Assembly (NCBI RefSeq): GCF_900177415.1
Contig: NZ_FXAF01000002.1
Location: 868,001 to 932,000, forward strand
Source: Xaviernesmea oryzae
GTDB lineage: Bacteria > Pseudomonadota > Alphaproteobacteria > Rhizobiales > Rhizobiaceae
Length of the DNA: 64,000 nt
Reading direction: 5' to 3'
Below the pieces are notes generated by a model. It was not told the origin of the DNA, searched no databases, and was given only the letters and a program-made list of their open reading frames with translations. Made by a program: the position numbers and the translations under genes. Every line of letters starts with the position of its first letter. Within the stretch, counting starts at the first letter, position 1. Of the stretch, positions 1 through 64,000 are shown in pieces.

Positions 1-431
1 TTGAAGAGGGCCGCAAGTCCCTGGCCGGCCAGTTCGGCGGCGTGGATTTCGAAGGAATCGACCTCGACGCTCCGATCCCGATCGAGGATCTGCCGCAGAC
101 CGCCGACGTGCAGGGTCGGCGGTCCCGGTTCGGGGTGTTCCGGGACCTGGTCGAAAGCGGCAAGGTGCGCACCGTGCGCGACCTCATCGTCTATCACTCC
201 AGCGGGGCGGGCCACTGGTTTCCGATCGGCTCGGTGGAAAACATCGCCGACCAGCTTCAGGAGCGCTACGAGCGCGGTGCGACGGACGGTTTCAACTTCC
301 TGGCCTTCACCCTCAAATACGAGCTCGGCCTCACCGCGCTCACCGATTACCTGATCCCGGAGCTTCAGCGCCGCGGCATTTTCCACCGCGAGTATCAACA
401 CGAGACATTACGCCAAAACCTCGGCGTCTAG
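1..431 (+). CDS. Luciferase-like (LLM) flavin monooxygenase, C-terminal part
   Basis: The open frame (codons from base 3) enters from outside the window, so only about the last 142 residues are present. The visible part matches the C-terminal region of the NtaA/SnaA/DszA group of FMNH2-dependent monooxygenases: the FEGIDLDAPIP segment is like the SGIDFSKFDLDAPV segment of the complete homologue at 28367-29647, and the end (LIPELQRRGIFHREYQHETLRQNLGV) matches that protein's LVPALQKRG...EYSHDMLRDNVMAF. These enzymes take reduced FMN from a separate reductase and oxygenate small sulfur- or nitrogen-containing organics. The substrate cannot be told from the fragment. It is followed 52 bp later by a gene on the same strand. 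Confidence 0.85.
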   Translation, partial: EEGRKSLAGQFGGVDFEGIDLDAPIPIEDLPQTADVQGRRSRFGVFRDLVESGKVRTVRDLIVYHSSGAGHWFPIGSVENIADQLQERYERGATDGFNFLAFTLKYELGLTALTDYLIPELQRRGIFHREYQHETLRQNLGV

Positions 432-483
432 TCCACCAATACAGCCATTAGATCGGCTTGCTGCTTCGTTTTGGAGACACGAA

Positions 484-1545
484 ATGACACGTTATGTAAT
501 CGTTGGCGCCGGCGCCGTTGGAGCAAGCCTGGCTGCGCAATTCGAACTGTCCGGAATTGAGTACGTCCTTGTCGGGCGCGGGGCTCAGATCGAACACATC
601 GGGAAGCATGGCTTGAGCTACCAGCGGCCATCCGGTACGCAACAGGTTCAGCTGAATGCCTTCGATCTGGCTGCTCCCCCGGAATTGGAGCCGGACGACA
701 TCCTCCTGCTGACGGTCAAATCTCAGGACGCGGCCGGCGCCCTGGCATTCTGGTCGTGGCGAAGCGTGGGGAGCTCGACCAAGACGGCCGCCGAAAGCCT
801 TCCGGTTGTCACTTTTCAAAACGGACTCGCGACAGAGGCGACCGCACTGAGGACGTTTGCACGGGTCTACGCGGCCAGTATCCTGACGCCGGCGCGGTTT
901 ACCGAGACGGGGAAAGTCGTCGTAGCCGGCGATCCGCAGGTCGGCGTCGTGACGGTTGGTCCCTTTCCCAAAGGGCATGACGACACAAGCGACCAGATTG
1001 CCTCCGACCTCATTCACGCAGGTTATCTCGCCGAGACCAGCCCCGATATCCGTCGCTGGAAGGCGGCAAAGCTTCTCCACAATGTCCGCAACGTGCTGGA
1101 GCTTTTCGACGGAGAGGCCGATACACGTGCTGCGATCGCCGAAGCCCTGGTGGACGAAGCGAGACGAGCTCTCGAGGCCGCAGGCTACAAGCTTGCCTCG
1201 CCGTCCGAGCGAAAGGAAGACATCTCGAACTGGCGCGTCGCTCCGAACAGTGGGATCGAGCCCGGCCAGCAATCGACATGGCAGAGCTTCAAGCGCGGCG
1301 CTTCGAGTGAGGTCGATTACTTGAACGGCGAGATCGTTTTGCTCGGGCGATTGCACGGCGTCCGCACGCCCTACAACGAGGCGGTGCAAAAACTTGCCGG
1401 TCAGCTCGCGCATCGAGGCAGCTTTTCAAGCGCATTACCCCTTGACGATATCCTGTTGCAGGTGGACAAACCGCACACGCAAGACAGACCGGTCTTGCTT
1501 TGGCTCAATGAGCTTGCCCTACCTTGTCCGGCCGCGTCGGATTGA
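484..1545 (+). CDS. Ketopantoate reductase-like (ApbA/PanE family) oxidoreductase
   Basis: The protein of 353 residues starts with a Rossmann dinucleotide-binding loop (VIVGAGAVGASLA, residues 5-17), typical of the ApbA/PanE family. The central and C-terminal parts are consistent with the helical ApbA C domain, including the RRWKAAKLLHN segment and SFKRGASSEVDYLNGEIV, which resembles the family's S-x-x-D/E-x-x-x-G substrate motif. At about 350 residues it is longer than housekeeping PanE (about 300), and it sits among catabolic genes, so a role on another 2-keto or 2-hydroxy acid is more likely than pantothenate synthesis. A GGAGA sequence precedes the ATG. The TetR gene follows after 15 bp. 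Confidence 0.8.
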   Translation: MTRYVIVGAGAVGASLAAQFELSGIEYVLVGRGAQIEHIGKHGLSYQRPSGTQQVQLNAFDLAAPPELEPDDILLLTVKSQDAAGALAFWSWRSVGSSTKTAAESLPVVTFQNGLATEATALRTFARVYAASILTPARFTETGKVVVAGDPQVGVVTVGPFPKGHDDTSDQIASDLIHAGYLAETSPDIRRWKAAKLLHNVRNVLELFDGEADTRAAIAEALVDEARRALEAAGYKLASPSERKEDISNWRVAPNSGIEPGQQSTWQSFKRGASSEVDYLNGEIVLLGRLHGVRTPYNEAVQKLAGQLAHRGSFSSALPLDDILLQVDKPHTQDRPVLLWLNELALPCPAASD

Positions 1546-1560
1546 AAGAAAAGTGCAGAA

Positions 1561-2118
1561 ATGAAAGAAGCAATATCGGATCAGATCCTTACGACGGCGG
1601 GCGCCCTTTTCTACCGCGAAGGCATCCGTGCAGTTGGCATCGATCGCATTATTGAAGAGGCGAACGTTGCCAAGGCGACGCTTTACAGGCACTTCCCATC
1701 GAAGGATCATCTCGTCGCGGCCTACCTTCAGGCCCGCCACGAGCGAGTGATCCGCTCACTCCAGGAGGTGGTCGACACGCAGAGCGATGCGCGGGACCAG
1801 ATCAAGCTGATTTTCGAGCGCCTGTACGAAAAGGCCGATAGTCCGGAGTTCCGCGGTTGTGCCTTTGCTCTCGCGGTCGCCGAGCACGGCGATTCCGAGC
1901 GTGTCGTGTCCGTGGCGCGGACCCACAAGACGATGGTGCGGGACATTTTCGCCGGCGTGATGGCCAGAGCAAGCAGTCGTCCGGACCAGGCGGCAGCACA
2001 CCTCTCTCTCCTCTACGAAGGCGCGCTCGCCACCGTGGCGGTGGGAAGAGATCCGAAAGCGGTACTCGTTGCCCGTGATTGCGCGCTTTCCGTTTTCGAT
2101 GCGGCATCCCCACGATAG
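1561..2118 (+). CDS. TetR/AcrR-family transcriptional regulator
   Basis: This 185-residue protein has the N-terminal TetR helix-turn-helix (AGALFYREGIRAVGIDRI then EEANVAKATLYRHFPSKDHLVAAYL, about residues 14-60), followed by an all-helical ligand domain. The length is normal for the family. It lies 15 bp downstream of the ketopantoate-reductase-like gene and 20 bp upstream of the isomerase gene in the same direction, so it probably controls this short operon. The ligand is unknown. Confidence 0.9.
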   Translation: MKEAISDQILTTAGALFYREGIRAVGIDRIIEEANVAKATLYRHFPSKDHLVAAYLQARHERVIRSLQEVVDTQSDARDQIKLIFERLYEKADSPEFRGCAFALAVAEHGDSERVVSVARTHKTMVRDIFAGVMARASSRPDQAAAHLSLLYEGALATVAVGRDPKAVLVARDCALSVFDAASPR

Positions 2119-2138
2119 TTCCCAAAAGGCAGCCCGGC

Positions 2139-2741
2139 ATGACAAAGACGATCGACTATTTCTTCGGTATTGGCTCACCCTGGTCCTATATCGGTCTCGC
2201 GCCCTTCACCGAACTCGCATTCGAAAATGGCGCGACGATCCGTCCCTATGTCATCCCGCTTATCGAGGATAATGGCGCCATCTACTCGCGCAACCGGCCG
2301 GAAGCCCGGCGGGCCTACTGGACGAAGGATCTGAAACGTTGGGCGGCCTTGCGCGGCAAGGTGCTGAACTTCGAAAACCGCTCGGCGCTATCGGACCCGA
2401 CGCCGGCCGGTTTCATGGTCATCGCCGTAATCGCGTCTGGCGGGGACTGGCTGAAGCTTGCGGGCGCGCTTCAGGAGGCCTTCTGGGGGCGGGGCGAAGA
2501 CATCGGCAATGCCGAAGTCCGCCGTGCGATCGCGAATGCTGCCGGCTTTGATGGCGCGAGGCTGGACGAGCAGGGGAAGAGCGAAGCTATTCAGGCCGTC
2601 TGGAAAGACAATTACGAAACTGCCAAGTCTGCCGGCGTCTTCGGCCTTCCGACCTTCCGTTACGAAGATGAGCTTTATTGGGGACAGGACAGTCTCCCCT
2701 TCCTTGAGCGCCATCTCAAGGGCGAAAGGCTGGTCGCGTGA
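2139..2741 (+). CDS. 2-hydroxychromene-2-carboxylate isomerase-like DsbA-family protein
   Basis: The 200-residue product begins IDYFFGIGSPWSYIGLAPF, the family N-terminal strand in which a serine (here S13) replaces the redox cysteine of DsbA and acts in glutathione-dependent isomerisation. The end, GVFGLPTFRYEDELYWGQDSLPFLERHL, carries the cis-proline 'GLPTF' and the conserved WGQD segment. Known members isomerise a naphthalene-pathway intermediate (NahD), but many homologues sit in unrelated catabolic loci, so the substrate here is open. I chose the ATG at 2139; an upstream in-frame ATG at 2079 lies inside the TetR gene and gives a non-family extension. Confidence 0.82.
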   Translation: MTKTIDYFFGIGSPWSYIGLAPFTELAFENGATIRPYVIPLIEDNGAIYSRNRPEARRAYWTKDLKRWAALRGKVLNFENRSALSDPTPAGFMVIAVIASGGDWLKLAGALQEAFWGRGEDIGNAEVRRAIANAAGFDGARLDEQGKSEAIQAVWKDNYETAKSAGVFGLPTFRYEDELYWGQDSLPFLERHLKGERLVA

Positions 2742-2858
2742 TCTAACTTAAGTCAGGCATCGCAGTTTCGATCCCGCCGGCATCATGAACCCGGGAAAGA
2801 TCCTTCCCCAAACGGCCTGACGTCTTCCGAAAGGCCATGATCGCGAGGGCGATTTGAT

Positions 2859-5183
2859 ATGAATGCGTTCAAACCCCATAGCTCCCACTGGGGCGCATTC
2901 CTGGGCCGGTTGGAAAATGGCCGGCTGGAGATAAAGCCTCATCCGGACGATCCTCATCCGTCGCCACTCCTGGGAAATCTGGCGGCGGTTGCGGACAGTC
3001 CCGTTCGGGTCAGACGCCCCGCCATCCGGCGTGGCTGGCTTGAAGGCAAGCCCGGCCACGCGCAGAAACGCGGCGCCGACGCTTATGTGGAAGTCGGCTG
3101 GTCCGAGGCTGCGGACCTCGTCGCCAAGGAACTCCAGCGCGTTTACGGCGAGTTCGGCCCAACGGCGGTCTTTGGCGGTTCCTACGGCTGGTCCAGCGCC
3201 GGGCGCTTCCATCACGCCCAGAGCCAGGTCCACCGCTTCCTCAATCTGCTGGGCGGATATGTGCGCTCCGTCAATACCTATAGTTCCGGCGCCGCGATGG
3301 TCATCATCCCGCACGTGCTCGGACCCTATGACAGTTTCGATCGAAAGAGCGTGACCTGGGATGCCATCGAGCGCAGCAGCGAACTGATCGTCGCCTTTGG
3401 CGGCATGGCCATCAAGAACGCGGATGTGCACGGCGGCGGCATCAGCAACCATATCGTCCTGCCGAAGCTGAAAGGCGCCAGCACGCGCGGCGCACGCTTC
3501 ATGCTCGTCAGTCCGTTGGCCGACGATTTTCCGCCTGAGGTGAATGCCGAATGGCTGCCGATCATTCCGGGCACCGACGTGGTGATGATGCTGGGGCTGG
3601 CGCATGTGCTCGCCACCGAAGGATTGCACGACCGTGGATTTCTCGATCGATACACGGTCGGATACGATCGCTTCGAGGATTATCTCCTCGGCCGCGCGGA
3701 CGGCGTTCCGAAAACCGCCGAATGGGCAGCCGCCATCTGCGGCATCGGCGCCGACACCATCCGGGAGCTTGCACGGGCGATGGCCCATTCCAAAACCCTG
3801 ATCACCGTCAGCCATTCGCTGCAAAGGGCCGACCATGGCGAACAGCCGGTGTGGATGGGCATCGTGCTCGCGGCCATGCTCGGGCAGATCGGTCTCGACG
3901 GCTGTGGTTATTCCTATTCCCTCGGGGCATTGGGCAATATCGGCAAGAACCTTCTCGCCGTTCCCTTGCCGACGCTCCACCAGTTCAAGAACCCCGTGCC
4001 GGACTTCATTCCGGTGGCCCGCATCGCCGACATGCTCCTCAACCCCGGCGCGGCGTTCCACTACAACGGCCAGGTGTTGCGTTACCCGGATATCCGCCTC
4101 GTCTACTGGGCGGGCGGCAATCCGTTTCATCACCATCAGGATCTGAACAGGTTGCGGAGAGCTTTCCGCCAGCCGGAGACAATCATCGTGCACGAGTCCG
4201 CCTGGACATCGACCGCGCGTCACGCGGATATCGTCCTGCCCGCAACGACGACGCTCGAGCGCGACGACATCGGCGCGGCGGACCGCGATCAGCTGATGAT
4301 CGCAATGAAGCGGCTGATCGAGCCGGTCGGCGAAGCAAGAGACGACCACGAGATCTTTTCCGAGATCGCCCGAAGGCTTGGAAAATTCGAGGCATTCACG
4401 GAAAACCGGACGAGCCGCGAGTGGCTCGCCTTTCTGTACGAAACGACGCGCAAGGCGCTTGCTGCCGGCGGGCACGACGCGCCGGATTTCGAGACATTCT
4501 GGCAAATGGGTGAAATTCGTCTTCCGCTCAAGCCGGACGATGGAGGCCCGGCGCGCAGATTCCGCCAGGATCCGGATGCATCGCCTCTCGCGACACCATC
4601 CGGCAAGATCGAGATCTTTTCACAAACCATCGCAAACTTCGGCTACAACGACTGCGGTGGCCATCCGCAATGGCATCCTCCGAGAGCCGACACGGAAGCT
4701 GCGGGCGACGAAAGTCGTTACCCGCTGCATCTGGTCTGCAACCAGCCGCATCAACGACTACACAGCCAGCTCGACTACGGCGATTTCAGCCGCTCGACCA
4801 AGATCAGGGGGCGGGAGCCGGTTCGCATCAACCCCGCCGATGCGGCGCTGCGTGACATATCGGACGACGATATCGTGAGGCTGTTCAACGGACGCGGCAG
4901 CTGCCTCGCCGCGGCCGTGCTGAGCGAGGATGTGCGGCAGGGCGTGATGCAGCTTTCGACGGGCGCGTGGTTCGAGCCGCATGATCCGGCGGCCGACAAG
5001 GCCATGTGCATTCACGGCAATCCGAACATTCTCACCCGCGACCTCGGCACGTCGAACCTCGCACAGGCCTGCACCGGGCAGATCACCAAGGTGGAAGTCG
5101 AGCGGTTTAAAGAGGCATTGCCTCCGGTGCGGATCTTCGAGAGCATGACGTTTCCAAACGGTGAAAACGGCGCCGGCGCATAA
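2859..5183 (+). CDS. bisC: Molybdopterin S/N-oxide reductase (BisC/TorA/DMSO reductase family)
   Basis: This 774-residue protein fits the biotin sulfoxide reductase/TorZ branch of the DMSO reductase family. It starts HSSHWGAFLGRLENGRL and has the segment GGSYGWSSAGRFHHAQSQVHRFLNLLGG (residues about 106-133), where S113 aligns with the serine that ligates molybdenum. There is no twin-arginine signal and no N-terminal cysteine cluster for an iron-sulfur centre, as expected for a cytosolic BisC-type enzyme. Later blocks such as WAGGNPFHHHQDLNRL, ESAWTSTARHADIVLPATTTLERDDIG and LHLVCNQPHQRLHSQLDYG are family hallmarks. Its likely job is reduction of sulfoxides (biotin or methionine sulfoxide) or N-oxides. 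Position next to an organosulfur cluster fits sulfoxide chemistry, but this is inference. Confidence 0.9.
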   Translation: MNAFKPHSSHWGAFLGRLENGRLEIKPHPDDPHPSPLLGNLAAVADSPVRVRRPAIRRGWLEGKPGHAQKRGADAYVEVGWSEAADLVAKELQRVYGEFGPTAVFGGSYGWSSAGRFHHAQSQVHRFLNLLGGYVRSVNTYSSGAAMVIIPHVLGPYDSFDRKSVTWDAIERSSELIVAFGGMAIKNADVHGGGISNHIVLPKLKGASTRGARFMLVSPLADDFPPEVNAEWLPIIPGTDVVMMLGLAHVLATEGLHDRGFLDRYTVGYDRFEDYLLGRADGVPKTAEWAAAICGIGADTIRELARAMAHSKTLITVSHSLQRADHGEQPVWMGIVLAAMLGQIGLDGCGYSYSLGALGNIGKNLLAVPLPTLHQFKNPVPDFIPVARIADMLLNPGAAFHYNGQVLRYPDIRLVYWAGGNPFHHHQDLNRLRRAFRQPETIIVHESAWTSTARHADIVLPATTTLERDDIGAADRDQLMIAMKRLIEPVGEARDDHEIFSEIARRLGKFEAFTENRTSREWLAFLYETTRKALAAGGHDAPDFETFWQMGEIRLPLKPDDGGPARRFRQDPDASPLATPSGKIEIFSQTIANFGYNDCGGHPQWHPPRADTEAAGDESRYPLHLVCNQPHQRLHSQLDYGDFSRSTKIRGREPVRINPADAALRDISDDDIVRLFNGRGSCLAAAVLSEDVRQGVMQLSTGAWFEPHDPAADKAMCIHGNPNILTRDLGTSNLAQACTGQITKVEVERFKEALPPVRIFESMTFPNGENGAGA

Positions 5184-5743
5184 GTGCAGGCTGTCCGCCG
5201 GATTTTTACGTCTCGGTCACGCCTCGAGGCTCGGTGCCGGCAAGTTTTCGCTGATCGGGAGCCGGCAAGCGCAACAGGTTTATCCGCCCGACATCGTTCG
5301 CCAGGTGCTCCCCCACCCCGACTTCTCGCAACGAGCTCGGCAAAATCCACAAGGCTGCTGAAACAGCAATCCAAGGTAGTTCGAGAATAGCAATAAAATA
5401 ATCCATATATTTAGTAGAAAAAGAATAACCAGTCTTTCTCCTTCTGCCCGCCCTGATAGGCTGAAACTCGTCAACCCGATACCGCAAACAAGGACCGCGT
5501 CATGATCAGAATATGTCCCGCAGAGCGTGTTCCTCGTCTGAAACAGCTTTCACCAGCCGCTCTGTAGCGGCCACCGCGTCTGCGGTCACGAAATCTCAGG
5601 CAGGCATTCGATCGCCGGTGGTAACCGCAGCGATAACGGCTTGATGCGCGCGATCCACAACTACGCGCATAGATCTTCGTTCTGATGCCGGCCGCAGGTC
5701 GAACCCATGGAAATACGTACAACAGATCATCAGGATCAGCCCC
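5184..5743 (+). other. Intergenic region upstream of the organosulfur transport operon
   Basis: I see no convincing gene in these 560 bp. The centre (about 5375-5430) is AT-rich compared with the surroundings and contains a motif at 5415-5443 that recurs upstream of the monooxygenase gene at 12233. The remaining 300 bp before the binding-protein gene is a long leader without a recognised riboswitch. The promoter for the 5744-11018 genes most likely lies near the AT-rich part. Confidence 0.5.
5415..5443 (+). promoter_or_regulatory. Repeated promoter-region motif, copy 1
   Basis: The sequence beginning TAGAAAAAGAAT at 5415 matches 12145-12171 at 24 of 27 bases, in the same orientation. Both lie in AT-rich stretches upstream of genes of the same cluster, which suggests a shared promoter or activator site. 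The regulator is not identified; a sulfur-starvation LysR (CysB/Cbl-like) is only a guess. Confidence 0.5.
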
Positions 5744-7399
5744 ATGACCGAACGTTCTTCTCCGCTCTCCCTTTCCCGCCGGCGCCTTCTGGTGACAACG
5801 GCCGCGGCCGGGGCTGCTGCCATCTTCGCATCGACGACCAGCTTCACACCCGCGCTGAGCGCCGACGACCCGCGCAAGGGCGGTGACATCACTTTCCTCA
5901 TCGACTCGCTGGGCGACACCTGGATCCCGAACAACAGCGCGATCTCCAGCTTCCAGGGCCACATCTGGGGTCACGTGACCGACAAGCTCGTCTATGTCGA
6001 TGCCGACGGCAAGGTCAGCCCATGGCTGGCGGAGCGCTGGGAACAGAACGACGACGCAACCCAGTTCACCCTTCACCTGAAGAGCGGCGTGACGTTCTCC
6101 GACGGCACCCCGCTCGACGCCTCGGCCGTCGTCGCCAATCTCGACATCTGGTATGCCGGCCGCAAGAGCGAGGGCATCAACCCGATCGGCCTTTTCCCGA
6201 AGACCTACGATCACGCAGAGACGGTTGACGCGGCCACGGTAAAAGTCTTTTTCAAAAAGCCGACGCTCGGCTTCATCCCGACGCTGGGTTACCACGGCTC
6301 GATCCTGATCTCGCCCAAGACGATCGCGGCCCCGGCTGCGCAGCAGGCCGATCTCAGCAAGACTTCCGGCAGCGGCCCCTATGTGGTCGATTCCTGGAAG
6401 GAGGGCGACTTCGTCACGCTCACCAGGCGCGAGGACTACAACTGGGGTCCTGCCGCCGTCGGCCATACCGGCCCGGCCTTCCTCGATACGATCACCTATA
6501 AGCTGGTATCCGAGCCGTCGCTGCGCGTCGCCTCTGTGCAGTCCGGCCAGGCCGACATCGCTTACAACGCCTCACCGCAGGAGCTTCAGTCTCTCAAGGA
6601 GGAAGGTTTCACCATTGCGACGCCTCGCTATCTCGGCTTCGTCAATGGCTGGGCGATCAACACCAAGCTCGCGCCTTACGACGACGTGAAGGTACGCCAG
6701 GCCCTGCAGGCCAGCATCAATCGCCAGGAAATCATCGATACCGTCTATACGTCCGACTGGAAGCTCGCGACGTCCTTCATCCAGAGCAACGTACCCGGTG
6801 CGACCGATCACGGCGACCTGCTGACCTATGATCCCGCCAAGGCCGAAAGGCTTCTCGACGAGGCGGGATGGGTCAAGGGTGCCGATGGCATCCGCACGAA
6901 GGACGGCAAGCCGCTGTCGCTGACGCTCCACTCCAACCCTTACCTCGCAACATCGAGGTCGATCGACGAGCTCATCGCCCAGCAGCTCGGCAAGCTCGGG
7001 TGGAAGATCGACATCCGCGCCTATGACGTCGTGACCTACGGTCAGAAGGTCACGTATGGCGGCCCTGCCGTACCGGCCTACGAAGTGACCCGCAGCTTCA
7101 TCGACGCCGGCACCGTGGCGAGCATCCTCACCAACGCCAACAACGGCGAGAACTGGTTTGCGCTGGGCGAGAGCGACGCGAAGCTCAACGAACTGCGCGA
7201 CAGGATCGCCGGCGCCGGCTCCGTCGAGATCAGAAACCCGCTCCTCGACGAGCTTCAGAAATACGTCCTCGAACAGGGTTACTTCATCCCGCGCACGCAG
7301 ATCGTCCAGCGCATCTACGTGCAGTCGCCGAGGCTCACGGGAGAGACGTACAACGGCGTCGCCTATGCCAGCTACTACACGGCCACGATAAGCGACTGA
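5744..7399 (+). CDS. Tat-exported ABC transporter substrate-binding protein (oligopeptide/SBP family 5)
   Basis: The 551-residue protein starts with a twin-arginine-type signal (LSRRRLLVTTAAAGAAAIFA, residues 10-29) ending near the ALSADD site. The mature part is a family 5 solute-binding protein, with VTDKLVYVDADGKVSPWLAERW, LHLKSGVTFSDGTPLDASAV and KVRQALQASINRQEI blocks typical of OppA/DppA-like receptors. It heads a permease-permease-ATPase operon and is followed by desulfurisation-type flavoenzymes, so the ligand is probably a small organosulfur or similar organic rather than a peptide. A GATCAGCCCC sequence precedes the ATG, so the ribosome site is weak. Confidence 0.92.
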   Translation: MTERSSPLSLSRRRLLVTTAAAGAAAIFASTTSFTPALSADDPRKGGDITFLIDSLGDTWIPNNSAISSFQGHIWGHVTDKLVYVDADGKVSPWLAERWEQNDDATQFTLHLKSGVTFSDGTPLDASAVVANLDIWYAGRKSEGINPIGLFPKTYDHAETVDAATVKVFFKKPTLGFIPTLGYHGSILISPKTIAAPAAQQADLSKTSGSGPYVVDSWKEGDFVTLTRREDYNWGPAAVGHTGPAFLDTITYKLVSEPSLRVASVQSGQADIAYNASPQELQSLKEEGFTIATPRYLGFVNGWAINTKLAPYDDVKVRQALQASINRQEIIDTVYTSDWKLATSFIQSNVPGATDHGDLLTYDPAKAERLLDEAGWVKGADGIRTKDGKPLSLTLHSNPYLATSRSIDELIAQQLGKLGWKIDIRAYDVVTYGQKVTYGGPAVPAYEVTRSFIDAGTVASILTNANNGENWFALGESDAKLNELRDRIAGAGSVEIRNPLLDELQKYVLEQGYFIPRTQIVQRIYVQSPRLTGETYNGVAYASYYTATISD

Positions 7400-7453
7400 C
7401 CGCAGTGCAACCGAGCCCCGCAGCGCAATCGATTAACGTGAGGAGGTGACGGC

Positions 7454-8464
7454 ATGCGCAATGCCTACCTGACCTACGCCGCAAAACGCCTTGTGCAGGC
7501 TGTCGTCGTCATCCTGCTGGCCTATGTGTTCACCTTCGTCGTCGTCAGTATTCTGCCTGGTGATCCGATAACCAACGTCCTGCGCAATCCGCAGAACGGA
7601 TTCACTGAGACGGAAATCGAGGAGATCATCGCTGCCCAGGGGCTGGACAAGCCGGTCCTCGTACAGTTGTCGACCTCCTTGTCCAACTTCCTGACCGGCG
7701 ATCTGGGCCTGTCGATGCGGACCAACCGGCCCGTGACGACCCTGATCGCCGAAGTTCTCCCTTCCACCCTGGTGCTTGCGTCCGCCGGTCTCGCCGTCGC
7801 GCTGGTGCTGGCCCTTGTGATTGCCTACGGGACCCGGTTCCTTCCGAAGCGGTTCGGCCAGGGCTTGCTGCGGGACTTTCCGTCGCTGTTCCTGTCGGTG
7901 CCCAACTTCGTGATCGGCCTGGTGCTGATCCATGCCTTCGGCTTTCAGCTCGGCCTGTTCCGCGTCATCCAGCCTGACAGTTTCTGGGCGACTTTCTTCG
8001 CGGCGATCGCGCTCGGCATACCCATTTCGGCACAGATTGCCGAGGTGCTCATCGCCAATCTCGACCATGAGTCGGAGCAGGAATATGCGGCAGTGGCCCG
8101 CAGCCGTGGCATCGGGCAAATGCGCCTCTTTGCGAAGCATCTGCTCAAGCCGTCCTCGCTCCCGGTCGTCACCGTCATCGCGCTCACCATCGGAGAACTG
8201 CTCGGCGGCTCGCTGATCACCGAGACGGTCTTCGGACGCAACGGCATCGGCAGTCTGGTGCAGCGATCCGTGACTACGCAGGACCTGCCCGTCCTGCAGG
8301 CGGTCGTCTCGCTGGCGGCGGTGGTCTTCGTGCTCGTCAACCTGATCGCCGACCTCGTCTATCCGTTGCTCGACCCACGCGTGAAGCTTCTCGGCGCGCC
8401 GGAGCGCCGGCCGGCCGCGGCAGACGAAAGCTCCGTGAATGTCTCGAAGGTAGTGACATCATGA
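7454..8464 (+). CDS. ABC transporter permease, DppB/OppB type
   Basis: This 336-residue membrane protein has a first membrane helix at about residues 12-33, then the family segment ILPGDPI, a long periplasmic loop and further helices. The EAA loop (EYAAVARSRGIGQMRLFAKHLLKPSSLPVV) that docks with the ATPase is at about residues 213-243. It ends with the DLVYPLLDPRVKL tail typical of OppB proteins. A strong GAGGAGGTGA site lies before the ATG. The stop overlaps the next start by four bases (ATGA), so translation is coupled to the partner permease. Confidence 0.93.
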   Translation: MRNAYLTYAAKRLVQAVVVILLAYVFTFVVVSILPGDPITNVLRNPQNGFTETEIEEIIAAQGLDKPVLVQLSTSLSNFLTGDLGLSMRTNRPVTTLIAEVLPSTLVLASAGLAVALVLALVIAYGTRFLPKRFGQGLLRDFPSLFLSVPNFVIGLVLIHAFGFQLGLFRVIQPDSFWATFFAAIALGIPISAQIAEVLIANLDHESEQEYAAVARSRGIGQMRLFAKHLLKPSSLPVVTVIALTIGELLGGSLITETVFGRNGIGSLVQRSVTTQDLPVLQAVVSLAAVVFVLVNLIADLVYPLLDPRVKLLGAPERRPAAADESSVNVSKVVTS

Positions 8465-9309
8465 GCCTCGTTTCCTCCTATTCCGTTTCGCGCGGCACGA
8501 CGGCCGGCTGGCTGACGGCCATCCGCATGCCTCCGATCGTTGCGATCTCGTTCGCGGTGGTCGTGCTGGTTATTGCCTGGTCTGTCGCTCCAGGCCTCTT
8601 CACGAGCTATGATCCGGTCAACGGCGTTCCCGCCCAGAAGCTGTTAGGCCCGAGCGCCGCACACTGGTTCGGCACCGACCACCTGGGTCGCGACCTCTAT
8701 GCTCGGGTCGTCTACGGCACGGCCTCCTCGGTTTCGAGCGCGCTGATCGCCGTCGTCATTGGCGTCGTCGCCGGTGGCGTCATCGGTCTTCTGGCGGGTT
8801 TCCTCGGCGGCTGGGTCGATACCGTGCTCGCTCGGCTGGTCGACGTTCTGCTGGCAATCCCGAAATTCCTGCTGGCCGTGATCGTCGTCACCGCGATCGG
8901 CTTCGCGACGACGAATGCGGCAATCGCCACCGGCGTCTCGGCGGTGGCCGTCTTCGCCCGGGTCATGCGTTCGGAAGTCATCAAGACCCGGCAGGCGACG
9001 TTCGTCGAGGCTGCATTCCTGCTCGGTGGGTCGCGCTGGCACATTCTGTGGCGGCATGTGCTGCCGAACGCCTCGCGCTCGGTGCTCCCGCTCGCCGTGC
9101 TGCAGTTCGGCGACTCGATCCTGGTGATCGCCAGCCTCGCCTTCCTGGGATACGGCGACCCGCCGCCCGCCTCCGACTGGGGCCTGCTGATTTCGATCGG
9201 CAAGGACTACCTCAAGTGGCCTTGGCTGGTCTATGCGCCCGCCTTCGTCACGATCGCCACCGTCCTCTCTGTGAACAGGATCAGCCGATGGCTCCGCAAG
9301 ACAGACTGA
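8461..9309 (+). CDS. ABC transporter permease, DppC/OppC type
   Basis: The 282-residue protein is the partner permease: an N-terminal helix, the conserved sequence SAAHWFGTDHLGRDLYARVVYG at about residues 61-82, and the EAA loop FVEAAFLLGGSRWHILWRHVLPN at about residues 181-203. Start and upstream stop overlap as ATGA. Its 3' end overlaps the ATPase start by 22 bases, so the transporter genes form a tight operon. Confidence 0.93.
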   Translation: MSLVSSYSVSRGTTAGWLTAIRMPPIVAISFAVVVLVIAWSVAPGLFTSYDPVNGVPAQKLLGPSAAHWFGTDHLGRDLYARVVYGTASSVSSALIAVVIGVVAGGVIGLLAGFLGGWVDTVLARLVDVLLAIPKFLLAVIVVTAIGFATTNAAIATGVSAVAVFARVMRSEVIKTRQATFVEAAFLLGGSRWHILWRHVLPNASRSVLPLAVLQFGDSILVIASLAFLGYGDPPPASDWGLLISIGKDYLKWPWLVYAPAFVTIATVLSVNRISRWLRKTD

Positions 9310-11018
9310 CCCCCATCCCTTTCAACATCGAAACCAGGGCGACCGAACCGCAACGGCAAGCCTCTCTTCTTCGGATCGCTGGCCTATCCGTCTCCTACGG
9401 GGCGCAGCAGGTGGTGACGGATGTCGGCTTTGAGCTCGCCCGCGGCAGGAGCCTGGCCCTTATCGGAGAATCCGGCTCCGGCAAGTCGACCATCGCCCGC
9501 GCCGTGCTGCGGCTTCTTGCCGGCGGAGGCCGCGCCACCGGCCGCATCGAATTCGACGGCCAGGACGTGCTCGGACTTTCCGAGCGGCGCTTCCGGATTT
9601 TGCGCGGACGAGACCTTGGCTTCGTCCCGCAGGATCCCGGCAATTCGCTCAACCCGGTACGGACGATCGGCGTTCAGGCGATGGAAGCGGCGGCACTTGT
9701 CGATGAACCCAGCAAGGCCGTCCGCAAGGCGCTTGTCCTGGAGACATTCGCCCAGGTCGGGCTCGACAACCCTGAGCGCGTCTACGATTCCTACCCGCAT
9801 CAGCTGTCCGGCGGCATGCTGCAGCGCGTCTTGATCGGTCTCGCCGTCCTCCCGCGCCCGAAGCTGCTCGTTGCCGACGAGCCGACCTCCGCGCTCGACG
9901 TCACCATCCAGAAACGCATCCTCGACCTGCTCTCGCGATTGCAGGAAGAGCTGAACATCAGCCTTCTCCTCATCACCCATGACCTTGCGATCGCCGCCGA
10001 GCGCGCCGGCTCGCTTGTCGTGCTCAAGGATGGTGTCGTTCAGGAGGCCGGCAGCACGGCTTCCGTCTTCGCTTCACCGGCGTCCGCCTATGCCAGAAAG
10101 CTGCATGCCGACGTGCCGGCTCTCAATCCGGACCGCTATGCCGCCCTGCGCGATCCCGGTTTCCGCCTTCTGGATACCAGCGCCCAGGCGACACCGAAGA
10201 TCGAGGTGAATTCGATTACCAAGACCTTCGCCGTCGACGGCAGGGTTTTGACGGCGGTGAACGACGTCTCATTCACCGTCCCTGCCGGCACGACCCATGC
10301 GCTGGTCGGCGAGTCCGGCTCCGGCAAGACAACGACGATCCGCCTGCTGCTCGGGCTCGACCAGCCGGACAAAGGAAAGATTTCGGTCGCCGGCGAACAG
10401 CTCACGGGCCGCTCCCACGACTCGCTGCGCGCCGTGTGGCGCCACCTTCAGGTCGTCTACCAGAATCCGTTCACCTCGCTCGATCCGACATGGAAAGTCG
10501 AACAGCTGGTGCGCGAGCCGCTCGACCGGTTCAGGATCGGAACGGCGAGGGAGCGGTCCGAGCGGGTCCGCGAAGCGCTGGCCAATGTCGGGCTCGGCGA
10601 GCACCTGCTTTCCCGCAAGCCGGCAGCCCTTTCGGGAGGGCAGCGCCAGCGTGTCGCCATCGCCAGATCGCTGGTCCTCAAGCCGGACGTGCTGGTTCTG
10701 GACGAGCCGACCTCCGCGCTCGACGTCAGCGTCCAGGCCGATATCGTCGAGGTGCTGTTATCGCTGCAGGCCAGGCTCGGCCTGACCTACGTGTTTGTCT
10801 CTCACGACCTCGCTCTGGTGCGCCAGCTCGCGCACACCGTCTCGGTCATGCAGCGCGGCCGGATCGTCGAGCATGGAACGGTCGCCGATATTTTTGACAA
10901 TCCGAAAGCCCCCTACACCGTGTCGCTGCTGGATTCGATCCCCTCCGGCCTCGCCAGCGGCATCCAGGCGCCGCGGATGCGACCGCAGCGACTTTTCAAG
11001 GAGGAGAAGATCGCATGA
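9288..11018 (+). CDS. Fused dual ABC ATPase (DppD-DppF-like) of the peptide-type importer
   Basis: One chain of 576 residues carries two complete nucleotide-binding domains. The first has Walker A GESGSGKST, signature LSGGMLQRV and Walker B LLVADEPTSALD; the second has GESGSGKTT, LSGGQRQRV and VLVLDEPTSALD. In most bacteria these are separate DppD and DppF subunits, but fused forms are known (for example GsiA/YejF). I chose the ATG at 9288 (MAPQDRL), which overlaps the permease gene by 22 bases; further upstream sequence in this frame only reads through that gene. The stop overlaps the next start (ATGA). Confidence 0.93.
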   Translation: MAPQDRLTPIPFNIETRATEPQRQASLLRIAGLSVSYGAQQVVTDVGFELARGRSLALIGESGSGKSTIARAVLRLLAGGGRATGRIEFDGQDVLGLSERRFRILRGRDLGFVPQDPGNSLNPVRTIGVQAMEAAALVDEPSKAVRKALVLETFAQVGLDNPERVYDSYPHQLSGGMLQRVLIGLAVLPRPKLLVADEPTSALDVTIQKRILDLLSRLQEELNISLLLITHDLAIAAERAGSLVVLKDGVVQEAGSTASVFASPASAYARKLHADVPALNPDRYAALRDPGFRLLDTSAQATPKIEVNSITKTFAVDGRVLTAVNDVSFTVPAGTTHALVGESGSGKTTTIRLLLGLDQPDKGKISVAGEQLTGRSHDSLRAVWRHLQVVYQNPFTSLDPTWKVEQLVREPLDRFRIGTARERSERVREALANVGLGEHLLSRKPAALSGGQRQRVAIARSLVLKPDVLVLDEPTSALDVSVQADIVEVLLSLQARLGLTYVFVSHDLALVRQLAHTVSVMQRGRIVEHGTVADIFDNPKAPYTVSLLDSIPSGLASGIQAPRMRPQRLFKEEKIA

Positions 11019-12094
11019 CCATCGCAGCGCCCGCCACCTTGCCGGCGTCGTTTCGCCCGAAACGGCGCCTCGGCTTCAACACCCGCGTCTCCTTCAACGA
11101 CGACGCTGGGCCGGCGCAGGGGCTGCGCGACGGGATCGAGCTGTTCAGAGCGGCAGAGCGGCTGGGCTACCAGTCGGGCTGGGCCTATCAGCGGCATTTC
11201 GACCACTATCTCTCCTCGCCGCTGCCTTTCTTCGCCGCAGCCGGCCAGCACACGAAGCATATCGTGCTGGGCTCGGCGGTCATTCCGATGCGTTATCAGG
11301 ACCCGATCCTGCTCGCGGAGGCTGCCGGCACCACCGATCTGCTGATCGGCGGGCGTCTGGAGCTCGCCATCTCGACGGGTGCCAATGGAGCGTTCGACGC
11401 CGTTTTCGGCACGGTCGACACCGATGCCCGGACGGAGGCCAAACGGCGCCAGGCCCGTTTCCTGGCGGCGATCCGCGGCGAGGTCCTCCACGTCGTCGAC
11501 AAGCCCGGCCAGGGCGCACCGCAAGGCGCCGAACTCCGTGTGACGCCCCACAGTCCGACCCTGCGTTCCCGGATCCGGCAGGGCTCGGCGAGCATCGGCT
11601 CCGCGGTGCAGGCCGCGGAACTTGGGATCGGTCTGATTTCCGGCACGGTGCAGCACGACCACGCCGAGGGCGAAAGCTTCGGAGAATATCAGGCTCGCAT
11701 CATCGAGGCCTATCGTACGACCTGGCGCCTAACCTGGGGCACCGAGCCCCCGCCGGTCGCGGTCGCGGCCTCGATTCTGGTCGGGACCACGGCGGAGCTT
11801 AGGGAAAAATACGCCGCTTACGACCTCGAACGCCGCACGCTCGGCATTGCCGCATCCCGGCCCAAAGGCGCTCTGGCACCGCCCAGCCAGCCGGTAGGCG
11901 CTCAGATTTCTCCGGTCTTTCAGGGCACTCCGGACAAAGTGATCGAAGCGGTGCTCAACGATCCCGGCCTTGCCGCGGCGGACGAGGTGGTCCTCTTTCT
12001 GCCGCCTGCATTCAGTCTCGCTGAGAACGTGCGGCTGTTGACGGACCTCGCGAAAACCGTGGCGCCGAACCTCGGCTGGTCGCCCAGCCTGTAG
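11015..12094 (+). CDS. Luciferase-like flavin monooxygenase
   Basis: The 359-residue protein has the bacterial-luciferase (TIM-barrel) pattern: RAAERLGYQSGWAYQRHFDHYLSSPLPFFAAAGQHTKHIVLGSAVIPMRYQDPILLAEAAGTTDLLIGGRLELAISTG (about residues 44-121) matches the FMN-binding core of these enzymes. It would oxygenate the imported compound using FMNH2 from the reductase at 14650. It is translationally coupled to the ATPase gene (ATGA), with a strong AAGGAGGAGAAG ribosome site at 10998-11009. The substrate is not determined; it is not an obvious SsuD orthologue. Confidence 0.87.
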   Translation: MTIAAPATLPASFRPKRRLGFNTRVSFNDDAGPAQGLRDGIELFRAAERLGYQSGWAYQRHFDHYLSSPLPFFAAAGQHTKHIVLGSAVIPMRYQDPILLAEAAGTTDLLIGGRLELAISTGANGAFDAVFGTVDTDARTEAKRRQARFLAAIRGEVLHVVDKPGQGAPQGAELRVTPHSPTLRSRIRQGSASIGSAVQAAELGIGLISGTVQHDHAEGESFGEYQARIIEAYRTTWRLTWGTEPPPVAVAASILVGTTAELREKYAAYDLERRTLGIAASRPKGALAPPSQPVGAQISPVFQGTPDKVIEAVLNDPGLAAADEVVLFLPPAFSLAENVRLLTDLAKTVAPNLGWSPSL

Positions 12095-12138
12095 CCGATC
12101 GCATCTTCATGCAGCCGCAGCGCGAAATTTTTCTACGG

Positions 12139-12171
12139 TTTCTATAGAAAAAGAATGACCTGTCTTCCTCC
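12139..12171 (+). promoter_or_regulatory. Repeated promoter-region motif, copy 2, with TTTCTATAGAAA palindrome
   Basis: A perfect 12-bp palindrome TTTCTATAGAAA (12139-12150) leads into the motif (12145-12171) shared with 5415-5441. It lies about 60 bp upstream of the monooxygenase gene at 12233 and suggests a second, internal promoter in the cluster, controlled together with the first. Confidence 0.5.
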
Positions 12172-12232
12172 CGCTCATTCCGCAACTTAGTCTGAACTCA
12201 TTGTTCGGCAACTCGAATGGAGAAATTCTCAC

Positions 12233-13336
12233 ATGACCGCAGAATTCATCAGCGTAACGTTCCCGAACGCTTCGAACGATCTGACCCCCCTTCCCGACGC
12301 CCCCGTGGATCCGCATTTTCTTGAGCGATATGCACGGTCACTCGATGACTATGGGTTCAATTACACGCTGATTCCGTACTCCTCGTCGTCTTTCGATCCA
12401 TTTACCCTTGGGGCGACGATCCTCGCTCACACCAGGCAGATCAAGATCATCGTGGCTCTGCGTCCCAACACCGTTTATCCGACCGTCGCCGCCAAGTCGC
12501 TCGCCACGCTCGATCAACTGAGCGGCGGGCGAGTCGTGGTCCACTTTATTGCCGGCGGCAACGATAACGAGCAGGCCCGCGAGGGCGACTTCCTCAGCAA
12601 GGAAGAGCGCTACGAGCGGCAGGAAGAATATATCCGCATCCTGCGATTGGCCTGGACATCGACAGCGCCCTTCGATTTCGACGGAAAATATTACCAGTTC
12701 AAGCAATTCCGCAGCGCCGTGCGCCCCACGAACGGGACTATCCCCATCTCGCTCGGCGGCTCGTCCGATGCCGCCTACCGCATCGGCGGCTCGCTCTGCG
12801 ACATTTTCGGTCTTTGGGGAGAGCCGCTCAAGGAAACCAAGCAGCAGATCGACCGCGTCTATGCCGAGGCCGCCAAGGCTGGCCGCACCGACCGTCCCCG
12901 CATCTGGGTTACTTTCCGTCCGATCGTTGCTGAAACGGACGACCTGGCTTGGGAAAAGGCGCATCGCGTCCTCGACCAGCTGAACGCCAATCGCCAGAAG
13001 GGCCTGGCACGTGCTCCAATCAACGCCGCTCCGCCGGCCAATGTCGGTTCGCAGCGTCTCCTCGAGATTGCGTCGCGTGGCGACGTGCATGATCGTGCGC
13101 TGTGGTATCCGACGGTCACCGCCACCAATGCAAGTGGGGCCACTACCGCACTCGTCGGCTCGCCGCGCACGATCGCGGATTCAATCCTCGACTACATCGA
13201 CCTCGGTGCCGATCTGATCTCCATCCGTGGTTACGACAATTACAACGACGCCGTCGATTACGGCCGCTACATCCTGCCGCTCGTGCGTGAAGGGATTCGC
13301 GAGCGGGAAGAGGCGAAGAAAAAGGCTGCCGCCTGA
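12233..13336 (+). CDS. SsuD/SfnG-like FMNH2-dependent monooxygenase
   Basis: This 367-residue luciferase-family protein resembles alkanesulfonate and dimethylsulfone monooxygenases: DDYGFNYTLIPYSSSSFDPFTLGATILAHTRQIKIIVALRP, then YPTVAAKSLATLDQLSGGRVVVHFIAGGNDNEQAREGDFLSKEERYERQEEYIRILR, with the family's GG/R-x-x-x-x-I-x-x-G pattern. These enzymes split the C-S bond of sulfonates or sulfones, giving sulfite or sulfinate. It has its own upstream motif region and is followed by a GC hairpin, then by a DszC-like gene. A role in organosulfur use is likely; the exact substrate is not. Confidence 0.87.
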   Translation: MTAEFISVTFPNASNDLTPLPDAPVDPHFLERYARSLDDYGFNYTLIPYSSSSFDPFTLGATILAHTRQIKIIVALRPNTVYPTVAAKSLATLDQLSGGRVVVHFIAGGNDNEQAREGDFLSKEERYERQEEYIRILRLAWTSTAPFDFDGKYYQFKQFRSAVRPTNGTIPISLGGSSDAAYRIGGSLCDIFGLWGEPLKETKQQIDRVYAEAAKAGRTDRPRIWVTFRPIVAETDDLAWEKAHRVLDQLNANRQKGLARAPINAAPPANVGSQRLLEIASRGDVHDRALWYPTVTATNASGATTALVGSPRTIADSILDYIDLGADLISIRGYDNYNDAVDYGRYILPLVREGIREREEAKKKAAA

Positions 13337-13343
13337 TGCGAGG

Positions 13344-13370
13344 GCCCGGCCACGGTGCCGGGCTCTTTCT
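13344..13370 (+). terminator. Hairpin after the monooxygenase gene
   Basis: Eight bases after the stop there is a GCCCGGC / GCCGGGC stem with a 6-base loop, followed by a short pyrimidine-rich stretch (TCTTTCTCC). It may be a partial terminator or mRNA-stabilising hairpin that sets the expression of downstream genes. The T-run is short, so full termination is uncertain. Confidence 0.45.
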
Positions 13371-13422
13371 CCTGTCTTCCGAACCGCGGCCGGATCCGCA
13401 AAATCAGAAAGCGTCGACACGC

Positions 13423-14604
13423 ATGTCCTACGATGCCGCCATCCTCGATGAAACCGTGCGCATTGTGGCGGAAGCCGCACCGGAGGCCGATCGCACGGGC
13501 CAGTTCCCATGGGCAGGCATCAGGGCCGTTCACGCCAGCGGTCTTCTCGAGAGCACCGTCGCGACCCGCTACGGCGGCAAGGGCGCCTCGCTTCGTGACG
13601 TCGCTTACATTCTGGCGGCTCTGGGGCGCGGAGATCCTTCGGTGGCGCTGATCAGCGCCATGACCATTTTCAACCACCTTGGCCAAGCCACCAAGAACCA
13701 CTGGCCCGACGCGCTTTATCGCCGCCTGCTGGCTGGAAGCAAGCAGCAGCCTCTGCTCCTCAACGCCGCCCGCGTCGAGCCGGAACTCGGCTCGCCTGCG
13801 CGGGGCGGCCTGCCTGCAACTATTGCCCGCCGCACCGCGGCCGGATGGTCCATCTCCGGCCGCAAACGCTTCGTCACCGGCGCCCACGGCCTCACCCATT
13901 TCCTTGTCTGGGCGCATACGGACGAGACGCCGGAACGGGTTGGCACCTTCGTCGTGCCCAACGGGCTTCCGGGCATTCACGTGATCGAGAACTGGAGCAG
14001 TCTCGGCATGCGCGCCACCGGCTCGCATGACGTGGAATATATCGATGTCGAGATTCCCGCCGAAAACGTGCTTGACCTCGTCGATCCTTCCGTTGCCCAG
14101 CAGGACAACCGAGCCCACGCCGCGTTCAATCTGGCACTGACGGCGATCTATCTCGGCGCGGCCGAAGCGGCGCAGGCAGCGTTCATCCGTTTCGCCCATG
14201 AGCGCGTGCCCGCAAATCTGGGGCGGCCCATTGCCCAGACCGAACGCTTCGTGACGCTGTCCGGCGAAATCGACCTCCTCGTTTCCGGCGCCAGAGAGAT
14301 CATTCTCGGCGCGCTCGAAAACAACCAGGGTGAGGCGGAGAGGATGATACGGGCACGGCTGCTTGCCGGCCGGCAGATACGTGACGCCGTACAGATCGCA
14401 GTGCGCGGCATCGGCAATCCGGGCCTCAGCGCCGATCTGGGGCTGGAAAGGCACTTCCGGGACGTCCAATCGGTCCTGGTGCATGCCCCACAGGAAGACA
14501 CGTCCATCGCAATGCTCGGCCGCGCCGCATTCACGCGCTGGAGCGACGATGAAGCCGCCCGCACCGCCTATCCGGTCGACGTATCGATCCGAAAGTCAGC
14601 CTGA
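13423..14604 (+). CDS. Acyl-CoA dehydrogenase-fold flavoprotein, DszC/SfnB-like
   Basis: The 393-residue protein has the acyl-CoA dehydrogenase fold: RYGGKGASLRDVAYILAALGRGDPSVALI in the N-terminal helical domain, GWSISGRKRFVTGAHGLTHFLVWAHTDE in the beta domain, and the SLGMRATGSHDVEYIDVEIP block. The usual catalytic Glu context is absent, and the protein belongs with the monooxygenase-like branch (DszC, SfnB) that works with FMNH2 on sulfur compounds. Its place between an SsuD/SfnG-like gene and an FMN reductase supports this. The ATG at 13423 (MSYDAA) is preferred; the open frame reaches 13336, but that part overlaps a hairpin and looks unlike a protein. Confidence 0.83.
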   Translation: MSYDAAILDETVRIVAEAAPEADRTGQFPWAGIRAVHASGLLESTVATRYGGKGASLRDVAYILAALGRGDPSVALISAMTIFNHLGQATKNHWPDALYRRLLAGSKQQPLLLNAARVEPELGSPARGGLPATIARRTAAGWSISGRKRFVTGAHGLTHFLVWAHTDETPERVGTFVVPNGLPGIHVIENWSSLGMRATGSHDVEYIDVEIPAENVLDLVDPSVAQQDNRAHAAFNLALTAIYLGAAEAAQAAFIRFAHERVPANLGRPIAQTERFVTLSGEIDLLVSGAREIILGALENNQGEAERMIRARLLAGRQIRDAVQIAVRGIGNPGLSADLGLERHFRDVQSVLVHAPQEDTSIAMLGRAAFTRWSDDEAARTAYPVDVSIRKSA

Positions 14605-14649
14605 TCGCAGGTTTTTCCGAACCATTGAGACGAATTCAAAAGGAATGAG

Positions 14650-15210
14650 ATGAGCAACAATCTGATCGTGGGGTTCTCCGGCAACATCAATCGCCCCTCC
14701 AGCACATTCGGCTTCGTGGAAAGCGTGGCCGGGGCGCTGGCACAACAGGTCGGCCTGCAGCACGCCGTTTTCGATGTCGAGGATCTCGGCCCTTCGCTGG
14801 CAGCCGCCCGATCGGTCGCGGACCTCAATCCTGCAGCCAAGAAAGTGATCAGGACGATCGTTGAAGCGGAAGTACTGGTGATCGGTTCCCCGACCTACAA
14901 AGGCAGCTATACGGGCCTGTTCAAACATGCGTTCGACCTGCTCGACCCGGCAGATCTCCGCGGCAAGCCGATCATACTGACGGCAACAGGCGGCGGCGAC
15001 CGCCATTCGCTCGTCGTCGAGCACCAGCTTCGGCCGCTGTTTGCGTTCTTCGAGGCTTTCGTCTTGCCGACGGCAATCTATACGTCGAGCCGCGATTTCA
15101 CCGAAGGAAAACCATCGGCCGCCATCCTTGGCCGCATCAACCAAGCGCTGGCGGAAGCATCCTTGCTGGTGAAGGCACGATCCGGCGCGGTGGCAATTGC
15201 TGCCGAATAG
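14650..15210 (+). CDS. NAD(P)H-dependent FMN reductase, MsuE/SsuE-like
   Basis: This 186-residue flavodoxin-fold protein contains IVGFSGNINRPSSTFGFVESVAGAL at the N-terminus, the SPTYKGSYTGLFKHAFDLLDPADLRGKPIILTATGGGDRHSLVVEHQLRPLFAFFEA core (about residues 79-137), which is characteristic of MsuE/SsuE reductases. It would supply FMNH2 to the monooxygenases at 11015, 12233 and 13423. A AAAGGAATGAG ribosome site precedes the start. It closes the rightward cluster. Confidence 0.9.
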   Translation: MSNNLIVGFSGNINRPSSTFGFVESVAGALAQQVGLQHAVFDVEDLGPSLAAARSVADLNPAAKKVIRTIVEAEVLVIGSPTYKGSYTGLFKHAFDLLDPADLRGKPIILTATGGGDRHSLVVEHQLRPLFAFFEAFVLPTAIYTSSRDFTEGKPSAAILGRINQALAEASLLVKARSGAVAIAAE

Positions 15211-15289
15211 GCCGATCGCGCTTCCCTTCGTCGGTCTCGTGACGATCATCACGGACCCAGGAACTCTCTCTTGAGAGGCTGCTTTCCCG

Positions 15290-16225
15290 TCACTCCGGAA
15301 GCGGGATGTGCTCATCCCGGTCGTCGGCCGGAAGATCGAAGCGCCCCTCCCCCCATTTCTGTGCGCGCCACTCAGCCTTGGCTTCCTCGATGCGCTCTCT
15401 GGATGAGGCGACGAAGTTCCACCAGACGTAGCGCGGGCCGGAAAGCGTCGCCCCGCCCAGGATCATCAGTCGCGCGCCCCGTTCCCCGGCCGCGACCGTG
15501 ATCCTGTCGCCAGGACGAAACACCATCATCTGGGGTGCTTCGAACTCCCGGCCGGCGATCGAGATCGAGCCTTCGACAATGTAGATGCCCCGGTCCTCAT
15601 GATTGTCCGGCAGCGGCAGGCGAGCGCCTGCTTCAAGCCCGACATCGGCATAGAATGTCTCGGAAAACATGGTCGCGGGCGCGAACTTGCCATAGGCGTT
15701 TCCGAGAATGAGCCTCACCGACACACCGTGGTCCTCGATCACCGGCAGCGTCTCCTTGCCGTGATGCTCGAACATCGGCGCCATGTCCTCGTGGTTTTCC
15801 GGCAAAGCCAGCCAGGTCTGGATTCCGAACAAGCGGTTCGGCCCTGTCCGCGCGGCTGCGGATGTCCGCTCGGAATGGGAAACGCCTCGCCCTGCGACCA
15901 TCCAGTTCAACTCACCGGGACGGATGATCTGGTCAGCCCCGGTGCTGTCGCGGTGGTGAAAGTCACCGCGATACAGATAGGTGACCGTGCCAAGGCCGAT
16001 ATGGGGGTGCGGCCGAACATCGATGCCCTGGCCCGTCAACAGCTCGGCCGGGCCGGCCTGATCGAAGAAGATGAATGGTCCCACCATCTGCCGCTTCGGC
16101 GCCGGCAGGGCGCGCCGAACCTCGAAGCCGCCAAGGTCACGGGCCCGGGGGACGATCAGGGTCTCGATCGCGTCGATGCCGACCTCGTCAGGACAGCCTG
16201 GTTCGATTGCAGGGTTCCAACTCAT
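15290..16225 (-). CDS. Pirin-family cupin protein
   Basis: The 311-residue protein has the pirin bicupin: GFEVRRALPAPKRQMVGPFIFFDQAGPAEL, the metal-site block DVRPHPHIGLGTVTYLYRGDFHHRDS, and GELNWMVAGRGVSHSERT. Bacterial pirins can have quercetinase-type dioxygenase activity or act as redox-sensing regulators; which applies here is unknown. The ATG at 16225 is favoured over 16231 because GAGGTGA lies six bases ahead of it. Confidence 0.92.
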   Translation of the reverse strand: MSWNPAIEPGCPDEVGIDAIETLIVPRARDLGGFEVRRALPAPKRQMVGPFIFFDQAGPAELLTGQGIDVRPHPHIGLGTVTYLYRGDFHHRDSTGADQIIRPGELNWMVAGRGVSHSERTSAAARTGPNRLFGIQTWLALPENHEDMAPMFEHHGKETLPVIEDHGVSVRLILGNAYGKFAPATMFSETFYADVGLEAGARLPLPDNHEDRGIYIVEGSISIAGREFEAPQMMVFRPGDRITVAAGERGARLMILGGATLSGPRYVWWNFVASSRERIEEAKAEWRAQKWGEGRFDLPADDRDEHIPLPE

Positions 16226-16231
16226 GCGCAT

Positions 16232-16960
16232 TCACCTCATCCGTTGACGATCTCGTGCCTGCATAGAGCGCAGGGGTTGTTGCATGGCCCAGGTGACTAA
16301 AGGGTGAGCGCCCCCGCGACTAGTTACGTGGTGCGGTAAGCTGTGTCGCAAAAGGCGGAACGCGCAGCCGATGTGTCGACACGCAGACCTTGCAAATGCG
16401 GGATTCCCTTCGAATGATTCGATCAGGAATTCCGAGAGGATGCGCACTTTTCGCGCCGGATGGGGGCTGGGCGGCCGCACGACATAGACGCCACCCACCG
16501 GCAGCGGAAAGCGGGTGATGAGCGGAACGAGCGCGCCGGACGCAAGATATTCATGGGTAACGCAATCGGGAAGCCACGCTATACCAAGCCCTGCTGCGGC
16601 CGCATTGGCGAGCGCAGCACCGTTGTCGGAACTGAAGCGACCCTGCGGCTGTACGGTGACGACCTTGTCGCCATCCATGAAACGCCACGCCTCAGTACCG
16701 ATCAGGGCTTGATGGGCGGCGATTTCGTCCGGCGTTTCAGGTGAACCATGTATCCTGATATAGTCCGGGCTCGCCACCAGCTTGCCGTAGATCTGACCGA
16801 CCCGCCTTGCGATCAGGTTCGAGTCGCGCAGGGCGCCGACCCGGATTGCGCAATCGAACCCGTCCGCGATCAGATCGACGAACTGGTCGCTATACTCGGC
16901 ATGGATCTGAAGCTGCGGGTGGTGGCGTGCCATCTCAGCCAGCACCGGCGCGAAATGTAG
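16232..16960 (-). pseudogene. LysR-family regulator lacking its DNA-binding domain
   Basis: The frame begins abruptly at LHFAPVLAEMARHHPQLQI, two bases after the stop codon of the hydrolase at 16962, with no helix-turn-helix. The rest (YSDQFVDLIADGFDCAIRVGALRDSNLIARRVGQIYGKLVASPDYI, PQGRFSSDNGAALANAAAAGLGIAWLPD) is a LysR effector domain, very similar to the intact protein at 17775-18659. The C-terminal 50 or so residues after SFEGNP do not match the paralogue, and run over a stray copy of the paralogue's leader (16329-16363). Both ends are therefore rearranged, and the product could not bind DNA as a normal LysR protein. Confidence 0.88.
16329..16363 (+). repeat. Stray copy of LysR leader sequence
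   Basis: About 25 of 32 bases match the leader of the LysR gene at 17775, including the core TAAGCTGTGTCGCA followed by a GGAACGC. Here no LysR gene follows; the copy lies inside the rearranged 3' part of the LysR pseudogene. A further copy is at 20443-20495. Confidence 0.6.
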
Positions 16961-16961
16961 C

Positions 16962-17621
16962 TTAGTGACCGCCTTTGGTGGTCGGCACCGGCGTGTTGAG
17001 CAGCTGCTGCTCCCAGAGATAGGCGATGCCGCTGCCGGCGAAGTGCTGGATGAGCATTTCGGTCAGCTCCTCGACATGCTCGGTGCGCGCCCAGTCGCGC
17101 TGCCATTCGCCAGCGAGCGCCATCACGGTCATCGGGTTCGCGCCGGCCGCGATCATCCGCTGGATGGCGACTTCGTGAGACTCCTTCGAAATCCCGCCCG
17201 ACGCGTCGGTGATCACGGTCACGTCCCAGCCTTCGCCGGCGGCTTGGATCACAGGCATTGCGACGCAGACCTCGGTCCACAGGCCGGCGATGATCAGCTG
17301 CTTGCGGCCGGTCGCCTTGACCGCGTTCACGACCTTCTCGTCCTGCCAGGTGTTGACCCAGGTACGGTCGATCACCTCCTGTCCCGGAAAGACGTCGGTG
17401 ATCTGCTTGAAGAGAAGTCCGCCGCGATCTGCAATCACGCTGGTGAGAATGGTTGGAACATTGAAGGCTTTCGCCAGCTTCGCCAGCGCGGTCGTGAGGT
17501 TGACCACGGCTTGCGGGTCGTGGCTGTTCAGGTTCGCCAGCTGGTAAGGTTGATGATCGATCAGGACGAGGACGGAATCTTCGGGGCGGAGAAGTGAGTC
17601 AAGGCCGTTACGAAAGGTCAT
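16962..17621 (-). CDS. Isochorismatase-family (YcaC-like) hydrolase
   Basis: The 219-residue protein has the cysteine-hydrolase pattern: VLVLIDHQPYQLANL with Asp22, and LIIAGLWTEVCVAMPVIQAAGEGWDVTVITDASGG with Cys119. Length and both ends match YcaC-type proteins, so the gene looks complete. Substrates of this family are diverse (amides, nicotinamide, isochorismate). It is divergent from the LysR gene at 17775, a usual arrangement for a LysR target, while the gene behind it is the decapitated LysR. Confidence 0.9.
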   Translation of the reverse strand: MTFRNGLDSLLRPEDSVLVLIDHQPYQLANLNSHDPQAVVNLTTALAKLAKAFNVPTILTSVIADRGGLLFKQITDVFPGQEVIDRTWVNTWQDEKVVNAVKATGRKQLIIAGLWTEVCVAMPVIQAAGEGWDVTVITDASGGISKESHEVAIQRMIAAGANPMTVMALAGEWQRDWARTEHVEELTEMLIQHFAGSGIAYLWEQQLLNTPVPTTKGGH

Positions 17622-17721
17622 GGTTTCATCCTATGTTGGCGATTTATTGAAGCGCGTTTGCTCAAAAGACATGCGCCTTCCGAGGCGCTGCCGCGGGACG
17701 AAACTTGTCATTCCCGTTTGC

Positions 17722-17774
17722 GATGCGGTAGTCCTTGTCCGCGCTAAGCTGTGTCGCAGAATGAGGAACGCCGA
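17722..17774 (+). promoter_or_regulatory. Leader/promoter of the LysR gene, original copy of a triplicated sequence
   Basis: This stretch between the divergent hydrolase and LysR genes holds the TAAGCTGTGTCGCA core and the GAGGAAC ribosome site used by the GTG at 17775. Copies occur at 16329-16363 (same strand) and 20443-20495 (opposite strand). The divergent region probably contains the LysR operator. Confidence 0.55.
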
Positions 17775-18659
17775 GTGGACATCGAAGATCTCCGGACATT
17801 CGTCGAAGTTGCCGATGCGGGAGGCGTCACTTCGGCCGCGCTGCGGCTCGGCATCTCCAAGTCGATGGTCAGCCGACGGCTCATGCGGCTTGAAGCGGAG
17901 CTTGGTATCCAGCTCCTTGCCCGATCCACCCGCGGGGCTTCTCTGACCGAGGCCGGCGCAACCTTCCGGGATTATGCAGCCAGGGTTACCGCCGAGATCG
18001 ATGTGGCGAGGGAGACCATCCTGCCCGCTGGTGAACTCCGCGGCCGCCTGCGGATAGCCGCGCCGCTTTCCTTCGGCCCGACGCATTTCGCACCGGTAAT
18101 TGCGCAAATGGCGCGCCGCCATCCTCATCTCCAGATCCAGACCTGTTACAGCGATCGTTTCATGGATCTGATCGGAGAAGGTTACGATTGCGCGATCCGC
18201 GTCGGCACACTTCAGGACTCCAGCCTGATCGCAAGACGCGTCGGTCCCCTCTATGGGAGTTTCGTCGCAAGCCCGGACTACATCAAAGCCCATGGCTCTC
18301 CGGAGACACCGGACGAGCTTGTCGCCCATCAGGCTCTCATGCAGGGAACGGAAACCTGGCAGGTGATGGATGGAGACGAGGTGATAACCGTTCGCCCTCA
18401 GGGACGCTTCAAGGCCGACAACGGGGCTGCTCTCGCTGCCGCCGCAGTAGCCGGTTTGGGTATCGCCGTGCTGCCTGACGATCTGATCAAGAATTATCTG
18501 GACTCAGGCGAGTTGGTTCCGGTCATGAAACGCCATCCACCGCCTCCGGCGGGAATATATGTCGTCAGACCGCCCGGGCAGCATCCGGCGAGAAAAATCC
18601 GGGTGCTGACCGAAATGCTGATCGAATGCTTCGACCATGGCCCGGCGTCAAAGGGCTAG
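17775..18659 (+). CDS. LysR-family transcriptional regulator
   Basis: The 294-residue protein begins MDIEDLRTFVEVADAGGVTSAALRLGISKSMVSRRLMRLEAELGIQLLARSTRGASLTEAG when read from the GTG at 17775, the usual LysR N-terminus; GAGGAACGCC lies eight bases ahead. The open frame also allows a GTG at 17751. The effector domain (residues about 90-290) includes YDCAIRVGTLQDSSLIARRVG and GLGIAVLPDDLI. It is divergent from the hydrolase gene, which is its probable target, and is the intact paralogue of the pseudogene at 16232. Confidence 0.92.
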   Translation: MDIEDLRTFVEVADAGGVTSAALRLGISKSMVSRRLMRLEAELGIQLLARSTRGASLTEAGATFRDYAARVTAEIDVARETILPAGELRGRLRIAAPLSFGPTHFAPVIAQMARRHPHLQIQTCYSDRFMDLIGEGYDCAIRVGTLQDSSLIARRVGPLYGSFVASPDYIKAHGSPETPDELVAHQALMQGTETWQVMDGDEVITVRPQGRFKADNGAALAAAAVAGLGIAVLPDDLIKNYLDSGELVPVMKRHPPPPAGIYVVRPPGQHPARKIRVLTEMLIECFDHGPASKG

Positions 18660-18685
18660 CCCGCATGTAAATGGGCGGCGACAAG

Positions 18686-19642
18686 TCAGGGTGTCATCAC
18701 GACGCGACCCAGCGGCTTGGCTGTCTCGGCGTATTCATGTGCCTTTGATGCGTCGCTCAACGGAAATGCGCGATCGATCACGACCTCCATGCGTCCCTCG
18801 GCCACGGCCTCGAGAAGCTGGCTGACGGTTCTATATACGGCCGGCCTCTCGAAAAGCGGTCCCATGAAGACGCCGTGAAGCGTTTGATTGTTCTGCATCG
18901 GTTGCCAGAGGTCGACATTGAGGCTGCCGCCACCTGCATTCCCGACGAATACGAGGCGACCCTCGGGCGCGAGTGCGGATAAGGACGCTTGCAAAGTCGA
19001 ACCGATAGGATCGATGACGAGGTCGGCCCCCTTGCGGCCGGTCAGCCGAAGAACCTCCTCGACGACATCCTTCTCCAGGCGATCGATGACATGCGATGCG
19101 CCGAGCTCAGTCAGGCGTGCTTGTCGTTCCCTGCCGCCGACCACGGCGATGACGGTCGCACCGGCGTCACGCGCCAGTTGGATTGCGGCGAGACCGACAC
19201 CACCGGCGGCGGCCTGAATCAGAACCGTCTCGGCTTCGCGCAAGCCGCCTTTGGTGACCAGACAATGATAGGCCGTGCCGAAGGAAATCGGCAGCGCCGC
19301 CGCCTGTGCCATTTCCACGCCGTCCGGGACAAGCCATGTCCGGGAGGCGGGGACGGACCAAAGCTCCGCATGCGACCCCCGCATGTCGAAGGCGGCCACC
19401 TTTTCGCCGACTGCGCGGTCGCGGACATTTTCACCGACCGAGATCACGGTCCCGGCAGCCGCGTAGCCGACGATCCAGGAGGGTTGCTGTGGCGTAGACC
19501 GGCGATTGATCAGATCGCCGCCCTCGATGGAAATCGCCTCGACGGCAATCAGAACATTATCTGGCCCGCAAATCGGATCGGGCACATCGGCATATCTCAA
19601 GACTGTCGGAGGACCGGGGTTGTCGTAGACTGCGGCTTTCAT
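18686..19642 (-). CDS. Zinc-free NADPH:quinone oxidoreductase (QOR/MDR family)
   Basis: The 318-residue medium-chain reductase shows GDLINRRSTPQQPSWIVGYAAAGTVISVGENV, then VLIQAAAGGVGLAAIQLARDAGATVIAVVGG (NADPH-binding AxxGGVG, about residues 142-171). The structural and catalytic zinc ligands of alcohol dehydrogenases are not present, as in QOR proteins. It would reduce quinones or alpha,beta-unsaturated carbonyls. It converges with the LysR gene at 17775 and stands alone, before the fragment-rich segment. Confidence 0.9.
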   Translation of the reverse strand: MKAAVYDNPGPPTVLRYADVPDPICGPDNVLIAVEAISIEGGDLINRRSTPQQPSWIVGYAAAGTVISVGENVRDRAVGEKVAAFDMRGSHAELWSVPASRTWLVPDGVEMAQAAALPISFGTAYHCLVTKGGLREAETVLIQAAAGGVGLAAIQLARDAGATVIAVVGGRERQARLTELGASHVIDRLEKDVVEEVLRLTGRKGADLVIDPIGSTLQASLSALAPEGRLVFVGNAGGGSLNVDLWQPMQNNQTLHGVFMGPLFERPAVYRTVSQLLEAVAEGRMEVVIDRAFPLSDASKAHEYAETAKPLGRVVMTP

Positions 19643-19772
19643 GTGCTTTTCCTTTTAAGTGAGGGAAGCTTGCTCGCTTGATAGGTGTCTAACCACCCAG
19701 GCTCCTTTGTTTCTGAGGCATGTCAAGCACACGCACGCCCGATGCGATGGAGCACCTGCGGCCGTCTCACTT

Positions 19773-20240
19773 TCATGAGAGCGCGCCGCCGTCCACGGTG
19801 AGGATCGTCCCGGTGATCTGCCGGGCGGCAGGCGTCGCGAGAAAGGCGACCGCGGCGGCGACATCTTCCGGCTGGTTGAAACGGCCAAGGGCCGTCAGGC
19901 TACGCTGGTAATCCGCAGATTCGCCCGTCTCGGGATTCGAGTCGGTGTTTGTCGATCCCGGTTGAACGAAATTGACCGTTATGTCCCGAGCACCCAATTC
20001 GCGCGCAAGACCGCGATTGAATGCCTGAAGCGCACCCTTGGTCATATAGTAGACCGTGCCGGGTACGCCGACGATACGATCCGCACCTGCTGAACCGATG
20101 TTTATGATGCGGCCGCCTTCCTTGAAGTGGGGAATGGCCGCCTTCGACGCCAGCACCGGCCCGCGCACGTTGACCGCAAGCAGCGCGTCGAGATCCTCGA
20201 CGGTGAAATCGGCGATATTGTTGTACCGTCCGATTGCAAA
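19773..20240 (-). pseudogene. Short-chain dehydrogenase/reductase, 5'-truncated
   Basis: From about GRYNNIADFTVEDLDALLAVNVRGPVLASKAAIPHF to the C-terminal ITGTILTVDGGALS this is a clear SDR with catalytic Tyr-x3-Lys (YYMTKGALQAFNRGLARELG). The N-terminal third, with the TGxxxGxG NAD(P) motif, is absent: the frame runs instead into antisense AraC sequence and then a LysR-leader copy. An open frame continues to 20465, but its first 75 residues are not SDR. A functional enzyme is not expected. Confidence 0.85.
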
Positions 20241-20378
20241 GCCCGAAAGCTTCTTGCCGCCGGGAGCACCAACGTTTCGCAAGTGGCCTATGAGGTCGGC
20301 TACACAAGCCCGTCGCAATTCAGTCGGGAGTATAAAAGCATGTTTGGCACTGCGCCCGTGGCTGACCTGCAGCGCTGA
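20241..20378 (+). pseudogene. AraC-family regulator, C-terminal fragment
   Basis: The plus-strand frame ending at 20378 reads RKLLAAGSTNVSQVAYEVGYTSPSQFSREYKSMFGTAPVADLQR, the second helix-turn-helix of an AraC/XylS protein, complete to its stop. Upstream in this frame is antisense SDR sequence, so only about 45 residues of the regulator remain. The junction lies near 20240. Confidence 0.85.
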
Positions 20379-20442
20379 ATCCTGCCCGACGATCCGACTG
20401 CATGATCTGCCGATTGGGAGGCGCGAGGGGCCAAATTCCTTT

Positions 20443-20495
20443 CGGAGTTCCTCGTTCGGCGACACAGCTTCGCGCGACGGTGCACTACCGCGTCT
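20443..20495 (-). repeat. LysR leader copy on the opposite strand
   Basis: The reverse strand contains GCGGTAGT, then GAAGCTGTGTCGCC and GAACGAGGAAC in the same order and spacing as the leader at 17722-17774. No LysR gene follows: 65-200 bases further on come the AraC and SDR fragments. It is evidence that this segment was assembled by recombination between related LysR-enzyme loci. Confidence 0.6.
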
Positions 20496-20742
20496 CCGTT
20501 CGAAATACCATCAAGGCCTTTTCGGAGACCGATCAGACGGAGGACTTGAAGGCGATTACCGTGCCGACGCTGTGCTGCACGGCGAGGACGACCAGGTCGT
20601 TCCGGTTGCCGCCTCGGCATCGAAATCGGTCAAACAGCTGAAAAGCGGAACGCTGAAGACCTATCCCGGTTATTCTCACGGGATGCTGACGGTCAATGCC
20701 GCCGTATTGAATGAAGATATTCTGGCGTTTATCGCCAGGTAA
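20489..20742 (+). pseudogene. Alpha/beta hydrolase (chloroperoxidase-like), C-terminal fragment with frameshift
   Basis: Reading in one frame gives NTIKAFSETDQTEDLKAITVPTL and, after a one-base shift near 20572, LHGEDDQVVPVAASASKSVKQLKSGTLKTYPGYSHGMLTVNAAVLNEDILAFIAR up to the stop at 20742. This is the C-terminal 80 residues of a non-heme chloroperoxidase/esterase, with the acid (D of GEDDQ) and histidine (SHG) of the triad. Adding a single G after CGCTG would restore the frame (PTLVLHGEDD). The nucleophile half is missing. Confidence 0.85.
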
Positions 20743-20937
20743 CGAGCCTTCGGGACGGAATGCACAAGCCTGTCCCGCCACTCAAGCCGGACCACCGCAT
20801 AGCGCTTGTCACGCGATGGTCCGGCAAGTGGCCGCCTCAGAAGGGAATACAGCGCTCAGAGGAGCTGCGCGGAAAACTCGGGGAAACGTTGATGACCTGC
20901 TCCCACGCACCGGCCCAAACCTTTAAGGAGACAGTTC

Positions 20938-21288
20938 ATGCCCATTCATAAATTCGCCGTTACCGACGCGGTATTTGAACGGTCGCCAGGGCAAGACGTT
21001 GATATCTTCGCCGGCAACCTCCTCGATCAGCGCGACGGCGGGCCGGTCACCATCGGTTTCGGGCGCTATGGACCGGACCAGATCCTGGAAGAGACCATGG
21101 CCGTGCACGACACGATGGTGATCCTTGAAGGAAAAATCACCGTCTCCGACGGCCGCAAAACGGTGACGGCAGGCCCCGGAGAGATCATCGCCATGCAGAA
21201 AGGCGACAGGGTGACGATCCGCTCCCACGAAAATGGTGCCGTGACCGCTTATGTGACCTATCCTCATTGGCAGCAGCCGGAGGCTTGA
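20938..21288 (+). CDS. Cupin-domain protein, EutQ-like
   Basis: The 116-residue protein is a single small cupin: MAVHDTMVILEGKITVSDGRKTVTAGPGEIIAMQKGDRVTIRSHENGAVTAYVTYPHW resembles EutQ/DUF861 proteins. A strong TTAAGGAGACA ribosome site precedes the ATG. No other ethanolamine genes are nearby, so a role in ethanolamine use is not supported. It sits between the fragment-rich segment and the second ABC cluster. Confidence 0.8.
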   Translation: MPIHKFAVTDAVFERSPGQDVDIFAGNLLDQRDGGPVTIGFGRYGPDQILEETMAVHDTMVILEGKITVSDGRKTVTAGPGEIIAMQKGDRVTIRSHENGAVTAYVTYPHWQQPEA

Positions 21289-21402
21289 TCGGCGGGCGTG
21301 GAACGGTCGGGACACCTGTTCATAGGGCCTGTGAAACGGATCGGACGTCAATCGAAGCTTCCCTTGGAGATGACGGATCTCCTGGCACGATTGTAGCCGG
21401 CC

Positions 21403-22383
21403 TTAATCGCTCTGCCCTTCGTGCAGATGGCAAGCCACCTGATGCCCGTCGACACGGAGCTGGGCCAATTTCGGCATCTCCACCGCGCATCTGTCGAACG
21501 CTTGGGGACAGCGAGTCCGGAAGCGGCAGCCACTTGGAGGGTTGATGGGGCTTGGAACTTCACCATTCAGAACGAGCCTGTTGCGCTTCGCCTTAGGGTC
21601 GGCGATCGGGATGGATGACAGCAGGGCCTGCGTATACGGATGCTTTGGGGCCGAGAACATGGTCCGGCGATCGCCGATCTCGATGATCTGGCCGAGATAC
21701 ATGACCGCCACGCGATGCGTCAGGTGTTCGACGATCGCGAGATCGTGGCTGATGAACAGCAGCGCCAGTCCCAGCTCCTGCTGGAGGTCGGTGAAAAGGT
21801 TGACGATCTGCGCTTTGACGGAGACATCGAGCGCCGAGACCGCTTCGTCGCAGATGATGATATCCGGTTTCGGAGCGAGCGCGCGGGCAATGCCGATGCG
21901 CTGCCGTTGGCCGCCGGAAAATTCGTGCGACAATCGCTTCATCGCATCCCGCGGCAGGCGGACCTTGTCGAGCAGGTCGGCGACCTGGTCGTCGATCTCG
22001 CTGCGGGACTGGCCCATGCCGAAATTCTCCAGCGGTTCGGCGACGATGTCGCGCACCGAAAGGCGCGGATTGAGGCTGCTGAACGGATCCTGGTAGACGA
22101 CCTGCAGCTTCTTGCGAAGCCGGCGCATGCCCTGGATCGGCACGGTATCGACACGCCATCCGTCGAGGTAGATCTCGCCGGCGGTCGGCTCCACCAGCCT
22201 GAGGATGGTCCGGCCGACCGTCGATTTGCCGCAGCCGCTCTCGCCGACGATCGACAGCGTCTCGCCCGCTTCGACACGAAAGGACACGTCGTCCACGGCG
22301 TGCACCTGAGCGCTCCGGCCGAAAAGACCGGTCCTGACCAGGTAATATTTCTTGAGGTTGAAGACTTCCAGAACGCTGCTCAT
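21403..22383 (-). CDS. ABC transporter ATPase, DppF/OppF type
   Basis: The 326-residue protein has Walker [10 protein letters not shown], signature [15 protein letters not shown], Walker [12 protein letters not shown], and the OppF/DppF C-terminal cysteine segment ([15 protein letters not shown]) expected to bind an iron-sulfur cluster in this subfamily. The ATG at 22383 overlaps the stop of the DppD-type gene (ATGA). It is the last gene of the leftward importer cluster that starts near 26890. Confidence 0.93.
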
Positions 22384-23366
22384 GCGACGACGAGCTCCGT
22401 GGCGAAATGGCAGGCAACCTGGTGGTCGGACCTCGTCCTGACGAGCCCCGGCTGCGACAGCCGGCAGATGTCGGCCGCTCCGCGACAGCGCGGCGCAAAG
22501 GCGCATCCGACCGTCGCCACGCGCGGATCGGGCACCGTGCCTTCGATTTCGACGAGCCGCCCGGTCTTGCCTTCCAGCGAGGAGCCGAGCCGAGGAACCG
22601 CCCCGAGCAGCCCCTTCGTATAGGGGTGCCTCGGACGTGCGAAAATCTCCTCGGCCGTCCCCTCCTCGACCTTGCGGCCGGCATACATGATGATCACCCG
22701 GTCGGCCATTTCCGCAACGACGCCGAGATCGTGGGTGATCAGGATGATGGCCGAACCGAACTGTTCGCGAAGCGACCGCATCAGATCGAGGATCTGCGCC
22801 TGGACGGTGACGTCGAGCGCTGTCGTGGGTTCGTCGGCGATCAGCAGTTCGGGGCGGCATATCAGCGCCATCGCGATCATTACGCGCTGGCGCATCCCGC
22901 CGGAAAGCTGGTGGGGATATTCGTTGGCGCGCCGCCTTGGGTCCGGGATACCCACCCGGGTGAGCATCTCGATCGCCTTCTCGGCCGCCTGCCTGCGGGT
23001 CATCGTCTCGTGCAGCCGGGCGGCCTCGGCGATCTGGCGGCCGACAGTGACGACGGGATTGAGCGCGGTCATCGGCTCCTGGAAGATCAAGCCGACCTGA
23101 TTGCCGCGGATGGCGCGCATGGCCGCCTCATCGGCCGACAGGAGATCGCGTCCTTTCAGCTCGACCTTGCCCGAAAGCCGGCATCGGCTTTCGTCGAGCA
23201 GCCGCATGATCGACATGGCCGAGACCGACTTGCCGGACCCGGATTCGCCGACGATGGCGACGGTCTCTCCCTTGGAGACGCGGAAACTCAGATCGTTCAC
23301 GGCGCGCAGGTCGCCGCGCGAGGTCTGGAAGATCGTGGAAAGATGTTCGACGTTGAGCAGGACCAT
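22380..23366 (-). CDS. ABC transporter ATPase, DppD/OppD type
   Basis: This 328-residue ATPase shows GESGSGKSVSAMSIMRLL (Walker A with the OppD-type SGSGKS), LSGGMRQRVMIAMAL and LLIADEPTTALDVT, and a C-terminal GCAFAPRCRGAADICR cysteine segment. It pairs with the gene at 21403. The ATG at 23366 lies one base after the permease stop; longer in-frame sequence would lie inside the permease gene. Confidence 0.93.
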   Translation of the reverse strand: MVLLNVEHLSTIFQTSRGDLRAVNDLSFRVSKGETVAIVGESGSGKSVSAMSIMRLLDESRCRLSGKVELKGRDLLSADEAAMRAIRGNQVGLIFQEPMTALNPVVTVGRQIAEAARLHETMTRRQAAEKAIEMLTRVGIPDPRRRANEYPHQLSGGMRQRVMIAMALICRPELLIADEPTTALDVTVQAQILDLMRSLREQFGSAIILITHDLGVVAEMADRVIIMYAGRKVEEGTAEEIFARPRHPYTKGLLGAVPRLGSSLEGKTGRLVEIEGTVPDPRVATVGCAFAPRCRGAADICRLSQPGLVRTRSDHQVACHFATELVVA

Positions 23367-23367
23367 G

Positions 23368-24273
23368 TCACTTCCGCAATGCAATCCGGGGGTCGAACGC
23401 GTCCCGCAGCCCGTCGCCGAGCACGTTGATCGCAAGGACCGTCAAGGTCAGGAACACGCCGGGAATGAAGACCATGTAGGGTTTCACCTGCCAGAGCGCC
23501 CGTCCGTCCGACATGATGTTCCCCCAGGAGGGAATGGTCGGCGGCGTGCCCGCGCCGATGAAGGACAGCATGGTCTCGATGATCATCGCGACGGCCCAGA
23601 CATAGGTGGATTGAATGATCAGCGGGCTCACCGTGCCCGGCAGGAGGTGGCGGAAGATGATGCGGAACGGCCCGGAACCGGAGGTGATGGCCGCTTCCAC
23701 ATAAGGCTGTTCCCGCAGGCTGAGCACGGTGCCGCGAATGAGGCGGGCGATGCGCGGGATCTCGATGATGGAAATGGCGGTGATAACGGTGGTGAGCGAG
23801 GCGCCGGTCAGCGACATCAGTGCGATCGCCAGCAGGATGGACGGCACCGACATCAGCCCGTCCATGATGCGCATGATCACGCCGTCCAGCCAGCGGATGT
23901 AAGCCGAGATCAGGCCGATCAGGGTTCCGATGAAGGCCGAGATGACCATGACCGAAAAGCCGATCATCAGCGAGTTTCGGCCGCCGTAAAGCACGCGCGA
24001 ATAGAGGTCGCGTCCCAGCATGTCGGTGCCGAACCAATGGGCGGCGGATGGCGGCCGCAGGCGGCTCAACGTATCCATCGCCCGCGGATCGACCGTACCG
24101 AGGACGGGCGCCAGGATCGAGATCAGCACGAGGATCAGAAGCAGGGTGCCGCCGAAGGTGATCTGGGAGTAACGGCGCGCAAGCGCCCATGACTTGCGGA
24201 TGTGGCTCACCGGTTTTCGATCCGGCTGCGGGGCCATGGCAAGCTTGAGGTCGCCGTCGATCTGGATGTTCAA
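23368..24273 (-). CDS. ABC transporter permease, DppC type
   Basis: The 301-residue protein has a cytosolic N-terminus, a first helix at about residues 38-59 (TFGGTLLLILVLISILAPV), the PPSAAHWFGTDMLGRDLYSRVLYG block and an EAA loop (YVEAAITSGSGPFRIIFRHLLPG). The stop and start of this gene and the DppB gene overlap (ATGA at 24270-24273). Confidence 0.93.
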   Translation of the reverse strand: MNIQIDGDLKLAMAPQPDRKPVSHIRKSWALARRYSQITFGGTLLLILVLISILAPVLGTVDPRAMDTLSRLRPPSAAHWFGTDMLGRDLYSRVLYGGRNSLMIGFSVMVISAFIGTLIGLISAYIRWLDGVIMRIMDGLMSVPSILLAIALMSLTGASLTTVITAISIIEIPRIARLIRGTVLSLREQPYVEAAITSGSGPFRIIFRHLLPGTVSPLIIQSTYVWAVAMIIETMLSFIGAGTPPTIPSWGNIMSDGRALWQVKPYMVFIPGVFLTLTVLAINVLGDGLRDAFDPRIALRK

Positions 24274-25211
24274 TAGCGTATCCTTGGATCGAGGAGCACG
24301 TAGATGAGATCGACGGCGAGGTTGACCAGCACGTAGCCGGCGCTGAACACCAGAACGAGGCCCTGGATGACCGGATAGTCGCGGTGGCTGATCGCCTCGA
24401 GCGTCAGCCTGCCGAGACCGGGTATCGCGAATATGCTTTCGGTGATCACGGCGCCGCCGATCAGGCTCGCAAAGCCGAGGCCGACGATCGTGACGATCGG
24501 GATCGACGCGTTCTTCAGCGCATGCGCAAACAGGATGCGGTTGCGGTCGGCACCCTTGGCCTTGGCGGTCCGGATGAAATCCTGGGACAGGACGTCGAGC
24601 ATCGATGCCCGCGTGACGCGGGCAATCAGCGAGGCAAAACCCATTCCGAGCGTCAGGCAGGGCAGGATCATGCCGAGCAGGTAGGCACCGAAATCCCGGT
24701 CCGGCGGCACGTAGCCCTGCACGGGCAGCCAGCGCAGTCCCAGCGCGAAGATGGAGACGAGCAGATAACCGACGATGAAATTCGGGATGGAGAAATTGAG
24801 GACCGTGACGGCGGTGAAGGCCCGGTCGAACAGTTTGCCGCGGTTGGCGGCCGCGTAGATGCCAAAGGGAACCGAAAGCAACAGGGCGATGATCAGCCCG
24901 CCGAACAGAAGCGACAGGGTGGGACCGACCCGCTGGGCGATCAATTCGGCGACCGGTTCCCTGGAGAAAACCGATGTGCCGAGGTCGCCCGAGAGAAGGC
25001 GCTGCGCCCAGAGGCCGAATTGCACGTAGAACGGCTGATCGAAGCCCATGGCGACCCGGATCGCCTGGACTTCCTCCGGGGAAGCCTGTTCTCCGGCGAT
25101 GACGACGGCGGGATCCCCCGGGGTGACGAACAGCAGGCCGAAAACGAAGACGGCGACGACCGCCATCACGGGGATGGTCATGACTATCCGCTGCAGGGCA
25201 TATCTCAGCAT
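24270..25211 (-). CDS. ABC transporter permease, DppB type
   Basis: The 313-residue permease begins MLRYALQRIVMTIPVMAVVAVFVFGLLFVTPGDPAVV, the usual DppB N-terminus, and contains FIRTAKAKGADRNRILFAHALKNASIPIV (EAA loop) and the C-terminal DLIYVLLDPRIRY. It forms the membrane channel with the DppC protein at 23368. The binding-protein gene lies 56 bp upstream. Confidence 0.93.
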   Translation of the reverse strand: MLRYALQRIVMTIPVMAVVAVFVFGLLFVTPGDPAVVIAGEQASPEEVQAIRVAMGFDQPFYVQFGLWAQRLLSGDLGTSVFSREPVAELIAQRVGPTLSLLFGGLIIALLLSVPFGIYAAANRGKLFDRAFTAVTVLNFSIPNFIVGYLLVSIFALGLRWLPVQGYVPPDRDFGAYLLGMILPCLTLGMGFASLIARVTRASMLDVLSQDFIRTAKAKGADRNRILFAHALKNASIPIVTIVGLGFASLIGGAVITESIFAIPGLGRLTLEAISHRDYPVIQGLVLVFSAGYVLVNLAVDLIYVLLDPRIRY

Positions 25212-25267
25212 ATCATCCTTTCCCCGTGCCGCCTCGGTATGTTCGGCCCGCCTTCATCCCTATTTTC

Positions 25268-26890
25268 TCAGGCCTTGTCCCCCTTGGAGATGTTCCAGTA
25301 GGCGTTGACCGGCGCCGGGAACACGCCCTTCAGATCGGCGCGGTAGGCATGATAGGTGCTGGTGGCGCCGAGCGGGATGTAAGGCAGCGTTTCGAAGGCC
25401 TGGACCTGGATCTGCTTGGCGATCACGGCGCGCTCGGCGGGGTCGGCCGACCGGAACCAGGAGGTCTTCAGGGCCTCCAGCTTCGGATCGTTGGCCCAGC
25501 CGAACCAGCCCTTTTCGCCGGCTCCGTGAAGCAACTGGTTGACCGCGGGATTGGCGACATCGCCGCCGGTCCAGCCGGTGATGAAGCCGCTCCAGCCTCC
25601 GGCCTCCACAGGTTCCTTGCTGGTGCGCCGGGTCGCCATGGTCGCGAAGTCCATGGCCTGAAGTTCGACGTTCATGCTGAGCTTGCGCATCACGTTGTCG
25701 AGCACCTGGTTGAGGCCGCTCAGGCGCGGAGGCGACGAAACCGCCAGCAGCACGACCTTCTCGCCCTTGTAACCCGCGGCGGCAAGCGCCTCCTTGGCCT
25801 TCCTGAGATCCGCGGTCTTGATGACCGCGGCGTTATCCTCGGTGCCGTAGGGCGACTGGCAGTCGTAGAAGCTGTAGCAGGGCAGAACCAGCTTGGGATC
25901 GGGCTGGATGGCGCTGATCAGCTCGACCTGGTTGATCGCCATCGCGAGCGCCTTGCGGACGCCCGGATTGTTGAACGGCGGCTGCAGATGGTTGACCTGC
26001 AGCATGTAATAGCTGTTCGAGGTCGTGCGCTGGCTGACGACGATGCTCGGATCACCCTTCATGACCTCAAGGAGGTCGTCGGCCGGTGCCGGCCAGTAAT
26101 CCTGTTCGCCGGCCATCAGCGCGGACATGGCCGTCGACGGATCGTCGATGACGGTGAAGGCCACCCGCTCGAAGCCGGCGATCTTGCCACCCGCGATGCC
26201 GCTCGGCGGCTCGGAGCGCGGCACGTATTTGTCGAACCGGGCGAAGGCGTTGAACGATCCCGGAACCCATTCCTCGCGAAGGAAGCGGTAGGGGCCGCTG
26301 CCGATCGATTCCGTGATCTGCTTGGTGGGATCCACCGTCGCCATGCGCTCGGGCATGATGAAGCATTGCGAGGAATTGGATTTGCCGAGCGCGTCGATCA
26401 GCAGCGGGAAGTTATGGGCGAGCTTGATCTTGAAGACCTTGTCGCTGACCACCTGATATTCGCCGACCGCCGCCGCGACCGCCCGCCCGAAGCCGTCGCG
26501 CGCCGACCAGCGCTTGATCGAGGCGATGCAGTCCGCCGACCGCACCGGCTCGCCATCGTGGAAAAGCAGGCCGTCGCGCAGCGTAATGACATAGGTCATC
26601 CCGTTGTCCTCGGTGGTGTAGCCCGCCGCCATCTGCGGCTGCGGCACGTATTTGTCGTCGACGGCAAACAGCTGGTCGAAGATCATGAAGGCGTAGTTCT
26701 TGGTGGGCGGCGCCGTCGTCCAGATCGGATCGAGGCTCTGGAGGCTTTCGCCGATGATGCGCAGCGTCTTGCCCGGCGGCGTGCTGGGGCCGCCTGTGCT
26801 CTGCGCAAAAGCCCAGGACGGGAAACCGCTCACGGCAGACGATGCAGCAAGGAGGGAGGCGCTTTTCAGGAGGTCACGTCGAGTTGCCAT
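25268..26890 (-). CDS. Tat-exported substrate-binding protein, SBP family 5
   Basis: The 540-residue protein starts MATRRDLLKSASLLAASSAVSGFPSWAFAQS, a twin-arginine-type signal with an AFA-QS cleavage site. The mature domain has SLQSLDPIWTTAPPTKNYAFMIFDQLFAVDDKYVPQPQMAAG and LRDGLLFHDGEPVRSADCIASIKRW, typical of DppA-like receptors. It feeds the permeases downstream. The ligand is probably the compound handled by the monooxygenase and hydrolases of this cluster. The ATG at 26890 is chosen; the frame stays open to 27166, but that part is AT-rich and unlike a protein. Confidence 0.92.
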   Translation of the reverse strand: MATRRDLLKSASLLAASSAVSGFPSWAFAQSTGGPSTPPGKTLRIIGESLQSLDPIWTTAPPTKNYAFMIFDQLFAVDDKYVPQPQMAAGYTTEDNGMTYVITLRDGLLFHDGEPVRSADCIASIKRWSARDGFGRAVAAAVGEYQVVSDKVFKIKLAHNFPLLIDALGKSNSSQCFIMPERMATVDPTKQITESIGSGPYRFLREEWVPGSFNAFARFDKYVPRSEPPSGIAGGKIAGFERVAFTVIDDPSTAMSALMAGEQDYWPAPADDLLEVMKGDPSIVVSQRTTSNSYYMLQVNHLQPPFNNPGVRKALAMAINQVELISAIQPDPKLVLPCYSFYDCQSPYGTEDNAAVIKTADLRKAKEALAAAGYKGEKVVLLAVSSPPRLSGLNQVLDNVMRKLSMNVELQAMDFATMATRRTSKEPVEAGGWSGFITGWTGGDVANPAVNQLLHGAGEKGWFGWANDPKLEALKTSWFRSADPAERAVIAKQIQVQAFETLPYIPLGATSTYHAYRADLKGVFPAPVNAYWNISKGDKA

Positions 26891-27262
26891 GATGTCATCT
26901 CTCAATAGGAACAGATGGCGGTCGTTCGTCGGAACGAGGCAGCTTTCTAAGCCGGATGAATTGAAGCATCGGGCGTGAGAGCCGGCTAATAGCTGATCGT
27001 AACGCCGATGATAAAAAATCGCGGATTCCCGGTGGTTTTCAGGGGCCCGATGCCGGTTGCGTACGACCTTGAGGCAAATGCCTGATTGCTGCGCGCGGCC
27101 GATATGCAATTGGGTATCGAATAGGCATTTTCGCGCTTGCAACAGAAGGATCGGCCTTGGGATCATCGAAAGCGGCGATCAAAAAAATCGGCGGGCGGAT
27201 GCCTTCCGGCATCCACCCGTTCAGGACTGCGGCATGGATCGCCCTCCGGTCGGAAGGCGCGA
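26891..27262 (-). other. Intergenic region upstream of the binding-protein gene
   Basis: These 372 bp hold no gene that I can support. They contain a GATAAAAAATCGCG element at 27010-27023, also seen upstream of the monooxygenase and regulator genes, and a small perfect palindrome AGGCAAATGCCT (27072-27083). A promoter for the transporter genes probably lies here. Confidence 0.5.
27006..27024 (-). promoter_or_regulatory. Shared GATAAAAA/CGCG element upstream of the transporter genes
   Basis: The stretch contains CGAT-(8 bases)-ATCG with a GATAAAAA core and a flanking CGCGG. Similar elements occur at 29731-29751 and 31771-31790, each upstream of another transcription unit of this cluster. It is a candidate site for the tandem LysR protein. 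Confidence 0.4.
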
Positions 27263-27814
27263 TCAGGCGAGGTTGCGATAGCGCCCGTCGAGATAGACCA
27301 GCGGTTCGATCCGCCTTTCCGGCAGGCTGATGGTCCTGATCTCGCCGATGAAGATCGTGTGCGACTGGTAGGAGATCGCATGGGCGGTCACGCAGTCGAA
27401 GGCGGCCAGGGCAGCCTCGAAGACCGGCGCGCCGGTGACCAGCGAAATCCAGCCGCCTTCGGTAAACCGCCCTTCCCTGTTTCCGGAACTCGCGAAGCGC
27501 GATGCCACCGCCTCGTCCTCCTGGGCAAGCACGTTGACGCAGAACACCCCTGCCCTGAGCAGCGGATCGTGGCTCGACGCCGATTTGTTGACGCAGACGA
27601 GCAGCGTCGGAGGATCGGCGGAAAGCGCGCTCGCCGAAGTGGCGACGAGCCCGTGAAGCGCCTCGCCGTCGCGGGTGGTGATCAGCGAAACGCCGGCGGG
27701 GAGCCTCCGCATGCCCTGCTTGAAGTTGACGGCGTCGGCAGCAACCGGCTCCGGCGGCCGAAGGCCGATCTTGATGTGCCGCGTATTCCATTCGACGTCC
27801 ATCATGTCCACCAT
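27263..27814 (-). CDS. Flavin reductase-like FMN-binding protein (first of a pair)
   Basis: The 183-residue protein has the split-barrel flavin reductase pattern: FKQGMRRLPAGVSLITTRDGEALHGLVATSASALSADPPTLLVCVNKSASSHDPLLRAGVFCVNVLA (about residues 31-97), with the C-terminal HTIFIGEIRTISLPERRIEPLVYLDGRYRNL. It should reduce FMN for the monooxygenase at 28367. In-frame ATGs at 27805 and 27802 are alternative starts. It follows the second reductase gene by 5 bp. Confidence 0.9.
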   Translation of the reverse strand: MVDMMDVEWNTRHIKIGLRPPEPVAADAVNFKQGMRRLPAGVSLITTRDGEALHGLVATSASALSADPPTLLVCVNKSASSHDPLLRAGVFCVNVLAQEDEAVASRFASSGNREGRFTEGGWISLVTGAPVFEAALAAFDCVTAHAISYQSHTIFIGEIRTISLPERRIEPLVYLDGRYRNLA

Positions 27815-27819
27815 CCCTG

Positions 27820-28338
27820 CTAACCTGCGCTATCCGGTGCCAGAGGAGCGAGGCGATAGTAACCTCCCCGGAATGTCACGAGCGGTTCCGCGGACGGATC
27901 GGCCACGACCCCGCTCAGCGTGCCGACCGCGATAACCGTGCCGTCGCGCTCGATAATCTCGTCGAGCCGGCAGTCGAAGGCGCCGACCGCCCCTTCGAGG
28001 ACCGGGGCTCCGGTCGCCAGCGGCTTCCAGACGGCGGTCGTGAACCGTTCGGCGCCCTTCAGGCCCGCCTTGCCGGAAAACACCGCGACAAGATCCTGAC
28101 GATTGGCCGGAAGATAACTGACGGAAAAACAGCGCCCTTCGCGCAGCGCCGAAAGCGCCGAGGTCCCGGCATCGATCGAGACCATGATCCTCGGCGGCCT
28201 GGCGCTGAGATGCGTCGCGGACAGGGCGAGGAAACCCGCCCAGCCCTGCTCTCCGGCAGCGGCGACGACCGCCGCTCCCACTGCCCGGTTGCCGATGGCT
28301 TTCCAGAAGCCCGGCACGTCGATGTCTGTGCCCGTCAT
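27820..28338 (-). CDS. Flavin reductase-like FMN-binding protein (second of a pair)
   Basis: This 172-residue protein has the same fold as its neighbour but is clearly divergent: FWKAIGNRAVGAAVVAAAGEQGWAGFLALSATHLSARPPRIMVSIDAGTSALSALREGRCFSVSYLPANRQDLVAVFSG, ending PLVTFRGGYYRL. The usual G-V-x-V/L-T/V-T segment is altered to GAAVVAA, so it may have another cofactor use or partner. Two adjacent reductases for one monooxygenase is unusual. It lies 28 bp after the monooxygenase gene. Confidence 0.85.
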   Translation of the reverse strand: MTGTDIDVPGFWKAIGNRAVGAAVVAAAGEQGWAGFLALSATHLSARPPRIMVSIDAGTSALSALREGRCFSVSYLPANRQDLVAVFSGKAGLKGAERFTTAVWKPLATGAPVLEGAVGAFDCRLDEIIERDGTVIAVGTLSGVVADPSAEPLVTFRGGYYRLAPLAPDSAG

Positions 28339-28366
28339 GGCGGCTTTTCCCGGACTCGAAAGCTGG

Positions 28367-29647
28367 TCAGAAGGCCATCACATTGTCGCGCAGCATGTCG
28401 TGGCTGTATTCGGTGCGGGTGGCGCCGCGCTTCTGCAGCGCCGGCACCAGCTCGTCGACGATCTGGCTGAGATAGCTGGGCTTCAGGTGACCGGTGATGA
28501 GGTAACCGTCGCCGCCGACTTCGGCCATCGCCTCGATAAGCTCGGCCGCGACGTCTTCCGGCGTGCCGACGATCGGCCAGCGCGGCGGCGACGTCACGAT
28601 CTGCCGCAGGGTCACGGCCGGATCCTTGAACTTCCCGAGGATGGTCTGCATGCCGTTGGTCTTGATTTCGCCGACCGGCGCATCGAGGTCGAACTTCGAG
28701 AAATCGATACCGGAAAGGAACGACATGGAGGCGAGCGCGTGCTGCATGCGCTTTTCGAGCATCTTCGGATAGTTCTGCTTGTATTCGTCCGCTTCCTGCC
28801 GGCTTTTGGTGATGACCGGGGCGACGGCGAACATCAGCTTGACCTTGGTCGGATCGCGGCCGAAGCTCACGGCATAGGACCGTACGTCGATGCAATACTG
28901 CTTCATCTCTTCGATATTCTCGGCGCTGCCCAGCACGACCTCGGCATTGCGGCCGGAGAATTTGCGGCCGCGCGGCGAGCCGCCGGGGGCGATCAGCAGT
29001 GGGCAGCCCTGCGGACTGCGCGGCACGTTCAGCGGCCCGCGGGACTTGTAATATTCCCCTTCGAAATTGACGGTCCTGACCTTCGATGGGTCGATGAACG
29101 TCTCGTCGTTGTTGACGACGGCGTCGGGCTCCCAGGCCCCCCACAGCTGCTTGACGAGATCGACGAACTCGTCGGCCATGTCGTAACGCTTGTCATGCTC
29201 GAACTGCTTGTCGTAGCCGAAGTTCTGGGCGGCCGCGTCACTGGTCGCCGTGACGATGTTCCAGGCCATGCGGCCGTTCGAATAGTGGTCGAGGGTCGCC
29301 ATGGAGCGGGCCAGGATCCAGGGCGGATAGAAGGTCGAGGTCATCGTGGTGGCGACGCCGAGCTTTTTCGTCGCTTCGAGGATATAGGGCGTGACGATGA
29401 CGGGATCGAATTTCGGCGTCATGGCCGCATGGCGCAGATAGAAGTCCATGTTGCCGCCGTAGGTATAGGGTATGGCGGACGTGTCTTCGAGAATCAGGAA
29501 GTCGAAGAAGGCCTGTTCGAGGCGCCGCGCCCCATCGCGAAAAATATCCGGCTTGGTCCAGTCGTAGCTCTTGGCGAAATTGGGCGTGTTCCAGCCCTGC
29601 ACGGTGATGCCCGGACCAAGGAACCATCCCAGATGGAAGGCGCACAT
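28367..29647 (-). CDS. NtaA/SnaA/DszA-family FMNH2-dependent monooxygenase
   Basis: The 426-residue protein has the hallmarks of this group: HLGWFLGPGITVQGWN at the N-terminus, LEDTSAIPYTYGGNMDFYLRHAAMTPKFDPVIVTPYI, ATLDHYSNGRMAWNIVTATSDAAAQNFG, and QGCPLLIAPGGSPRGRKFSGRNAEVVL. Relatives oxidise nitrilotriacetate, EDTA, dibenzothiophene sulfone and pristinamycin. The ATG at 29647 has AAGAGGGG eight bases ahead; the frame stays open to 29764 but without similarity. With a reductase pair downstream and hydrolytic genes upstream, it probably opens or dealkylates the imported substrate. It resembles the truncated protein at 1-431. Confidence 0.92.
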   Translation of the reverse strand: MCAFHLGWFLGPGITVQGWNTPNFAKSYDWTKPDIFRDGARRLEQAFFDFLILEDTSAIPYTYGGNMDFYLRHAAMTPKFDPVIVTPYILEATKKLGVATTMTSTFYPPWILARSMATLDHYSNGRMAWNIVTATSDAAAQNFGYDKQFEHDKRYDMADEFVDLVKQLWGAWEPDAVVNNDETFIDPSKVRTVNFEGEYYKSRGPLNVPRSPQGCPLLIAPGGSPRGRKFSGRNAEVVLGSAENIEEMKQYCIDVRSYAVSFGRDPTKVKLMFAVAPVITKSRQEADEYKQNYPKMLEKRMQHALASMSFLSGIDFSKFDLDAPVGEIKTNGMQTILGKFKDPAVTLRQIVTSPPRWPIVGTPEDVAAELIEAMAEVGGDGYLITGHLKPSYLSQIVDELVPALQKRGATRTEYSHDMLRDNVMAF

Positions 29648-29730
29648 ATCGAAACCCCTCTTGAAGACCGTTTTGATGGGAAAACGATAGCGGCACGCAC
29701 CGGGACGGCTGAAATTCAATCTCGCAAATC

Positions 29731-29751
29731 GTGTGATAAAAATCCGCGATG
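29731..29751 (-). promoter_or_regulatory. Shared GATAAAAA/CGCG element upstream of the monooxygenase gene
   Basis: ATCGTG-(11 bases)-CGCGAT forms an imperfect inverted repeat around a GATAAAAAT core, about 85-105 bp upstream of the monooxygenase start. The form fits the T-N11-A type of LysR operator. Compare 27006-27024 and 31771-31790. Confidence 0.42.
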
Positions 29752-29768
29752 ATCGCCGGTTCAAGGCA

Positions 29769-31679
29769 TCAGACGGTCACCAGATCTGCTGCCGCGGTTC
29801 CCGGCGCGCGCTCCCGGGGCGCGAACGACTTGCGCAGGTTGTCGACGAAGCTGCGGGCCGCATCGCTGAACGGCCCGTCGCGCCGGTGGGCGAGGCAGAT
29901 GGCGCGGACGATCTGCGGATCGCGGATTTCGTGCACCGACAGGTGCCGGCGGTCCTTGCTGGCCTTGAGCGCATTGGTCGGCAGGATGGTCGCATAACCG
30001 CCGATCTTCACGAGGCTGAGGGCCGCGGCCATGGAATCCACCTCCATACGCGGCTTGAGCGTGAGGTTGCGGCCCTGCAGGTGCTCCAGCAGAAGCGCGC
30101 GCAAGCCGTGCCGGCTCGATGGCAGGACGAGCGGCAGGTGGACGATGTCCGCCAGCGCGATCGGTCCCTCCGGCAGGAGGCCGGTATCGCTGTTGGTCAC
30201 CACCGCCATGCTGTCTTCCGCAAGGCAATGGAAGGCGATCTGGTCGTCGTTGACGTACCGGTCCACCAGGGCGAAATCGATCTTGCGGGTCCGCAGCCAT
30301 TGCAGCAGCGTCGGTGAATAGCCCTCGGCCACCTGCACCTCGCTTTCATTATGCAATCCGAGCCAGGCCTGCAGACCGTCGGCAAAACAGACGGCGGTGG
30401 AGCTCTCGTCGTCGAGCGCCGGTATCAGGCCGACCTTCAGTCGGCGCACCTGCCTGGAAACCGGCGCGCGCAACTGCTGGATCGCGAGGTTGAGGTCGTT
30501 CAGGAGCGGGCGCAGCAGGCCATAGAGGACATCCGCCCTCGGATTGGCTTCAAGCCCGTGGCGTACGCGCTCGAACAGCGGCCCACCGAGCTGGTCCTCG
30601 ATATTCTGCAGCCGGACCGTCATCGCCGGCTGGACGATGCACATGCGGTCGGCCGCCTTGTGGACATTGCCCTCTTCATAAAGGGCGACGAAGGAGCGGC
30701 AGTGCTTCAGCGACAACCGTTCATTGGGGATTTCGCCGGGGAATGCAGCGCTCAGGGAAGCCGAAACGGCAGGCTCGGAAAGCTGCTCGCGCAGCACGCT
30801 GGCGAGTTCCTGGGCTTCATGCGCGTGGCCGCGCGCCGACCAGATGGACAGGACGGGATCGAAGGCCGTTTCCGCGAGCCAGCCGCAGCTGAAATGCTGC
30901 GCGAGGGCGGGGTTGAGCAGGCTTGTGGGGATCAGGATGGCGAAATTGCGTTCCTGGCCTAAACCCGCGAGCAGCTCGTGCAGCGGCTCGCCTGACCATT
31001 CGAGATTGATGCGCGCCCGTTCGGCCAATGAGTTGAGCGGGCCGTGAAGGGCTTCGGGCAGCGCCGGCACTATGATGTCCCTACCGGCGAGACTTCCCGG
31101 ATTGACGGGCTGGGACACCCATCCCTGTTGCTGCGGGACACCCTGCACCAGCACCCATCGATCGCGGACCTGAATGAGGTCGCCGTCATCGGGAATGCTG
31201 AAGAAACCGGCCCTCAGGGCGGCAGAGGCATCCTTCGGATCATAGGTCGGAAAGAGCTGAAAATCCGTGCTGCCGTGCCAGCCCGCCAGCGATGGCGCGA
31301 GATCGAGCGGCGCGCCGGGAAAGCCGGCATGCAGGAGGACGGTCGGCGGCTTCCTGTTCGAGCCTGGCGGGAAGGCGCCCGCAACGATGTCCAGCGAGCG
31401 GTCCAGCCGTTCGATGAGCGGCCGCAGTATCTGGTAGACGTTAAGCCCCTCCGGCGTCACCACGATACCGGCACGGACCCGCCGGAAAAGCGGGACGCTG
31501 AATTCCTCGCCCATCGCCTTGGCATGGGCGCTGACGGTGGAATGGCTGAGGCCGAAGCGCTGGGCGATGCGCGTCACGCTCCCCTCCTGGACCAAGGCGA
31601 GGAAGGTGCGGATCTGGATGGAATTCACAACCAGGCGGCTTGACGGATCCAGATCGGAGGTCTCGAGCTGCAGGGGCAT
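29769..31679 (-). CDS. Tandem LysR-LysR fusion transcriptional regulator
   Basis: One uninterrupted frame encodes two complete LysR units (636 residues from the ATG at 31679). Unit 1: helix-turn-helix at about residues 19-80 (IQIRTFLALVQEGSVTRIAQRFGLSHSTVSAHAKAMGEEF), effector-like domain to about 310. Unit 2: helix-turn-helix at about 322-385 (LKHCRSFVALYEEGNVHKAADRMCIVQPAMTVRLQNIEDQLGGPLFERV), effector domain about 412-620 (VGLIPALDDES, FALVDRY, PLVLPSSRHGLRALL). Ordinary LysR proteins are about 300 residues. GAGGAG lies ten bases ahead of the ATG; a TTG at 31715 is a weaker start. It sits upstream of the monooxygenase on the same strand and probably controls the cluster. Confidence 0.9.
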   Translation of the reverse strand: MPLQLETSDLDPSSRLVVNSIQIRTFLALVQEGSVTRIAQRFGLSHSTVSAHAKAMGEEFSVPLFRRVRAGIVVTPEGLNVYQILRPLIERLDRSLDIVAGAFPPGSNRKPPTVLLHAGFPGAPLDLAPSLAGWHGSTDFQLFPTYDPKDASAALRAGFFSIPDDGDLIQVRDRWVLVQGVPQQQGWVSQPVNPGSLAGRDIIVPALPEALHGPLNSLAERARINLEWSGEPLHELLAGLGQERNFAILIPTSLLNPALAQHFSCGWLAETAFDPVLSIWSARGHAHEAQELASVLREQLSEPAVSASLSAAFPGEIPNERLSLKHCRSFVALYEEGNVHKAADRMCIVQPAMTVRLQNIEDQLGGPLFERVRHGLEANPRADVLYGLLRPLLNDLNLAIQQLRAPVSRQVRRLKVGLIPALDDESSTAVCFADGLQAWLGLHNESEVQVAEGYSPTLLQWLRTRKIDFALVDRYVNDDQIAFHCLAEDSMAVVTNSDTGLLPEGPIALADIVHLPLVLPSSRHGLRALLLEHLQGRNLTLKPRMEVDSMAAALSLVKIGGYATILPTNALKASKDRRHLSVHEIRDPQIVRAICLAHRRDGPFSDAARSFVDNLRKSFAPRERAPGTAAADLVTV

Positions 31680-31770
31680 TGCGACCGGTCTCCTCGACTC
31701 GATGTGCACAGGCAATGATCACTCCCGAAACGGCAGTGACAGCTCTTTCTCTCCTTGGCTCCCTGATGCG

Positions 31771-31790
31771 ATCCTATTTTTATCGTGACA
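31771..31790 (+). promoter_or_regulatory. Shared ATTTTTATC element upstream of the tandem LysR gene
   Basis: CGAT-(9 bases)-ATCG encloses CCTATTTTT about 95 bp upstream of the regulator start, in an AT-rich stretch of the 237-bp gap 31680-31916. The reverse strand reads CGATAAAAATAG, like the elements at 27006 and 29731. It may serve autoregulation. Confidence 0.38.
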
Positions 31791-31916
31791 GGATTCTACA
31801 CTCTCAGCTTCATTGCAAGAATAATATGCATTCGATTTAAATGAACAAAAAGCAGGCAAAAGCACTCACGCGCGCATACCGCCGAACTGGTGTCCGGTTT
31901 CCACGCATTCGCAGGC

Positions 31917-33278
31917 TCAATAGGCGTCGAGCTCGCGCTTTACGCGCTCGAGCACGTCCAGCCGGGGGCGGACGAATTCCGAACGCGTGCCTGAATTTCC
32001 GTCACCGGGCCTCGTCGTCGCAACCATGCCGATCTTGGTCACCGTGAGGTCTTCATGGACGGGATCGCACCGGTCGGCCTTCATGCCCGGAAGGACGATC
32101 ATGTCTTCATGGCCGCGGAAACGTGCTGCGAGAGACCATTCGACCTGGGTCCAGTCCTCCGGGTCGATGTCGTCCTCGATGGCGATCACCAGCTTGAACA
32201 GATTGACCTGGCCCATGGCCGCGATGATCGCGCGCTTGGCCTCGCCGAGCGCGGGCCGGTGCATGCTGATGACGGCATGCAGCCGCCCCATCCCGCCCTC
32301 CGTCACGAAGACGCGGCGAACCGAGGGAATGATCTTCTGAAGCGCGTGGCAAACCGTCACGCCGATCGCGACGCCGCCGAGAAGGCAGTGTTCGGGCGCA
32401 AAACCCGGCAGGATCGCCTGGTATATGGCGTCACGGCGATGGGTGATGCATTTCGCTTCGACGGCGATGCCAGGCCCGTAACGGACGTAGAAGCCGGGAA
32501 ATTCGGAAACCGCACCCTCGTCGATGAGTTCGCCCGGCTTCAGGACCGCCTCGATCACGATCTCTGCCTCGGCCGGCACTTCAAGGTCGACGGTCTTGCA
32601 TTTGACCAGGCGCAACGGTTCGCCGAGAATCGCCCCGACCGTATCGAATTCGTCGTCGCCGAGGCCGAGATAGAGCTGCGACCCGAGCATCATGGCGGGG
32701 TGGTTGCCGAGCACGACGGCGATTTCGAGATCCTGTTCGAGCTGCCGCGCGCGTTCCGCCATGATGGCCAGATGGTGGTTCTTGGCGATACCGGCCATCA
32801 TCCGGCTGCCGCCTTCCAACCGGAGGCGGGCGATGGAGACATTCCTTTTGCCGGTATCGGGATGTTTCGCGATGATGACCCCCGCCGTGATATACGGACC
32901 CGCCTCGTGCTCGAACCAGTAGGGAACCGGCAGCACCTTGCCGATGTCGAAAGGCAGGTTCACGGTCTCTTCCTGCACCGGCGCGTCCGACACAATGACC
33001 GGCGGCACCGGCGATTTCAGCGCGGCGATGCAATGCGCATCGAGCTCGCCGGCCGCGATGTCCAGCGCCTCCTCGAACCTCGCCCGGGAATTCAGCAGGT
33101 TGCCGACCACCGGCATGCCATGACCGCGCACGTTCTGGAAAAGCTGGGCCGGACCTTTGCCGCGCAGGCCGAGAACGGCGCTGATCTCGTATTCGAGATC
33201 CACCTTGCGATCGACCCTGTGCAGCGATCCGCTCGCCTCCAGCTTTTCGAGAAACGGCCTGAGTCCCTGATCCGTCAT
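31917..33278 (-). CDS. UbiD-family (prenylated-FMN) decarboxylase
   Basis: The 453-residue protein has UbiD features: GLRPFLEKLEASGSLHRVDRKVDLEYEISAVLG, NVSIARLRLEGGSRMMAG with the prFMN-site arginine, LGNHPAMMLGSQLYLGLGDDEF, GAVSEFPGFYVRYG with the catalytic-region Glu, and RVFVTEGGMGRLHAVISM. UbiD enzymes reversibly decarboxylate aromatic, heteroaromatic or acrylic acids and need prenylated FMN made by UbiX; no ubiX lies in this window. The start overlaps the stop of the carbamoylase gene by one base (TAATG), so the two hydrolases and this decarboxylase form one operon. A linked heterocyclic acid substrate is inferred. Confidence 0.9.
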   Translation of the reverse strand: MTDQGLRPFLEKLEASGSLHRVDRKVDLEYEISAVLGLRGKGPAQLFQNVRGHGMPVVGNLLNSRARFEEALDIAAGELDAHCIAALKSPVPPVIVSDAPVQEETVNLPFDIGKVLPVPYWFEHEAGPYITAGVIIAKHPDTGKRNVSIARLRLEGGSRMMAGIAKNHHLAIMAERARQLEQDLEIAVVLGNHPAMMLGSQLYLGLGDDEFDTVGAILGEPLRLVKCKTVDLEVPAEAEIVIEAVLKPGELIDEGAVSEFPGFYVRYGPGIAVEAKCITHRRDAIYQAILPGFAPEHCLLGGVAIGVTVCHALQKIIPSVRRVFVTEGGMGRLHAVISMHRPALGEAKRAIIAAMGQVNLFKLVIAIEDDIDPEDWTQVEWSLAARFRGHEDMIVLPGMKADRCDPVHEDLTVTKIGMVATTRPGDGNSGTRSEFVRPRLDVLERVKRELDAY

Positions 33279-34606
33279 TACTGTTCCACCGGCTTTGCGA
33301 GGGTAGGCAAGACGGAATGTCTCGCGGCATCCGGCCCGTCGCAAAGAAGAATTGCTTCGAAAAGGGTCGCCGCACCGGCGGCCAGGGCGGATGGTTCGCT
33401 CCATTCGTCCGGCCGGTGGCTCTTGCCGTCGACCGAGGGAATGAACACCATCGCAGCCGGTGCGATGCTCGCCATGAAGGCCGCGTCATGCCCGGCGCCG
33501 GATGCCATATCCAGCGTGGATAGACCGAGATCCCGGGCGGCGTGGCGCAAGACGGCGCGCAAGCCCGGATCGCAGGCGACGGGATTGCTGTCCGAGAGAA
33601 TATTGCAGCATTCGAGCCTGACCGCGCAGTTCTCGGCGATCACCGCCGCCTCGCGCTTGACCGCGACAATGAAGCGATCCATCGCCGGCCGCTCTTCCGC
33701 CCGTGCGTCGATGATGATGCGCATGGTGCGGGGCACGACGTTGGCCGCGTTCGGCGAAACCTCGACCACGCCGGACGTCGCGACGAAATGGCCGCGCCCC
33801 TGGTTGGCGATACGCTGGGCGAGCGAATTGACGAACACCATCATCTGCGCGCCGGCTATGCTCGCATCCCGCCTCAAATGCATCGGCGTCGTCCCGGCAT
33901 GGTCGGCCGAGCCTTCGAAGACGACTTCCATGCGCGTCACGCCGGCAATGCCGGAGACCACCCCGATATCTATCTCGCTTCGTTCGAGAACGGCGCCCTG
34001 CTCGATATGCAGTTCGAAGAAGGCGACGATGTCCCGCCGCAATATGTCGCCGAGACCTTCCGGCGTGCCGCCCATCCGGGCGATCGCGGCCGCGAGGCGC
34101 TCGCCGCCGGGGCCAGGATAGCCAAGCATCGCAGGCGTCAGCTTGCCCGTCATCGCCCGGCTGCCGACGCAGGACAGCCCGAAATCGCTCGGTTCTTCGG
34201 CGAGGAAATCGATGATCTCGAGATTGTGGCGCAGCCTGATGCCCCGTTCACGCAGCGAATGAACGATTTCAAGCCCGGTCATCACCCCGGCGGTTCCGTC
34301 GAAACGCCCGCCGTTCGGGACGGTATCGGAATGGGAGCCGATCATGATCGTCCCCGACGCCGGATCCATGCCCGAAAGATGCCCGATCATGTTGCCGGCG
34401 GCATCGACGCCGACCGTCAGCCCGGCCTCTTCGAAACAGGCCTTGATCCAGCGCCGGCCCTTCTCGAACATCGGCGTGAAGGACCGGCGGGTATAGGGGC
34501 GCGAGGGCTCGGTGATCTCCGCCAGATCCATCACCTTCTGCCAAAGCCGATCCGCGTCTATCGGCAGGTTGTCGGTGAACGGCGGTGACGGGACGCGCTG
34601 TTCCAT
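33278..34606 (-). CDS. M20-family Zn amidohydrolase (N-carbamoyl-L-amino acid hydrolase/allantoate amidohydrolase type)
   Basis: The 442-residue protein shows the dinuclear metal-site blocks of this family: MIGSHSDTVPNGGRFDGTAGVMTGLEIV (His, Asp), IDFLAEEPSDFGLSCVGSRAMTG (Glu-Glu), FFELHIEQGAVLE (His), and MASGAGHDAAFMAS (His near the C-terminus). Members remove a carbamoyl or ureido group from N-carbamoyl amino acids, beta-ureidopropionate or allantoate. It lies directly behind the cyclic amidohydrolase (one-base TGATG overlap), the standard order for stepwise opening of a hydantoin, dihydropyrimidine or allantoin ring. Confidence 0.92.
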   Translation of the reverse strand: MEQRVPSPPFTDNLPIDADRLWQKVMDLAEITEPSRPYTRRSFTPMFEKGRRWIKACFEEAGLTVGVDAAGNMIGHLSGMDPASGTIMIGSHSDTVPNGGRFDGTAGVMTGLEIVHSLRERGIRLRHNLEIIDFLAEEPSDFGLSCVGSRAMTGKLTPAMLGYPGPGGERLAAAIARMGGTPEGLGDILRRDIVAFFELHIEQGAVLERSEIDIGVVSGIAGVTRMEVVFEGSADHAGTTPMHLRRDASIAGAQMMVFVNSLAQRIANQGRGHFVATSGVVEVSPNAANVVPRTMRIIIDARAEERPAMDRFIVAVKREAAVIAENCAVRLECCNILSDSNPVACDPGLRAVLRHAARDLGLSTLDMASGAGHDAAFMASIAPAAMVFIPSVDGKSHRPDEWSEPSALAAGAATLFEAILLCDGPDAARHSVLPTLAKPVEQ

Positions 34607-35958
34607 CAGAGCGGCCTGACCATGTTTCCAGTGCCGGGTTCCGAGACAACATTGCGCCCGTCGAAGGCGAGCCTGCCGCGCAGGAAGGTCGCCTCCGCGC
34701 GATACGGCATCCTGATGCCGTCATAGGGGCTCCAGTCGACGACATTGTTGCCGCTTTCCGCGGCGCTGTAGATATAGGCGGAGGGTTTGAACACAGCGAT
34801 ATCCGCATCGCGGCCGATCTCCAGCGCACCCTTGCGGTGGCCGATGCGGAACAGCCGCGCCGGGTTTGCGGCCAGCAGCCGCGCCGCATGCGAAAACGAC
34901 AGCCCCCGCTCGGAGAGCCCCTTGAGGAGAAGCGGATACATGGTTTCGAGGCCGGGCACGCCGGACGCGTTGGACAGCATGTCCGGACTGGATTTCAGCG
35001 ACCGCGACCAGCTGACATGGTCTGTCGAGACCACGGTGATCCGACCGGCGGCGAGATGGCGCCAGAGCGCTTCCACCTGATCGCGCGAACGGATCGGCGG
35101 GTTGACCTTGGCGAAGCCGCCGAGCCGCGCGACGTCGTTTTCCTCGTCGAGCGTCAGGTAGTGGATGCAGGCTTCGACCGTCGTATCAAAACCCTGACGG
35201 CGATAGCTGTCGCAAAGGTCGTAGCCGCGCGATATCGAGCAGTGCACGACATGCGTCGAACAACCCGTCGCCGCGCCGATCTCGTAGACCTCGGCCATGG
35301 CGAGCGCCTCGGCGATGGCGGGGCGGGAAAGCGCATGGGCCCGGTAGTCCCGGATGCCGGTCTCTTCGACCTTGGCGATCGCGGTCCGTACGAATTCATC
35401 GTTCTCGTTGTGGATGCCCGCGATCAGGCCGTGTTTGGCGATCTCGGCGAAACATTCGTTGAGGATATAGGGCGTGATGCGCGGAAATCTCTCCGGATGG
35501 GTGCCGAAGGTCGAAAACTTGAATCCGACCGCGCCGGCCTTGATCATGCCGGGGATCTCGGCAGCACCGGCCCTCGGATGGACCGTTCCGTAGAGACCGA
35601 AATCCACCCGCGCCTGCTCGCCCGCCTCCGTCGCCTTGCGGGTCAGCTTCTCGCCGTCGCAGATCAGATTGCCGTCGTCATAGGGCATGTCGACGATCGT
35701 GGTGACACCGCCGGCCGCGGCCGAGCGCGTCGACCAGATGAAGCCCTCCTGATCCTTCTGGGAGAGGGAATGAACCTGGCTATCGATCGCGCCGGGCAGG
35801 ATCAGGGCCTCGCCGAAATCATGCCGTTCGCGGGCGGCGGGCGGTTCGCCCTCGCCGACGAACTCGATCGTTTCACCGCGGATCGCGACGAAACCCTTTT
35901 CGATCACATCGGCCGCCCGAACAACGCGGCCTGTCAGAACCAAATCAAAATCAACCAT
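34606..35958 (-). CDS. Cyclic amidohydrolase (dihydropyrimidinase/hydantoinase/allantoinase-like)
   Basis: The 450-residue protein is an amidohydrolase-superfamily member: MVDFDLVLTGRVV at the N-terminus, GFKFSTFG with the lysine that is normally carboxylated (K147), IHNENDEF (H183), GCSTHVVHCS (H236/H239) and VVSTDHVSW (D313). The first metal site is unusual: the expected H-x-H reads SQVHS, so Gln61 replaces the first His and only His63 remains. Ring opening of a cyclic amide or imide is the likely reaction, with the product passed to the carbamoylase. The ATG at 35958 fits the family N-terminus. Confidence 0.9.
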   Translation of the reverse strand: MVDFDLVLTGRVVRAADVIEKGFVAIRGETIEFVGEGEPPAARERHDFGEALILPGAIDSQVHSLSQKDQEGFIWSTRSAAAGGVTTIVDMPYDDGNLICDGEKLTRKATEAGEQARVDFGLYGTVHPRAGAAEIPGMIKAGAVGFKFSTFGTHPERFPRITPYILNECFAEIAKHGLIAGIHNENDEFVRTAIAKVEETGIRDYRAHALSRPAIAEALAMAEVYEIGAATGCSTHVVHCSISRGYDLCDSYRRQGFDTTVEACIHYLTLDEENDVARLGGFAKVNPPIRSRDQVEALWRHLAAGRITVVSTDHVSWSRSLKSSPDMLSNASGVPGLETMYPLLLKGLSERGLSFSHAARLLAANPARLFRIGHRKGALEIGRDADIAVFKPSAYIYSAAESGNNVVDWSPYDGIRMPYRAEATFLRGRLAFDGRNVVSEPGTGNMVRPL

Positions 35959-36078
35959 GCGGAAGCGTCTTTCCTTCGACGCCTTCACTCTGCCCCATCC
36001 CTTCCGGGCGCAATAATTGAAATGCATGAACTGCGTGATAGCCTCGCCCGAAATCAGCTCCCGCCGAGTTCGCGCCCG

Positions 36079-36162
36079 GTCGAGGAAACGCTTCTGGAAC
36101 GCGGCATCATTGTCTCCTACGAAACGATCCGACGATGGGGCCGCAAGTTCGGCCCGGCCTAG
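36079..36162 (+). pseudogene. IS6-family transposase relic (plus strand)
   Basis: The plus-strand frame reads VEETLLERGIIVSYETIRRWGRKFGPA and then a stop, matching the N-terminal DNA-binding part of IS6/IS26-type transposases. The catalytic DDE domain is missing. A related but further decayed relic lies in the opposite orientation at 52926-52990, on the far side of the 36.4-52.6 kb genes. Confidence 0.8.
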
Positions 36163-36391
36163 CAAGACTGCAAGCCTTTCACCCGGCTTCAGTCAAACAA
36201 CGTGACATCGCCTTTTGGCCAGGTGGTATCCAACAGGGTTGCAATCCCCGATTGATTTTCGCTATAAGTTGTCTGCCTAAATCTCTTCTGGGGCCGGTCG
36301 GCAGGGGGGAGGGTGATAGGTGGCCGGCATGGCCGCAACATCAGAGAAGAGAGGCGCCATCGGACCATCACTATATCGTCGGGACATATAA

Positions 36392-37099
36392 ATGACTGAT
36401 ACGATATTGATTTTCTCTGAAGACATAGAATTTCATTTGCTTTCAAAGCACGTCCTGATGGCAAGTGGCTATCAAGTCATACTGATAACGGAAGAGGCAG
36501 ACGCAACGACCGCCGCGATTCAGCGGAGCCCGTTGGCGATCGTCTTGGACTGCCGCCGGGAGAGCAGTGCCGGCGTCACCATCTGCAAGGCGCTTAAAAA
36601 TCACCCGAAGACGCGTTCGATCCTCATCGTGGCCGTCGTCGAAAAAGGCAACGAGGCCGCCTATATCAAGATAGTCGAAGCCGGTGCCGACAGGGTCTTC
36701 CACCGCCCCACGGACCCGGCGGACGTGATTGATTTTCTGCATCATTACGCGACGAATCCGGCAAGGCTGCAGCGCTATATCATTGAACTTCCGTTGACCC
36801 GCATCGATACGATCAACCGGAAGGTCTTTTTCCGGGACAAGCAGGTGATCCTTGGCCAGACCCAGTACCTGATGCTCAAATGCCTGCTGGAAATACCGGG
36901 AAAGATATTCCGGCGCGACGAACTCATCGAGGCCGTATGGCCGGACGGAACGTTCGTGGACGACAGGACGGTCGATGTGCATATCGGCGTCCTGCGCAAG
37001 GCACTTCGCGAGGCAGGCGCCGGCAATATGGTGCGCACCGTCAGGGGCGCCGGCTATACGGTCGATCTCGAATGGTTGAATTCTGTTTCAGTGCCTTAG
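36392..37099 (+). CDS. Orphan OmpR/PhoB-type response regulator with degenerate receiver
   Basis: The 235-residue protein has a receiver domain (residues 1-120) and a winged-helix DNA-binding domain (about 130-228: LGQTQYLMLKCLLEIPGKIFRRDELIEAVWPDGTFVDDRTVDVHIGVLRKAL...VRTVRGAGYTV). The acidic pair (E10, D11) and the phosphorylatable D53 are kept, but the conserved Thr/Ser is absent (LIVAVVEKG) and the conserved Lys before Pro is an Arg (FHRPTDP), so phosphorylation control may be altered. No kinase gene is adjacent. Its TAG stop coincides with the edge of the 37096-37316 repeat. Confidence 0.88.
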   Translation: MTDTILIFSEDIEFHLLSKHVLMASGYQVILITEEADATTAAIQRSPLAIVLDCRRESSAGVTICKALKNHPKTRSILIVAVVEKGNEAAYIKIVEAGADRVFHRPTDPADVIDFLHHYATNPARLQRYIIELPLTRIDTINRKVFFRDKQVILGQTQYLMLKCLLEIPGKIFRRDELIEAVWPDGTFVDDRTVDVHIGVLRKALREAGAGNMVRTVRGAGYTVDLEWLNSVSVP

Positions 37100-37316
37100 A
37101 GTGTTTCCTTGTTGGATTGAAGCATTCTGCCGGAGCAGGTTTTCGTTGGGGCAAAGGCGATTGGCGAAGGGCATACCCTCTGGTACGTCCGAGCCGATCG
37201 CCTTTGATCCCGGCGGAAAGATGCCCGGCCCTGCGGGTTGGCTGAAACGGGCCGCCTGATCGACCGGCTCCGTTTGAGCCAACAGAATGCTTCAATCCAA
37301 CAAGGAAACGCTCTAA
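37096..37316. repeat. 221-bp palindrome-ended intergenic element (RIME/MITE-like)
   Basis: The two ends, 37096-37129 and 37283-37316, are inverted repeats of 34 bp with 33 matches (a T at 37102 pairs against C). Inside is a second pair of short arms (AAAGGCGAT / ATCGCCTTT). There is no open frame that looks like a transposase. Size and structure suit a miniature inverted-repeat element or a rhizobial intergenic mosaic element. The left edge supplies the stop codon of the response regulator. No clear target duplication was found beyond a possible TA. Confidence 0.85.
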
Positions 37317-37359
37317 CTGCCGGCAATGGTGAAGCGATAGATGCGGGCGGGGCAGCCTG

Positions 37360-38406
37360 TTAACGAGGCGGTGCCTTTGCGGTCGTGCCGCGCTCGACAT
37401 ATTCGACATCCAGCTCGACCTTGCGGGGGATCACTTTTCCAGGCTCGCTTCGCACGACCCATTCGCCGGTCTCCACGCCCATTTCGTAGGCCGGCACATT
37501 GAGCGTCGATAAGGGCGGATCGACATAGGCCGCGATCTCGAGATTGTCGAAACCGATAATCGAACATCTATCCGGCACCGAAATCCCCTGGCTGCGCAGT
37601 TCCGACATCGCCCCGATCGCAAGCACGTCACTGCCGCAGAATACCGCGCTGATCTGCGGCGCAGCAACCAGAAGGGAGGCCATCATCTGCCTTCCGGCGC
37701 CGATCTGGTAGGGGGCTTCGCGAATGATGACGTCATCGCGTGTCGCGCCAAGTCCGAGCAGTGTATCGGTAAATCCTGCGACACGCGCCTGAGCGCGGTC
37801 ATTATTGGTGGTGATACCGGCGATCATGCCGAACGTTCGATGCCCGAGCGCCCAGAGCCGCTGAGCAGCAAGAGCGGCGGCGCGATAATTGTCAAAGCCG
37901 ATGCTGGTATAGTTGAAGTCCTTCTGCAGGGCATAGGTGACCGCGCAGGAGACGTTATGGGTATTCAGCAGATCGAACGTCTTGCTTCGATGCCGGGTCC
38001 CGACAAGGACCAGCGCCTCGATGCCCCGTTCGACCAAGGTCAGTGCCTGCTTGTACTCTTCATCGAGATCGTATTCCGATGTGCTGTAGATCAGCGCAAA
38101 TCCGTTGCGTTCCAAGGATTGCTGCAGGCCGGCCAACATCTCCGCATAGATGGAATGCCTGATTGTCGGAATGATGGCGCCGACGAGATGCGACCGGCTG
38201 GATCGCAGTTGCCGCGCCGATCCGTTGCGGACATAGCCCAGGGCCTGAATGGCATGGTCGATCGATTCGACGACACTTGGGCTGACGATCTCGGGATTGT
38301 TCAGTCGTCGCGACACGGTTGCCGGCGCGCAGCCGGCCAGTTTCGCGACATCGGCAATGCTGACGCGTTTTGCCAAGGTCTCTGCTTGGGTTGCTTTGCC
38401 TGCCAT
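37360..38406 (-). CDS. LacI-family transcriptional regulator
   Basis: The 348-residue protein has the LacI helix-turn-helix RVSIADVAKLAGCAPATVSRRLNNPEIVSPSVVESIDHAIQALGYVRNGSARQL (about residues 15-68) and a periplasmic-binding-protein-like effector domain (VGAIIPTIRHSIYAEMLAGLQQSLERNGFALIY...FCGSDVLAIGAMSELRSQGISVPDRCSIIGFDN). It is the last gene of the leftward operon and is the probable binder of the twin palindromes at 47705 and 47835. The ATG at 38406 is five bases after the preceding stop; a GTG at 38415 is possible. Confidence 0.92.
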   Translation of the reverse strand: MAGKATQAETLAKRVSIADVAKLAGCAPATVSRRLNNPEIVSPSVVESIDHAIQALGYVRNGSARQLRSSRSHLVGAIIPTIRHSIYAEMLAGLQQSLERNGFALIYSTSEYDLDEEYKQALTLVERGIEALVLVGTRHRSKTFDLLNTHNVSCAVTYALQKDFNYTSIGFDNYRAAALAAQRLWALGHRTFGMIAGITTNNDRAQARVAGFTDTLLGLGATRDDVIIREAPYQIGAGRQMMASLLVAAPQISAVFCGSDVLAIGAMSELRSQGISVPDRCSIIGFDNLEIAAYVDPPLSTLNVPAYEMGVETGEWVVRSEPGKVIPRKVELDVEYVERGTTAKAPPR

Positions 38407-38411
38407 GAAAG

Positions 38412-40031
38412 TCACCCGTTGCCGCGGATGAAATCGGCTGCCCGTTCGCCAATCATAATCGCTGTCGCATTTGTGTTACCGGAAACCAGTTTCGGCATAA
38501 CCGAATTGTCGGCAATTCTCAAACCATCGACGCCGCGCACGCGCAACTGGGTATCCACCACTGATTCAGCGTCTCCGCCCATCCTGCAGGTTCCGGCCGG
38601 ATGGTAGCCGGTGCGCGCATGGGCTCTGACGAAATCCTCGATCTCCTGCTGGCTCTCGACATCGACGCCGGGGAAGTGTTCGTTCTTCAGATAGGGCGCC
38701 AGGCTCGGTCCGGCCATGATCTTGCGCCCGAGCCGCACGGAATCCGCGGTCTTGGCAAGGTCATCCGGATCCGACAGATAGTTCGGATCGATCTTCGGAT
38801 GATAGAGCGGGTCGTTTCCTGCGATTGAGACGGTTCCGCGCGAACGCGGCCGCGTCAGATAGGCGTTCAATGTGCAGCCATTGCCGCCCGGGACGCCCGC
38901 AATCCCGGCTTCAACCCCAGCACCCGCCAGGAAATGGAATTGGACGTCCGGCTCGGGATCGCCCTCGTCCAGCCACCAGAACGCGCCGCCTTCGACGACG
39001 TTCGATGTCACCGGGCCGGAGCGGAACAAGGCAAATTGCAGGCCCGCCCAGGCCTGCCAGCATGCTTTCTTGTATTTGTCGTAGCTGTAGGGACCGAGCA
39101 ATTCATAGACCAGGAACACATCGAGATGATCCTGCAGATTGCGGCCGACCTGCGGGCTATCGGCAACGACATCGATGCCGTTGCCGGCAAGCATGGCGCC
39201 GTCGCCGATACCCGAATGGAGGAGCAGGTTCGGCGTTCCGATCGCGCCGCATGTCAGGATGATCTCGCGCCTTGCGGCAATGGTTCGGGTAATGGTGTCC
39301 GAACGCAGCTGGACGGCGGAGGCGCGGCCGTTTTCGAACAGGATGCGCATCGCCTGGCTGTCCGTCAGAACCAGGAGATTACGCCTGCTCGCGGCAGGAC
39401 GTAGATAGCAATTGGCGGTACTCGAACGCCTGCCGGCACGATTGGTTACCTGGTAGAGACCGCATCCGCCGCGTTTTTCCCGGTTGAAGTCGTCGATATA
39501 GGGCATCCCGACCTGTTGGCACGCTTTGAGCCAGGCATAGGTCAGGGGATGGGTATAGGCTTGATCGGAGACCTTCAACGGGCCTTCGTTGCCGTGCAGG
39601 TCGCCCGACAGGCGTTGATTGTCTTCGGCGCGTTTGAAATAGGGCAGGACGTCGGCATAACCCCAGCCGGCGCAGCCATAGTCGGATTTCCAGGCATCGT
39701 AGTCGGCGGCCGTGCCGCGGATATAGACCTGCGCGTTGATGGAACTGCCGCCGCCCAGCACCCGTGCCTGGGTAAAGGGGGTTGATATGCCACCCTGATG
39801 CTCCTGCGCCGTGGTTTCGAAGCCCCAGGTGAATTGCGGACCCGTCGTTTTGTAATAGGTAACCGGCAGGTGGATATAGGGGCTGCGATCTTTCTGGCCG
39901 GCCTCGATCAGCAGCACGCTGGCATCAGGATCTTCGCTGAGCCGCGCGGCAAGGGTGCAGCCCGCGCTGCCGCCGCCGATAACGATGTAATCGACGGCAG
40001 AAAGAGAATCATCTTGCAATGCGGTCGCCAC
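38412..40031 (-). CDS. GMC-family FAD-dependent oxidoreductase (choline dehydrogenase-like)
   Basis: The 539-residue protein starts (GTG) with the FAD-binding VDYIVIGGGSAGCTLAARLSEDPDASVLLIEAG (about residues 13-45), includes HLPVTYYKT and RVLGGGSSINAQVYIRG, and ends with YHPAGTCRMGGDAESVVD and GNTNATAIMIGERAADF, which carry the catalytic His and Asn. These enzymes oxidise primary alcohols, polyols or sugar derivatives. In this operon it may oxidise the imported sugar or polyol to an aldehyde for the dehydrogenase at 42687. Confidence 0.92.
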   Translation of the reverse strand: MATALQDDSLSAVDYIVIGGGSAGCTLAARLSEDPDASVLLIEAGQKDRSPYIHLPVTYYKTTGPQFTWGFETTAQEHQGGISTPFTQARVLGGGSSINAQVYIRGTAADYDAWKSDYGCAGWGYADVLPYFKRAEDNQRLSGDLHGNEGPLKVSDQAYTHPLTYAWLKACQQVGMPYIDDFNREKRGGCGLYQVTNRAGRRSSTANCYLRPAASRRNLLVLTDSQAMRILFENGRASAVQLRSDTITRTIAARREIILTCGAIGTPNLLLHSGIGDGAMLAGNGIDVVADSPQVGRNLQDHLDVFLVYELLGPYSYDKYKKACWQAWAGLQFALFRSGPVTSNVVEGGAFWWLDEGDPEPDVQFHFLAGAGVEAGIAGVPGGNGCTLNAYLTRPRSRGTVSIAGNDPLYHPKIDPNYLSDPDDLAKTADSVRLGRKIMAGPSLAPYLKNEHFPGVDVESQQEIEDFVRAHARTGYHPAGTCRMGGDAESVVDTQLRVRGVDGLRIADNSVMPKLVSGNTNATAIMIGERAADFIRGNG

Positions 40032-40034
40032 GGT

Positions 40035-40478
40035 TCAGTCTTCCTTCCTTACCCATTTGAGAAGGCCGGTCGCCACGGCCACGATTTCGTTGCGCTGGTT
40101 TTTGGCCTCGATGTCGGCAAGGCTGCGACGTTTGACCGTGTCGACAGCCGTGATCGTATAGGTCAAGGTGATGGTGTCGCCGAAGAAGACCGGCGCGGTG
40201 AAGCGGATACGGTCATAGCCAAGCGCCACCGGCGTTTCGCCGTTGACAAGGGCATCCTCGGCTTGGTCGACCATCAGGGTCGAGAGCGTGGACATGAAGC
40301 CGACCAGAAGCGCGCCATGGGCAATTCTCTGCCCGTAAGCGGAGCGCTCCATCAGCGCCTGATTGACATGAACGGGCGCAAGATCGCCCGTGATGCCGGC
40401 AAAGAGATAGACATCGCTTTCGCTGACGGTCTTGGAAAAGGTCACCGTTTGGCCGACCGATACATAAAAATCCTTCAT
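40035..40478 (-). CDS. MaoC-like hot-dog-fold dehydratase
   Basis: The 147-residue protein has the (R)-hydratase pattern: TVSESDVYLFAGITGDLAPVHVNQALMERSAYGQRIAHGALLVGFMSTL, with the D-x4-H catalytic pair (GDLAPVH) and later APVFFGDTITLTYTITAVD. It would hydrate or dehydrate a CoA-linked intermediate, which fits the CoA-transferase at the head of the operon. The ATG at 40478 has AAGGAAGGA six bases ahead; the ATG at 40484 directly abuts that site. Its stop is three bases from the GMC start. Confidence 0.87.
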   Translation of the reverse strand: MKDFYVSVGQTVTFSKTVSESDVYLFAGITGDLAPVHVNQALMERSAYGQRIAHGALLVGFMSTLSTLMVDQAEDALVNGETPVALGYDRIRFTAPVFFGDTITLTYTITAVDTVKRRSLADIEAKNQRNEIVAVATGLLKWVRKED

Positions 40479-40554
40479 AGCCATTCCTTCCTTCGGTCGG
40501 GCAGGCCGGGAATTGCCGTGTCCGCAATCACCCGGCCTGTCCCGCCGCACCTGA

Positions 40555-41529
40555 TCAGAAACCCTTGCCGACCCAATCCTTCACGTTGTCGATGGTAATC
40601 GTCGCCGAGTTCAACGTGACGTCGCCTTTCATCGGCTTGCCGATACAGGCGAGATAGGCATATTCCACCCCTTCGGGTGCGACATAGGGAAAGGTAAATG
40701 TCGCAAAAAGTTTGCCGTCGGCGACGGCCTGAATGGCGTTGTTCTGGCCATCGAGGCCAGTCACCATGATTTCCTTCTGGCGCCCGGCCGCCTCGATCGC
40801 CTTGATCGCGCCGAGTGCCATCTCGTCGTTATGGGCATAGACACCGTTGATCTGGCCGGGGCCGAAGCGCTGCAGCACGTCCTCCATGAACTTGGCGGCA
40901 TTCTCGCGCAGATAGTCGGCATTCTGCGTGGCGACGATCTTCATGTCGGGATGCGTCGCGATCACCTCCTCGAAGCCGCGCTTGCGTTCAACCGCGGAGC
41001 TTGCCCCTGCCGTTCCCTCGATCTGGATGATATTGCCCTTGCCGGCAAGCTTATCGACGAAGAACTCGCCGGCCTGGCGCGCGATCGGCTCGTTTTGAGC
41101 GGTGATATAGGTCGTCACGTCGGTATTGACCTTGCGGTCCAGGGCAATCACCGGGATGCCGGCCGCCATCGCATCCTTGACGACCGGCGTCAGAGCCTGC
41201 TCGGTCAGCGGGCTGATCATCAATACGTCGATATTCTGCGCCAGAAGGCTTTCGACGTCGGAGACCTGTTTTGCCGAACTGTTCTGGCCGTCGGTGATGA
41301 CAAGATCGACATTGGGAAGATGCTCGGCCGCCCATTTGCGGTTCCCCTCCGTCATGGCGACGCGCCACGGATGGTTCATCGTGCCCTGGCTGAAGCCGAT
41401 CTTGCATTTCTTGCTGAGATCGACCCCTTTCAGGGGATCGTCCTGCGTGACGGCGATGCTTGCGGTCGCAAGAAGCGTCAGCGCGCCCGCACCGATGACC
41501 GTCACTATTCTCGCTCTCTGCCGTGTCAT
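40555..41529 (-). CDS. Ribose-type ABC transporter periplasmic binding protein
   Basis: The 324-residue protein has a signal peptide (RARIVTVIGAGALTLLATASIAVTQD) and an RbsB-like fold: CKIGFSQGTMNHPWRVAMTEGNRKWAAEHLPNVDLVITDGQNSSAKQVSDVESLLAQNIDVLMISPLTEQALTPVVKDAMAAGIPVIALDRKV. It delivers a sugar or polyol to the RbsC-type permease encoded just upstream. AGGAGGAGAAC precedes the ATG. The specific sugar is unknown. Confidence 0.93.
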   Translation of the reverse strand: MTRQRARIVTVIGAGALTLLATASIAVTQDDPLKGVDLSKKCKIGFSQGTMNHPWRVAMTEGNRKWAAEHLPNVDLVITDGQNSSAKQVSDVESLLAQNIDVLMISPLTEQALTPVVKDAMAAGIPVIALDRKVNTDVTTYITAQNEPIARQAGEFFVDKLAGKGNIIQIEGTAGASSAVERKRGFEEVIATHPDMKIVATQNADYLRENAAKFMEDVLQRFGPGQINGVYAHNDEMALGAIKAIEAAGRQKEIMVTGLDGQNNAIQAVADGKLFATFTFPYVAPEGVEYAYLACIGKPMKGDVTLNSATITIDNVKDWVGKGF

Positions 41530-41573
41530 GTTCTCCTCCTTGGCTGACACATCGAAAACTGTTTTGCCGCCTC

Positions 41574-42572
41574 TCATCTGCGCCGGCGCAAGACTTCCAG
41601 CGACACGGCCACGATGATGATGGCGCCCTTGACGATCTGCTGGGTGAAGGGAGAGATGCCGACGAGGTTCATCATGTTGGCAAGAACCGCAAGAATGCAG
41701 GCGCCGATCGTTGTTCCGACGACGCCGCCGACACCACCGAATAGGCTGGCGCCGCCGATGACGACGATCGCAATGGCTTCGAGTTCCAGGCCGGTGCCTG
41801 CGGTCGGTTCGCCGACCGTCAGCCGCGATACGAAAATCAGGGCCGTCAGGCCGGCCAACAGACCTGAAATCGTATAGACGCCGAGCTTGGTGCCGGGCAC
41901 ATTGATGCCCGAAAGGCGTGCTGCCTCGGCGTTGGAACCGACGGCATAGATATGGCGGCCGAAGTCCGTATAGTGCAGGACCAGAAACGACAGGGCGGCA
42001 ACCGCAAGGAAGATCCAGACCGCAACCGGCATGCCCGCCATGTTCGCGCCGCCGATCCAGCTGAAATTGTTTGCCGTCGATGTCACGTCGATCGGGCGGC
42101 CGTCGGCAAGGGTCAGGGCGAAGCCGCGCAGCATCACCATGGCGCCGAGCGTCATGATGAAGGGCGGAATCTGCAACAGAGTGATGCCGAGGCCGTTGAT
42201 GAGTCCGAAGGCTGTGCCGGCGGCAAGCCCGGCGAGGATGACCACGGGCACCGGCACGCCGATATTCAGCAGCATGGCGGTTGAAACCGAAACCACCGCG
42301 ACGATCGAGCCGACCGAAAGATCGATGCCGGCGGTCAGGATCACGAAGGTCAGGCCGATGCTGACGATGCCGTAAAGTGCGACCTGCCGCAGGACGTTGA
42401 TGAGGTTATAGGGGCTGAGGAACGCATCCGAAATCAGCGCCGAGATGACCACCAGAACGATCAATGCCATGAGGAGGCCGCTGATTGCGGCTCTCCGCAT
42501 CAGGAACTGCAGAATACCCTGCGATGTGCCGAATGTCTTGGCGCCGTCGTGATCCTGAAATTGCATCGCCAT
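41574..42572 (-). CDS. Ribose-type ABC transporter permease
   Basis: The 332-residue protein has about eight or more hydrophobic helices and RbsC landmarks: LINVLRQVALYGIVSIGLTFVILTAGIDLSVGSIVAVVSVSTAM, INGLGITLLQIPPFIMTLGAMVMLRGFALTLADGRPI, and AVGSNAEAARLSGINVPGTKLGVYTISGLLAGLTALIFVSRL. The ATG at 42572 follows GGAGGAAACAAGATC. It forms the membrane domain for the ATPase at 44177 and binding protein at 40555. Confidence 0.93.
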   Translation of the reverse strand: MAMQFQDHDGAKTFGTSQGILQFLMRRAAISGLLMALIVLVVISALISDAFLSPYNLINVLRQVALYGIVSIGLTFVILTAGIDLSVGSIVAVVSVSTAMLLNIGVPVPVVILAGLAAGTAFGLINGLGITLLQIPPFIMTLGAMVMLRGFALTLADGRPIDVTSTANNFSWIGGANMAGMPVAVWIFLAVAALSFLVLHYTDFGRHIYAVGSNAEAARLSGINVPGTKLGVYTISGLLAGLTALIFVSRLTVGEPTAGTGLELEAIAIVVIGGASLFGGVGGVVGTTIGACILAVLANMMNLVGISPFTQQIVKGAIIIVAVSLEVLRRRR

Positions 42573-42686
42573 GATCTTGTTTCCTCCACTGACTGTCTGC
42601 GCCTCGATATGCCTGCGCCGGTGTTTGGTGAGCCAATCCACTGCCGGCGCCTCGCGGAGCCGGTTTGATACGCGATCTGCGTTGTT

Positions 42687-44165
42687 TCACGTCGGCGCGG
42701 AAAAGGACGAGAGATAGGGTGCCGTCGATAGGATGACGGTCTTCACATCGGTGAAATCGTCATAACCGGCATTGCCGAGCTCGCGTCCGAAACCGGATGC
42801 CTTGACGCCGCCGAAAGGCAGCTGCGGGGCGCCGTCGAGCGTCGTATTGACCCAGACGAGACCGCTCTTGAGCTGACGGCTCGCCGTCATCGCGGTGGCA
42901 AGGTTGGTCGTCCAGATCGTATTGGCCAGGCCGTATTGCGTCTGGTTGGCGAGCGCGATCGCCTCTTCGCTCGTGCGAAACCGCGTGACGCTGAGCACGG
43001 GCCCGAAGATTTCCTCGGCAAAAAGCGCATGATCGGGCTGGACATCGGCAAAGATGGTCGGCGATACGAAATTGTCGGACAGCCCGGCACCGGGCGTGAT
43101 ACGATCGCCCCCCGCGATCAGACGATGACCGTCCCGCTTTGCTCTTTCGATATAGCCGAGCACTTTTTGCGTATGCGCAGCACTGATCATCGCGCCGAGA
43201 TCGGTTGCGGCCAGCTGCGGGTCGCCGATCGTCAGAGCTTCGGCACGCGCAATCAGGCGCTTTAGAAACACCTCGGCAATCCCGTCCGCCACGAGCAGGC
43301 GCGAACCGGCAACGCAGCACTGCCCCTGGAACGCAAAGATCGCCTGCAGCGTGCCCTCCAAGGCGCTGTCGAGATCGGCGTCGGCACAAACGATGTTTGC
43401 GGATTTGCCGCCGAGCTCAACCGTCACCCTTTTCACCGTGTCCGCACTTCGCCGGATAATGTGTTGGCCGACCGTCGTCGAACCGGTGAAGCTGATCATG
43501 TCGATACCCGGATGTGTCGTCAGCGCTTCCCCGGCTTCGCTTCCCCGGCCGGTCACGATATTCAGAACACCCGGCGGCAGTCCAGCGCTCGCGGCAAGAC
43601 GGGCAACTTCAAGAGCCGAGCCGCTCGTCATTTCTGACGGTTTGACGACGACGGTACAGCCGCTGGCGAGCGCGAACGGCACTTTCTTGGCGAAGATCTC
43701 GATCGGGAAATTCCAAGGAACGATGACACCGACGACGCCGACCGGCTGGCGAAGCACGAGCCCCGTCTTTTGCGCCGGCAGGTTGGAATAGGCTTCTCCG
43801 TGGGACTGCGCCGCCATGCCGGCGGCATGACGAAAGAATGCGCTGGCAGCGCCGACATCGCCTTTGACGAACCGTCGCGCCTTGCCGACTTCTTCGATCT
43901 CGATATCGATCAATCGCTCGGCATTGGCCGTAATCAGATCGGCGATCCGATAGAGAATGTCGGCACGCTCCTGAGCCGGCATGCGCGGCCATGGGCCTTC
44001 GTCGAAAGCCTTGCGGGCCGCCGCAACGGCGATATCCATGTCGGCCTGCCCGCCCTGTGCATAGCGTGCCACAAGCGCGTCATTGGCAGGGTTGCTCCGA
44101 TCGACCGTCTGCCGGCTGGCCGGGCGATGCCAATGATTGGCGATGAAATGGGCATACTCTCTCAT
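42687..44165 (-). CDS. NAD(P)-dependent aldehyde dehydrogenase
   Basis: The 492-residue protein has the ALDH core: GVIVPWNFPIEIFAKKVPFALASGCTVVVKPSE, FTGSTTVGQHIIRRSADTVKRVTVELGGKSANIV with the catalytic Glu, FAFQGQCCVAGSRLLV with the catalytic Cys, and AEEIFGPVLSVTRF. The ATG at 44165 is supported by GAAGGAAAAAAGC; a TTG at 44180 would overlap the transporter gene. It lies inside the sugar transport operon and probably oxidises the aldehyde made by the GMC enzyme or by an aldolase step. Confidence 0.94.
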   Translation of the reverse strand: MREYAHFIANHWHRPASRQTVDRSNPANDALVARYAQGGQADMDIAVAAARKAFDEGPWPRMPAQERADILYRIADLITANAERLIDIEIEEVGKARRFVKGDVGAASAFFRHAAGMAAQSHGEAYSNLPAQKTGLVLRQPVGVVGVIVPWNFPIEIFAKKVPFALASGCTVVVKPSEMTSGSALEVARLAASAGLPPGVLNIVTGRGSEAGEALTTHPGIDMISFTGSTTVGQHIIRRSADTVKRVTVELGGKSANIVCADADLDSALEGTLQAIFAFQGQCCVAGSRLLVADGIAEVFLKRLIARAEALTIGDPQLAATDLGAMISAAHTQKVLGYIERAKRDGHRLIAGGDRITPGAGLSDNFVSPTIFADVQPDHALFAEEIFGPVLSVTRFRTSEEAIALANQTQYGLANTIWTTNLATAMTASRQLKSGLVWVNTTLDGAPQLPFGGVKASGFGRELGNAGYDDFTDVKTVILSTAPYLSSFSAPT

Positions 44166-44176
44166 GCTTTTTTCCT

Positions 44177-45700
44177 TCAATCGGTCGCAGCATGCATGAT
44201 GCGTTCTTCGCTCATCTCGCCCCGCATCAGTTCGCCGGTGATCCGCCCGGCACGCATGACGAGGGTGCGGTCACAAAGGCCGATAACCTCCGGCAGTTCG
44301 GAAGAGACGATGATGATGGCGAGGCCCTGGCGATCGGCCAGATCGACGAGAAGCTGATAAATTTCACGCCGCGCACCGATATCGACGCCGCGTGTCGGCT
44401 CGTCGATCAGCAGCACCTTGCAGCCGGCGTTCAGAAGTTTGGCGAGCACGCATTTTTGCTGGTTGCCGCCGCTCAGATTCCCGATGGTTTCGCGCGGACC
44501 CGGGGTCTTGACGCGCAACTGGTCGATATAGGCCTTTGCCATGCGGGTCTCGGCGCGACGCGACAAGAACCCGCGGCGGCGAATGGCTCCCAGTCCGGCG
44601 ATCGCGATGTTGAAGGCCAGATCCTGTTCGATGAACAGTCCCTGATGGCGGCGGTCTTCGGGTAGAAGACCTATTCCGTGGGCCAGAGCCTGTTTGGGGG
44701 AGGTCGGCATGCTGTTCAGATCGCCGCAGGTAAAACTTTTGCTTTTTGCCCCATCGACACCGCAGAGCGCTCTCAGCAGTTCGGTGCGACCGGATCCCGC
44801 AAGTCCGCAGACGCCCAGGATCTCTCCCTGCCGAACTGTCAGGGAAGTATCCTTCAGCCATGGGTTGGTCAGATTTTGTACGCTAAGAGCCGGAGGGCCG
44901 ATCCGCGGCTGCCGATCCGGATAGACGCTCGACATTTCGCGGCCGACCATCATCTTGACAAGCTTGTCCTTGGTCAGATCACCGGTCTTGGCTATCGCGA
45001 CACACCGGCCATCGCGCAGAACGACGGTCCGGTGCGAAATCGCGAAAATTTCTTCGAGGCGATGGGAAATATAGATGAAACTGACACCTTCCTCGGCCAG
45101 TTTCGCGATGATCCCGAACAGGCTCTGCAACTCGCTGTCGCCCAACACCGCCGACGGCTCGTCGAGCACGACGATCCTGGCATCGCGCGACATGGCTTTG
45201 GCGATTTCGACGATCTGTCGGTGAGCAACGCTCAGATCGCCCACTTTGGCGTCCGATGCGATGTCGAAGCCCAGTCGCGCGATGGCTCTTCTTGCCCCTG
45301 CGTGGACGGCATTCCAGTCGATCAGGCCCGAGCGCGTCTTCGGCAGACGGCCGAGATAGATGTTTTCCGCAACGGTGAGGTCATTGGCCAGAAGCAGTTC
45401 CTGATAGATCACGGCAACGCCGAGATCGAGGATTTGCTGCGGATTGGCGCGCGCCAGCATCTTTCCGAAAAGCTCGATCTTGCCGCCGTCGCATTGATAG
45501 GCGCCGGACAGGATCTTCATCAAGGTGGATTTGCCGGCGCCGTTTTCGCCGACGAGGGCAACGACTTCTCCGGCCTGCAGATCGAAGCTGACCTGATCGA
45601 GCGCGACGACGCCGCGAAACCGCTTGGTGATGTTCTCCATGCGAAGAGCGAGCGGCCTTTTGTCTGTCACGTGAACGTTCATGGCAATATCCATCCTCAT
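44177..45700 (-). CDS. Ribose-type ABC transporter ATPase with two nucleotide-binding domains
   Basis: The protein of about 507 residues is an RbsA/MglA-type double ATPase. Domain 1 has Walker A GENGAGKST and Walker B IVVLDEPSAVLGD with an altered signature region (VGDLSVAHRQIVEIAKAM); domain 2 has CGLAGSGRTELLRAL in place of a classic Walker A, signature LSGGNQQKCVLAKLL and VLLIDEPTRGVDIGAR. The ATG at 45700 overlaps the preceding SDR stop (ATGA); in-frame ATGs at 45694 and 45682 are alternatives. Confidence 0.92.
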   Translation of the reverse strand: MRMDIAMNVHVTDKRPLALRMENITKRFRGVVALDQVSFDLQAGEVVALVGENGAGKSTLMKILSGAYQCDGGKIELFGKMLARANPQQILDLGVAVIYQELLLANDLTVAENIYLGRLPKTRSGLIDWNAVHAGARRAIARLGFDIASDAKVGDLSVAHRQIVEIAKAMSRDARIVVLDEPSAVLGDSELQSLFGIIAKLAEEGVSFIYISHRLEEIFAISHRTVVLRDGRCVAIAKTGDLTKDKLVKMMVGREMSSVYPDRQPRIGPPALSVQNLTNPWLKDTSLTVRQGEILGVCGLAGSGRTELLRALCGVDGAKSKSFTCGDLNSMPTSPKQALAHGIGLLPEDRRHQGLFIEQDLAFNIAIAGLGAIRRRGFLSRRAETRMAKAYIDQLRVKTPGPRETIGNLSGGNQQKCVLAKLLNAGCKVLLIDEPTRGVDIGARREIYQLLVDLADRQGLAIIIVSSELPEVIGLCDRTLVMRAGRITGELMRGEMSEERIMHAATD

Positions 45701-46488
45701 AGGCGCCTGATATGCATGCCGCCGTCGACATTGATGATTTCTCCGCTGGCGTAAGGGATTGCACCCGTTGCCAGGGCTGCGACGGCGCGCCCGACATCGT
45801 CTGGCTCGCCCCAGCGCTTGAACAGGGTGTTTTCGGCGATATAGTTCGCGTATTTTTCGCGCACCATCGCAGTCATGTCGGTCGCCATCAGCCCCGGACG
45901 GATCTCGTAGACCTGGATATTGTGGTCGCCGAGTTCGAGCGCGAAGAGCGCCGTCATCATCGACAGTGCCGATTTGGCAAGGCAATAGGCCGCCTTGTCG
46001 GTCGAGGCGAGGCTTGCATTGGACGAGGTGATCGAAATGATCGAGCGCCGATCACGGCCGTCATTGGCCCGCATCCACCGCGCGATCTCCTGCGTGAGGA
46101 AAAAAGTCCCGCGCAGATTTATATTGACGACGCGGTCGAACTCTTCCGCGCCGACCTCGAGCAGACCGATGCGGCGCGGCACCTGTATGCCGGCATTGTT
46201 GACCAGGCAGTCGATCCGTCCAAAGCTTGCCGCCGCCGCGCGGACAAACGCGGCATGCCCTTCTATGTCGCCGATGTCATGGCGAAGAAAGCGTGCCGAT
46301 ATACCAAAGGCGCCGAGGGCTTTGATGGTCGCATAGGTTTCCTCGTCCTCGACGACATCGTTGAGGACGATATCGAACCCGGCCTGTGCCAGGCTGAGGG
46401 CGATGCCGCGACCCAAACCGCGGCGGCCTCCCGTCACGAGAGCGACAGGCCGATCGGACGGCACCGGTGGAAGGGCGGTCTCGCTCAT
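45697..46488 (-). CDS. Short-chain dehydrogenase/reductase, FabG-like
   Basis: The 263-residue protein has VALVTGGRRGLGRGIALSLAQAGFDIVLND (cofactor site, about residues 15-44), CLVNNAGIQ, a catalytic ITSSNASLASTDKAAYCLAKSALSMMT block (Ser, Tyr, Lys) and IINVDGGMHIRRL at the end. It is coupled at both ends by ATGA overlaps to the CoA-transferase and ABC ATPase genes, so it is made with the transport system. It probably oxidises a hydroxyl of the imported compound. Confidence 0.93.
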   Translation of the reverse strand: MSETALPPVPSDRPVALVTGGRRGLGRGIALSLAQAGFDIVLNDVVEDEETYATIKALGAFGISARFLRHDIGDIEGHAAFVRAAAASFGRIDCLVNNAGIQVPRRIGLLEVGAEEFDRVVNINLRGTFFLTQEIARWMRANDGRDRRSIISITSSNASLASTDKAAYCLAKSALSMMTALFALELGDHNIQVYEIRPGLMATDMTAMVREKYANYIAENTLFKRWGEPDDVGRAVAALATGAIPYASGEIINVDGGMHIRRL

Positions 46489-47669
46489 GCCACGGCACCA
46501 CGATCGAGAAGGGCCGCGATCTCCTGCGCACCGAAGCCGCTGCCGGTCAGAATGGAAACCGTATCCTGACCCGGTCTTTCGGCAATATGTCGGAGGCCGG
46601 GGACCGCTCCGTCGTAACGGTTCGGGTGATTGACCAGTATCGCGCTTTGTCCACTGACCGTTACATTCGCAAATACCTGATTGTGCTGTGCCTGCGGGTC
46701 GCGTGCCAGCTCCGAATAGTTGGTGACCGGGGCAAACCAGACCTTGTGCCTCGAAAGCGCCGTTTCAGCTTCGGACAAGGTAAGGCGTGCCAATCGCGCT
46801 GCGACATCCGCCGCCACCCGGTCCCGTTCCAGATAGGCGTCCAGCGTATCGTCCTTCGCAAGCTCGGACGGACCGAGAGCTTCGTCGAGAAGGCCAAGCG
46901 CATTCAGGGACATGGCGATATGGCGGCCGTCGGCGGTCTCGTAAATTCCATAGGGCGCTTCGTGGAACCAGGTGGCGAGATGGCCGTCGCGCTTGAAAAC
47001 CTCAGGCGTCTTGGCGCCGTTCAGGTAGTTCGTAATGGCCTCCGCCTGCAGATCGATACCCGCGTTGAACAGGCTCGATTCGACCCTCGTTCCCCGGCCG
47101 GTCCGCAGCTTGCGAATGATGGCCCCGCCAATTCCAAGCGCAAAAAGGGCGGCCCCGTGCTGATCGACGATCGCGCAACCGGCGGCAGCCGGAAGGATGC
47201 CGGGAGCCTGGCCCGCCGTCGCGGCCACCAATCCGGTGCGGGCCTGAATCAGGAGATCCTGACCCGGCAATTCGGCATAGGGGCCATCCGCGCCGTACCC
47301 GCTTGCCGATGCGAAAATGATATCCGGCTTGGCTTCCTGAAGGGCCTCGTAGCCGAGGCCGAGACGATCGAGCGTGCCCGGCCGGAAATTTTCCATGACG
47401 ACATCGGCGGTCGAAACCAGACGCAGAAACGCGGCCCGCCCTTCCGGCGATTTCAAATTGATGCAGATCGATCGCTTGTTCTTGTTGGCGCAGAGATAAA
47501 AGCCTGAGACCTCTCCGACAAAAACCTTGGCACCGGACCAGCGTCTTTCATAGGCGCCGCCGATCGGCTCGACCTTGATGACGTCCGCTCCCATGTCGGT
47601 GAGATATTGGGCAGCCGCCGGCCCCTGAAGATAATGGCAAAGACTGATGATGCGTATGCCGCTGAGCAT
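46485..47669 (-). CDS. CaiB/BaiF-family (class III) CoA-transferase
   Basis: The 394-residue protein starts LSGIRIISLCHYLQGPAAAQYLTDMGADVIKVEPIGGAYERRW, the class III N-terminus, and contains NKNKRSICINLKSPEGRAAFLRLVSTADVVMENFRPGTLDRLGLGYEAL with the catalytic Asp expected in the TADVVMENF block. GGGAGGGG precedes the ATG. It is the first gene of the nine-gene leftward unit; activation of a carboxylic acid as CoA ester next to a sugar importer is an unusual combination. Confidence 0.92.
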   Translation of the reverse strand: MLSGIRIISLCHYLQGPAAAQYLTDMGADVIKVEPIGGAYERRWSGAKVFVGEVSGFYLCANKNKRSICINLKSPEGRAAFLRLVSTADVVMENFRPGTLDRLGLGYEALQEAKPDIIFASASGYGADGPYAELPGQDLLIQARTGLVAATAGQAPGILPAAAGCAIVDQHGAALFALGIGGAIIRKLRTGRGTRVESSLFNAGIDLQAEAITNYLNGAKTPEVFKRDGHLATWFHEAPYGIYETADGRHIAMSLNALGLLDEALGPSELAKDDTLDAYLERDRVAADVAARLARLTLSEAETALSRHKVWFAPVTNYSELARDPQAQHNQVFANVTVSGQSAILVNHPNRYDGAVPGLRHIAERPGQDTVSILTGSGFGAQEIAALLDRGAVA

Positions 47670-47704
47670 TCTTGAGACCCCTCCCTGGCCCGATGTGCTT
47701 TTAG

Positions 47705-47724
47705 TTATGAAATCCATTTCATAA
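47705..47724. promoter_or_regulatory. Perfect operator-like palindrome, leftward operon side
   Basis: A 20-bp perfect inverted repeat, TTATGAAAT and ATTTCATAA separated by CC, lies 36-55 bp upstream of the CoA-transferase start. Symmetry around a central CpC/GpG and the size fit a LacI-family operator. A related site (13 of 16 core bases) is at 47835-47850. Confidence 0.65.
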
Positions 47725-47834
47725 TGCTTGATCATCGTCAATTAGGTTGTTGACATTTTTTCTTCAAAATCGGCATAATTATCGAGAAATCTATGGCGCA
47801 TCGCAAAAAGATTTGTGCACGTGCGTAGAAAATA

Positions 47835-47850
47835 AAGAAAACGATTTCAT
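47835..47850. promoter_or_regulatory. Second operator-like site, DapA-family gene side
   Basis: AAGAAAACGATTTCAT matches the 16-bp core of the palindrome at 47705-47724 in 13 positions and keeps one perfect half-site, ATTTCATAA (47844-47852). It sits just upstream of the GGAGG ribosome site of the gene at 47866, so a bound repressor would block it together with the leftward operon. Confidence 0.55.
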
Positions 47851-47865
47851 AAATTGGAGGTATAA

Positions 47866-48822
47866 ATGCCAGTCGAGTTTCAGGGGCGGGGTGTCATTCC
47901 GGCCTGCCTTATGCCCGCCACTGCGTCGCGGGAAATCGATCGGGACAGTTACAGGCGTCATCTCGGCGATCTTGCCGATGTGGTCGGCTTGTCGGGGGTC
48001 GTCGTCAACGGCCATGCCGCCGAAGCCCATGCATTGGCGACAGGCGAGCAGATTTGGGGGATTGAGACGGCCGCCGAGACGGTCGGCGATCGCTTGCCCG
48101 TCATCGCCGGTATTTATTGCGAGGGGACGCGACTTGCCAGCCAGATGGCAAGGTCGGCCGAAAAGGCCGGCGCCCAGGCGCTTTTGATCTTTCCCCCCAA
48201 TTCCCTGATGTTTGGAGGCAACGAACGTCCATCGCTCGGAGCTCAATATGTCAAGGATATCGCCGCCGTGACGTCTCTTCCGCTGGTGGTCTTCCAGTAC
48301 CCGCGCGCCACGGCCTTGTCCTACGCGCTCGACATGCTTGTCTCGCTCTGTGAGGCGGTCGAGACGATCGTGGCAATCAAGGATCTTTGCGCGGACCCGC
48401 GCCTCCACGAGCGGACGATCACCGCTCTGCACGGACTATCGCGCCCCGTCCATGTGCTGACAAGCCAGTCGCAATGGCTCGGCGCATCGCTGTCGATGGG
48501 TGCGCGAGGCATCATATCCGGTGCAGGAAGTGTGATTGCCGACCGGCAGCGGGCGCTGTTCGATACCTTTGCCAGAGAGGATTCGACCTTGGAAGAACGG
48601 CGGGCTCTGATGCAGACGATCAGTCTGTTCGTCGATGCGCTTTATCGGCCGCCCTATGTCAACTGGCAGGCCCGGATGAAACGCATCCTCTATGAATTCG
48701 GCCGGTTGGAAAGCCCCAACGTATTTGCGCCGCTGCAGGAAATCGACACGGTTGAATGGATGGAAACGGCGCGTCTGATTTCGCAGGCGGGACTGTCGCG
48801 CGACAATCTCTATTCGATGTGA
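47866..48822 (+). CDS. DapA/NAL-family Schiff-base lyase
   Basis: The 318-residue TIM-barrel protein belongs to the dihydrodipicolinate synthase/N-acetylneuraminate lyase family: LSGVVVNGHAAEAHALATGE stands in the place of the GTTGE segment, FQYPRAT carries the conserved tyrosine (Y145) and VAIKDLCAD the Schiff-base lysine (K172). Such enzymes cleave or form 2-keto sugar acids or similar. It is divergent from the sugar-transport operon and shares its operators, so it most likely catalyses an aldol cleavage step of that pathway rather than lysine synthesis. A TTGGAGG site precedes the ATG. Confidence 0.92.
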   Translation: MPVEFQGRGVIPACLMPATASREIDRDSYRRHLGDLADVVGLSGVVVNGHAAEAHALATGEQIWGIETAAETVGDRLPVIAGIYCEGTRLASQMARSAEKAGAQALLIFPPNSLMFGGNERPSLGAQYVKDIAAVTSLPLVVFQYPRATALSYALDMLVSLCEAVETIVAIKDLCADPRLHERTITALHGLSRPVHVLTSQSQWLGASLSMGARGIISGAGSVIADRQRALFDTFAREDSTLEERRALMQTISLFVDALYRPPYVNWQARMKRILYEFGRLESPNVFAPLQEIDTVEWMETARLISQAGLSRDNLYSM

Positions 48823-48974
48823 GCATGCGCTTGCGGGGCAGCCCAGCCGATATCAGGCAGAACCTGCCGGCTCGGCTGCATCTGCAGGAGCCGGTCCACG
48901 AACCGGATTGCGCGGCATTTACAAAAGGGCGAACGGCGGGAGCTCGGTGACGGGCCGACGCAGTGGTCGTCGGC

Positions 48975-49835
48975 TCAATCCACCGGCGGCGATGTCCGGA
49001 TACCGATCGGGATCATGGGAGGCTGGGGAACGGCGTCGAAACAGCCCGGCATCGACTGATCATAGTCGATGATCGAGCCTGTCATCATGCCCGACTCAGA
49101 CGAACACAAGAAGGCGACGGTGCGCGCCACCTCGCCCATGTCGAGCATGCGTCCGATCGGAAGCCTTGCTTCCGCAGCCTCCCGCCAGCCGTCCTGGACA
49201 CCGTGCCAGCGTCGCATCGTCTCCTCTTCGCCTGGACTATACATCCAGCCGATGCACAGGCCGTTGACGCGCAAGCCATACCGAAGCATGGAAAAACCGG
49301 TATTGCGCGTCAGCGTGACGAGCGCCCCTTTCGATGCGGAATAGGCCGAGAGGAAGGACTGGCCGCCGTGCCCGCTCATCGAGATGACGTTCAAGACGCT
49401 GCCCGCGACACCGTCGCGGATCATCATGGCGAGGGAGTTCTGCATGATGAAGAACGGTGCTTTGACATTGGTGTCGAATATCCGGTCGAAAGTTGCCGCG
49501 TCGGTGTCGAGGATCGTCCCGCGCTCCGTGTTTCCGGCCGCATTGACGAGAATATCGACACGGCCGAATTCGGCGTCGCATGTGTCGGTAATCGCCTTGA
49601 GCTGGGCCGCGTCGCTCAAATCCGCAGGCACGAACACGGTGCGGCATCCGAGAGCCTGAAACCGGGCTGCAACACTCTCGCCGCGCTCCCGGTTTCGGCC
49701 GGTCACGACTAGGTTCGTCAAGCCGCGCTGCACGAGCGTCTCGGCGATTTTTTCGCCCAGCCCCTGCGTCGATCCGGTGATGATGGCTGTCTTGCCGAGG
49801 AAGGAAGACAGCGAATGTGCATCTGCTTCTGACAT
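48975..49835 (-). CDS. Short-chain dehydrogenase/reductase
   Basis: The 286-residue protein has AIITGSTQGLGEKIAETLVQRGLTNLVVTGRN (cofactor site), ILVNAAGNTERG, and SMSGHGGQSFLSAYSASKGALVTLTRN (catalytic Ser, Tyr, Lys), with a longer C-terminus (IIDYDQSMPGCFDAVPQPPMIPIGIRTSPPVD) than the usual DGG end. GGGGCGATAAG precedes the ATG at 49835. It converges with the DapA-family gene and follows the small monooxygenase-fold gene in a leftward run that begins at 52629. Confidence 0.9.
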   Translation of the reverse strand: MSEADAHSLSSFLGKTAIITGSTQGLGEKIAETLVQRGLTNLVVTGRNRERGESVAARFQALGCRTVFVPADLSDAAQLKAITDTCDAEFGRVDILVNAAGNTERGTILDTDAATFDRIFDTNVKAPFFIMQNSLAMMIRDGVAGSVLNVISMSGHGGQSFLSAYSASKGALVTLTRNTGFSMLRYGLRVNGLCIGWMYSPGEEETMRRWHGVQDGWREAAEARLPIGRMLDMGEVARTVAFLCSSESGMMTGSIIDYDQSMPGCFDAVPQPPMIPIGIRTSPPVD

Positions 49836-49878
49836 CTTATCGCCCCGGATACGGTGTTTCGGACAAGCGTTTTGGGCT

Positions 49879-50184
49879 TCAGGCCGGATCGCCGGATTTG
49901 GTAGCGATGTCATAGGTCTTCACGTCACGCCTTATCTCCGGCAGCGAAGCGAGCGTCGCCTTGAAGACGCGGTAGTGATCCGATGACTTGTGGGCCTCGA
50001 CCGCTCCGTTGCTGTCCCATTCTTCAAAAAAGTTGAGGGTGAAGGGTGAACGGAGATCCTCCGCAAACCGGTAGGTGATGCACCCTTCCTCGTCAGCTGA
50101 CAGGGTGGTGACCACCCTTGCCGCTGCCTTGAGCGCCGCGAAGTTTTCTTCCTTGCATGTCATCGTTCCCGATATGACGATCAT
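49879..50184 (-). CDS. Antibiotic biosynthesis monooxygenase-fold protein (YgiN-like)
   Basis: The 101-residue protein is a small ferredoxin-like ABM domain: MIVISGTMTCKEENFAALKAAARVVTTLSADEEGCITYRFAEDLRSPFTLNFFEEWDSNGAVEAHKSSDHYRVFKATL. Members include quinol monooxygenases and heme-degrading proteins, but many small ABM proteins in sugar operons have no known function. It lies four bases after the HAD phosphatase gene, so the two are transcribed together. Confidence 0.87.
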   Translation of the reverse strand: MIVISGTMTCKEENFAALKAAARVVTTLSADEEGCITYRFAEDLRSPFTLNFFEEWDSNGAVEAHKSSDHYRVFKATLASLPEIRRDVKTYDIATKSGDPA

Positions 50185-50188
50185 GGTT

Positions 50189-51094
50189 CTACGCCCCCTC
50201 GGACGAACTGTTGGAGAAGCAGGTACTGGCCCGCAGAGCCGCAGGCCGGTCGGTCATCCTTGGGAAACCCTCGGTCTTTGCAATCACGGCGGCGATGAAA
50301 TGGTGAACGGCATCCTCGTCATTCGTCCCGATGATTGCATCGGCCGCTGCCTTGAGCCTGTCCGATGCATTTCCCATCGCCGCGCCAAATCCACAAACCG
50401 AAAACAGATGCAGGTCGTTGTCGCCATCGCCGAAGGCGATAAGATCGGAAGGATCCCAGCCGCCCATCGACCCGGCAGCACGCAGCGCAGTTCCTTTCGT
50501 GACGTTTTCGGCGGTTATTTCCAGATAGTCTGACTTGGAGCGATTGGCGACGATCGGCCATGCCTGGGCCGACAGCCAGCTTTCCAGTTCGCCGAGATCC
50601 TCACTTGGGCCGACGACCATGATCTTTTGTATCTTGGAAAGCATGCCGACGTGGCTTGCGAGCAAAGGTGCAAAGCCGACGACGGCGGTTTCGAATTCGA
50701 CATTGTCGGTATGGCGGGTCACGTACCAATCAAAATCGCTGTAATAGTGTGCCGTCAGCCAAGGGTAACGGTCCATCTGGCCGGCGAATGCGACGATGCA
50801 ACTGTCGAGCATGGCGCTCGATTGGGTGACTTCCCCGGAGGTGTGAACGACGAGCGCACCGTTCAAAGCCACCATCGGGCCTGACAGACCAATCCGCCTG
50901 GCGAGCCCGAGCACGGAACGCGGGGGGCGTGCGCTGACGAGGATGACCTTGACACCGTCATTATAGGCTGTCCGCAGCGTTTGGTGCACAGCCTGTGACA
51001 ACTGATGGTCGCTGCGCAGCAACGTCCCGTCGATATCGATCGCAAAACCGCCAAAGGCGATCGGCGAGATCTCGTTCCTTTGTTCCAGGCTCAT
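50189..51094 (-). CDS. HAD-superfamily (Cof-type) phosphatase
   Basis: The 301-residue protein has HAD motif I IDIDGTLLRSD, motif II region VILVSARPPRSVLGLARRIGL, and the C-terminal motif IV LIAFGDGDNDLHLFSVCGFGAAMGNASDRLKAAADAIIGTNDEDAVHHFI, typical of Cof/YbiV sugar-phosphate phosphatases with a cap domain between motifs II and III. GGAGGAATGTCGG precedes the ATG at 51094, which overlaps the preceding stop (ATGA). It is therefore coupled to the kinase-like gene. Confidence 0.92.
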   Translation of the reverse strand: MSLEQRNEISPIAFGGFAIDIDGTLLRSDHQLSQAVHQTLRTAYNDGVKVILVSARPPRSVLGLARRIGLSGPMVALNGALVVHTSGEVTQSSAMLDSCIVAFAGQMDRYPWLTAHYYSDFDWYVTRHTDNVEFETAVVGFAPLLASHVGMLSKIQKIMVVGPSEDLGELESWLSAQAWPIVANRSKSDYLEITAENVTKGTALRAAGSMGGWDPSDLIAFGDGDNDLHLFSVCGFGAAMGNASDRLKAAADAIIGTNDEDAVHHFIAAVIAKTEGFPRMTDRPAALRASTCFSNSSSEGA

Positions 51095-52629
51095 CCGACA
51101 TTCCTCCATTCCTTTTCGAAAACAGGTCTGTTTCCGAGGGGAATATCTTTGAGCAGCTCCGGAATATCCAGCTGCGCGCAAAGGTCGTTGAGCAGCATGA
51201 CCCCTGTCGCATAGAGCAAGATCGCCTTGCTCTCGCGACCGTCGCCGACAAGATGGAAAGGCATCATGGTGCAGAAATGGATCGCCTCGGCAAACAAGGT
51301 CCGGATCTCGGCGAGCGGATCGCCGGTAAGGGCGACGTAGTAATCGCGGGCCCATCGATCCAGGCTGTTGAACAGGTCGAGAACAGGCGAAGGTTCGTAG
51401 GAAAACTGCATGATGACTTCGCCGGCCGCTGCCGACCAGTGGAGCGTAAACAGGCTCTGATGGATGAAATCATACTTGCCGTTGACGCTGTGGCTGACCT
51501 TCCCGAGGTCGTAATAGATGTCGCAGCTGTCATAGCCTCTGGGATCGACGAGGCGAAAGCTTTCCCCGTTGGGGTCCACCATGATGTTTTCGAAGTGAAG
51601 ATCACCATGGATATAGGCAGAGACGAACGCTGGTCCGACCTGGGCGCGGGCTTTCTGCGACTGCTCGAATTTCGCTAAGAGTTCGGGGACGTTTCGATAT
51701 TCCTTCCCGTTGATCCAAAGGCGTCGCGCATCGACGATTTTTGCAAAGACAGGCGCACGCTCCAGCGTGCGCCGAAGCCGGTGCCAGGCGCGCTGAAAGT
51801 GGATCTGATCAAGATAGTCCTGCGGGGCCTGCTGTTTGTGGGGCGCATAAGCCTTCGCATGGATCGCGCCGAGGATCGTCTCCAGGCGCCGGGTCGCGCC
51901 ATCGAGGCCCACGTCATCGGCAAAAAAGTGTTGGCGCAGCGTTTTCAGGGGCAGGAATTCCTCCTCCATGAACACCAGCTCTTCGGTATCGCCATGCAGG
52001 ATCACCGCAGGATAGAGAGAGGCGAGGTCGGCAGGAAGATGTCGGAGGAAGCGGATTTCGTCCCTTAGTTTCCGGCGCCCCAAATTGCGCGCTTCCTTCC
52101 GGAACCGCGTAACGACGTTGGAGCGCGCATAGGATCCGCCTTTGACGTGCGGCTCGCCAGGCGAGGCATGATCGGTCGTGTCACTGTGTCGTGCAGCATG
52201 ATCTGCGGCAATCGTCCTGACGACGTCAAAGACATGCGTCTCCGGCGAGACAAGAAGCGCCTGGCGGAATTCGGATGCTTTTTCTCCCCGCATGAGGGCA
52301 ATCCGCCTGGTGTCCGGACTCATGCTGCTTGGCCCGTTTCCGGCATGCTGCAGCAGGTCATCTGCCGGGGGAAGCGACAGAACGGTTGCGTCGGCCCTGG
52401 CGCCGAGCAGAAATTCGAGGAGTTCCTCGTCGAGAAGCGCTGCCGCTTCGACCAGGAGGATATCCATTTGGCTGTCGCTCGGCTTGGCAAAAGCCTGCTT
52501 CCAGTCATCGACGGAGGTTGGCAGCCTCTTGACCTCCTCGATGCCAAAGCGATTGAAGAGACTGCGCATCGTATCGGAAGCTGGTGACGGCTGCTCAGGA
52601 TTATTCTGCAGAACGATCGCGGTAATCAT
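51091..52629 (-). CDS. APH/choline-kinase-like phosphotransferase with extra N-terminal domain
   Basis: The 512-residue protein has a kinase-like C-terminal part: FVSAYIHGDLHFENIMVD (catalytic loop H-x-D-x4-N, about residues 336-352) and SFRLVDPRGYDSCDIYYDLGKVSHSV (metal-binding Asp in VDPRG, about 361). About 160 residues at the N-terminus are unlike the kinase domain; MITAIVLQNN and the hydrophobic/Asp pattern faintly recall a decayed nucleotidyltransferase fold, which is only a suggestion. The substrate is unknown; the coupled HAD phosphatase suggests a phosphate ester. It is the first gene of a leftward unit ending with the SDR at 48975. Confidence 0.8.
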   Translation of the reverse strand: MITAIVLQNNPEQPSPASDTMRSLFNRFGIEEVKRLPTSVDDWKQAFAKPSDSQMDILLVEAAALLDEELLEFLLGARADATVLSLPPADDLLQHAGNGPSSMSPDTRRIALMRGEKASEFRQALLVSPETHVFDVVRTIAADHAARHSDTTDHASPGEPHVKGGSYARSNVVTRFRKEARNLGRRKLRDEIRFLRHLPADLASLYPAVILHGDTEELVFMEEEFLPLKTLRQHFFADDVGLDGATRRLETILGAIHAKAYAPHKQQAPQDYLDQIHFQRAWHRLRRTLERAPVFAKIVDARRLWINGKEYRNVPELLAKFEQSQKARAQVGPAFVSAYIHGDLHFENIMVDPNGESFRLVDPRGYDSCDIYYDLGKVSHSVNGKYDFIHQSLFTLHWSAAAGEVIMQFSYEPSPVLDLFNSLDRWARDYYVALTGDPLAEIRTLFAEAIHFCTMMPFHLVGDGRESKAILLYATGVMLLNDLCAQLDIPELLKDIPLGNRPVFEKEWRNVG

Positions 52630-53095
52630 AACGCATCTCCGTTTTGGACCTGATCATGGAACACTTGGCGATAGGCATCATGCTGCGCCATCTATAATTG
52701 CAGCGGCCAGGGCAGTTGCAAGTAATTTTGTGCGATGCAAAATAAACAAACGTCACGCCCGTGGATTGACAGGGGTATTTTATGTAATATATTGAAATAT
52801 ATGCATAAATATCAAATGCTGCAGTGAACAATAAGCTGCTGAAAAGTAGCATTTCTTAAAGCTTCTTTAGGATCTTCATATAAGAGAGAAGTTATCCTGC
52901 CCCGTTTTGTGGGCGCTGCAGCATTGGCCCCGTCATCGGATCGTTTCATGGGAGACAAGGATGCCGTGCCTCGGAAGCATTTCCCCGAAACCCCCGCCGC
53001 TACCAATCTTGGATGTGCCTTCCCGTTGATGTCATTTCTTCACGAGATGTTCGAAATGCGGCAGAACGCCGCTCCCGCGACACATATCCCTGTCG
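52630..53095. other. Intergenic region with AT-rich promoter segment and IS relic
   Basis: The first 200 bp are AT-rich and contain ATATATT-GA-AATATAT (52787-52802, perfect) and ATTTTG-(7 bases)-CAAAAT, likely the promoter/operator area for the leftward kinase-HAD unit. The rest holds an IS6-type relic (52926-52990) and no supported gene. Confidence 0.5.
52926..52990 (-). pseudogene. IS6-family transposase relic (minus strand)
   Basis: The reverse strand matches the relic at 36079-36162 over about 60 bp and would read RHGILVSHETIR followed by a stop where the other relic has RRWGRKFG. Only a decayed N-terminal piece is left. Its orientation is opposite to the left relic. Confidence 0.65.
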
Positions 53096-53938
53096 CTATC
53101 GAGAGGTTGCGGCGCCCCTGTCGGTCCAGGCGGGCGGCAGGCCGAACCGGGCGGCGACGAGCCCCGGAATGCCGGGAGCCGTTCCGAACGCCTTGCAGGC
53201 ATCGTATTTCGGATCGCCACCGAGCGAGGCCCTCAATCTCTGCATCGATGGTATCGCCGGCATTCCCTTGAACGGGTCCTTGCCCGTGACCAGCATGCGG
53301 CTGAAATCCGTGGCGAAGGCCGACGACAGGGAATACGCGTCCCCGACAGCCGACACCCGAGCCCTGGTCGTGATCATGTTGGCACCGCGCGACCAGAGCA
53401 GCGCTGCCCTCTGAGAACCATTCCCGTCGATGGCTTCGGCCTCGATGGCGAGACCGCCGAGGCCGATCGGAAGGCGCGGGATCGGAATCCCGAGCGCTGC
53501 CGAAGCACCGAACGAAGCGACGGTGGACGTCGCCGCAACCGAACGGTTCGTCGCAACGATGTTGGTCACCGTCGCGCGGACGGTGAGGTCCGCCGGCTGG
53601 CTCGTCGCAACGATCTTGAAGCGGTCGCTGAGACCGGTGCAGAGCGCCCGGTCGATCGCGTTGGTGACGAGTGCCAGCTCGCCGGGATCGAAGCCACGGC
53701 TGTAGATCAGCGCTGACGTCGGTACGATGCGCACCGTCTGCGCGGCAAGCACCGGCGGCGAATCCACACGCAATTTTGCTCGCGTGAGGGTGCCGCCCGA
53801 TGGGTTCATTCCGTCGTAGGAAGAAAGGGATGTACCTTCCGACAAAGGCACGCTTGCGCAGGCGGACAAGCATGCAAGCAGGATCACGCCGAACGCTGGC
53901 CACCGCAGCATTTCAAGCCGTCGCAACATCGAGATCAT
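53096..53938 (-). CDS. DUF3313-like outer-membrane lipoprotein
   Basis: The 280-residue protein has an N-terminal signal with lipobox (AFGVILLACLSAC, Cys about 27) and a mature region that fits DUF3313: RGFDPGELALVTNAIDRALCTGLSDRFKIVATSQPADLTVRATVTNIVATN and a GGLAIEAEAIDGNGSQRAALLWSRGANM strand-rich part. The function of the family is not known; envelope location is inferred from the lipobox. The exact start is uncertain (ATGs at 53938 and 53929, TTG at 53953). Three CpxR-like half-sites lie 60-90 bp upstream, next to a sensor/regulator operon. Confidence 0.82.
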   Translation of the reverse strand: MISMLRRLEMLRWPAFGVILLACLSACASVPLSEGTSLSSYDGMNPSGGTLTRAKLRVDSPPVLAAQTVRIVPTSALIYSRGFDPGELALVTNAIDRALCTGLSDRFKIVATSQPADLTVRATVTNIVATNRSVAATSTVASFGASAALGIPIPRLPIGLGGLAIEAEAIDGNGSQRAALLWSRGANMITTRARVSAVGDAYSLSSAFATDFSRMLVTGKDPFKGMPAIPSMQRLRASLGGDPKYDACKAFGTAPGIPGLVAARFGLPPAWTDRGAATSR

Positions 53939-53999
53939 TGTCAAATCGTCCAAACCGGGATCATCGGTTCAGGCACTACCAGCTCCAGCGTTAACCGCG

Positions 54000-54026
54000 G
54001 TAAAGACAATGTAAAGTTCGGTAAAG
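54000..54026 (-). promoter_or_regulatory. Triple GTAAA direct repeat (CpxR/OmpR-type site)
   Basis: GTAAA occurs at 54000, 54011 and 54021, spaced 11 and 10 bp, i.e. one helical turn each. Tandem GTAAA boxes with this spacing are the known form of CpxR sites, and OmpR-family regulators bind direct repeats of this period. The repeat lies in the 95 bp between the kinase stop and the lipoprotein start, so it should govern the lipoprotein gene. Confidence 0.6.
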
Positions 54027-54033
54027 GCTGTGA

Positions 54034-55323
54034 TCAGCCCCAATCTCTCGCGGGGTTGAACATCGCCGGCTGCCGCGGAATCTCCAGCATGATGGCCAAG
54101 CCGCCGGCATCCGGCAGCGACGCATAGACCCGCCCGCCATGGCACTCGACGGCCTGTCTGGCGATCGCCAGGCCAAGACCGTACCCCCCTCTCGGTGCCG
54201 CGTCGGTGCCCCGGGAGAATGGCTGGAAAATCCGCTCGAGTTCGTCTCGCCTGACGCCCGGCCCCTGATCCGCGACGCATACCTTGAGGAGACGGTCTGT
54301 CGTCTCGCATCGCACGACGATTTTCGAATGTTCGGCGGTATATTTGACCGCGTTGCGAATGACGTTTTCCAGCGCCCGGTAGATCAGCTCGCCTTCGACC
54401 TCGGCAAGGAAGCTGTCGTCAACACTGGCGGTAATCGAAACCGCGCGTGCCTGGGCCTCGAACGCTGCGTCGCCGAGGATTTCGTTCAGGAGATCGATGA
54501 CATCGAGCGTCTGTGTCTTCAGCGAGAGACGGGAACCGGCTGTCAGCCTGGCAAGCGTCAGCGCTTCGCCGACCAGCGCGTCGAGCCGTTCGATCTCCCG
54601 GTCCATGCGCTCCAGCATGGTATCGAGTTTCGCCGGGTTCTGCCGAAGGACACCGCCGACGGCCTGCAGGCGCGACAGCGGGGAGCGCAATTCATGGGAG
54701 ATGTCGTGGAAAAGTCTCTGTTGCGCCTGCTGCAACTCCTGCAGCCGCGCGGCGCTGGAATCGAAATCGTGCGCGAGTGCGGAGACCTCGTCCTTCCGGC
54801 CGGCCATCATGTGCCCGATGCGGACGTCGAAACGACCGTGCGCGAGCGCGCTCAGACCGTCGCGAAGGTGCACGACCGGGCGAATGAGGTATCGGGCAAG
54901 CGCGGCCGCCGATATCGCGCTCGAAATCAGGATACCGAGCCCCGGTACGAACGGGCCGAGCGTATCGAGAACGACGCTGTATGGCCGGGACACGGAGATC
55001 CGGTAGCAAACCCCGTCCTTCAGAACGGTTCTTGTCTCCGCCGTGCTGCCGTCGACGCAAATACCAGGCTCCGCGATCCTCGCGATCGTAAGGCCGACCG
55101 GCACCGTTTCCTCGCTTGTCCGGACAAAGCGCCGAGCGGCATCTTCACCTTCAGTGACAAGCAGGTTTCCAGCCAGTTCGAGGACGACTTCCCGTTTCTG
55201 ACGTTCCAGTCTCGAAGCGGAAGGAAGCGTCTCGAAGAAGTTGAGCGTCAGGATTATGATCGCGACGGACGCGGCGAGCGTCAGCCAGATGATCAGGAAG
55301 AACTTCTTGAACAGCCGGGGCAT
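54034..55323 (-). CDS. Sensor histidine kinase (CpxA/EnvZ-like)
   Basis: The 429-residue protein has two membrane helices (about residues 8-30 and 124-146) around a 95-residue periplasmic sensor part, a HAMP segment (RYLIRPVVHLRDGLSALAHGRFDVRI), a phosphoacceptor helix FHDISHELRSPLSRLQ with His210, and an ATPase domain with N box RALENVIRNAVKYTAEHSKIVV, DQGPGVRRDELERIFQPFSRG and GGYGLGLAIARQAVECHGG. It starts one base after the response-regulator stop. Probable signal: envelope condition, by analogy with CpxA. Confidence 0.93.
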   Translation of the reverse strand: MPRLFKKFFLIIWLTLAASVAIIILTLNFFETLPSASRLERQKREVVLELAGNLLVTEGEDAARRFVRTSEETVPVGLTIARIAEPGICVDGSTAETRTVLKDGVCYRISVSRPYSVVLDTLGPFVPGLGILISSAISAAALARYLIRPVVHLRDGLSALAHGRFDVRIGHMMAGRKDEVSALAHDFDSSAARLQELQQAQQRLFHDISHELRSPLSRLQAVGGVLRQNPAKLDTMLERMDREIERLDALVGEALTLARLTAGSRLSLKTQTLDVIDLLNEILGDAAFEAQARAVSITASVDDSFLAEVEGELIYRALENVIRNAVKYTAEHSKIVVRCETTDRLLKVCVADQGPGVRRDELERIFQPFSRGTDAAPRGGYGLGLAIARQAVECHGGRVYASLPDAGGLAIMLEIPRQPAMFNPARDWG

Positions 55324-55324
55324 G

Positions 55325-56011
55325 TCAATCCAAAAGCAGTTGATAGCCCTGGCCGCGGACAGACTTTATGCGTGACTGTCCGTCGTGCCTGAGGCCGAGC
55401 TTCTGACGCACGCTGCTGATATGCACGTCGATGCGGCGATCAAACGCGGTCAGCGGCTTTCCGAAAGCCCTTTTCGAGATATCCTGCTTCGATACCAGCT
55501 GGCCGGCATTGCGGGCGAGAACCTCGAGCAGGCTGAACTCCGTGCCGGTAAGCTCCAGCGGCCGCCCCTCCCATTCGGCCGTTCTGCTGCCTGGATGAAC
55601 GACCAGCCGCCCGGCTCTCAGCGTGTCGGTGGCCACATCGGCCGCAGGCCGGTTCGCACGGCGAAGGATCGCGCGCACCCTCGCCGCGATCACTCCTGGA
55701 GAACAGGGTTTCGTCACGTAATCGTCGGCGCCGAGGTCGAGGCCGGATATCCGATCGATATCATCGCCTCTCGCCGTCAGCATCAGCACGGAAACCTGAC
55801 TGAGCTTCCTGATTCTTTGCAGGACCTCGATCCCGTTCATCCGGGGCATCATGATATCGAGCACGATCAGGTCCACCGCGTTTCGCGCGGCGGCGGCAAT
55901 CGCTGTGCCGCCGTCCGTGCCTCTCGCGACGTCATACCCTTCTTCGACCAGGTATTCCTGCAGCAGCGCCGTCAATTCGGTATCGTCGTCGATGAGGAGG
56001 ATCTTGTTCAT
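55325..56011 (-). CDS. OmpR-family response regulator (CpxR-like)
   Basis: The 228-residue protein has a full receiver (KILLIDDDTELTALLQEYLVEEGYDVARGTDG, phosphoacceptor Asp52 in LIVLDIMMPRMNG, MLTARGDD, DYVTKPCSPG) and a winged-helix domain (LELTGTEFSLLEVLARNAGQLVSKQDISKRAFGKPLTAFDRRIDVHISSVRQKL). It forms an operon with the sensor kinase. The TEFSLL/R-R-IDVHISSVRQKLG segment resembles CpxR. The ATG at 56011 is chosen; the frame is open to 56272. Confidence 0.93.
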   Translation of the reverse strand: MNKILLIDDDTELTALLQEYLVEEGYDVARGTDGGTAIAAAARNAVDLIVLDIMMPRMNGIEVLQRIRKLSQVSVLMLTARGDDIDRISGLDLGADDYVTKPCSPGVIAARVRAILRRANRPAADVATDTLRAGRLVVHPGSRTAEWEGRPLELTGTEFSLLEVLARNAGQLVSKQDISKRAFGKPLTAFDRRIDVHISSVRQKLGLRHDGQSRIKSVRGQGYQLLLD

Positions 56012-56279
56012 TGCACTCCATCCGTCATTCATGCCGGCCACCCATGAGGAACAAACGCGCGGGGACGGCGGGACTTTATCGAGCTTAACACGATTTGACT
56101 GCCCCCGACGCCACCCGGCCACTGATGAACGGGCGACACCGATCGTGTTCGTCCACTGCTGAGACCCGTCGGCCCTGGATATCACATCGCAACGTAGAGC
56201 GTTCGTAATCCGATAATGGGAGTCGCGGCAACAAGATAGGGAACATGAGCCTCCAAGGCTTGACGCTTGCAATGAGCCC

Positions 56280-56321
56280 TTCGTTTTGTATATTCGGAAT
56301 ATGCCGAATATACAAAACGAA
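56280..56321. promoter_or_regulatory. Perfect 18-bp-arm palindrome over the start codon of the GbsR-like gene
   Basis: The arms (56280-56297 and 56304-56321) are exact reverse complements with a 6-base centre AATATG, in which the ATG start codon of the regulator (56301-56303) lies. The right arm also encodes residues 2-7 of the protein. It could be an autoregulatory DNA operator, an mRNA hairpin that hides the start, or both. Confidence 0.8.
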
Positions 56322-56771
56322 ACCGACAGGGATGAGCAGCGGTTCGTAGAGGACGTGGCACGGCTGCTCGCGCCTTGGGGCGTGCCGCTCGCCGCCGCCC
56401 GTCTCTATGGCTATTTGCTTCTCTGCCCTCGCCCTGTCAGCCTCGATCAGATCACCGAAAAGCTGGAGATCAGCAAGAGCAGCGCCAGCGTAGCCGCTCG
56501 GCTGTTGGAGAGTTACACGCTGGCGCGTCGTCATAGCGAACCTGGAACCAAACGCGCGCTTTATGCCGTGGCGGACGACTACGAAGCCATGATTCGGCAG
56601 CAGAATCGTCTGCTCGACGCATTGGCCGGGCAGTTGAACGCCGGAACTGAACTGGCTGTGCCCAAGGCGGTCAGTGAGCGTCTCGGTGAGATGGCCGATT
56701 TCTATCGGATAACGCGAGATGCCATGGCGGATGCCGTGAGCCGCTGGAAGCGTGGCCGACGACGGCAATGA
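56301..56771 (+). CDS. GbsR/MarR-type winged-helix transcriptional regulator
   Basis: The 156-residue protein has a winged helix-turn-helix: FVEDVARLLAPWGVPLAAARLYGYLLLCPRPVSLDQITEKLEISKSSASVAARLLESYTLARRHSEPGTKRALYAVADDYEAMI (about residues 15-98), as in GbsR/Mar-like proteins, then a helical dimerisation tail. The start is set by the ATG at 56301 inside the large palindrome. It is followed after 40 bp by the methyltransferase-like gene, its probable target. Confidence 0.88.
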   Translation: MPNIQNETDRDEQRFVEDVARLLAPWGVPLAAARLYGYLLLCPRPVSLDQITEKLEISKSSASVAARLLESYTLARRHSEPGTKRALYAVADDYEAMIRQQNRLLDALAGQLNAGTELAVPKAVSERLGEMADFYRITRDAMADAVSRWKRGRRRQ

Positions 56772-56811
56772 GCCCCGCAGCGGCGCTGACGGTGCGGAGG
56801 AAAGGCAGAAA

Positions 56812-57495
56812 ATGGGTCTCTTTCTAAATCTCATCGCTCAGACGATCGTCTGGTTCGGTTTCATGGGCGCGATCATCTTTGTTGCCGCAGGCACGACGGA
56901 TTACGCCGGCGGGTGGCTTTATCTCGGAATGATGGCCACGCTCTCGGTCGTATTCGGGACAATCATGGCGCGCGTCGATCCTGGCCTGCTCAGGGAGCGC
57001 CTTAAACCGCCCGTGCAGAAAGATCAGCCGCTCGCGGACAAGCTGCTTCTCGTCGCAATCCTGCTCCTCATGTTGGGAGGAATGGGCTTCATGGCGGCGG
57101 ATGCGGCGCGCTGGCACTGGTCGGCAATGCCGTCTTCCGTGCAGTGGGCGGGCTGCGGGCTGCTTCTCGCGGCGCTTTTGTTCATTTACTGGATCATGCG
57201 GACGAACAGCTTTGCAGCGCCGGTTGTGAAAATACAAAAGGACCGCGGGCAGGCGGTCATCACAACAGGCCCTTATGCCATCGTCCGCCACCCGATGTAT
57301 TTGGGCGCGCTCTTCTATATCGCCGGGACATCCCTCGTACTCGGCTCGTGGTGGGGACTTGCGGCGGTCCCCCTCCTCGCCCTCCTGCTTGGCATGCGGA
57401 TCGGCATCGAGGAGCAGGCGCTGCGCACGGGTCTCGAGGGCTATGATGAATACGCGCACCATGTGCGTCGGCGTCTGATTCCGTTCATCTGGTGA
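56812..57495 (+). CDS. Isoprenylcysteine carboxyl methyltransferase-like membrane protein
   Basis: The 227-residue protein has about five membrane segments and the C-terminal ICMT/PEMT signature: DRGQAVITTGPYAIVRHPMYLGALFYIAGTSLVLGSWWG...RIGIEEQALRTGLEGYDEYAHHVRRRLIPFIW, with the R-H-P-x-Y and E-E-x-L-R-x-x-x-x-x-Y blocks that bind S-adenosylmethionine in this family. Bacterial members are mostly uncharacterised. GGAGGAAAGG precedes the ATG at 56812. Confidence 0.9.
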   Translation: MGLFLNLIAQTIVWFGFMGAIIFVAAGTTDYAGGWLYLGMMATLSVVFGTIMARVDPGLLRERLKPPVQKDQPLADKLLLVAILLLMLGGMGFMAADAARWHWSAMPSSVQWAGCGLLLAALLFIYWIMRTNSFAAPVVKIQKDRGQAVITTGPYAIVRHPMYLGALFYIAGTSLVLGSWWGLAAVPLLALLLGMRIGIEEQALRTGLEGYDEYAHHVRRRLIPFIW

Positions 57496-57544
57496 GACGG
57501 CCATCCTGCATCGCAAGGCCTCGCCCCGACAGCCGTTTTTATTT

Positions 57545-58384
57545 TCACGATGCCGAGTCGGTCTGAGGCCGGCGGCGGAAAAAGCTCTGGACGCGTTCGG
57601 GAGCATCGTCCGAGAACATCGTCTCCGGCGAACCCTGGGACACGATCCGTCCGGCCTCCATGAAAACGATGTCGTCGGCTACCGTCCGGGCAAAACCTGT
57701 TTCATGGGTTACGACCAGCATGGTCATTCCGGCCCTGGCCAGCTCCTGCATCACCGCCAGAACCTCGCGCGACAGTTCGGGATCGAGCGCCGATGTCGCC
57801 TCGTCGAAGAGCATGACTTTCGGCTGCATGGCGAGGGCACGCGCGATGGCGACCCGCTGCTGCTGGCCGCCGGAAAGCTGCGAGGGTAACGCATTTTCCC
57901 GATGCGAAAGCCCGACCCTGGCGAGAAGCGCACTCGCCCTTTCCTGCGCTTCGGCGCGGCTGCAAAGCCCCGCGGAAACCGGAGCAAAGGCGACATTGGC
58001 AAGCGCGCTCAGGTTGGCGAACAGATTGAACCGCTGGAAAACCATTCCCGTACGCCGGCGATGGCCCCGCAGAACACGTTCGCTGGCCGGATAGAGCCGC
58101 CCGCCGCGTTCCTCGCGACCGACCAGTTCGCCATCCACCCAAACCTCCCCGGCCACCGGCGTTGCGAGATAGTTGACGCAGCGCAGCAGGGTGGTCTTTC
58201 CCGAGCCGCTCGGCCCGACCAGCGCCGTCGTCGTCCCTTCGCGCACGGCAAGGTCGATGCCTTTGAGAATATCGTGAGCACCATATGAAAGATGCAGGTC
58301 GCGCAGCTCGACGGCAATTCCCGGATCGGGCCTCTGCGGCCAAGAGCGTGGCCGCGGGCGGGTATGGATCTCCGGCGCGCTCAT
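57545..58384 (-). CDS. Polar amino acid-type ABC transporter ATPase
   Basis: The 279-residue ATPase has Walker A GPSGSGKTTLLRCVNYL, the GlnQ-type MVFQRFNLFANLSALANV Q-loop, signature LSGGQQQRVAIARAL and Walker B VMLFDEATSALDPEL. The N-terminal 25 residues (HTRPRPRSWPQRPDPG) are an extension of no clear function. The ATG at 58384 overlaps the preceding permease stop (ATGA). It is the last gene of a five-gene leftward importer operon. Confidence 0.94.
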   Translation of the reverse strand: MSAPEIHTRPRPRSWPQRPDPGIAVELRDLHLSYGAHDILKGIDLAVREGTTTALVGPSGSGKTTLLRCVNYLATPVAGEVWVDGELVGREERGGRLYPASERVLRGHRRRTGMVFQRFNLFANLSALANVAFAPVSAGLCSRAEAQERASALLARVGLSHRENALPSQLSGGQQQRVAIARALAMQPKVMLFDEATSALDPELSREVLAVMQELARAGMTMLVVTHETGFARTVADDIVFMEAGRIVSQGSPETMFSDDAPERVQSFFRRRPQTDSAS

Positions 58385-59034
58385 GCTGCGGCTGCCTTGC
58401 GCGTCAGCTGCTTTTCAAGCGCTATCAGGGCGATATTGATGACCGCGTAGATACCGCCGGCGATCGCCACCATCAGCAACGGGCTGGCTCCCGAATAGAT
58501 ATAGGCGCTGGCCGTGCTCATGATCTCGCTGACGGAAATCGCCGATGCGAGTGAGGTTTCCTTGAAAAGCACGGTCGTACGGCCGACGAATGGCCCCGCC
58601 GCGATACGGATGACCTGCGGCACGACCACGCCTGTTGCAAAGGGCAAAGGCGGGATGCCCAGCGCCCGCGCTGCCTCGAACTGGCCGCGCGGAACGCCTT
58701 CGTAGCTGGCCCGGAAGATCTCGAAATAATAGGCCGTCGCAAAGAATACGAAAGCGATGATCGCCGCCGTCATGGGGCTGATGGCGCGGCCCATCATGGT
58801 CGAGCCGTAAAAGGCCAGAAACAACAGGATGAGCGGCGGCGTGGTCTGCGCCAGCCAGCTATAGATACGCACCAGAAGGCCGACTGACCTGTGGGCGCAG
58901 ATATCGACGACGCATAGCAACGCCCCCAGAATTGTGGACAGGACACAGCTCGTCGCCAGCAGGATGAACGCGTTGAGCAATGCCTGGCCGAAGACCGGGA
59001 ATCCGTCGGAGACGGCTGTCATGAAGGTACTCAT
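58381..59034 (-). CDS. Polar amino acid-type ABC transporter permease (second)
   Basis: The 217-residue protein has HisM/GlnP-type features: a first helix (GQALLNAFILLATSCVLSTILGALLCVV), YSWLAQTTPPLILLFLAFYG, the EAA loop FRASYEGVPRGQFEAARALGIPPLPFATGVVVPQ and KETSLASAISVSEIMSTA. The start overlaps the AroM-family stop (59031-59034, ATGA). Confidence 0.93.
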   Translation of the reverse strand: MSTFMTAVSDGFPVFGQALLNAFILLATSCVLSTILGALLCVVDICAHRSVGLLVRIYSWLAQTTPPLILLFLAFYGSTMMGRAISPMTAAIIAFVFFATAYYFEIFRASYEGVPRGQFEAARALGIPPLPFATGVVVPQVIRIAAGPFVGRTTVLFKETSLASAISVSEIMSTASAYIYSGASPLLMVAIAGGIYAVINIALIALEKQLTRKAAAA

Positions 59035-59798
59035 GGTCTTCTCTCCGCGTCTGTGGCGGGAAGAAGATTGAGCGCCATGCCGACGGAGGCCGATGCGGCG
59101 GTTATGACCGGAACACCAAGGCGTACCGACAGGGCATCTCCCCCACCGACGGTCGCGCCATAGGCCCAGACCAGCACGATATCCGGAGAGAGCATCGTGA
59201 GTTCCGCGCCCGCGGCATCGATATCGCCTCCGTGACCGCAGAAAACCAGGTCGAGACTGCGCGCCCAGGGCTTTGCCGCCCAGCCCGCTTTCTGCTGATC
59301 GCGCTGTCTGTCGCCATAGACCAGCATGGCGACCTTCGCCGATGGCCTGGTCATCGAAAGAGCTTGGGCATAGGACGACAGGGCGAGCGGCGGAAAGATC
59401 ACCGGTCTTGTCGAAGCGAAACTACCGTCGGGAAACTCCTCCGCGGCGCAAACGATTGTCAGATCGACATTTTCGTCGGTTTCGAGTTCCCGGATCGATG
59501 CCTGAACCGGCCCGATGAAGCTGTCGCGGTCGAACCATTTGGCCGTCCAGCCCGCGCCGAGCGGCCCCCGGGCGCCGTTTTCGCGTATATTCGAGCGGAT
59601 GGCGGGAGCGCCGTCGCGTGCCGACATCGCATCCAGCTTGTCCGGCCCCAGCCCTTCAAGGGCATGACGCCAGACGATCCCGATATCCCGGCCGGCTTTT
59701 GCCAGCAGCTCTCTGTGAAACGTATCGAGGTCGGGCCTTGGCCCCTGCCCGAGGCTGATGAATCCGATGCGTGGTTTTGAGTGATTTGCGGTCGTCAC
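59031..59798 (-). CDS. AroM-family protein
   Basis: The 255-residue protein begins KPRIGFISLGQGPRPDL, the AroM N-terminal signature, and has VDLTIVCAAEEFPDGSF and LDLVFCGHGGDIDAAGAELTMLSPDIVLVWAYG later. AroM was named from the E. coli aroL region and has no proven function; its fold is related to the Asp/Glu/hydantoin racemase superfamily, and Cys residues occur in both halves (VCAAE, FCGHGG). The GTG start (59798) overlaps the stop of one permease and the stop overlaps the start of the other, so it is made together with the transporter. A racemase-like or hydrolytic role on the imported amino acid derivative is inference. Confidence 0.85.
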   Translation of the reverse strand: MTTANHSKPRIGFISLGQGPRPDLDTFHRELLAKAGRDIGIVWRHALEGLGPDKLDAMSARDGAPAIRSNIRENGARGPLGAGWTAKWFDRDSFIGPVQASIRELETDENVDLTIVCAAEEFPDGSFASTRPVIFPPLALSSYAQALSMTRPSAKVAMLVYGDRQRDQQKAGWAAKPWARSLDLVFCGHGGDIDAAGAELTMLSPDIVLVWAYGATVGGGDALSVRLGVPVITAASASVGMALNLLPATDAERRP

Positions 59799-60448
59799 GG
59801 ATGGCTCCACCGGCGTGCCGAGACGCGCGCCGCAAGGGCAAGCACGCTGCCGAGCAGGATGTAGATAGCCGCCGTAGACAGCAGTATCTCGAAGGGGCGA
59901 TAGGTCTCGGAAACGATCTCGTTGGCGATCGCCGTCAGTTCGGGAATGGTGATGATGGAGGCGACGGACGTTCCCTTCAGGACAAGCGTGGCATTGGAGA
60001 GCCAAGTCGGGACGATGACGCGCAGGGCCTGCGGATAGATCACGCGACCCCAGATCAGCCATGCGGGCAGACCGAGCGCACCGGCCGCTTCATATTGCCC
60101 GCTGTCGACGGATTTGAGCCCGGCCCGGAGGATTTCCATCGTATAGGCGATCGCCGAAAGCGTCAGCCCGACCAGCGCCGTAGCGAGAGCGGGCAGGACT
60201 ATCCCGATCTGCGGCAGGCCGTAATAGACCAGGAACAGGATCACCAGGGTCGGGATCGAGCGCATCAACGTGCTGGCTGCGGCGAGACCCCGCGACAGCG
60301 GCGTTTCGCGCCGCAGTCCGCTGACGGCCAGGGGAGTGGCGATCAGGGTCGACAGAACCAGGGTGGCGAGGGTCAGCCAGGCCGTCGTCCAGGCTGCCCG
60401 CAACAATGCGGGCAGGTTCTCCATAAGAAACGCGAAATCCATCGCCAC
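59795..60448 (-). CDS. Polar amino acid-type ABC transporter permease (first)
   Basis: This 217-residue permease has ALLRAAWTTAWLTLATLVLSTLIATPLAV, LMRSIPTLVILFLVYYGLPQIG, EILRAGLKSVDSGQYEAAGALGLPAWLIWGRVIYPQALRVIVPTW (EAA loop) and KGTSVASIITIPELTA. Start is the ATG at 60448 or 60442. It follows the binding-protein gene by nine bases. Confidence 0.93.
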   Translation of the reverse strand: MAMDFAFLMENLPALLRAAWTTAWLTLATLVLSTLIATPLAVSGLRRETPLSRGLAAASTLMRSIPTLVILFLVYYGLPQIGIVLPALATALVGLTLSAIAYTMEILRAGLKSVDSGQYEAAGALGLPAWLIWGRVIYPQALRVIVPTWLSNATLVLKGTSVASIITIPELTAIANEIVSETYRPFEILLSTAAIYILLGSVLALAARVSARRWSHP

Positions 60449-60457
60449 CGACCCGGA

Positions 60458-61252
60458 TCAGTTGCCGCCGATCCACTCTTTCTCCAGCGCGGCAAGTTCG
60501 CCGCTATCCTTCAGGCGCTTCAGCTCCGTATTGACCGCCTCGAGCAGTTCCGGCTGGCTGCGGCTGACGATCAGCGCATGCGTATAGGGCGATACGCCAT
60601 CGACCGTGAAGCCGGGTTTGAGCACCTTCAGCGCTGCGTCTTCCTTCACGTGCTGGCTCGCGGTCACATAATTGATCGCGATTGCATCGATGCGGCCGTT
60701 CTTGAGATCGAGAATCTCCTCGGCAATGCCGGGATAGGTCGTGATGGTGATATCGGATCCGAAAATGTCGGCGAGCAGCTTGTTCTCCTGCCCCCCGCGA
60801 ACCGCACCCACCGTCTTGCCCTTCGCGTCCGCAACGGTCGTGATCGTCGTTCCGGCCTTGACCAGCAGCGTCGAGAAATTCTCGATCGTCGGTTCGGTCA
60901 TGTAGAGATCGGGCGATGCGAGACGCTGGGGCGTGCGCGCGGTGGCCGAGCAGATCATGTCGAAACGGCCGGCCTTCAGGCCGGGGATGGTCGCCGAAAA
61001 ATCCACGCGCACGAATTCGGTTTTCAGTTCCAGCCCTTCGGCGATCCTGCGGCAAAGCTCTACATCGAAGCCCGTCAGCTTGCCGTCGGTGCCGACGGTG
61101 GTCATCGGCGGAGCGTTGCCGGTCGTGGCGATGGTGATGGTGCCGGATGTGGCCAGCTTTTCCGCATAGGACGGTCCGGCGGCATGTGCAGGCGCCACGG
61201 CGAATGCGCAAAGCATGAAAGGAACGGCGAAGCCGGGCATTCTCAGGTTCAT
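60458..61252 (-). CDS. Polar amino acid-type periplasmic binding protein (SBP family 3)
   Basis: The 264-residue protein has a signal peptide (FAVPFMLCAFAVAPAHAAG) and the family 3 fold: TITIATTGNAPPMTTVGTDGKLTGFDVELCRRIAEGLELKTEFVRVDFSATIPGLKAGRFDMICS, VGAVRGGQENKLLADIF and DAIAINYVTA. It captures an amino acid or related ligand for the two permeases. The ligand is not identifiable; the neighbouring amidase gene suggests an amide or amino acid derivative. Confidence 0.93.
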   Translation of the reverse strand: MNLRMPGFAVPFMLCAFAVAPAHAAGPSYAEKLATSGTITIATTGNAPPMTTVGTDGKLTGFDVELCRRIAEGLELKTEFVRVDFSATIPGLKAGRFDMICSATARTPQRLASPDLYMTEPTIENFSTLLVKAGTTITTVADAKGKTVGAVRGGQENKLLADIFGSDITITTYPGIAEEILDLKNGRIDAIAINYVTASQHVKEDAALKVLKPGFTVDGVSPYTHALIVSRSQPELLEAVNTELKRLKDSGELAALEKEWIGGN

Positions 61253-61390
61253 GACGAGTTTCCCTCTGATTGTCGTTGAGGAGCCAGCATTATCCTTGCG
61301 ACCGCCATGCGGAAATCGACCGGCGCCGTTTGCTCACGGGCGCGATTGGACCGCAGGCAGCCCCGCCCCGTCCAATATTTTCCTTCTATA

Positions 61391-61412
61391 TTTTCATAGG
61401 AAAATACCTATG
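61391..61412. promoter_or_regulatory. Palindromic site between the divergent LysR and transporter genes
   Basis: TTTTC-ATAG-GAAAA (61391-61404) overlaps CATAGG-AAAATA-CCTATG (61395-61412, perfect 6-bp arms). The region lies between the binding-protein gene and the LysR gene, where the regulator is expected to bind. Confidence 0.55.
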
Positions 61413-61470
61413 GTGTGCGGGGGGCCGAACAACCGCGCCCCTGCGCCGTCCAACCGCCGATGGATCCGCG

Positions 61471-62400
61471 ATGAATCCGAACCTTCGTCACCTTGAGGTC
61501 TTTCGCCTTTTCTCACGCGTCATGAGCGTAACCGAAACGGCGCGTCTTCTGCGCATTACCCAACCCTCGGTCAGCCAAGCGTTGCGCGATCTCGAAAACC
61601 AGCTGGGCCTGGAGCTTATCATTCGCGGCCAGGGGCCGCTGAAGCTGACGGCCAATGCGGACCTTCTGCTGAAGAACATGGAAGATGTTCTGGACAACAT
61701 GCAGGCGCTGCGCGAGCGGGCCGCACGATTGCGTGGCGAGCAGGACAACAGCCTCGCCATCGCTTCGGTACATCCCCTCACCGGCTGGATACTGCCCCAG
61801 GCGCTTGCACGGCTCAAGAACAGCCATCCCCATACCCGCATCGCCCTCGAGGCCTATTCCAGCCGCGAGGTGATAAAGCACGTCCAGGACCGTACCGCCG
61901 ATATCGGTTTCACATTCCTGCCGGTCGACAATCCGGACATGGTCGTCCGGCCGCTGATGACGACGGAAATGGTCTGCCTGCTGCCGAAGAACCACGCACT
62001 GGCAGGGAGCGTGCAACTTACCCCTGAAACGCTCGATAACGAAACCATCATCACGTTCGGCCAGCAGGTGCGCCAGGAATTCGATGTCCGCCTCGCCTTC
62101 GGCAATGGTAACGAGGCAGGCCGCTTTCTGACGACGAACCTCTCGGTCGTATCCGCCGATCTTGTGCGGCAGGGCCTGGGAATAGCCATTACATTGCCCT
62201 TCGTTCTGACCCCCAGAATGACGCAGGACATCGCCGTTTCCGCCTTCAGACCGGAAATCCGCCGTTCACTTGTCGCCATCTATCTCAGGAAGCCGGGCCT
62301 TTCGACGCTGGGCAAGGCCTTCCTGGCGCAGGTGCGGGAGGAAAACCGCGGCTTTGCCGCACATCTGGACGCGCTCGGCGTTTTCGTCAAACCCGGCTGA
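61471..62400 (+). CDS. LysR-family transcriptional regulator
   Basis: The 309-residue protein starts MNPNLRHLEVFRLFSRVMSVTETARLLRITQPSVSQALRDLENQLGLELIIRGQGPLKLT (helix-turn-helix) and has a normal effector domain (IALEAYSSREVIKHVQDRTADIGFTFLPVDNPDMV, SADLVRQGLGIAITLPFVL). It is divergent from the amino acid importer operon and precedes the amidase gene, so it likely controls both. The ATG at 61471 is chosen; the frame is open further upstream without LysR similarity. Confidence 0.94.
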   Translation: MNPNLRHLEVFRLFSRVMSVTETARLLRITQPSVSQALRDLENQLGLELIIRGQGPLKLTANADLLLKNMEDVLDNMQALRERAARLRGEQDNSLAIASVHPLTGWILPQALARLKNSHPHTRIALEAYSSREVIKHVQDRTADIGFTFLPVDNPDMVVRPLMTTEMVCLLPKNHALAGSVQLTPETLDNETIITFGQQVRQEFDVRLAFGNGNEAGRFLTTNLSVVSADLVRQGLGIAITLPFVLTPRMTQDIAVSAFRPEIRRSLVAIYLRKPGLSTLGKAFLAQVREENRGFAAHLDALGVFVKPG

Positions 62401-62511
62401 GCGCAGCCATTAGCGATCACCTATACAAATATCCGCCTTTCTTATTGGACAGGACCCTGTGGGGGGAGCAGCCTTGGTCACGATGTATCCTGCATGCCTT
62501 GAGGAAATACG

Positions 62512-63882
62512 ATGACCGAACCCTTATGGACCCTTTCCGCAACCAGTCTGCGCGACGCCTACAGAGCCGGGACGCTGCGGCCCGGTGACGTTCTGGAAGC
62601 GGTTCTGGAACGCAACGCCGTTGTTGACCCGCGCCTCAACCTGTTTGCGACGCTGGATGTGGAAGGCGCGCGCGCCGCGGCGGCCGAAAGCGACGCGCGC
62701 TTCGAACGCGGCGAGCCGCTCGGCGATTTCGACGGTATCCCCGTGACCATCAAGGACAATATTCACGTCAAGGGGCTGCGTTGCGCCTGGGGCAGCAATC
62801 TCTACCTCGACCAGATTTCCGAAGAGGACGAGTTGCCGGTCGCGCGCCTTCGCGCCCAGGGTGCCGTCATTCTCGGCAAGACCAATGTTTCCGAATTCAC
62901 GCTCGGTCGCGGTAATGTCAGCACCCTGGCCTTCGGAACCACACGCAATCCTTGGAACCCGGAACTGACGAGCGGCGCATCGACCGGCGGCGGCGCAGCA
63001 GCGACCGCAGCGGGTGTTGCTCCGATTGCATTCGGCACCGATGGCGGTGGATCGATCCGCCGTCCTGCCGCCCATAACGGCCTTGTCGGGCTGAAGCCCT
63101 CGACCGGCCGCGTTGCCCGTATCAACGGTCTGCCGCCGATCCTGCATGATTTCGAGATCATCGGGCCGATCGCCCGCACGACGGCCGATCTGGCGATGGC
63201 CCTTTCCGCGACAGAAGGCCCGGACGCGCATGACAGGCTTTCATTCGGCTTCACCAAAGGTAAGATCGAGCCGGTCCGCAAGGGTCTGAAGGTACTCTAT
63301 GTACCGCAGCTTGCCGATATGAAGGTGGAGGAGCCGATCCGCATTTCCTGCGCCCGGGCCGCCGAAAATCTGGCGGCACTCGACTTCGAGGTCGCGACGG
63401 GCGGAGCGCCGTTCGACGTAGCCCTGTTCGAGAAACACTGGCCGTCTATCGGTGGATCGGGCCTTGCCTGGCTTCTGAAGGACACGGACTGGGAAGGCAG
63501 GATCGGTGCGGCGTACCCGCCGATGATCGAGAAGGGAAAAACGCTTTCCGCCATCGATTATGTCGATGCGCTCATGGCGTTCCGCACGATCTACGCTGAG
63601 CTTGCCGTCGCTTTCGAGACATACGATTTCATCATGACGCCTTCGGCGGGCGCCATGCCGTGGAAGGCGGAAGAGTTCGGTCCTCCCTACCACCGCGCTT
63701 TCACGGGCTTCGTGAATTCCGCCGGTCTGCCGGGCATCAGCATACCATGCGATCCTGCCGAAGACGGCATGCCCATCGGCTTCCAGTTGATTGCACCCTT
63801 TGGGAAGGACTGGGATCTGATGTCGGTTGCCGCGCTCTACGAAGAGAACCATCCGTGGGCCGACCGTCGCCCGCAAATCTGA
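62512..63882 (+). CDS. Amidase (amidase signature family)
   Basis: The 456-residue protein has the Ser-cisSer-Lys triad region: DGIPVTIKDNIHVKG (Lys81), NPWNPELTSGASTGGGAAATAAGVAPIAFGTDGGGSIRRPAAHNGLVGLKPS with the cis-Ser near 157 and Ser181. The canonical GGSSGG loop is changed to GASTGG. No GatB or GatC is near, so it is a stand-alone amidase and not part of the Glu-tRNA amidotransferase. It probably hydrolyses an amide taken up by the adjacent ABC transporter. Confidence 0.92.
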   Translation: MTEPLWTLSATSLRDAYRAGTLRPGDVLEAVLERNAVVDPRLNLFATLDVEGARAAAAESDARFERGEPLGDFDGIPVTIKDNIHVKGLRCAWGSNLYLDQISEEDELPVARLRAQGAVILGKTNVSEFTLGRGNVSTLAFGTTRNPWNPELTSGASTGGGAAATAAGVAPIAFGTDGGGSIRRPAAHNGLVGLKPSTGRVARINGLPPILHDFEIIGPIARTTADLAMALSATEGPDAHDRLSFGFTKGKIEPVRKGLKVLYVPQLADMKVEEPIRISCARAAENLAALDFEVATGGAPFDVALFEKHWPSIGGSGLAWLLKDTDWEGRIGAAYPPMIEKGKTLSAIDYVDALMAFRTIYAELAVAFETYDFIMTPSAGAMPWKAEEFGPPYHRAFTGFVNSAGLPGISIPCDPAEDGMPIGFQLIAPFGKDWDLMSVAALYEENHPWADRRPQI

Positions 63883-63903
63883 CGGATCGGGCGCGGTGGC
63901 AAC

Positions 63904-63999
63904 TCAGTCGCCGCGCCTCAAACCCGCCGTCCAGAGGGGGCTCAGCAGCATAAGCCCGACTAGCCGGATCAGGTGATGCCCGCTGACGAAACCGGGATC
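63904..63999 (-). CDS. Partial leftward gene, C-terminal end only
   Basis: On the reverse strand an open frame enters from the right edge and ends at 63904 (TGA); its last residues read SGHHLIRLVGLMLLSPLWTAGLRRGD. The hydrophobic stretch suits a membrane protein tail. It is too short to identify, and the assignment as a gene rests only on the open frame and convergent position with the amidase gene. Confidence 0.35.
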   Translation of the reverse strand, partial: DPGFVSGHHLIRLVGLMLLSPLWTAGLRRGD

Positions 64000-64000
64000 G

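What the first reader, a model, noticed from the sequence alone, without database searches (positions are those of the whole stretch)
29769..31679. Regulator with two complete LysR units in one polypeptide
A single frame codes for helix-turn-helix, effector domain, second helix-turn-helix and second effector domain. The two halves are divergent, so this is not a recent duplication or an assembly repeat. LysR proteins normally are about 300 residues and act as tetramers of identical chains; a covalent dimer with two different DNA-reading heads and two ligand pockets could integrate two signals or bind asymmetric operators.
Basis: partly seen in the sequence, partly recalled or inferred. Interest (0 to 1): 0.75.

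Follow-up and report, generated by a model that had tools for sequence, protein, structure and literature searches.

The report
Two-headed LysR regulator, one sensor
One bacterial gene encodes a predicted gene regulator that carries two different LysR-type DNA-reading heads on a single chain and belongs to a conserved family often found beside genes predicted to break down hydantoin-5-propionate; likely only one of its two sensor domains still senses.

Summary
One intact frame (636 aa from ATG 31679) carries HTH1-ED1-HTH2-ED2. It is not an assembly fusion: of 41 database hits (the window's own protein included) 36 show all four domains in order. ED1 is invisible to Pfam, but its AlphaFold model matches LysR effector domains. 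The family's widest partner is not NtaA (5 of 5 loci of the window's clade, 0 of 15 others) but hydantoin-5-propionate hydrolase ErtD: all 5 tandem-bearing genomes of a 397-genome order sample are among its 36 ErtD carriers (chance 4.7e-6; 5.2e-5 without the window's genome). N and C halves form separate clades with the same main groups, so the architecture is old. Both heads and ED2 are conserved (64-77% identity), ED1 is relaxed (36-39%), and 17 of 40 hits of a second search are HTH-HTH-ED, without ED1. Of 18 further ErtD regions read, 9 have another two-headed LysR. I read it as two heads with one working sensor, not a two-signal integrator. GATAAAAA, three copies in 64 kb, all upstream of cluster genes, is a weakly supported candidate operator.

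The parts
29772..31679 (-). Coding sequence of the 636-aa tandem LysR regulator (stop 29769-29771)
31440..31622 (-). HTH1, residues 20-80, first DNA-reading head
   Evidence: one of the two HTH_1 stretches; placed; 64% mean identity in clade A
30780..31361 (-). ED1, residues about 107-300, diverged LysR effector domain, relaxed
30534..30716 (-). HTH2, residues 322-382, second DNA-reading head
   Evidence: PF00126 best stretch 324-381; 77% mean identity
29814..30446 (-). ED2, residues 412-622, conserved LysR effector domain with the G-x2-P-x4-E-S, LPSxRHGLR and EVDS motifs
31777..31784 (-). GATAAAAA, candidate operator, 98 bases upstream of the regulator's ATG
   Evidence: one of only 3 copies in the window
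29735..29742 (+). GATAAAAA, candidate operator, 88 bases upstream of NtaA
   Evidence: control
27010..27017 (+). GATAAAAA, candidate operator, 120 bases upstream of the binding-protein gene
   Evidence: control
28370..29647 (-). NtaA/DmoA-family FMN-dependent monooxygenase, likely target
   Evidence: TIGR03860 381.6 bits, cut-off 279.7; start chosen
27823..28338 (-). Flavin reductase 2
   Evidence: PF01613
27266..27814 (-). Flavin reductase 1
   Evidence: PF01613
25271..26890 (-). Family-5 solute-binding protein of an ABC importer
   Evidence: PF00496 2.8e-57; start chosen
31920..33278 (-). UbiD-family decarboxylase
   Evidence: TIGR00148 296 bits, cut-off 245; start chosen
33281..34606 (-). 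ErtE, N-carbamyl-L-glutamate amidohydrolase
   Evidence: NF058540 564 bits, cut-off 520
34609..35958 (-). ErtD, hydantoin-5-propionate amidohydrolase
   Evidence: NF058538 759 bits, cut-off 600; start chosen

Best explanation
The gene encodes one 636-residue chain with two LysR-type DNA-reading heads and a conserved C-terminal effector domain, plus a second effector domain predicted by structure modelling, and it likely switches on the neighbouring genes for breaking down hydantoin-5-propionate-type compounds through two heads and only one working sensor. SHOWN: the four-domain order, its conservation in other genomes and assemblies, separate clades for the two halves, conserved heads and ED2 against a relaxed ED1, relatives without ED1, and linkage to ErtD. 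INFERRED: the two unlike heads pair, within one chain or between two, so that a dimer contains one HTH1 and one HTH2; this heterotypic pair reads an asymmetric operator; a catabolite of the pathway (hydantoin-5-propionate or a urocanate-like precursor) binds ED2 only; ligand binding re-sets the DNA contact as in other LysR proteins; ED1 remains as a spacer or oligomer contact. UNTESTED: ligand, DNA binding, oligomeric state and the sign of regulation.
For: Architecture: 36 of 41 hits (own protein included) and 19 of 40 are HTH-ED-HTH-ED; 17 of 40 are HTH-HTH-ED, 384-407 aa. Both searches scored capped candidate lists. Single origin: on a 90-row quick tree with 31 tandem proteins the N halves are one side of a branch (SH-aLRT 100) and the C halves with 5 of the 17 short forms another (97); the short forms lie inside clade B, and the main groups A, B and C+D recur in both halves. 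Constraint: clade A (18 rows thinned from 36) mean identity HTH1 64, ED1 39, HTH2 77, ED2 64%; clade B (12 of 18 rows) 66, 36, 65, 64%. Linkage: ErtD in 12 of 20 tandem loci within the stretches read (identity 47-69% to the window's where not its own), 13 with the G803 copy about 9 kb away; 17 of 20 carry ErtD, UbiD, thiourocanate hydratase or a histidine-ammonia-lyase-like gene; ErtD at 40% identity or more in 0 of 72 other LysR loci (L009-L080). Genomes: 5 of 5 tandem genomes are among the 36 ErtD-positive of 397 (chance 4.7e-6; 4 of 4 among 35 of 396 without the own genome, 5.2e-5); in the genus 3 of 3 among 18 of 57 (0.028; 0.088 without the own genome), with ErtD about 3 kb away in each. 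Effector loop G-x2-P-x4-[DE]-S in 26 of 33 tandem C halves and 5 of 5 short forms, against 0 of 26 other LysR rows; the ErtD-linked clade-E proteins have the similar G-x3-P-x3-E-S in 10 of 10.
Against: No ligand, DNA-binding or expression data. ED1 keeps 19 of 191 columns at 95% or more in clade A, so it is under some constraint and may have a role. The effector loop is lost in clade C (0 of 2) and L101/L102. In 4 of the 20 tandem loci (L104, L109, L123, L124) ED1 is not detected by my profiles and is inferred from the 300-residue spacing of the heads. The 8-mer is weak: random triplets of window stretches share some 8-mer in 91 of 2000, shuffled gaps in 16 of 2000, and GATAAA-type sites were not found in the stretches read in L001-L004. 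The whole-chain model has pTM 0.63 and I had no coordinates, so head pairing is not shown. The own genome lacks thiourocanate hydratase and thiohydantoin desulfurase over cut-off, so the window's own substrate is unknown. The tree carries long-branch warnings.
Confidence: 0.6

Rival explanations
1. Two-signal integrator: ED1 and ED2 bind different ligands, and the covalent dimer acts only when both are present.
For: Both halves are predicted to fold as LysR units; ED1 retains its own invariant residues in clade A (19 of 191 columns at 95% or more; e.g. PG, DRW, PxLP).
Against: ED1 is the least conserved domain in both clades tested and is missing from 17 of 40 hits of the second search; one such form, L007, sits beside the same ErtD, ErtE and thiourocanate hydratase genes as four-domain forms.
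Confidence: 0.18
2. HTH1 no longer reads DNA: the N half is a dimerisation or inhibitory module and the protein works as an ordinary LysR through its C half.
For: The N half evolves about twice as fast (window to P0004: 1.14 against 0.54 changes per column); in clade E the first head is strongly diverged and was found by profile comparison (hhalign probability 96.9).
Against: HTH1 is as conserved as HTH2 in clade B (66 against 65%) and keeps invariant residues S-T-x-S-A-H-x-K in its third helix in clade A; heads are kept where ED1 is absent.
Confidence: 0.18
3. Assembly or annotation artefact joining two genes.
For: Unusual length for a LysR protein.
Against: The same order in 36 of 41 hits, most of them from other assemblies; each half forms its own clade.
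Confidence: 0.01
4. The protein is a real tandem LysR but regulates genes elsewhere; the ErtD neighbourhood is incidental.
For: In the window the gene points the same way as its neighbours, not divergently as is common for LysR genes (recalled); 7 of 20 tandem loci show no ErtD in the stretch read around them.
Against: Co-occurrence and adjacency with ErtD in clades whose other neighbours differ.
Confidence: 0.07

Closest known systems
LysR-type transcriptional regulators (LTTRs: BenM, CbnR, DntR, OxyR)
   Same: Same two domain folds in both halves
   Different: Two units in one chain; LTTR monomers are about 300 residues and generally form homotetramers (PMC4730206, passages read)
One-unit LysR proteins beside UbiD genes (L009, L010, L020, L031, L057 and others)
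   Same: Nearest one-unit relatives of the C half among the rows used in the trees; UbiD in 64 of 72 loci L009-L080
   Different: One head, one effector domain, without the G-x2-P-x4-[DE]-S loop, no ErtD at 40% identity or more
Short forms of clade B (P0060-P0076) and clade-E regulators of ErtD clusters (9 of the 18 regions L110-L127)
   Same: Two heads on one chain; clade E and the short form L007 lie in ErtD clusters
   Different: No ED1; HTH-HTH-ED of about 380-410 residues. Clade E is not placed inside the tandem clade by the free tree, though a common clade is not rejected (p-AU 0.70)
Two other two-headed LysR frames of the same genome (L105:8784-9992, L130:7640-8944)
   Same: Two HTH_1 heads in one frame
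   Different: 403 and 435 residues, one effector domain by length; the L105 one lacks the G-x2-P-x4-[DE]-S loop; apparently independent cases

Membership tests
LysR-type transcriptional regulator | Winged HTH of the HTH_1 family | tested here: met
LysR-type transcriptional regulator | LysR substrate-binding domain after the head | tested here: met
   PF03466 for ED2; ED1 only by predicted structure
LysR-type transcriptional regulator | One unit of about 300 residues per chain | tested here: not met
   636 residues, two units; therefore filed as a variant, not as a standard member
LysR-type transcriptional regulator | Homotetramer with ligand-dependent DNA contact | not testable with these tools
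   No biochemistry; no coordinates of a complex
Two-headed LysR family described here | Two HTH_1 heads in one chain | tested here: met
Two-headed LysR family described here | Effector loop G-x2-P-x4-[DE]-S | tested here: met
   GLIPALDDES in ED2; present in 26 of 33 tandem C halves, so not universal
Two-headed LysR family described here | ErtD neighbour | tested here: met
   NF058538 759 bits at 34609-35958; in the family 12 of 20 loci
Ergothioneine utilisation cluster | ErtD and ErtE over curated cut-off | tested here: met
Ergothioneine utilisation cluster | Thiourocanate hydratase and thiohydantoin desulfurase in the genome | tested here: not met
   Best 675 of 930 bits and 111 of 440 bits in the own genome; the window's cluster is ErtD-linked but is not filed as an ergothioneine cluster

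The most novel reading that the evidence does not exclude
There is a distinct, old class of LysR regulators built as covalent pairs of unlike DNA-reading heads served by one sensor. It governs the breakdown of ergothioneine and other histidine-derived imidazoles that funnel into hydantoin-5-propionate in alphaproteobacteria. Nature has run the deletion series itself: four domains (HTH-ED-HTH-ED), then the same regulator with the first sensor gone (HTH-HTH-ED), the heads kept throughout. LysR symmetry is thus not essential, and asymmetric operators can be read by a single gene product.
Probability: 0.45. Interest if true: 0.72.

Novelty: new variant of a known kind. Interest (0 to 1): 0.6.

Why it matters
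LysR proteins are among the most abundant bacterial regulators and are usually explained by symmetric homo-oligomers. A natural, conserved chain with two unlike heads, and relatives without one of the two sensors, lets one ask directly which parts of the tetramer are needed for sensing, DNA bending and activation. It also offers a signature by which clusters for ergothioneine-like and other hydantoin-5-propionate-forming substrates can be recognised, and points to UbiD and NtaA enzymes as candidates for unassigned steps in such pathways.

Tried and rejected
Assembly fusion: rejected. 'N half is not LysR': rejected by the model of the N half alone. 'Always beside NtaA': rejected. Ergothioneine as the window's own substrate by the thiourocanate route: not supported. 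Duplication against fusion of two different LysR genes: not decided; on the tree the C half is nearer to UbiD-linked one-unit LysR proteins than to the N half, but branches are long and only the quick method was used. Operator: no GATAAA-type site in the stretches read in L001-L004 (stretches chosen by eye); a 16-base extension with up to 3 mismatches has 42 matches in the own genome against 10 for the reversed control; one-mismatch GATAAAAATC is weak (5 against 1.9 expected, 7 of 100 shuffles as many); random triplets of window stretches share some 8-mer in 91 of 2000 draws. Plasmid records: no match at E 1e-40. Literature: searches (tandem or two-headed LysR; ergothioneine genes); no listed paper was, by title and start of abstract, about such a regulator. 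Lists were cut in 54 (15 of 21), 86 (12 of 14) and 88 (10 of 28). Beyond listings I saw only passages of PMC5882156, PMC4730206 and PMC13405746. The ergothioneine sulfonate pathway paper (Yan et al. 2022) was seen only as a reference in PMC13405746.

Limits of counts: the genome search scored only the top few candidates per genome; at E 1e-70 it missed at least two tandems (L123, L124) that I found by reading ErtD regions, so tandem counts are lower bounds and a tandem in an ErtD-negative genome could also have been missed. The 18 further ErtD regions are from 17 of the 31 over-cut-off genomes without a hit, plus G804 (595 of 600 bits): 9 have a clade-E two-headed LysR (in L110 and L115 the first head was recognised by alignment only), 2 a tandem, 1 (L117) a matching C part whose first head is not in the same frame, 6 none seen. 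Rows dropped before the trees: L011, L066, L074, L079 (one-unit rows, two with odd lengths); L089 from the halves (near-copy of L087); P0080 from the second tree; L105d and L130 were not used as two-headed rows, only the C part of L105d.

Full report

NOT AN ARTEFACT. A search of 5.8 billion proteins (7997 candidates scored) gave 41 hits, one of them the window's own protein. By domain profiles built from their alignment 36 are HTH-ED-HTH-ED, 1 is the same with an overlapping extra head call, 3 are N-terminally short, 1 is HTH-HTH-ED. A second search with a wider alignment (8000 candidates scored) gave 40 hits: 19 HTH-ED-HTH-ED, 17 HTH-HTH-ED of 384-407 residues, and 4 with one unit or only a head detected.

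FAMILY AND HISTORY. I call the window's group clade A; B includes L005, L006, L008 and P0042-P0059; C is L087-L090; D includes L095, L101-L104, L123 and L124. On a 90-row tree (IQ-TREE quick, LG+C20; 31 tandem proteins) the N halves are one side of a branch (SH-aLRT 100), the C halves with 5 short forms are another (97), and the main groups A, B and C+D recur in both; the branching inside C+D differs between the halves, and the program warns of long branches. The two-unit chain is thus older than these clades. The short HTH-HTH-ED forms lie inside clade B, so there the first effector domain was most simply lost while both heads were kept. Among the rows used, the nearest one-unit relatives of the C half are LysR proteins beside UbiD genes (UbiD in 64 of 72 loci L009-L080). 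Whether the N half came from duplication or from another LysR is not decided.

CONSTRAINT. Among 18 clade-A rows (36 thinned at 80% identity) mean pairwise identity is HTH1 64, ED1 39, HTH2 77 and ED2 64%; among 12 of 18 clade-B rows it is 66, 36, 65 and 64%. Columns conserved at 95% or more in clade A: 18 of 61, 19 of 191, 28 of 61 and 75 of 211. Both heads and the second sensor are held; the first sensor much less. Conserved stretches of ED2 include GLIPALDDES, LPSxRHGLR and EVDS. The loop G-x2-P-x4-[DE]-S is in 26 of 33 tandem C halves (A 13 of 14, B 8 of 10, C 0 of 2, D 5 of 7), 5 of 5 short forms and 0 of 26 other LysR rows. That it lines the ligand pocket is inferred from its place in the LysR fold, not tested.

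CONTEXT. The neighbours are ErtD (NF058538, 759 bits, cut-off 600), ErtE (NF058540, 564, cut-off 520), UbiD, an NtaA-type monooxygenase, two flavin reductases and a family-5 binding protein. I compared 20 tandem loci (window, L001-L006, L008, L088-L090, L095, L101-L104, L108, L109, L123, L124; in L104, L109, L123 and L124 ED1 is inferred from head spacing). ErtD lies in the stretch read in 12 (L001's at 47% identity to the window's, the others at 58-69%), and in 13 counting G803, where it is about 9 kb away. L005 pairs the regulator with thiourocanate hydratase (1031 of 930 bits) and thiohydantoin desulfurase (613 of 440); L006 (hydratase 977 of 930), L102 and the short-form locus L007 carry relatives of both at 74-87% identity. 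L088 and L089 have the end of a thiourocanate hydratase, a UbiD 70% identical to the window's, and UbiX within about 9 kb. L095, L104, L108, L109, L123 and L124 have a histidine-ammonia-lyase-like gene (L095's and L104's pass PRK09367 but not the hutH cut-off). L002 and L003 have UbiD but no ErtD in the stretch read. Three loci show none of these: L008 and L090 are contigs of 6.3 and 7.3 kb, and L101 lies at the start of its contig (12 kb read; ErtD in that genome is on another contig). NtaA is next door in 5 of 5 clade-A loci and was not found in the stretches of the other 15. In contrast 0 of 72 other LysR loci (L009-L080; none has a two-unit frame of 450 aa or more) have an ErtD at 40% identity or more; 13 have a 24-26% relative.

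CO-OCCURRENCE. In an order-level sample of 397 genomes 5 have a tandem at E 1e-70 and 36 an ErtD over cut-off; all 5 are among the 36, chance 4.7e-6, or 5.2e-5 (4 of 4 among 35 of 396) without the window's own genome. In the genus 3 of 57 have a tandem and 18 of 57 ErtD; all 3 coincide (0.028; 0.088 without the own genome), and in each ErtD is about 3 kb away. Rarity: 4 of 199 genomes in the family sample at E 1e-60 and 3 of 385 in the class sample at 1e-70, own genome included.

A SECOND TWO-HEADED GROUP. I read 18 further ErtD regions (17 from the 31 over-cut-off genomes without a tandem call, plus G804 just under it). Nine have a LysR protein of 382-406 residues with two heads and one effector domain (L110, L111, L112, L113, L115, L116, L118, L119, L120), two have tandems that the cut-off had missed (L123, L124), one (L117) has a matching C part only in frame, and six have none seen. 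The first head of this group is diverged but matches HTH1 by profile comparison (probability 96.9); in L110 and L115 it was recognised by alignment alone. Its effector loop is G-x3-P-x3-E-S in 10 of 10 rows, close to the G-H-D-S loop of clade D. The free tree puts it apart; holding it together with the tandems is not rejected (p-AU 0.70) and scores slightly higher. So in the regions read, two heads are common among this pathway's LysR proteins, whatever the exact branching.

OPERATOR. GATAAAAA occurs three times in 64 kb on both strands, and all three copies are in the gaps upstream of the regulator (31777), NtaA (29735) and the binding protein (27010), against 0.7 expected anywhere; 2 of 100 shuffles of the window have three or more. 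Shuffles of the three gaps share any 8-mer in 16 of 2000; random triplets of window stretches of the same lengths do in 91 of 2000. The site is not found in the stretches read in L001-L004, so it stays a candidate with modest support.

MECHANISM. The simplest reading of conserved heads, one conserved sensor, and loss of the other sensor without loss of its head is a covalent heterotypic head pair driven by one ligand site. That the heads contact DNA together, and that ED2 binds a pathway intermediate, are inferences. The own genome has no thiourocanate hydratase or thiohydantoin desulfurase over cut-off, so the window's branch would reach hydantoin-5-propionate, or something like it, by another route; NtaA and UbiD are candidates for it.

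KNOWN OR NEW. LTTR monomers are described as about 300 residues, generally forming homotetramers (PMC4730206, passages). Ten literature searches listed no paper that by title and abstract start reports this architecture, in a library that lacks most subscription papers. I file it as a new variant of the LysR kind: the folds are met, the single-unit rule is not.

Noticed in passing
L105:8784-9992 (G000:C10) and L130:7640-8944 (G000:C2): The same genome has two more frames with two HTH_1 heads each and room for one effector domain (403 and 435 residues); the C10 one lies near genes with weak similarity to Liv-type binding proteins. Among 80 HTH_1 matches in the genome, three frames hold two each.
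   Followed up: partly
L088:328-1680, L104:11488-12810, L116, L119, L123, L124, L127; window 31920-33278: UbiD-family genes recur beside ErtD or thiourocanate hydratase, up to 70% identical to the window's UbiD; UbiD may catalyse an unassigned step of histidine-derivative breakdown.
   Followed up: partly
window 20001-42000: The window's cluster has UbiD but no relative of the L006 UbiX at E 1e-15, unlike several relatives where UbiX follows UbiD.
   Followed up: no
window 27266-27814 and 27823-28338: Two different flavin reductases (about 30% identical) stand side by side next to a single NtaA-type monooxygenase.
   Followed up: no
L009-L080: 64 of 72 loci of other LysR relatives have UbiD nearby, and L009 and L058 also UbiX: a LysR-UbiD association in pseudomonads, bradyrhizobia and others.
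   Followed up: partly
L077:7854-9833: Two separate, adjacent LysR frames with a stop between them, near a distant NtaA-like gene (30% identity), in Skermanella: separate genes in tandem, from another LysR branch.
   Followed up: no
L117:1626-2927: A clade-E-like LysR whose first head does not read in the same frame as the rest; broken or mis-assembled. Left as found.
   Followed up: no
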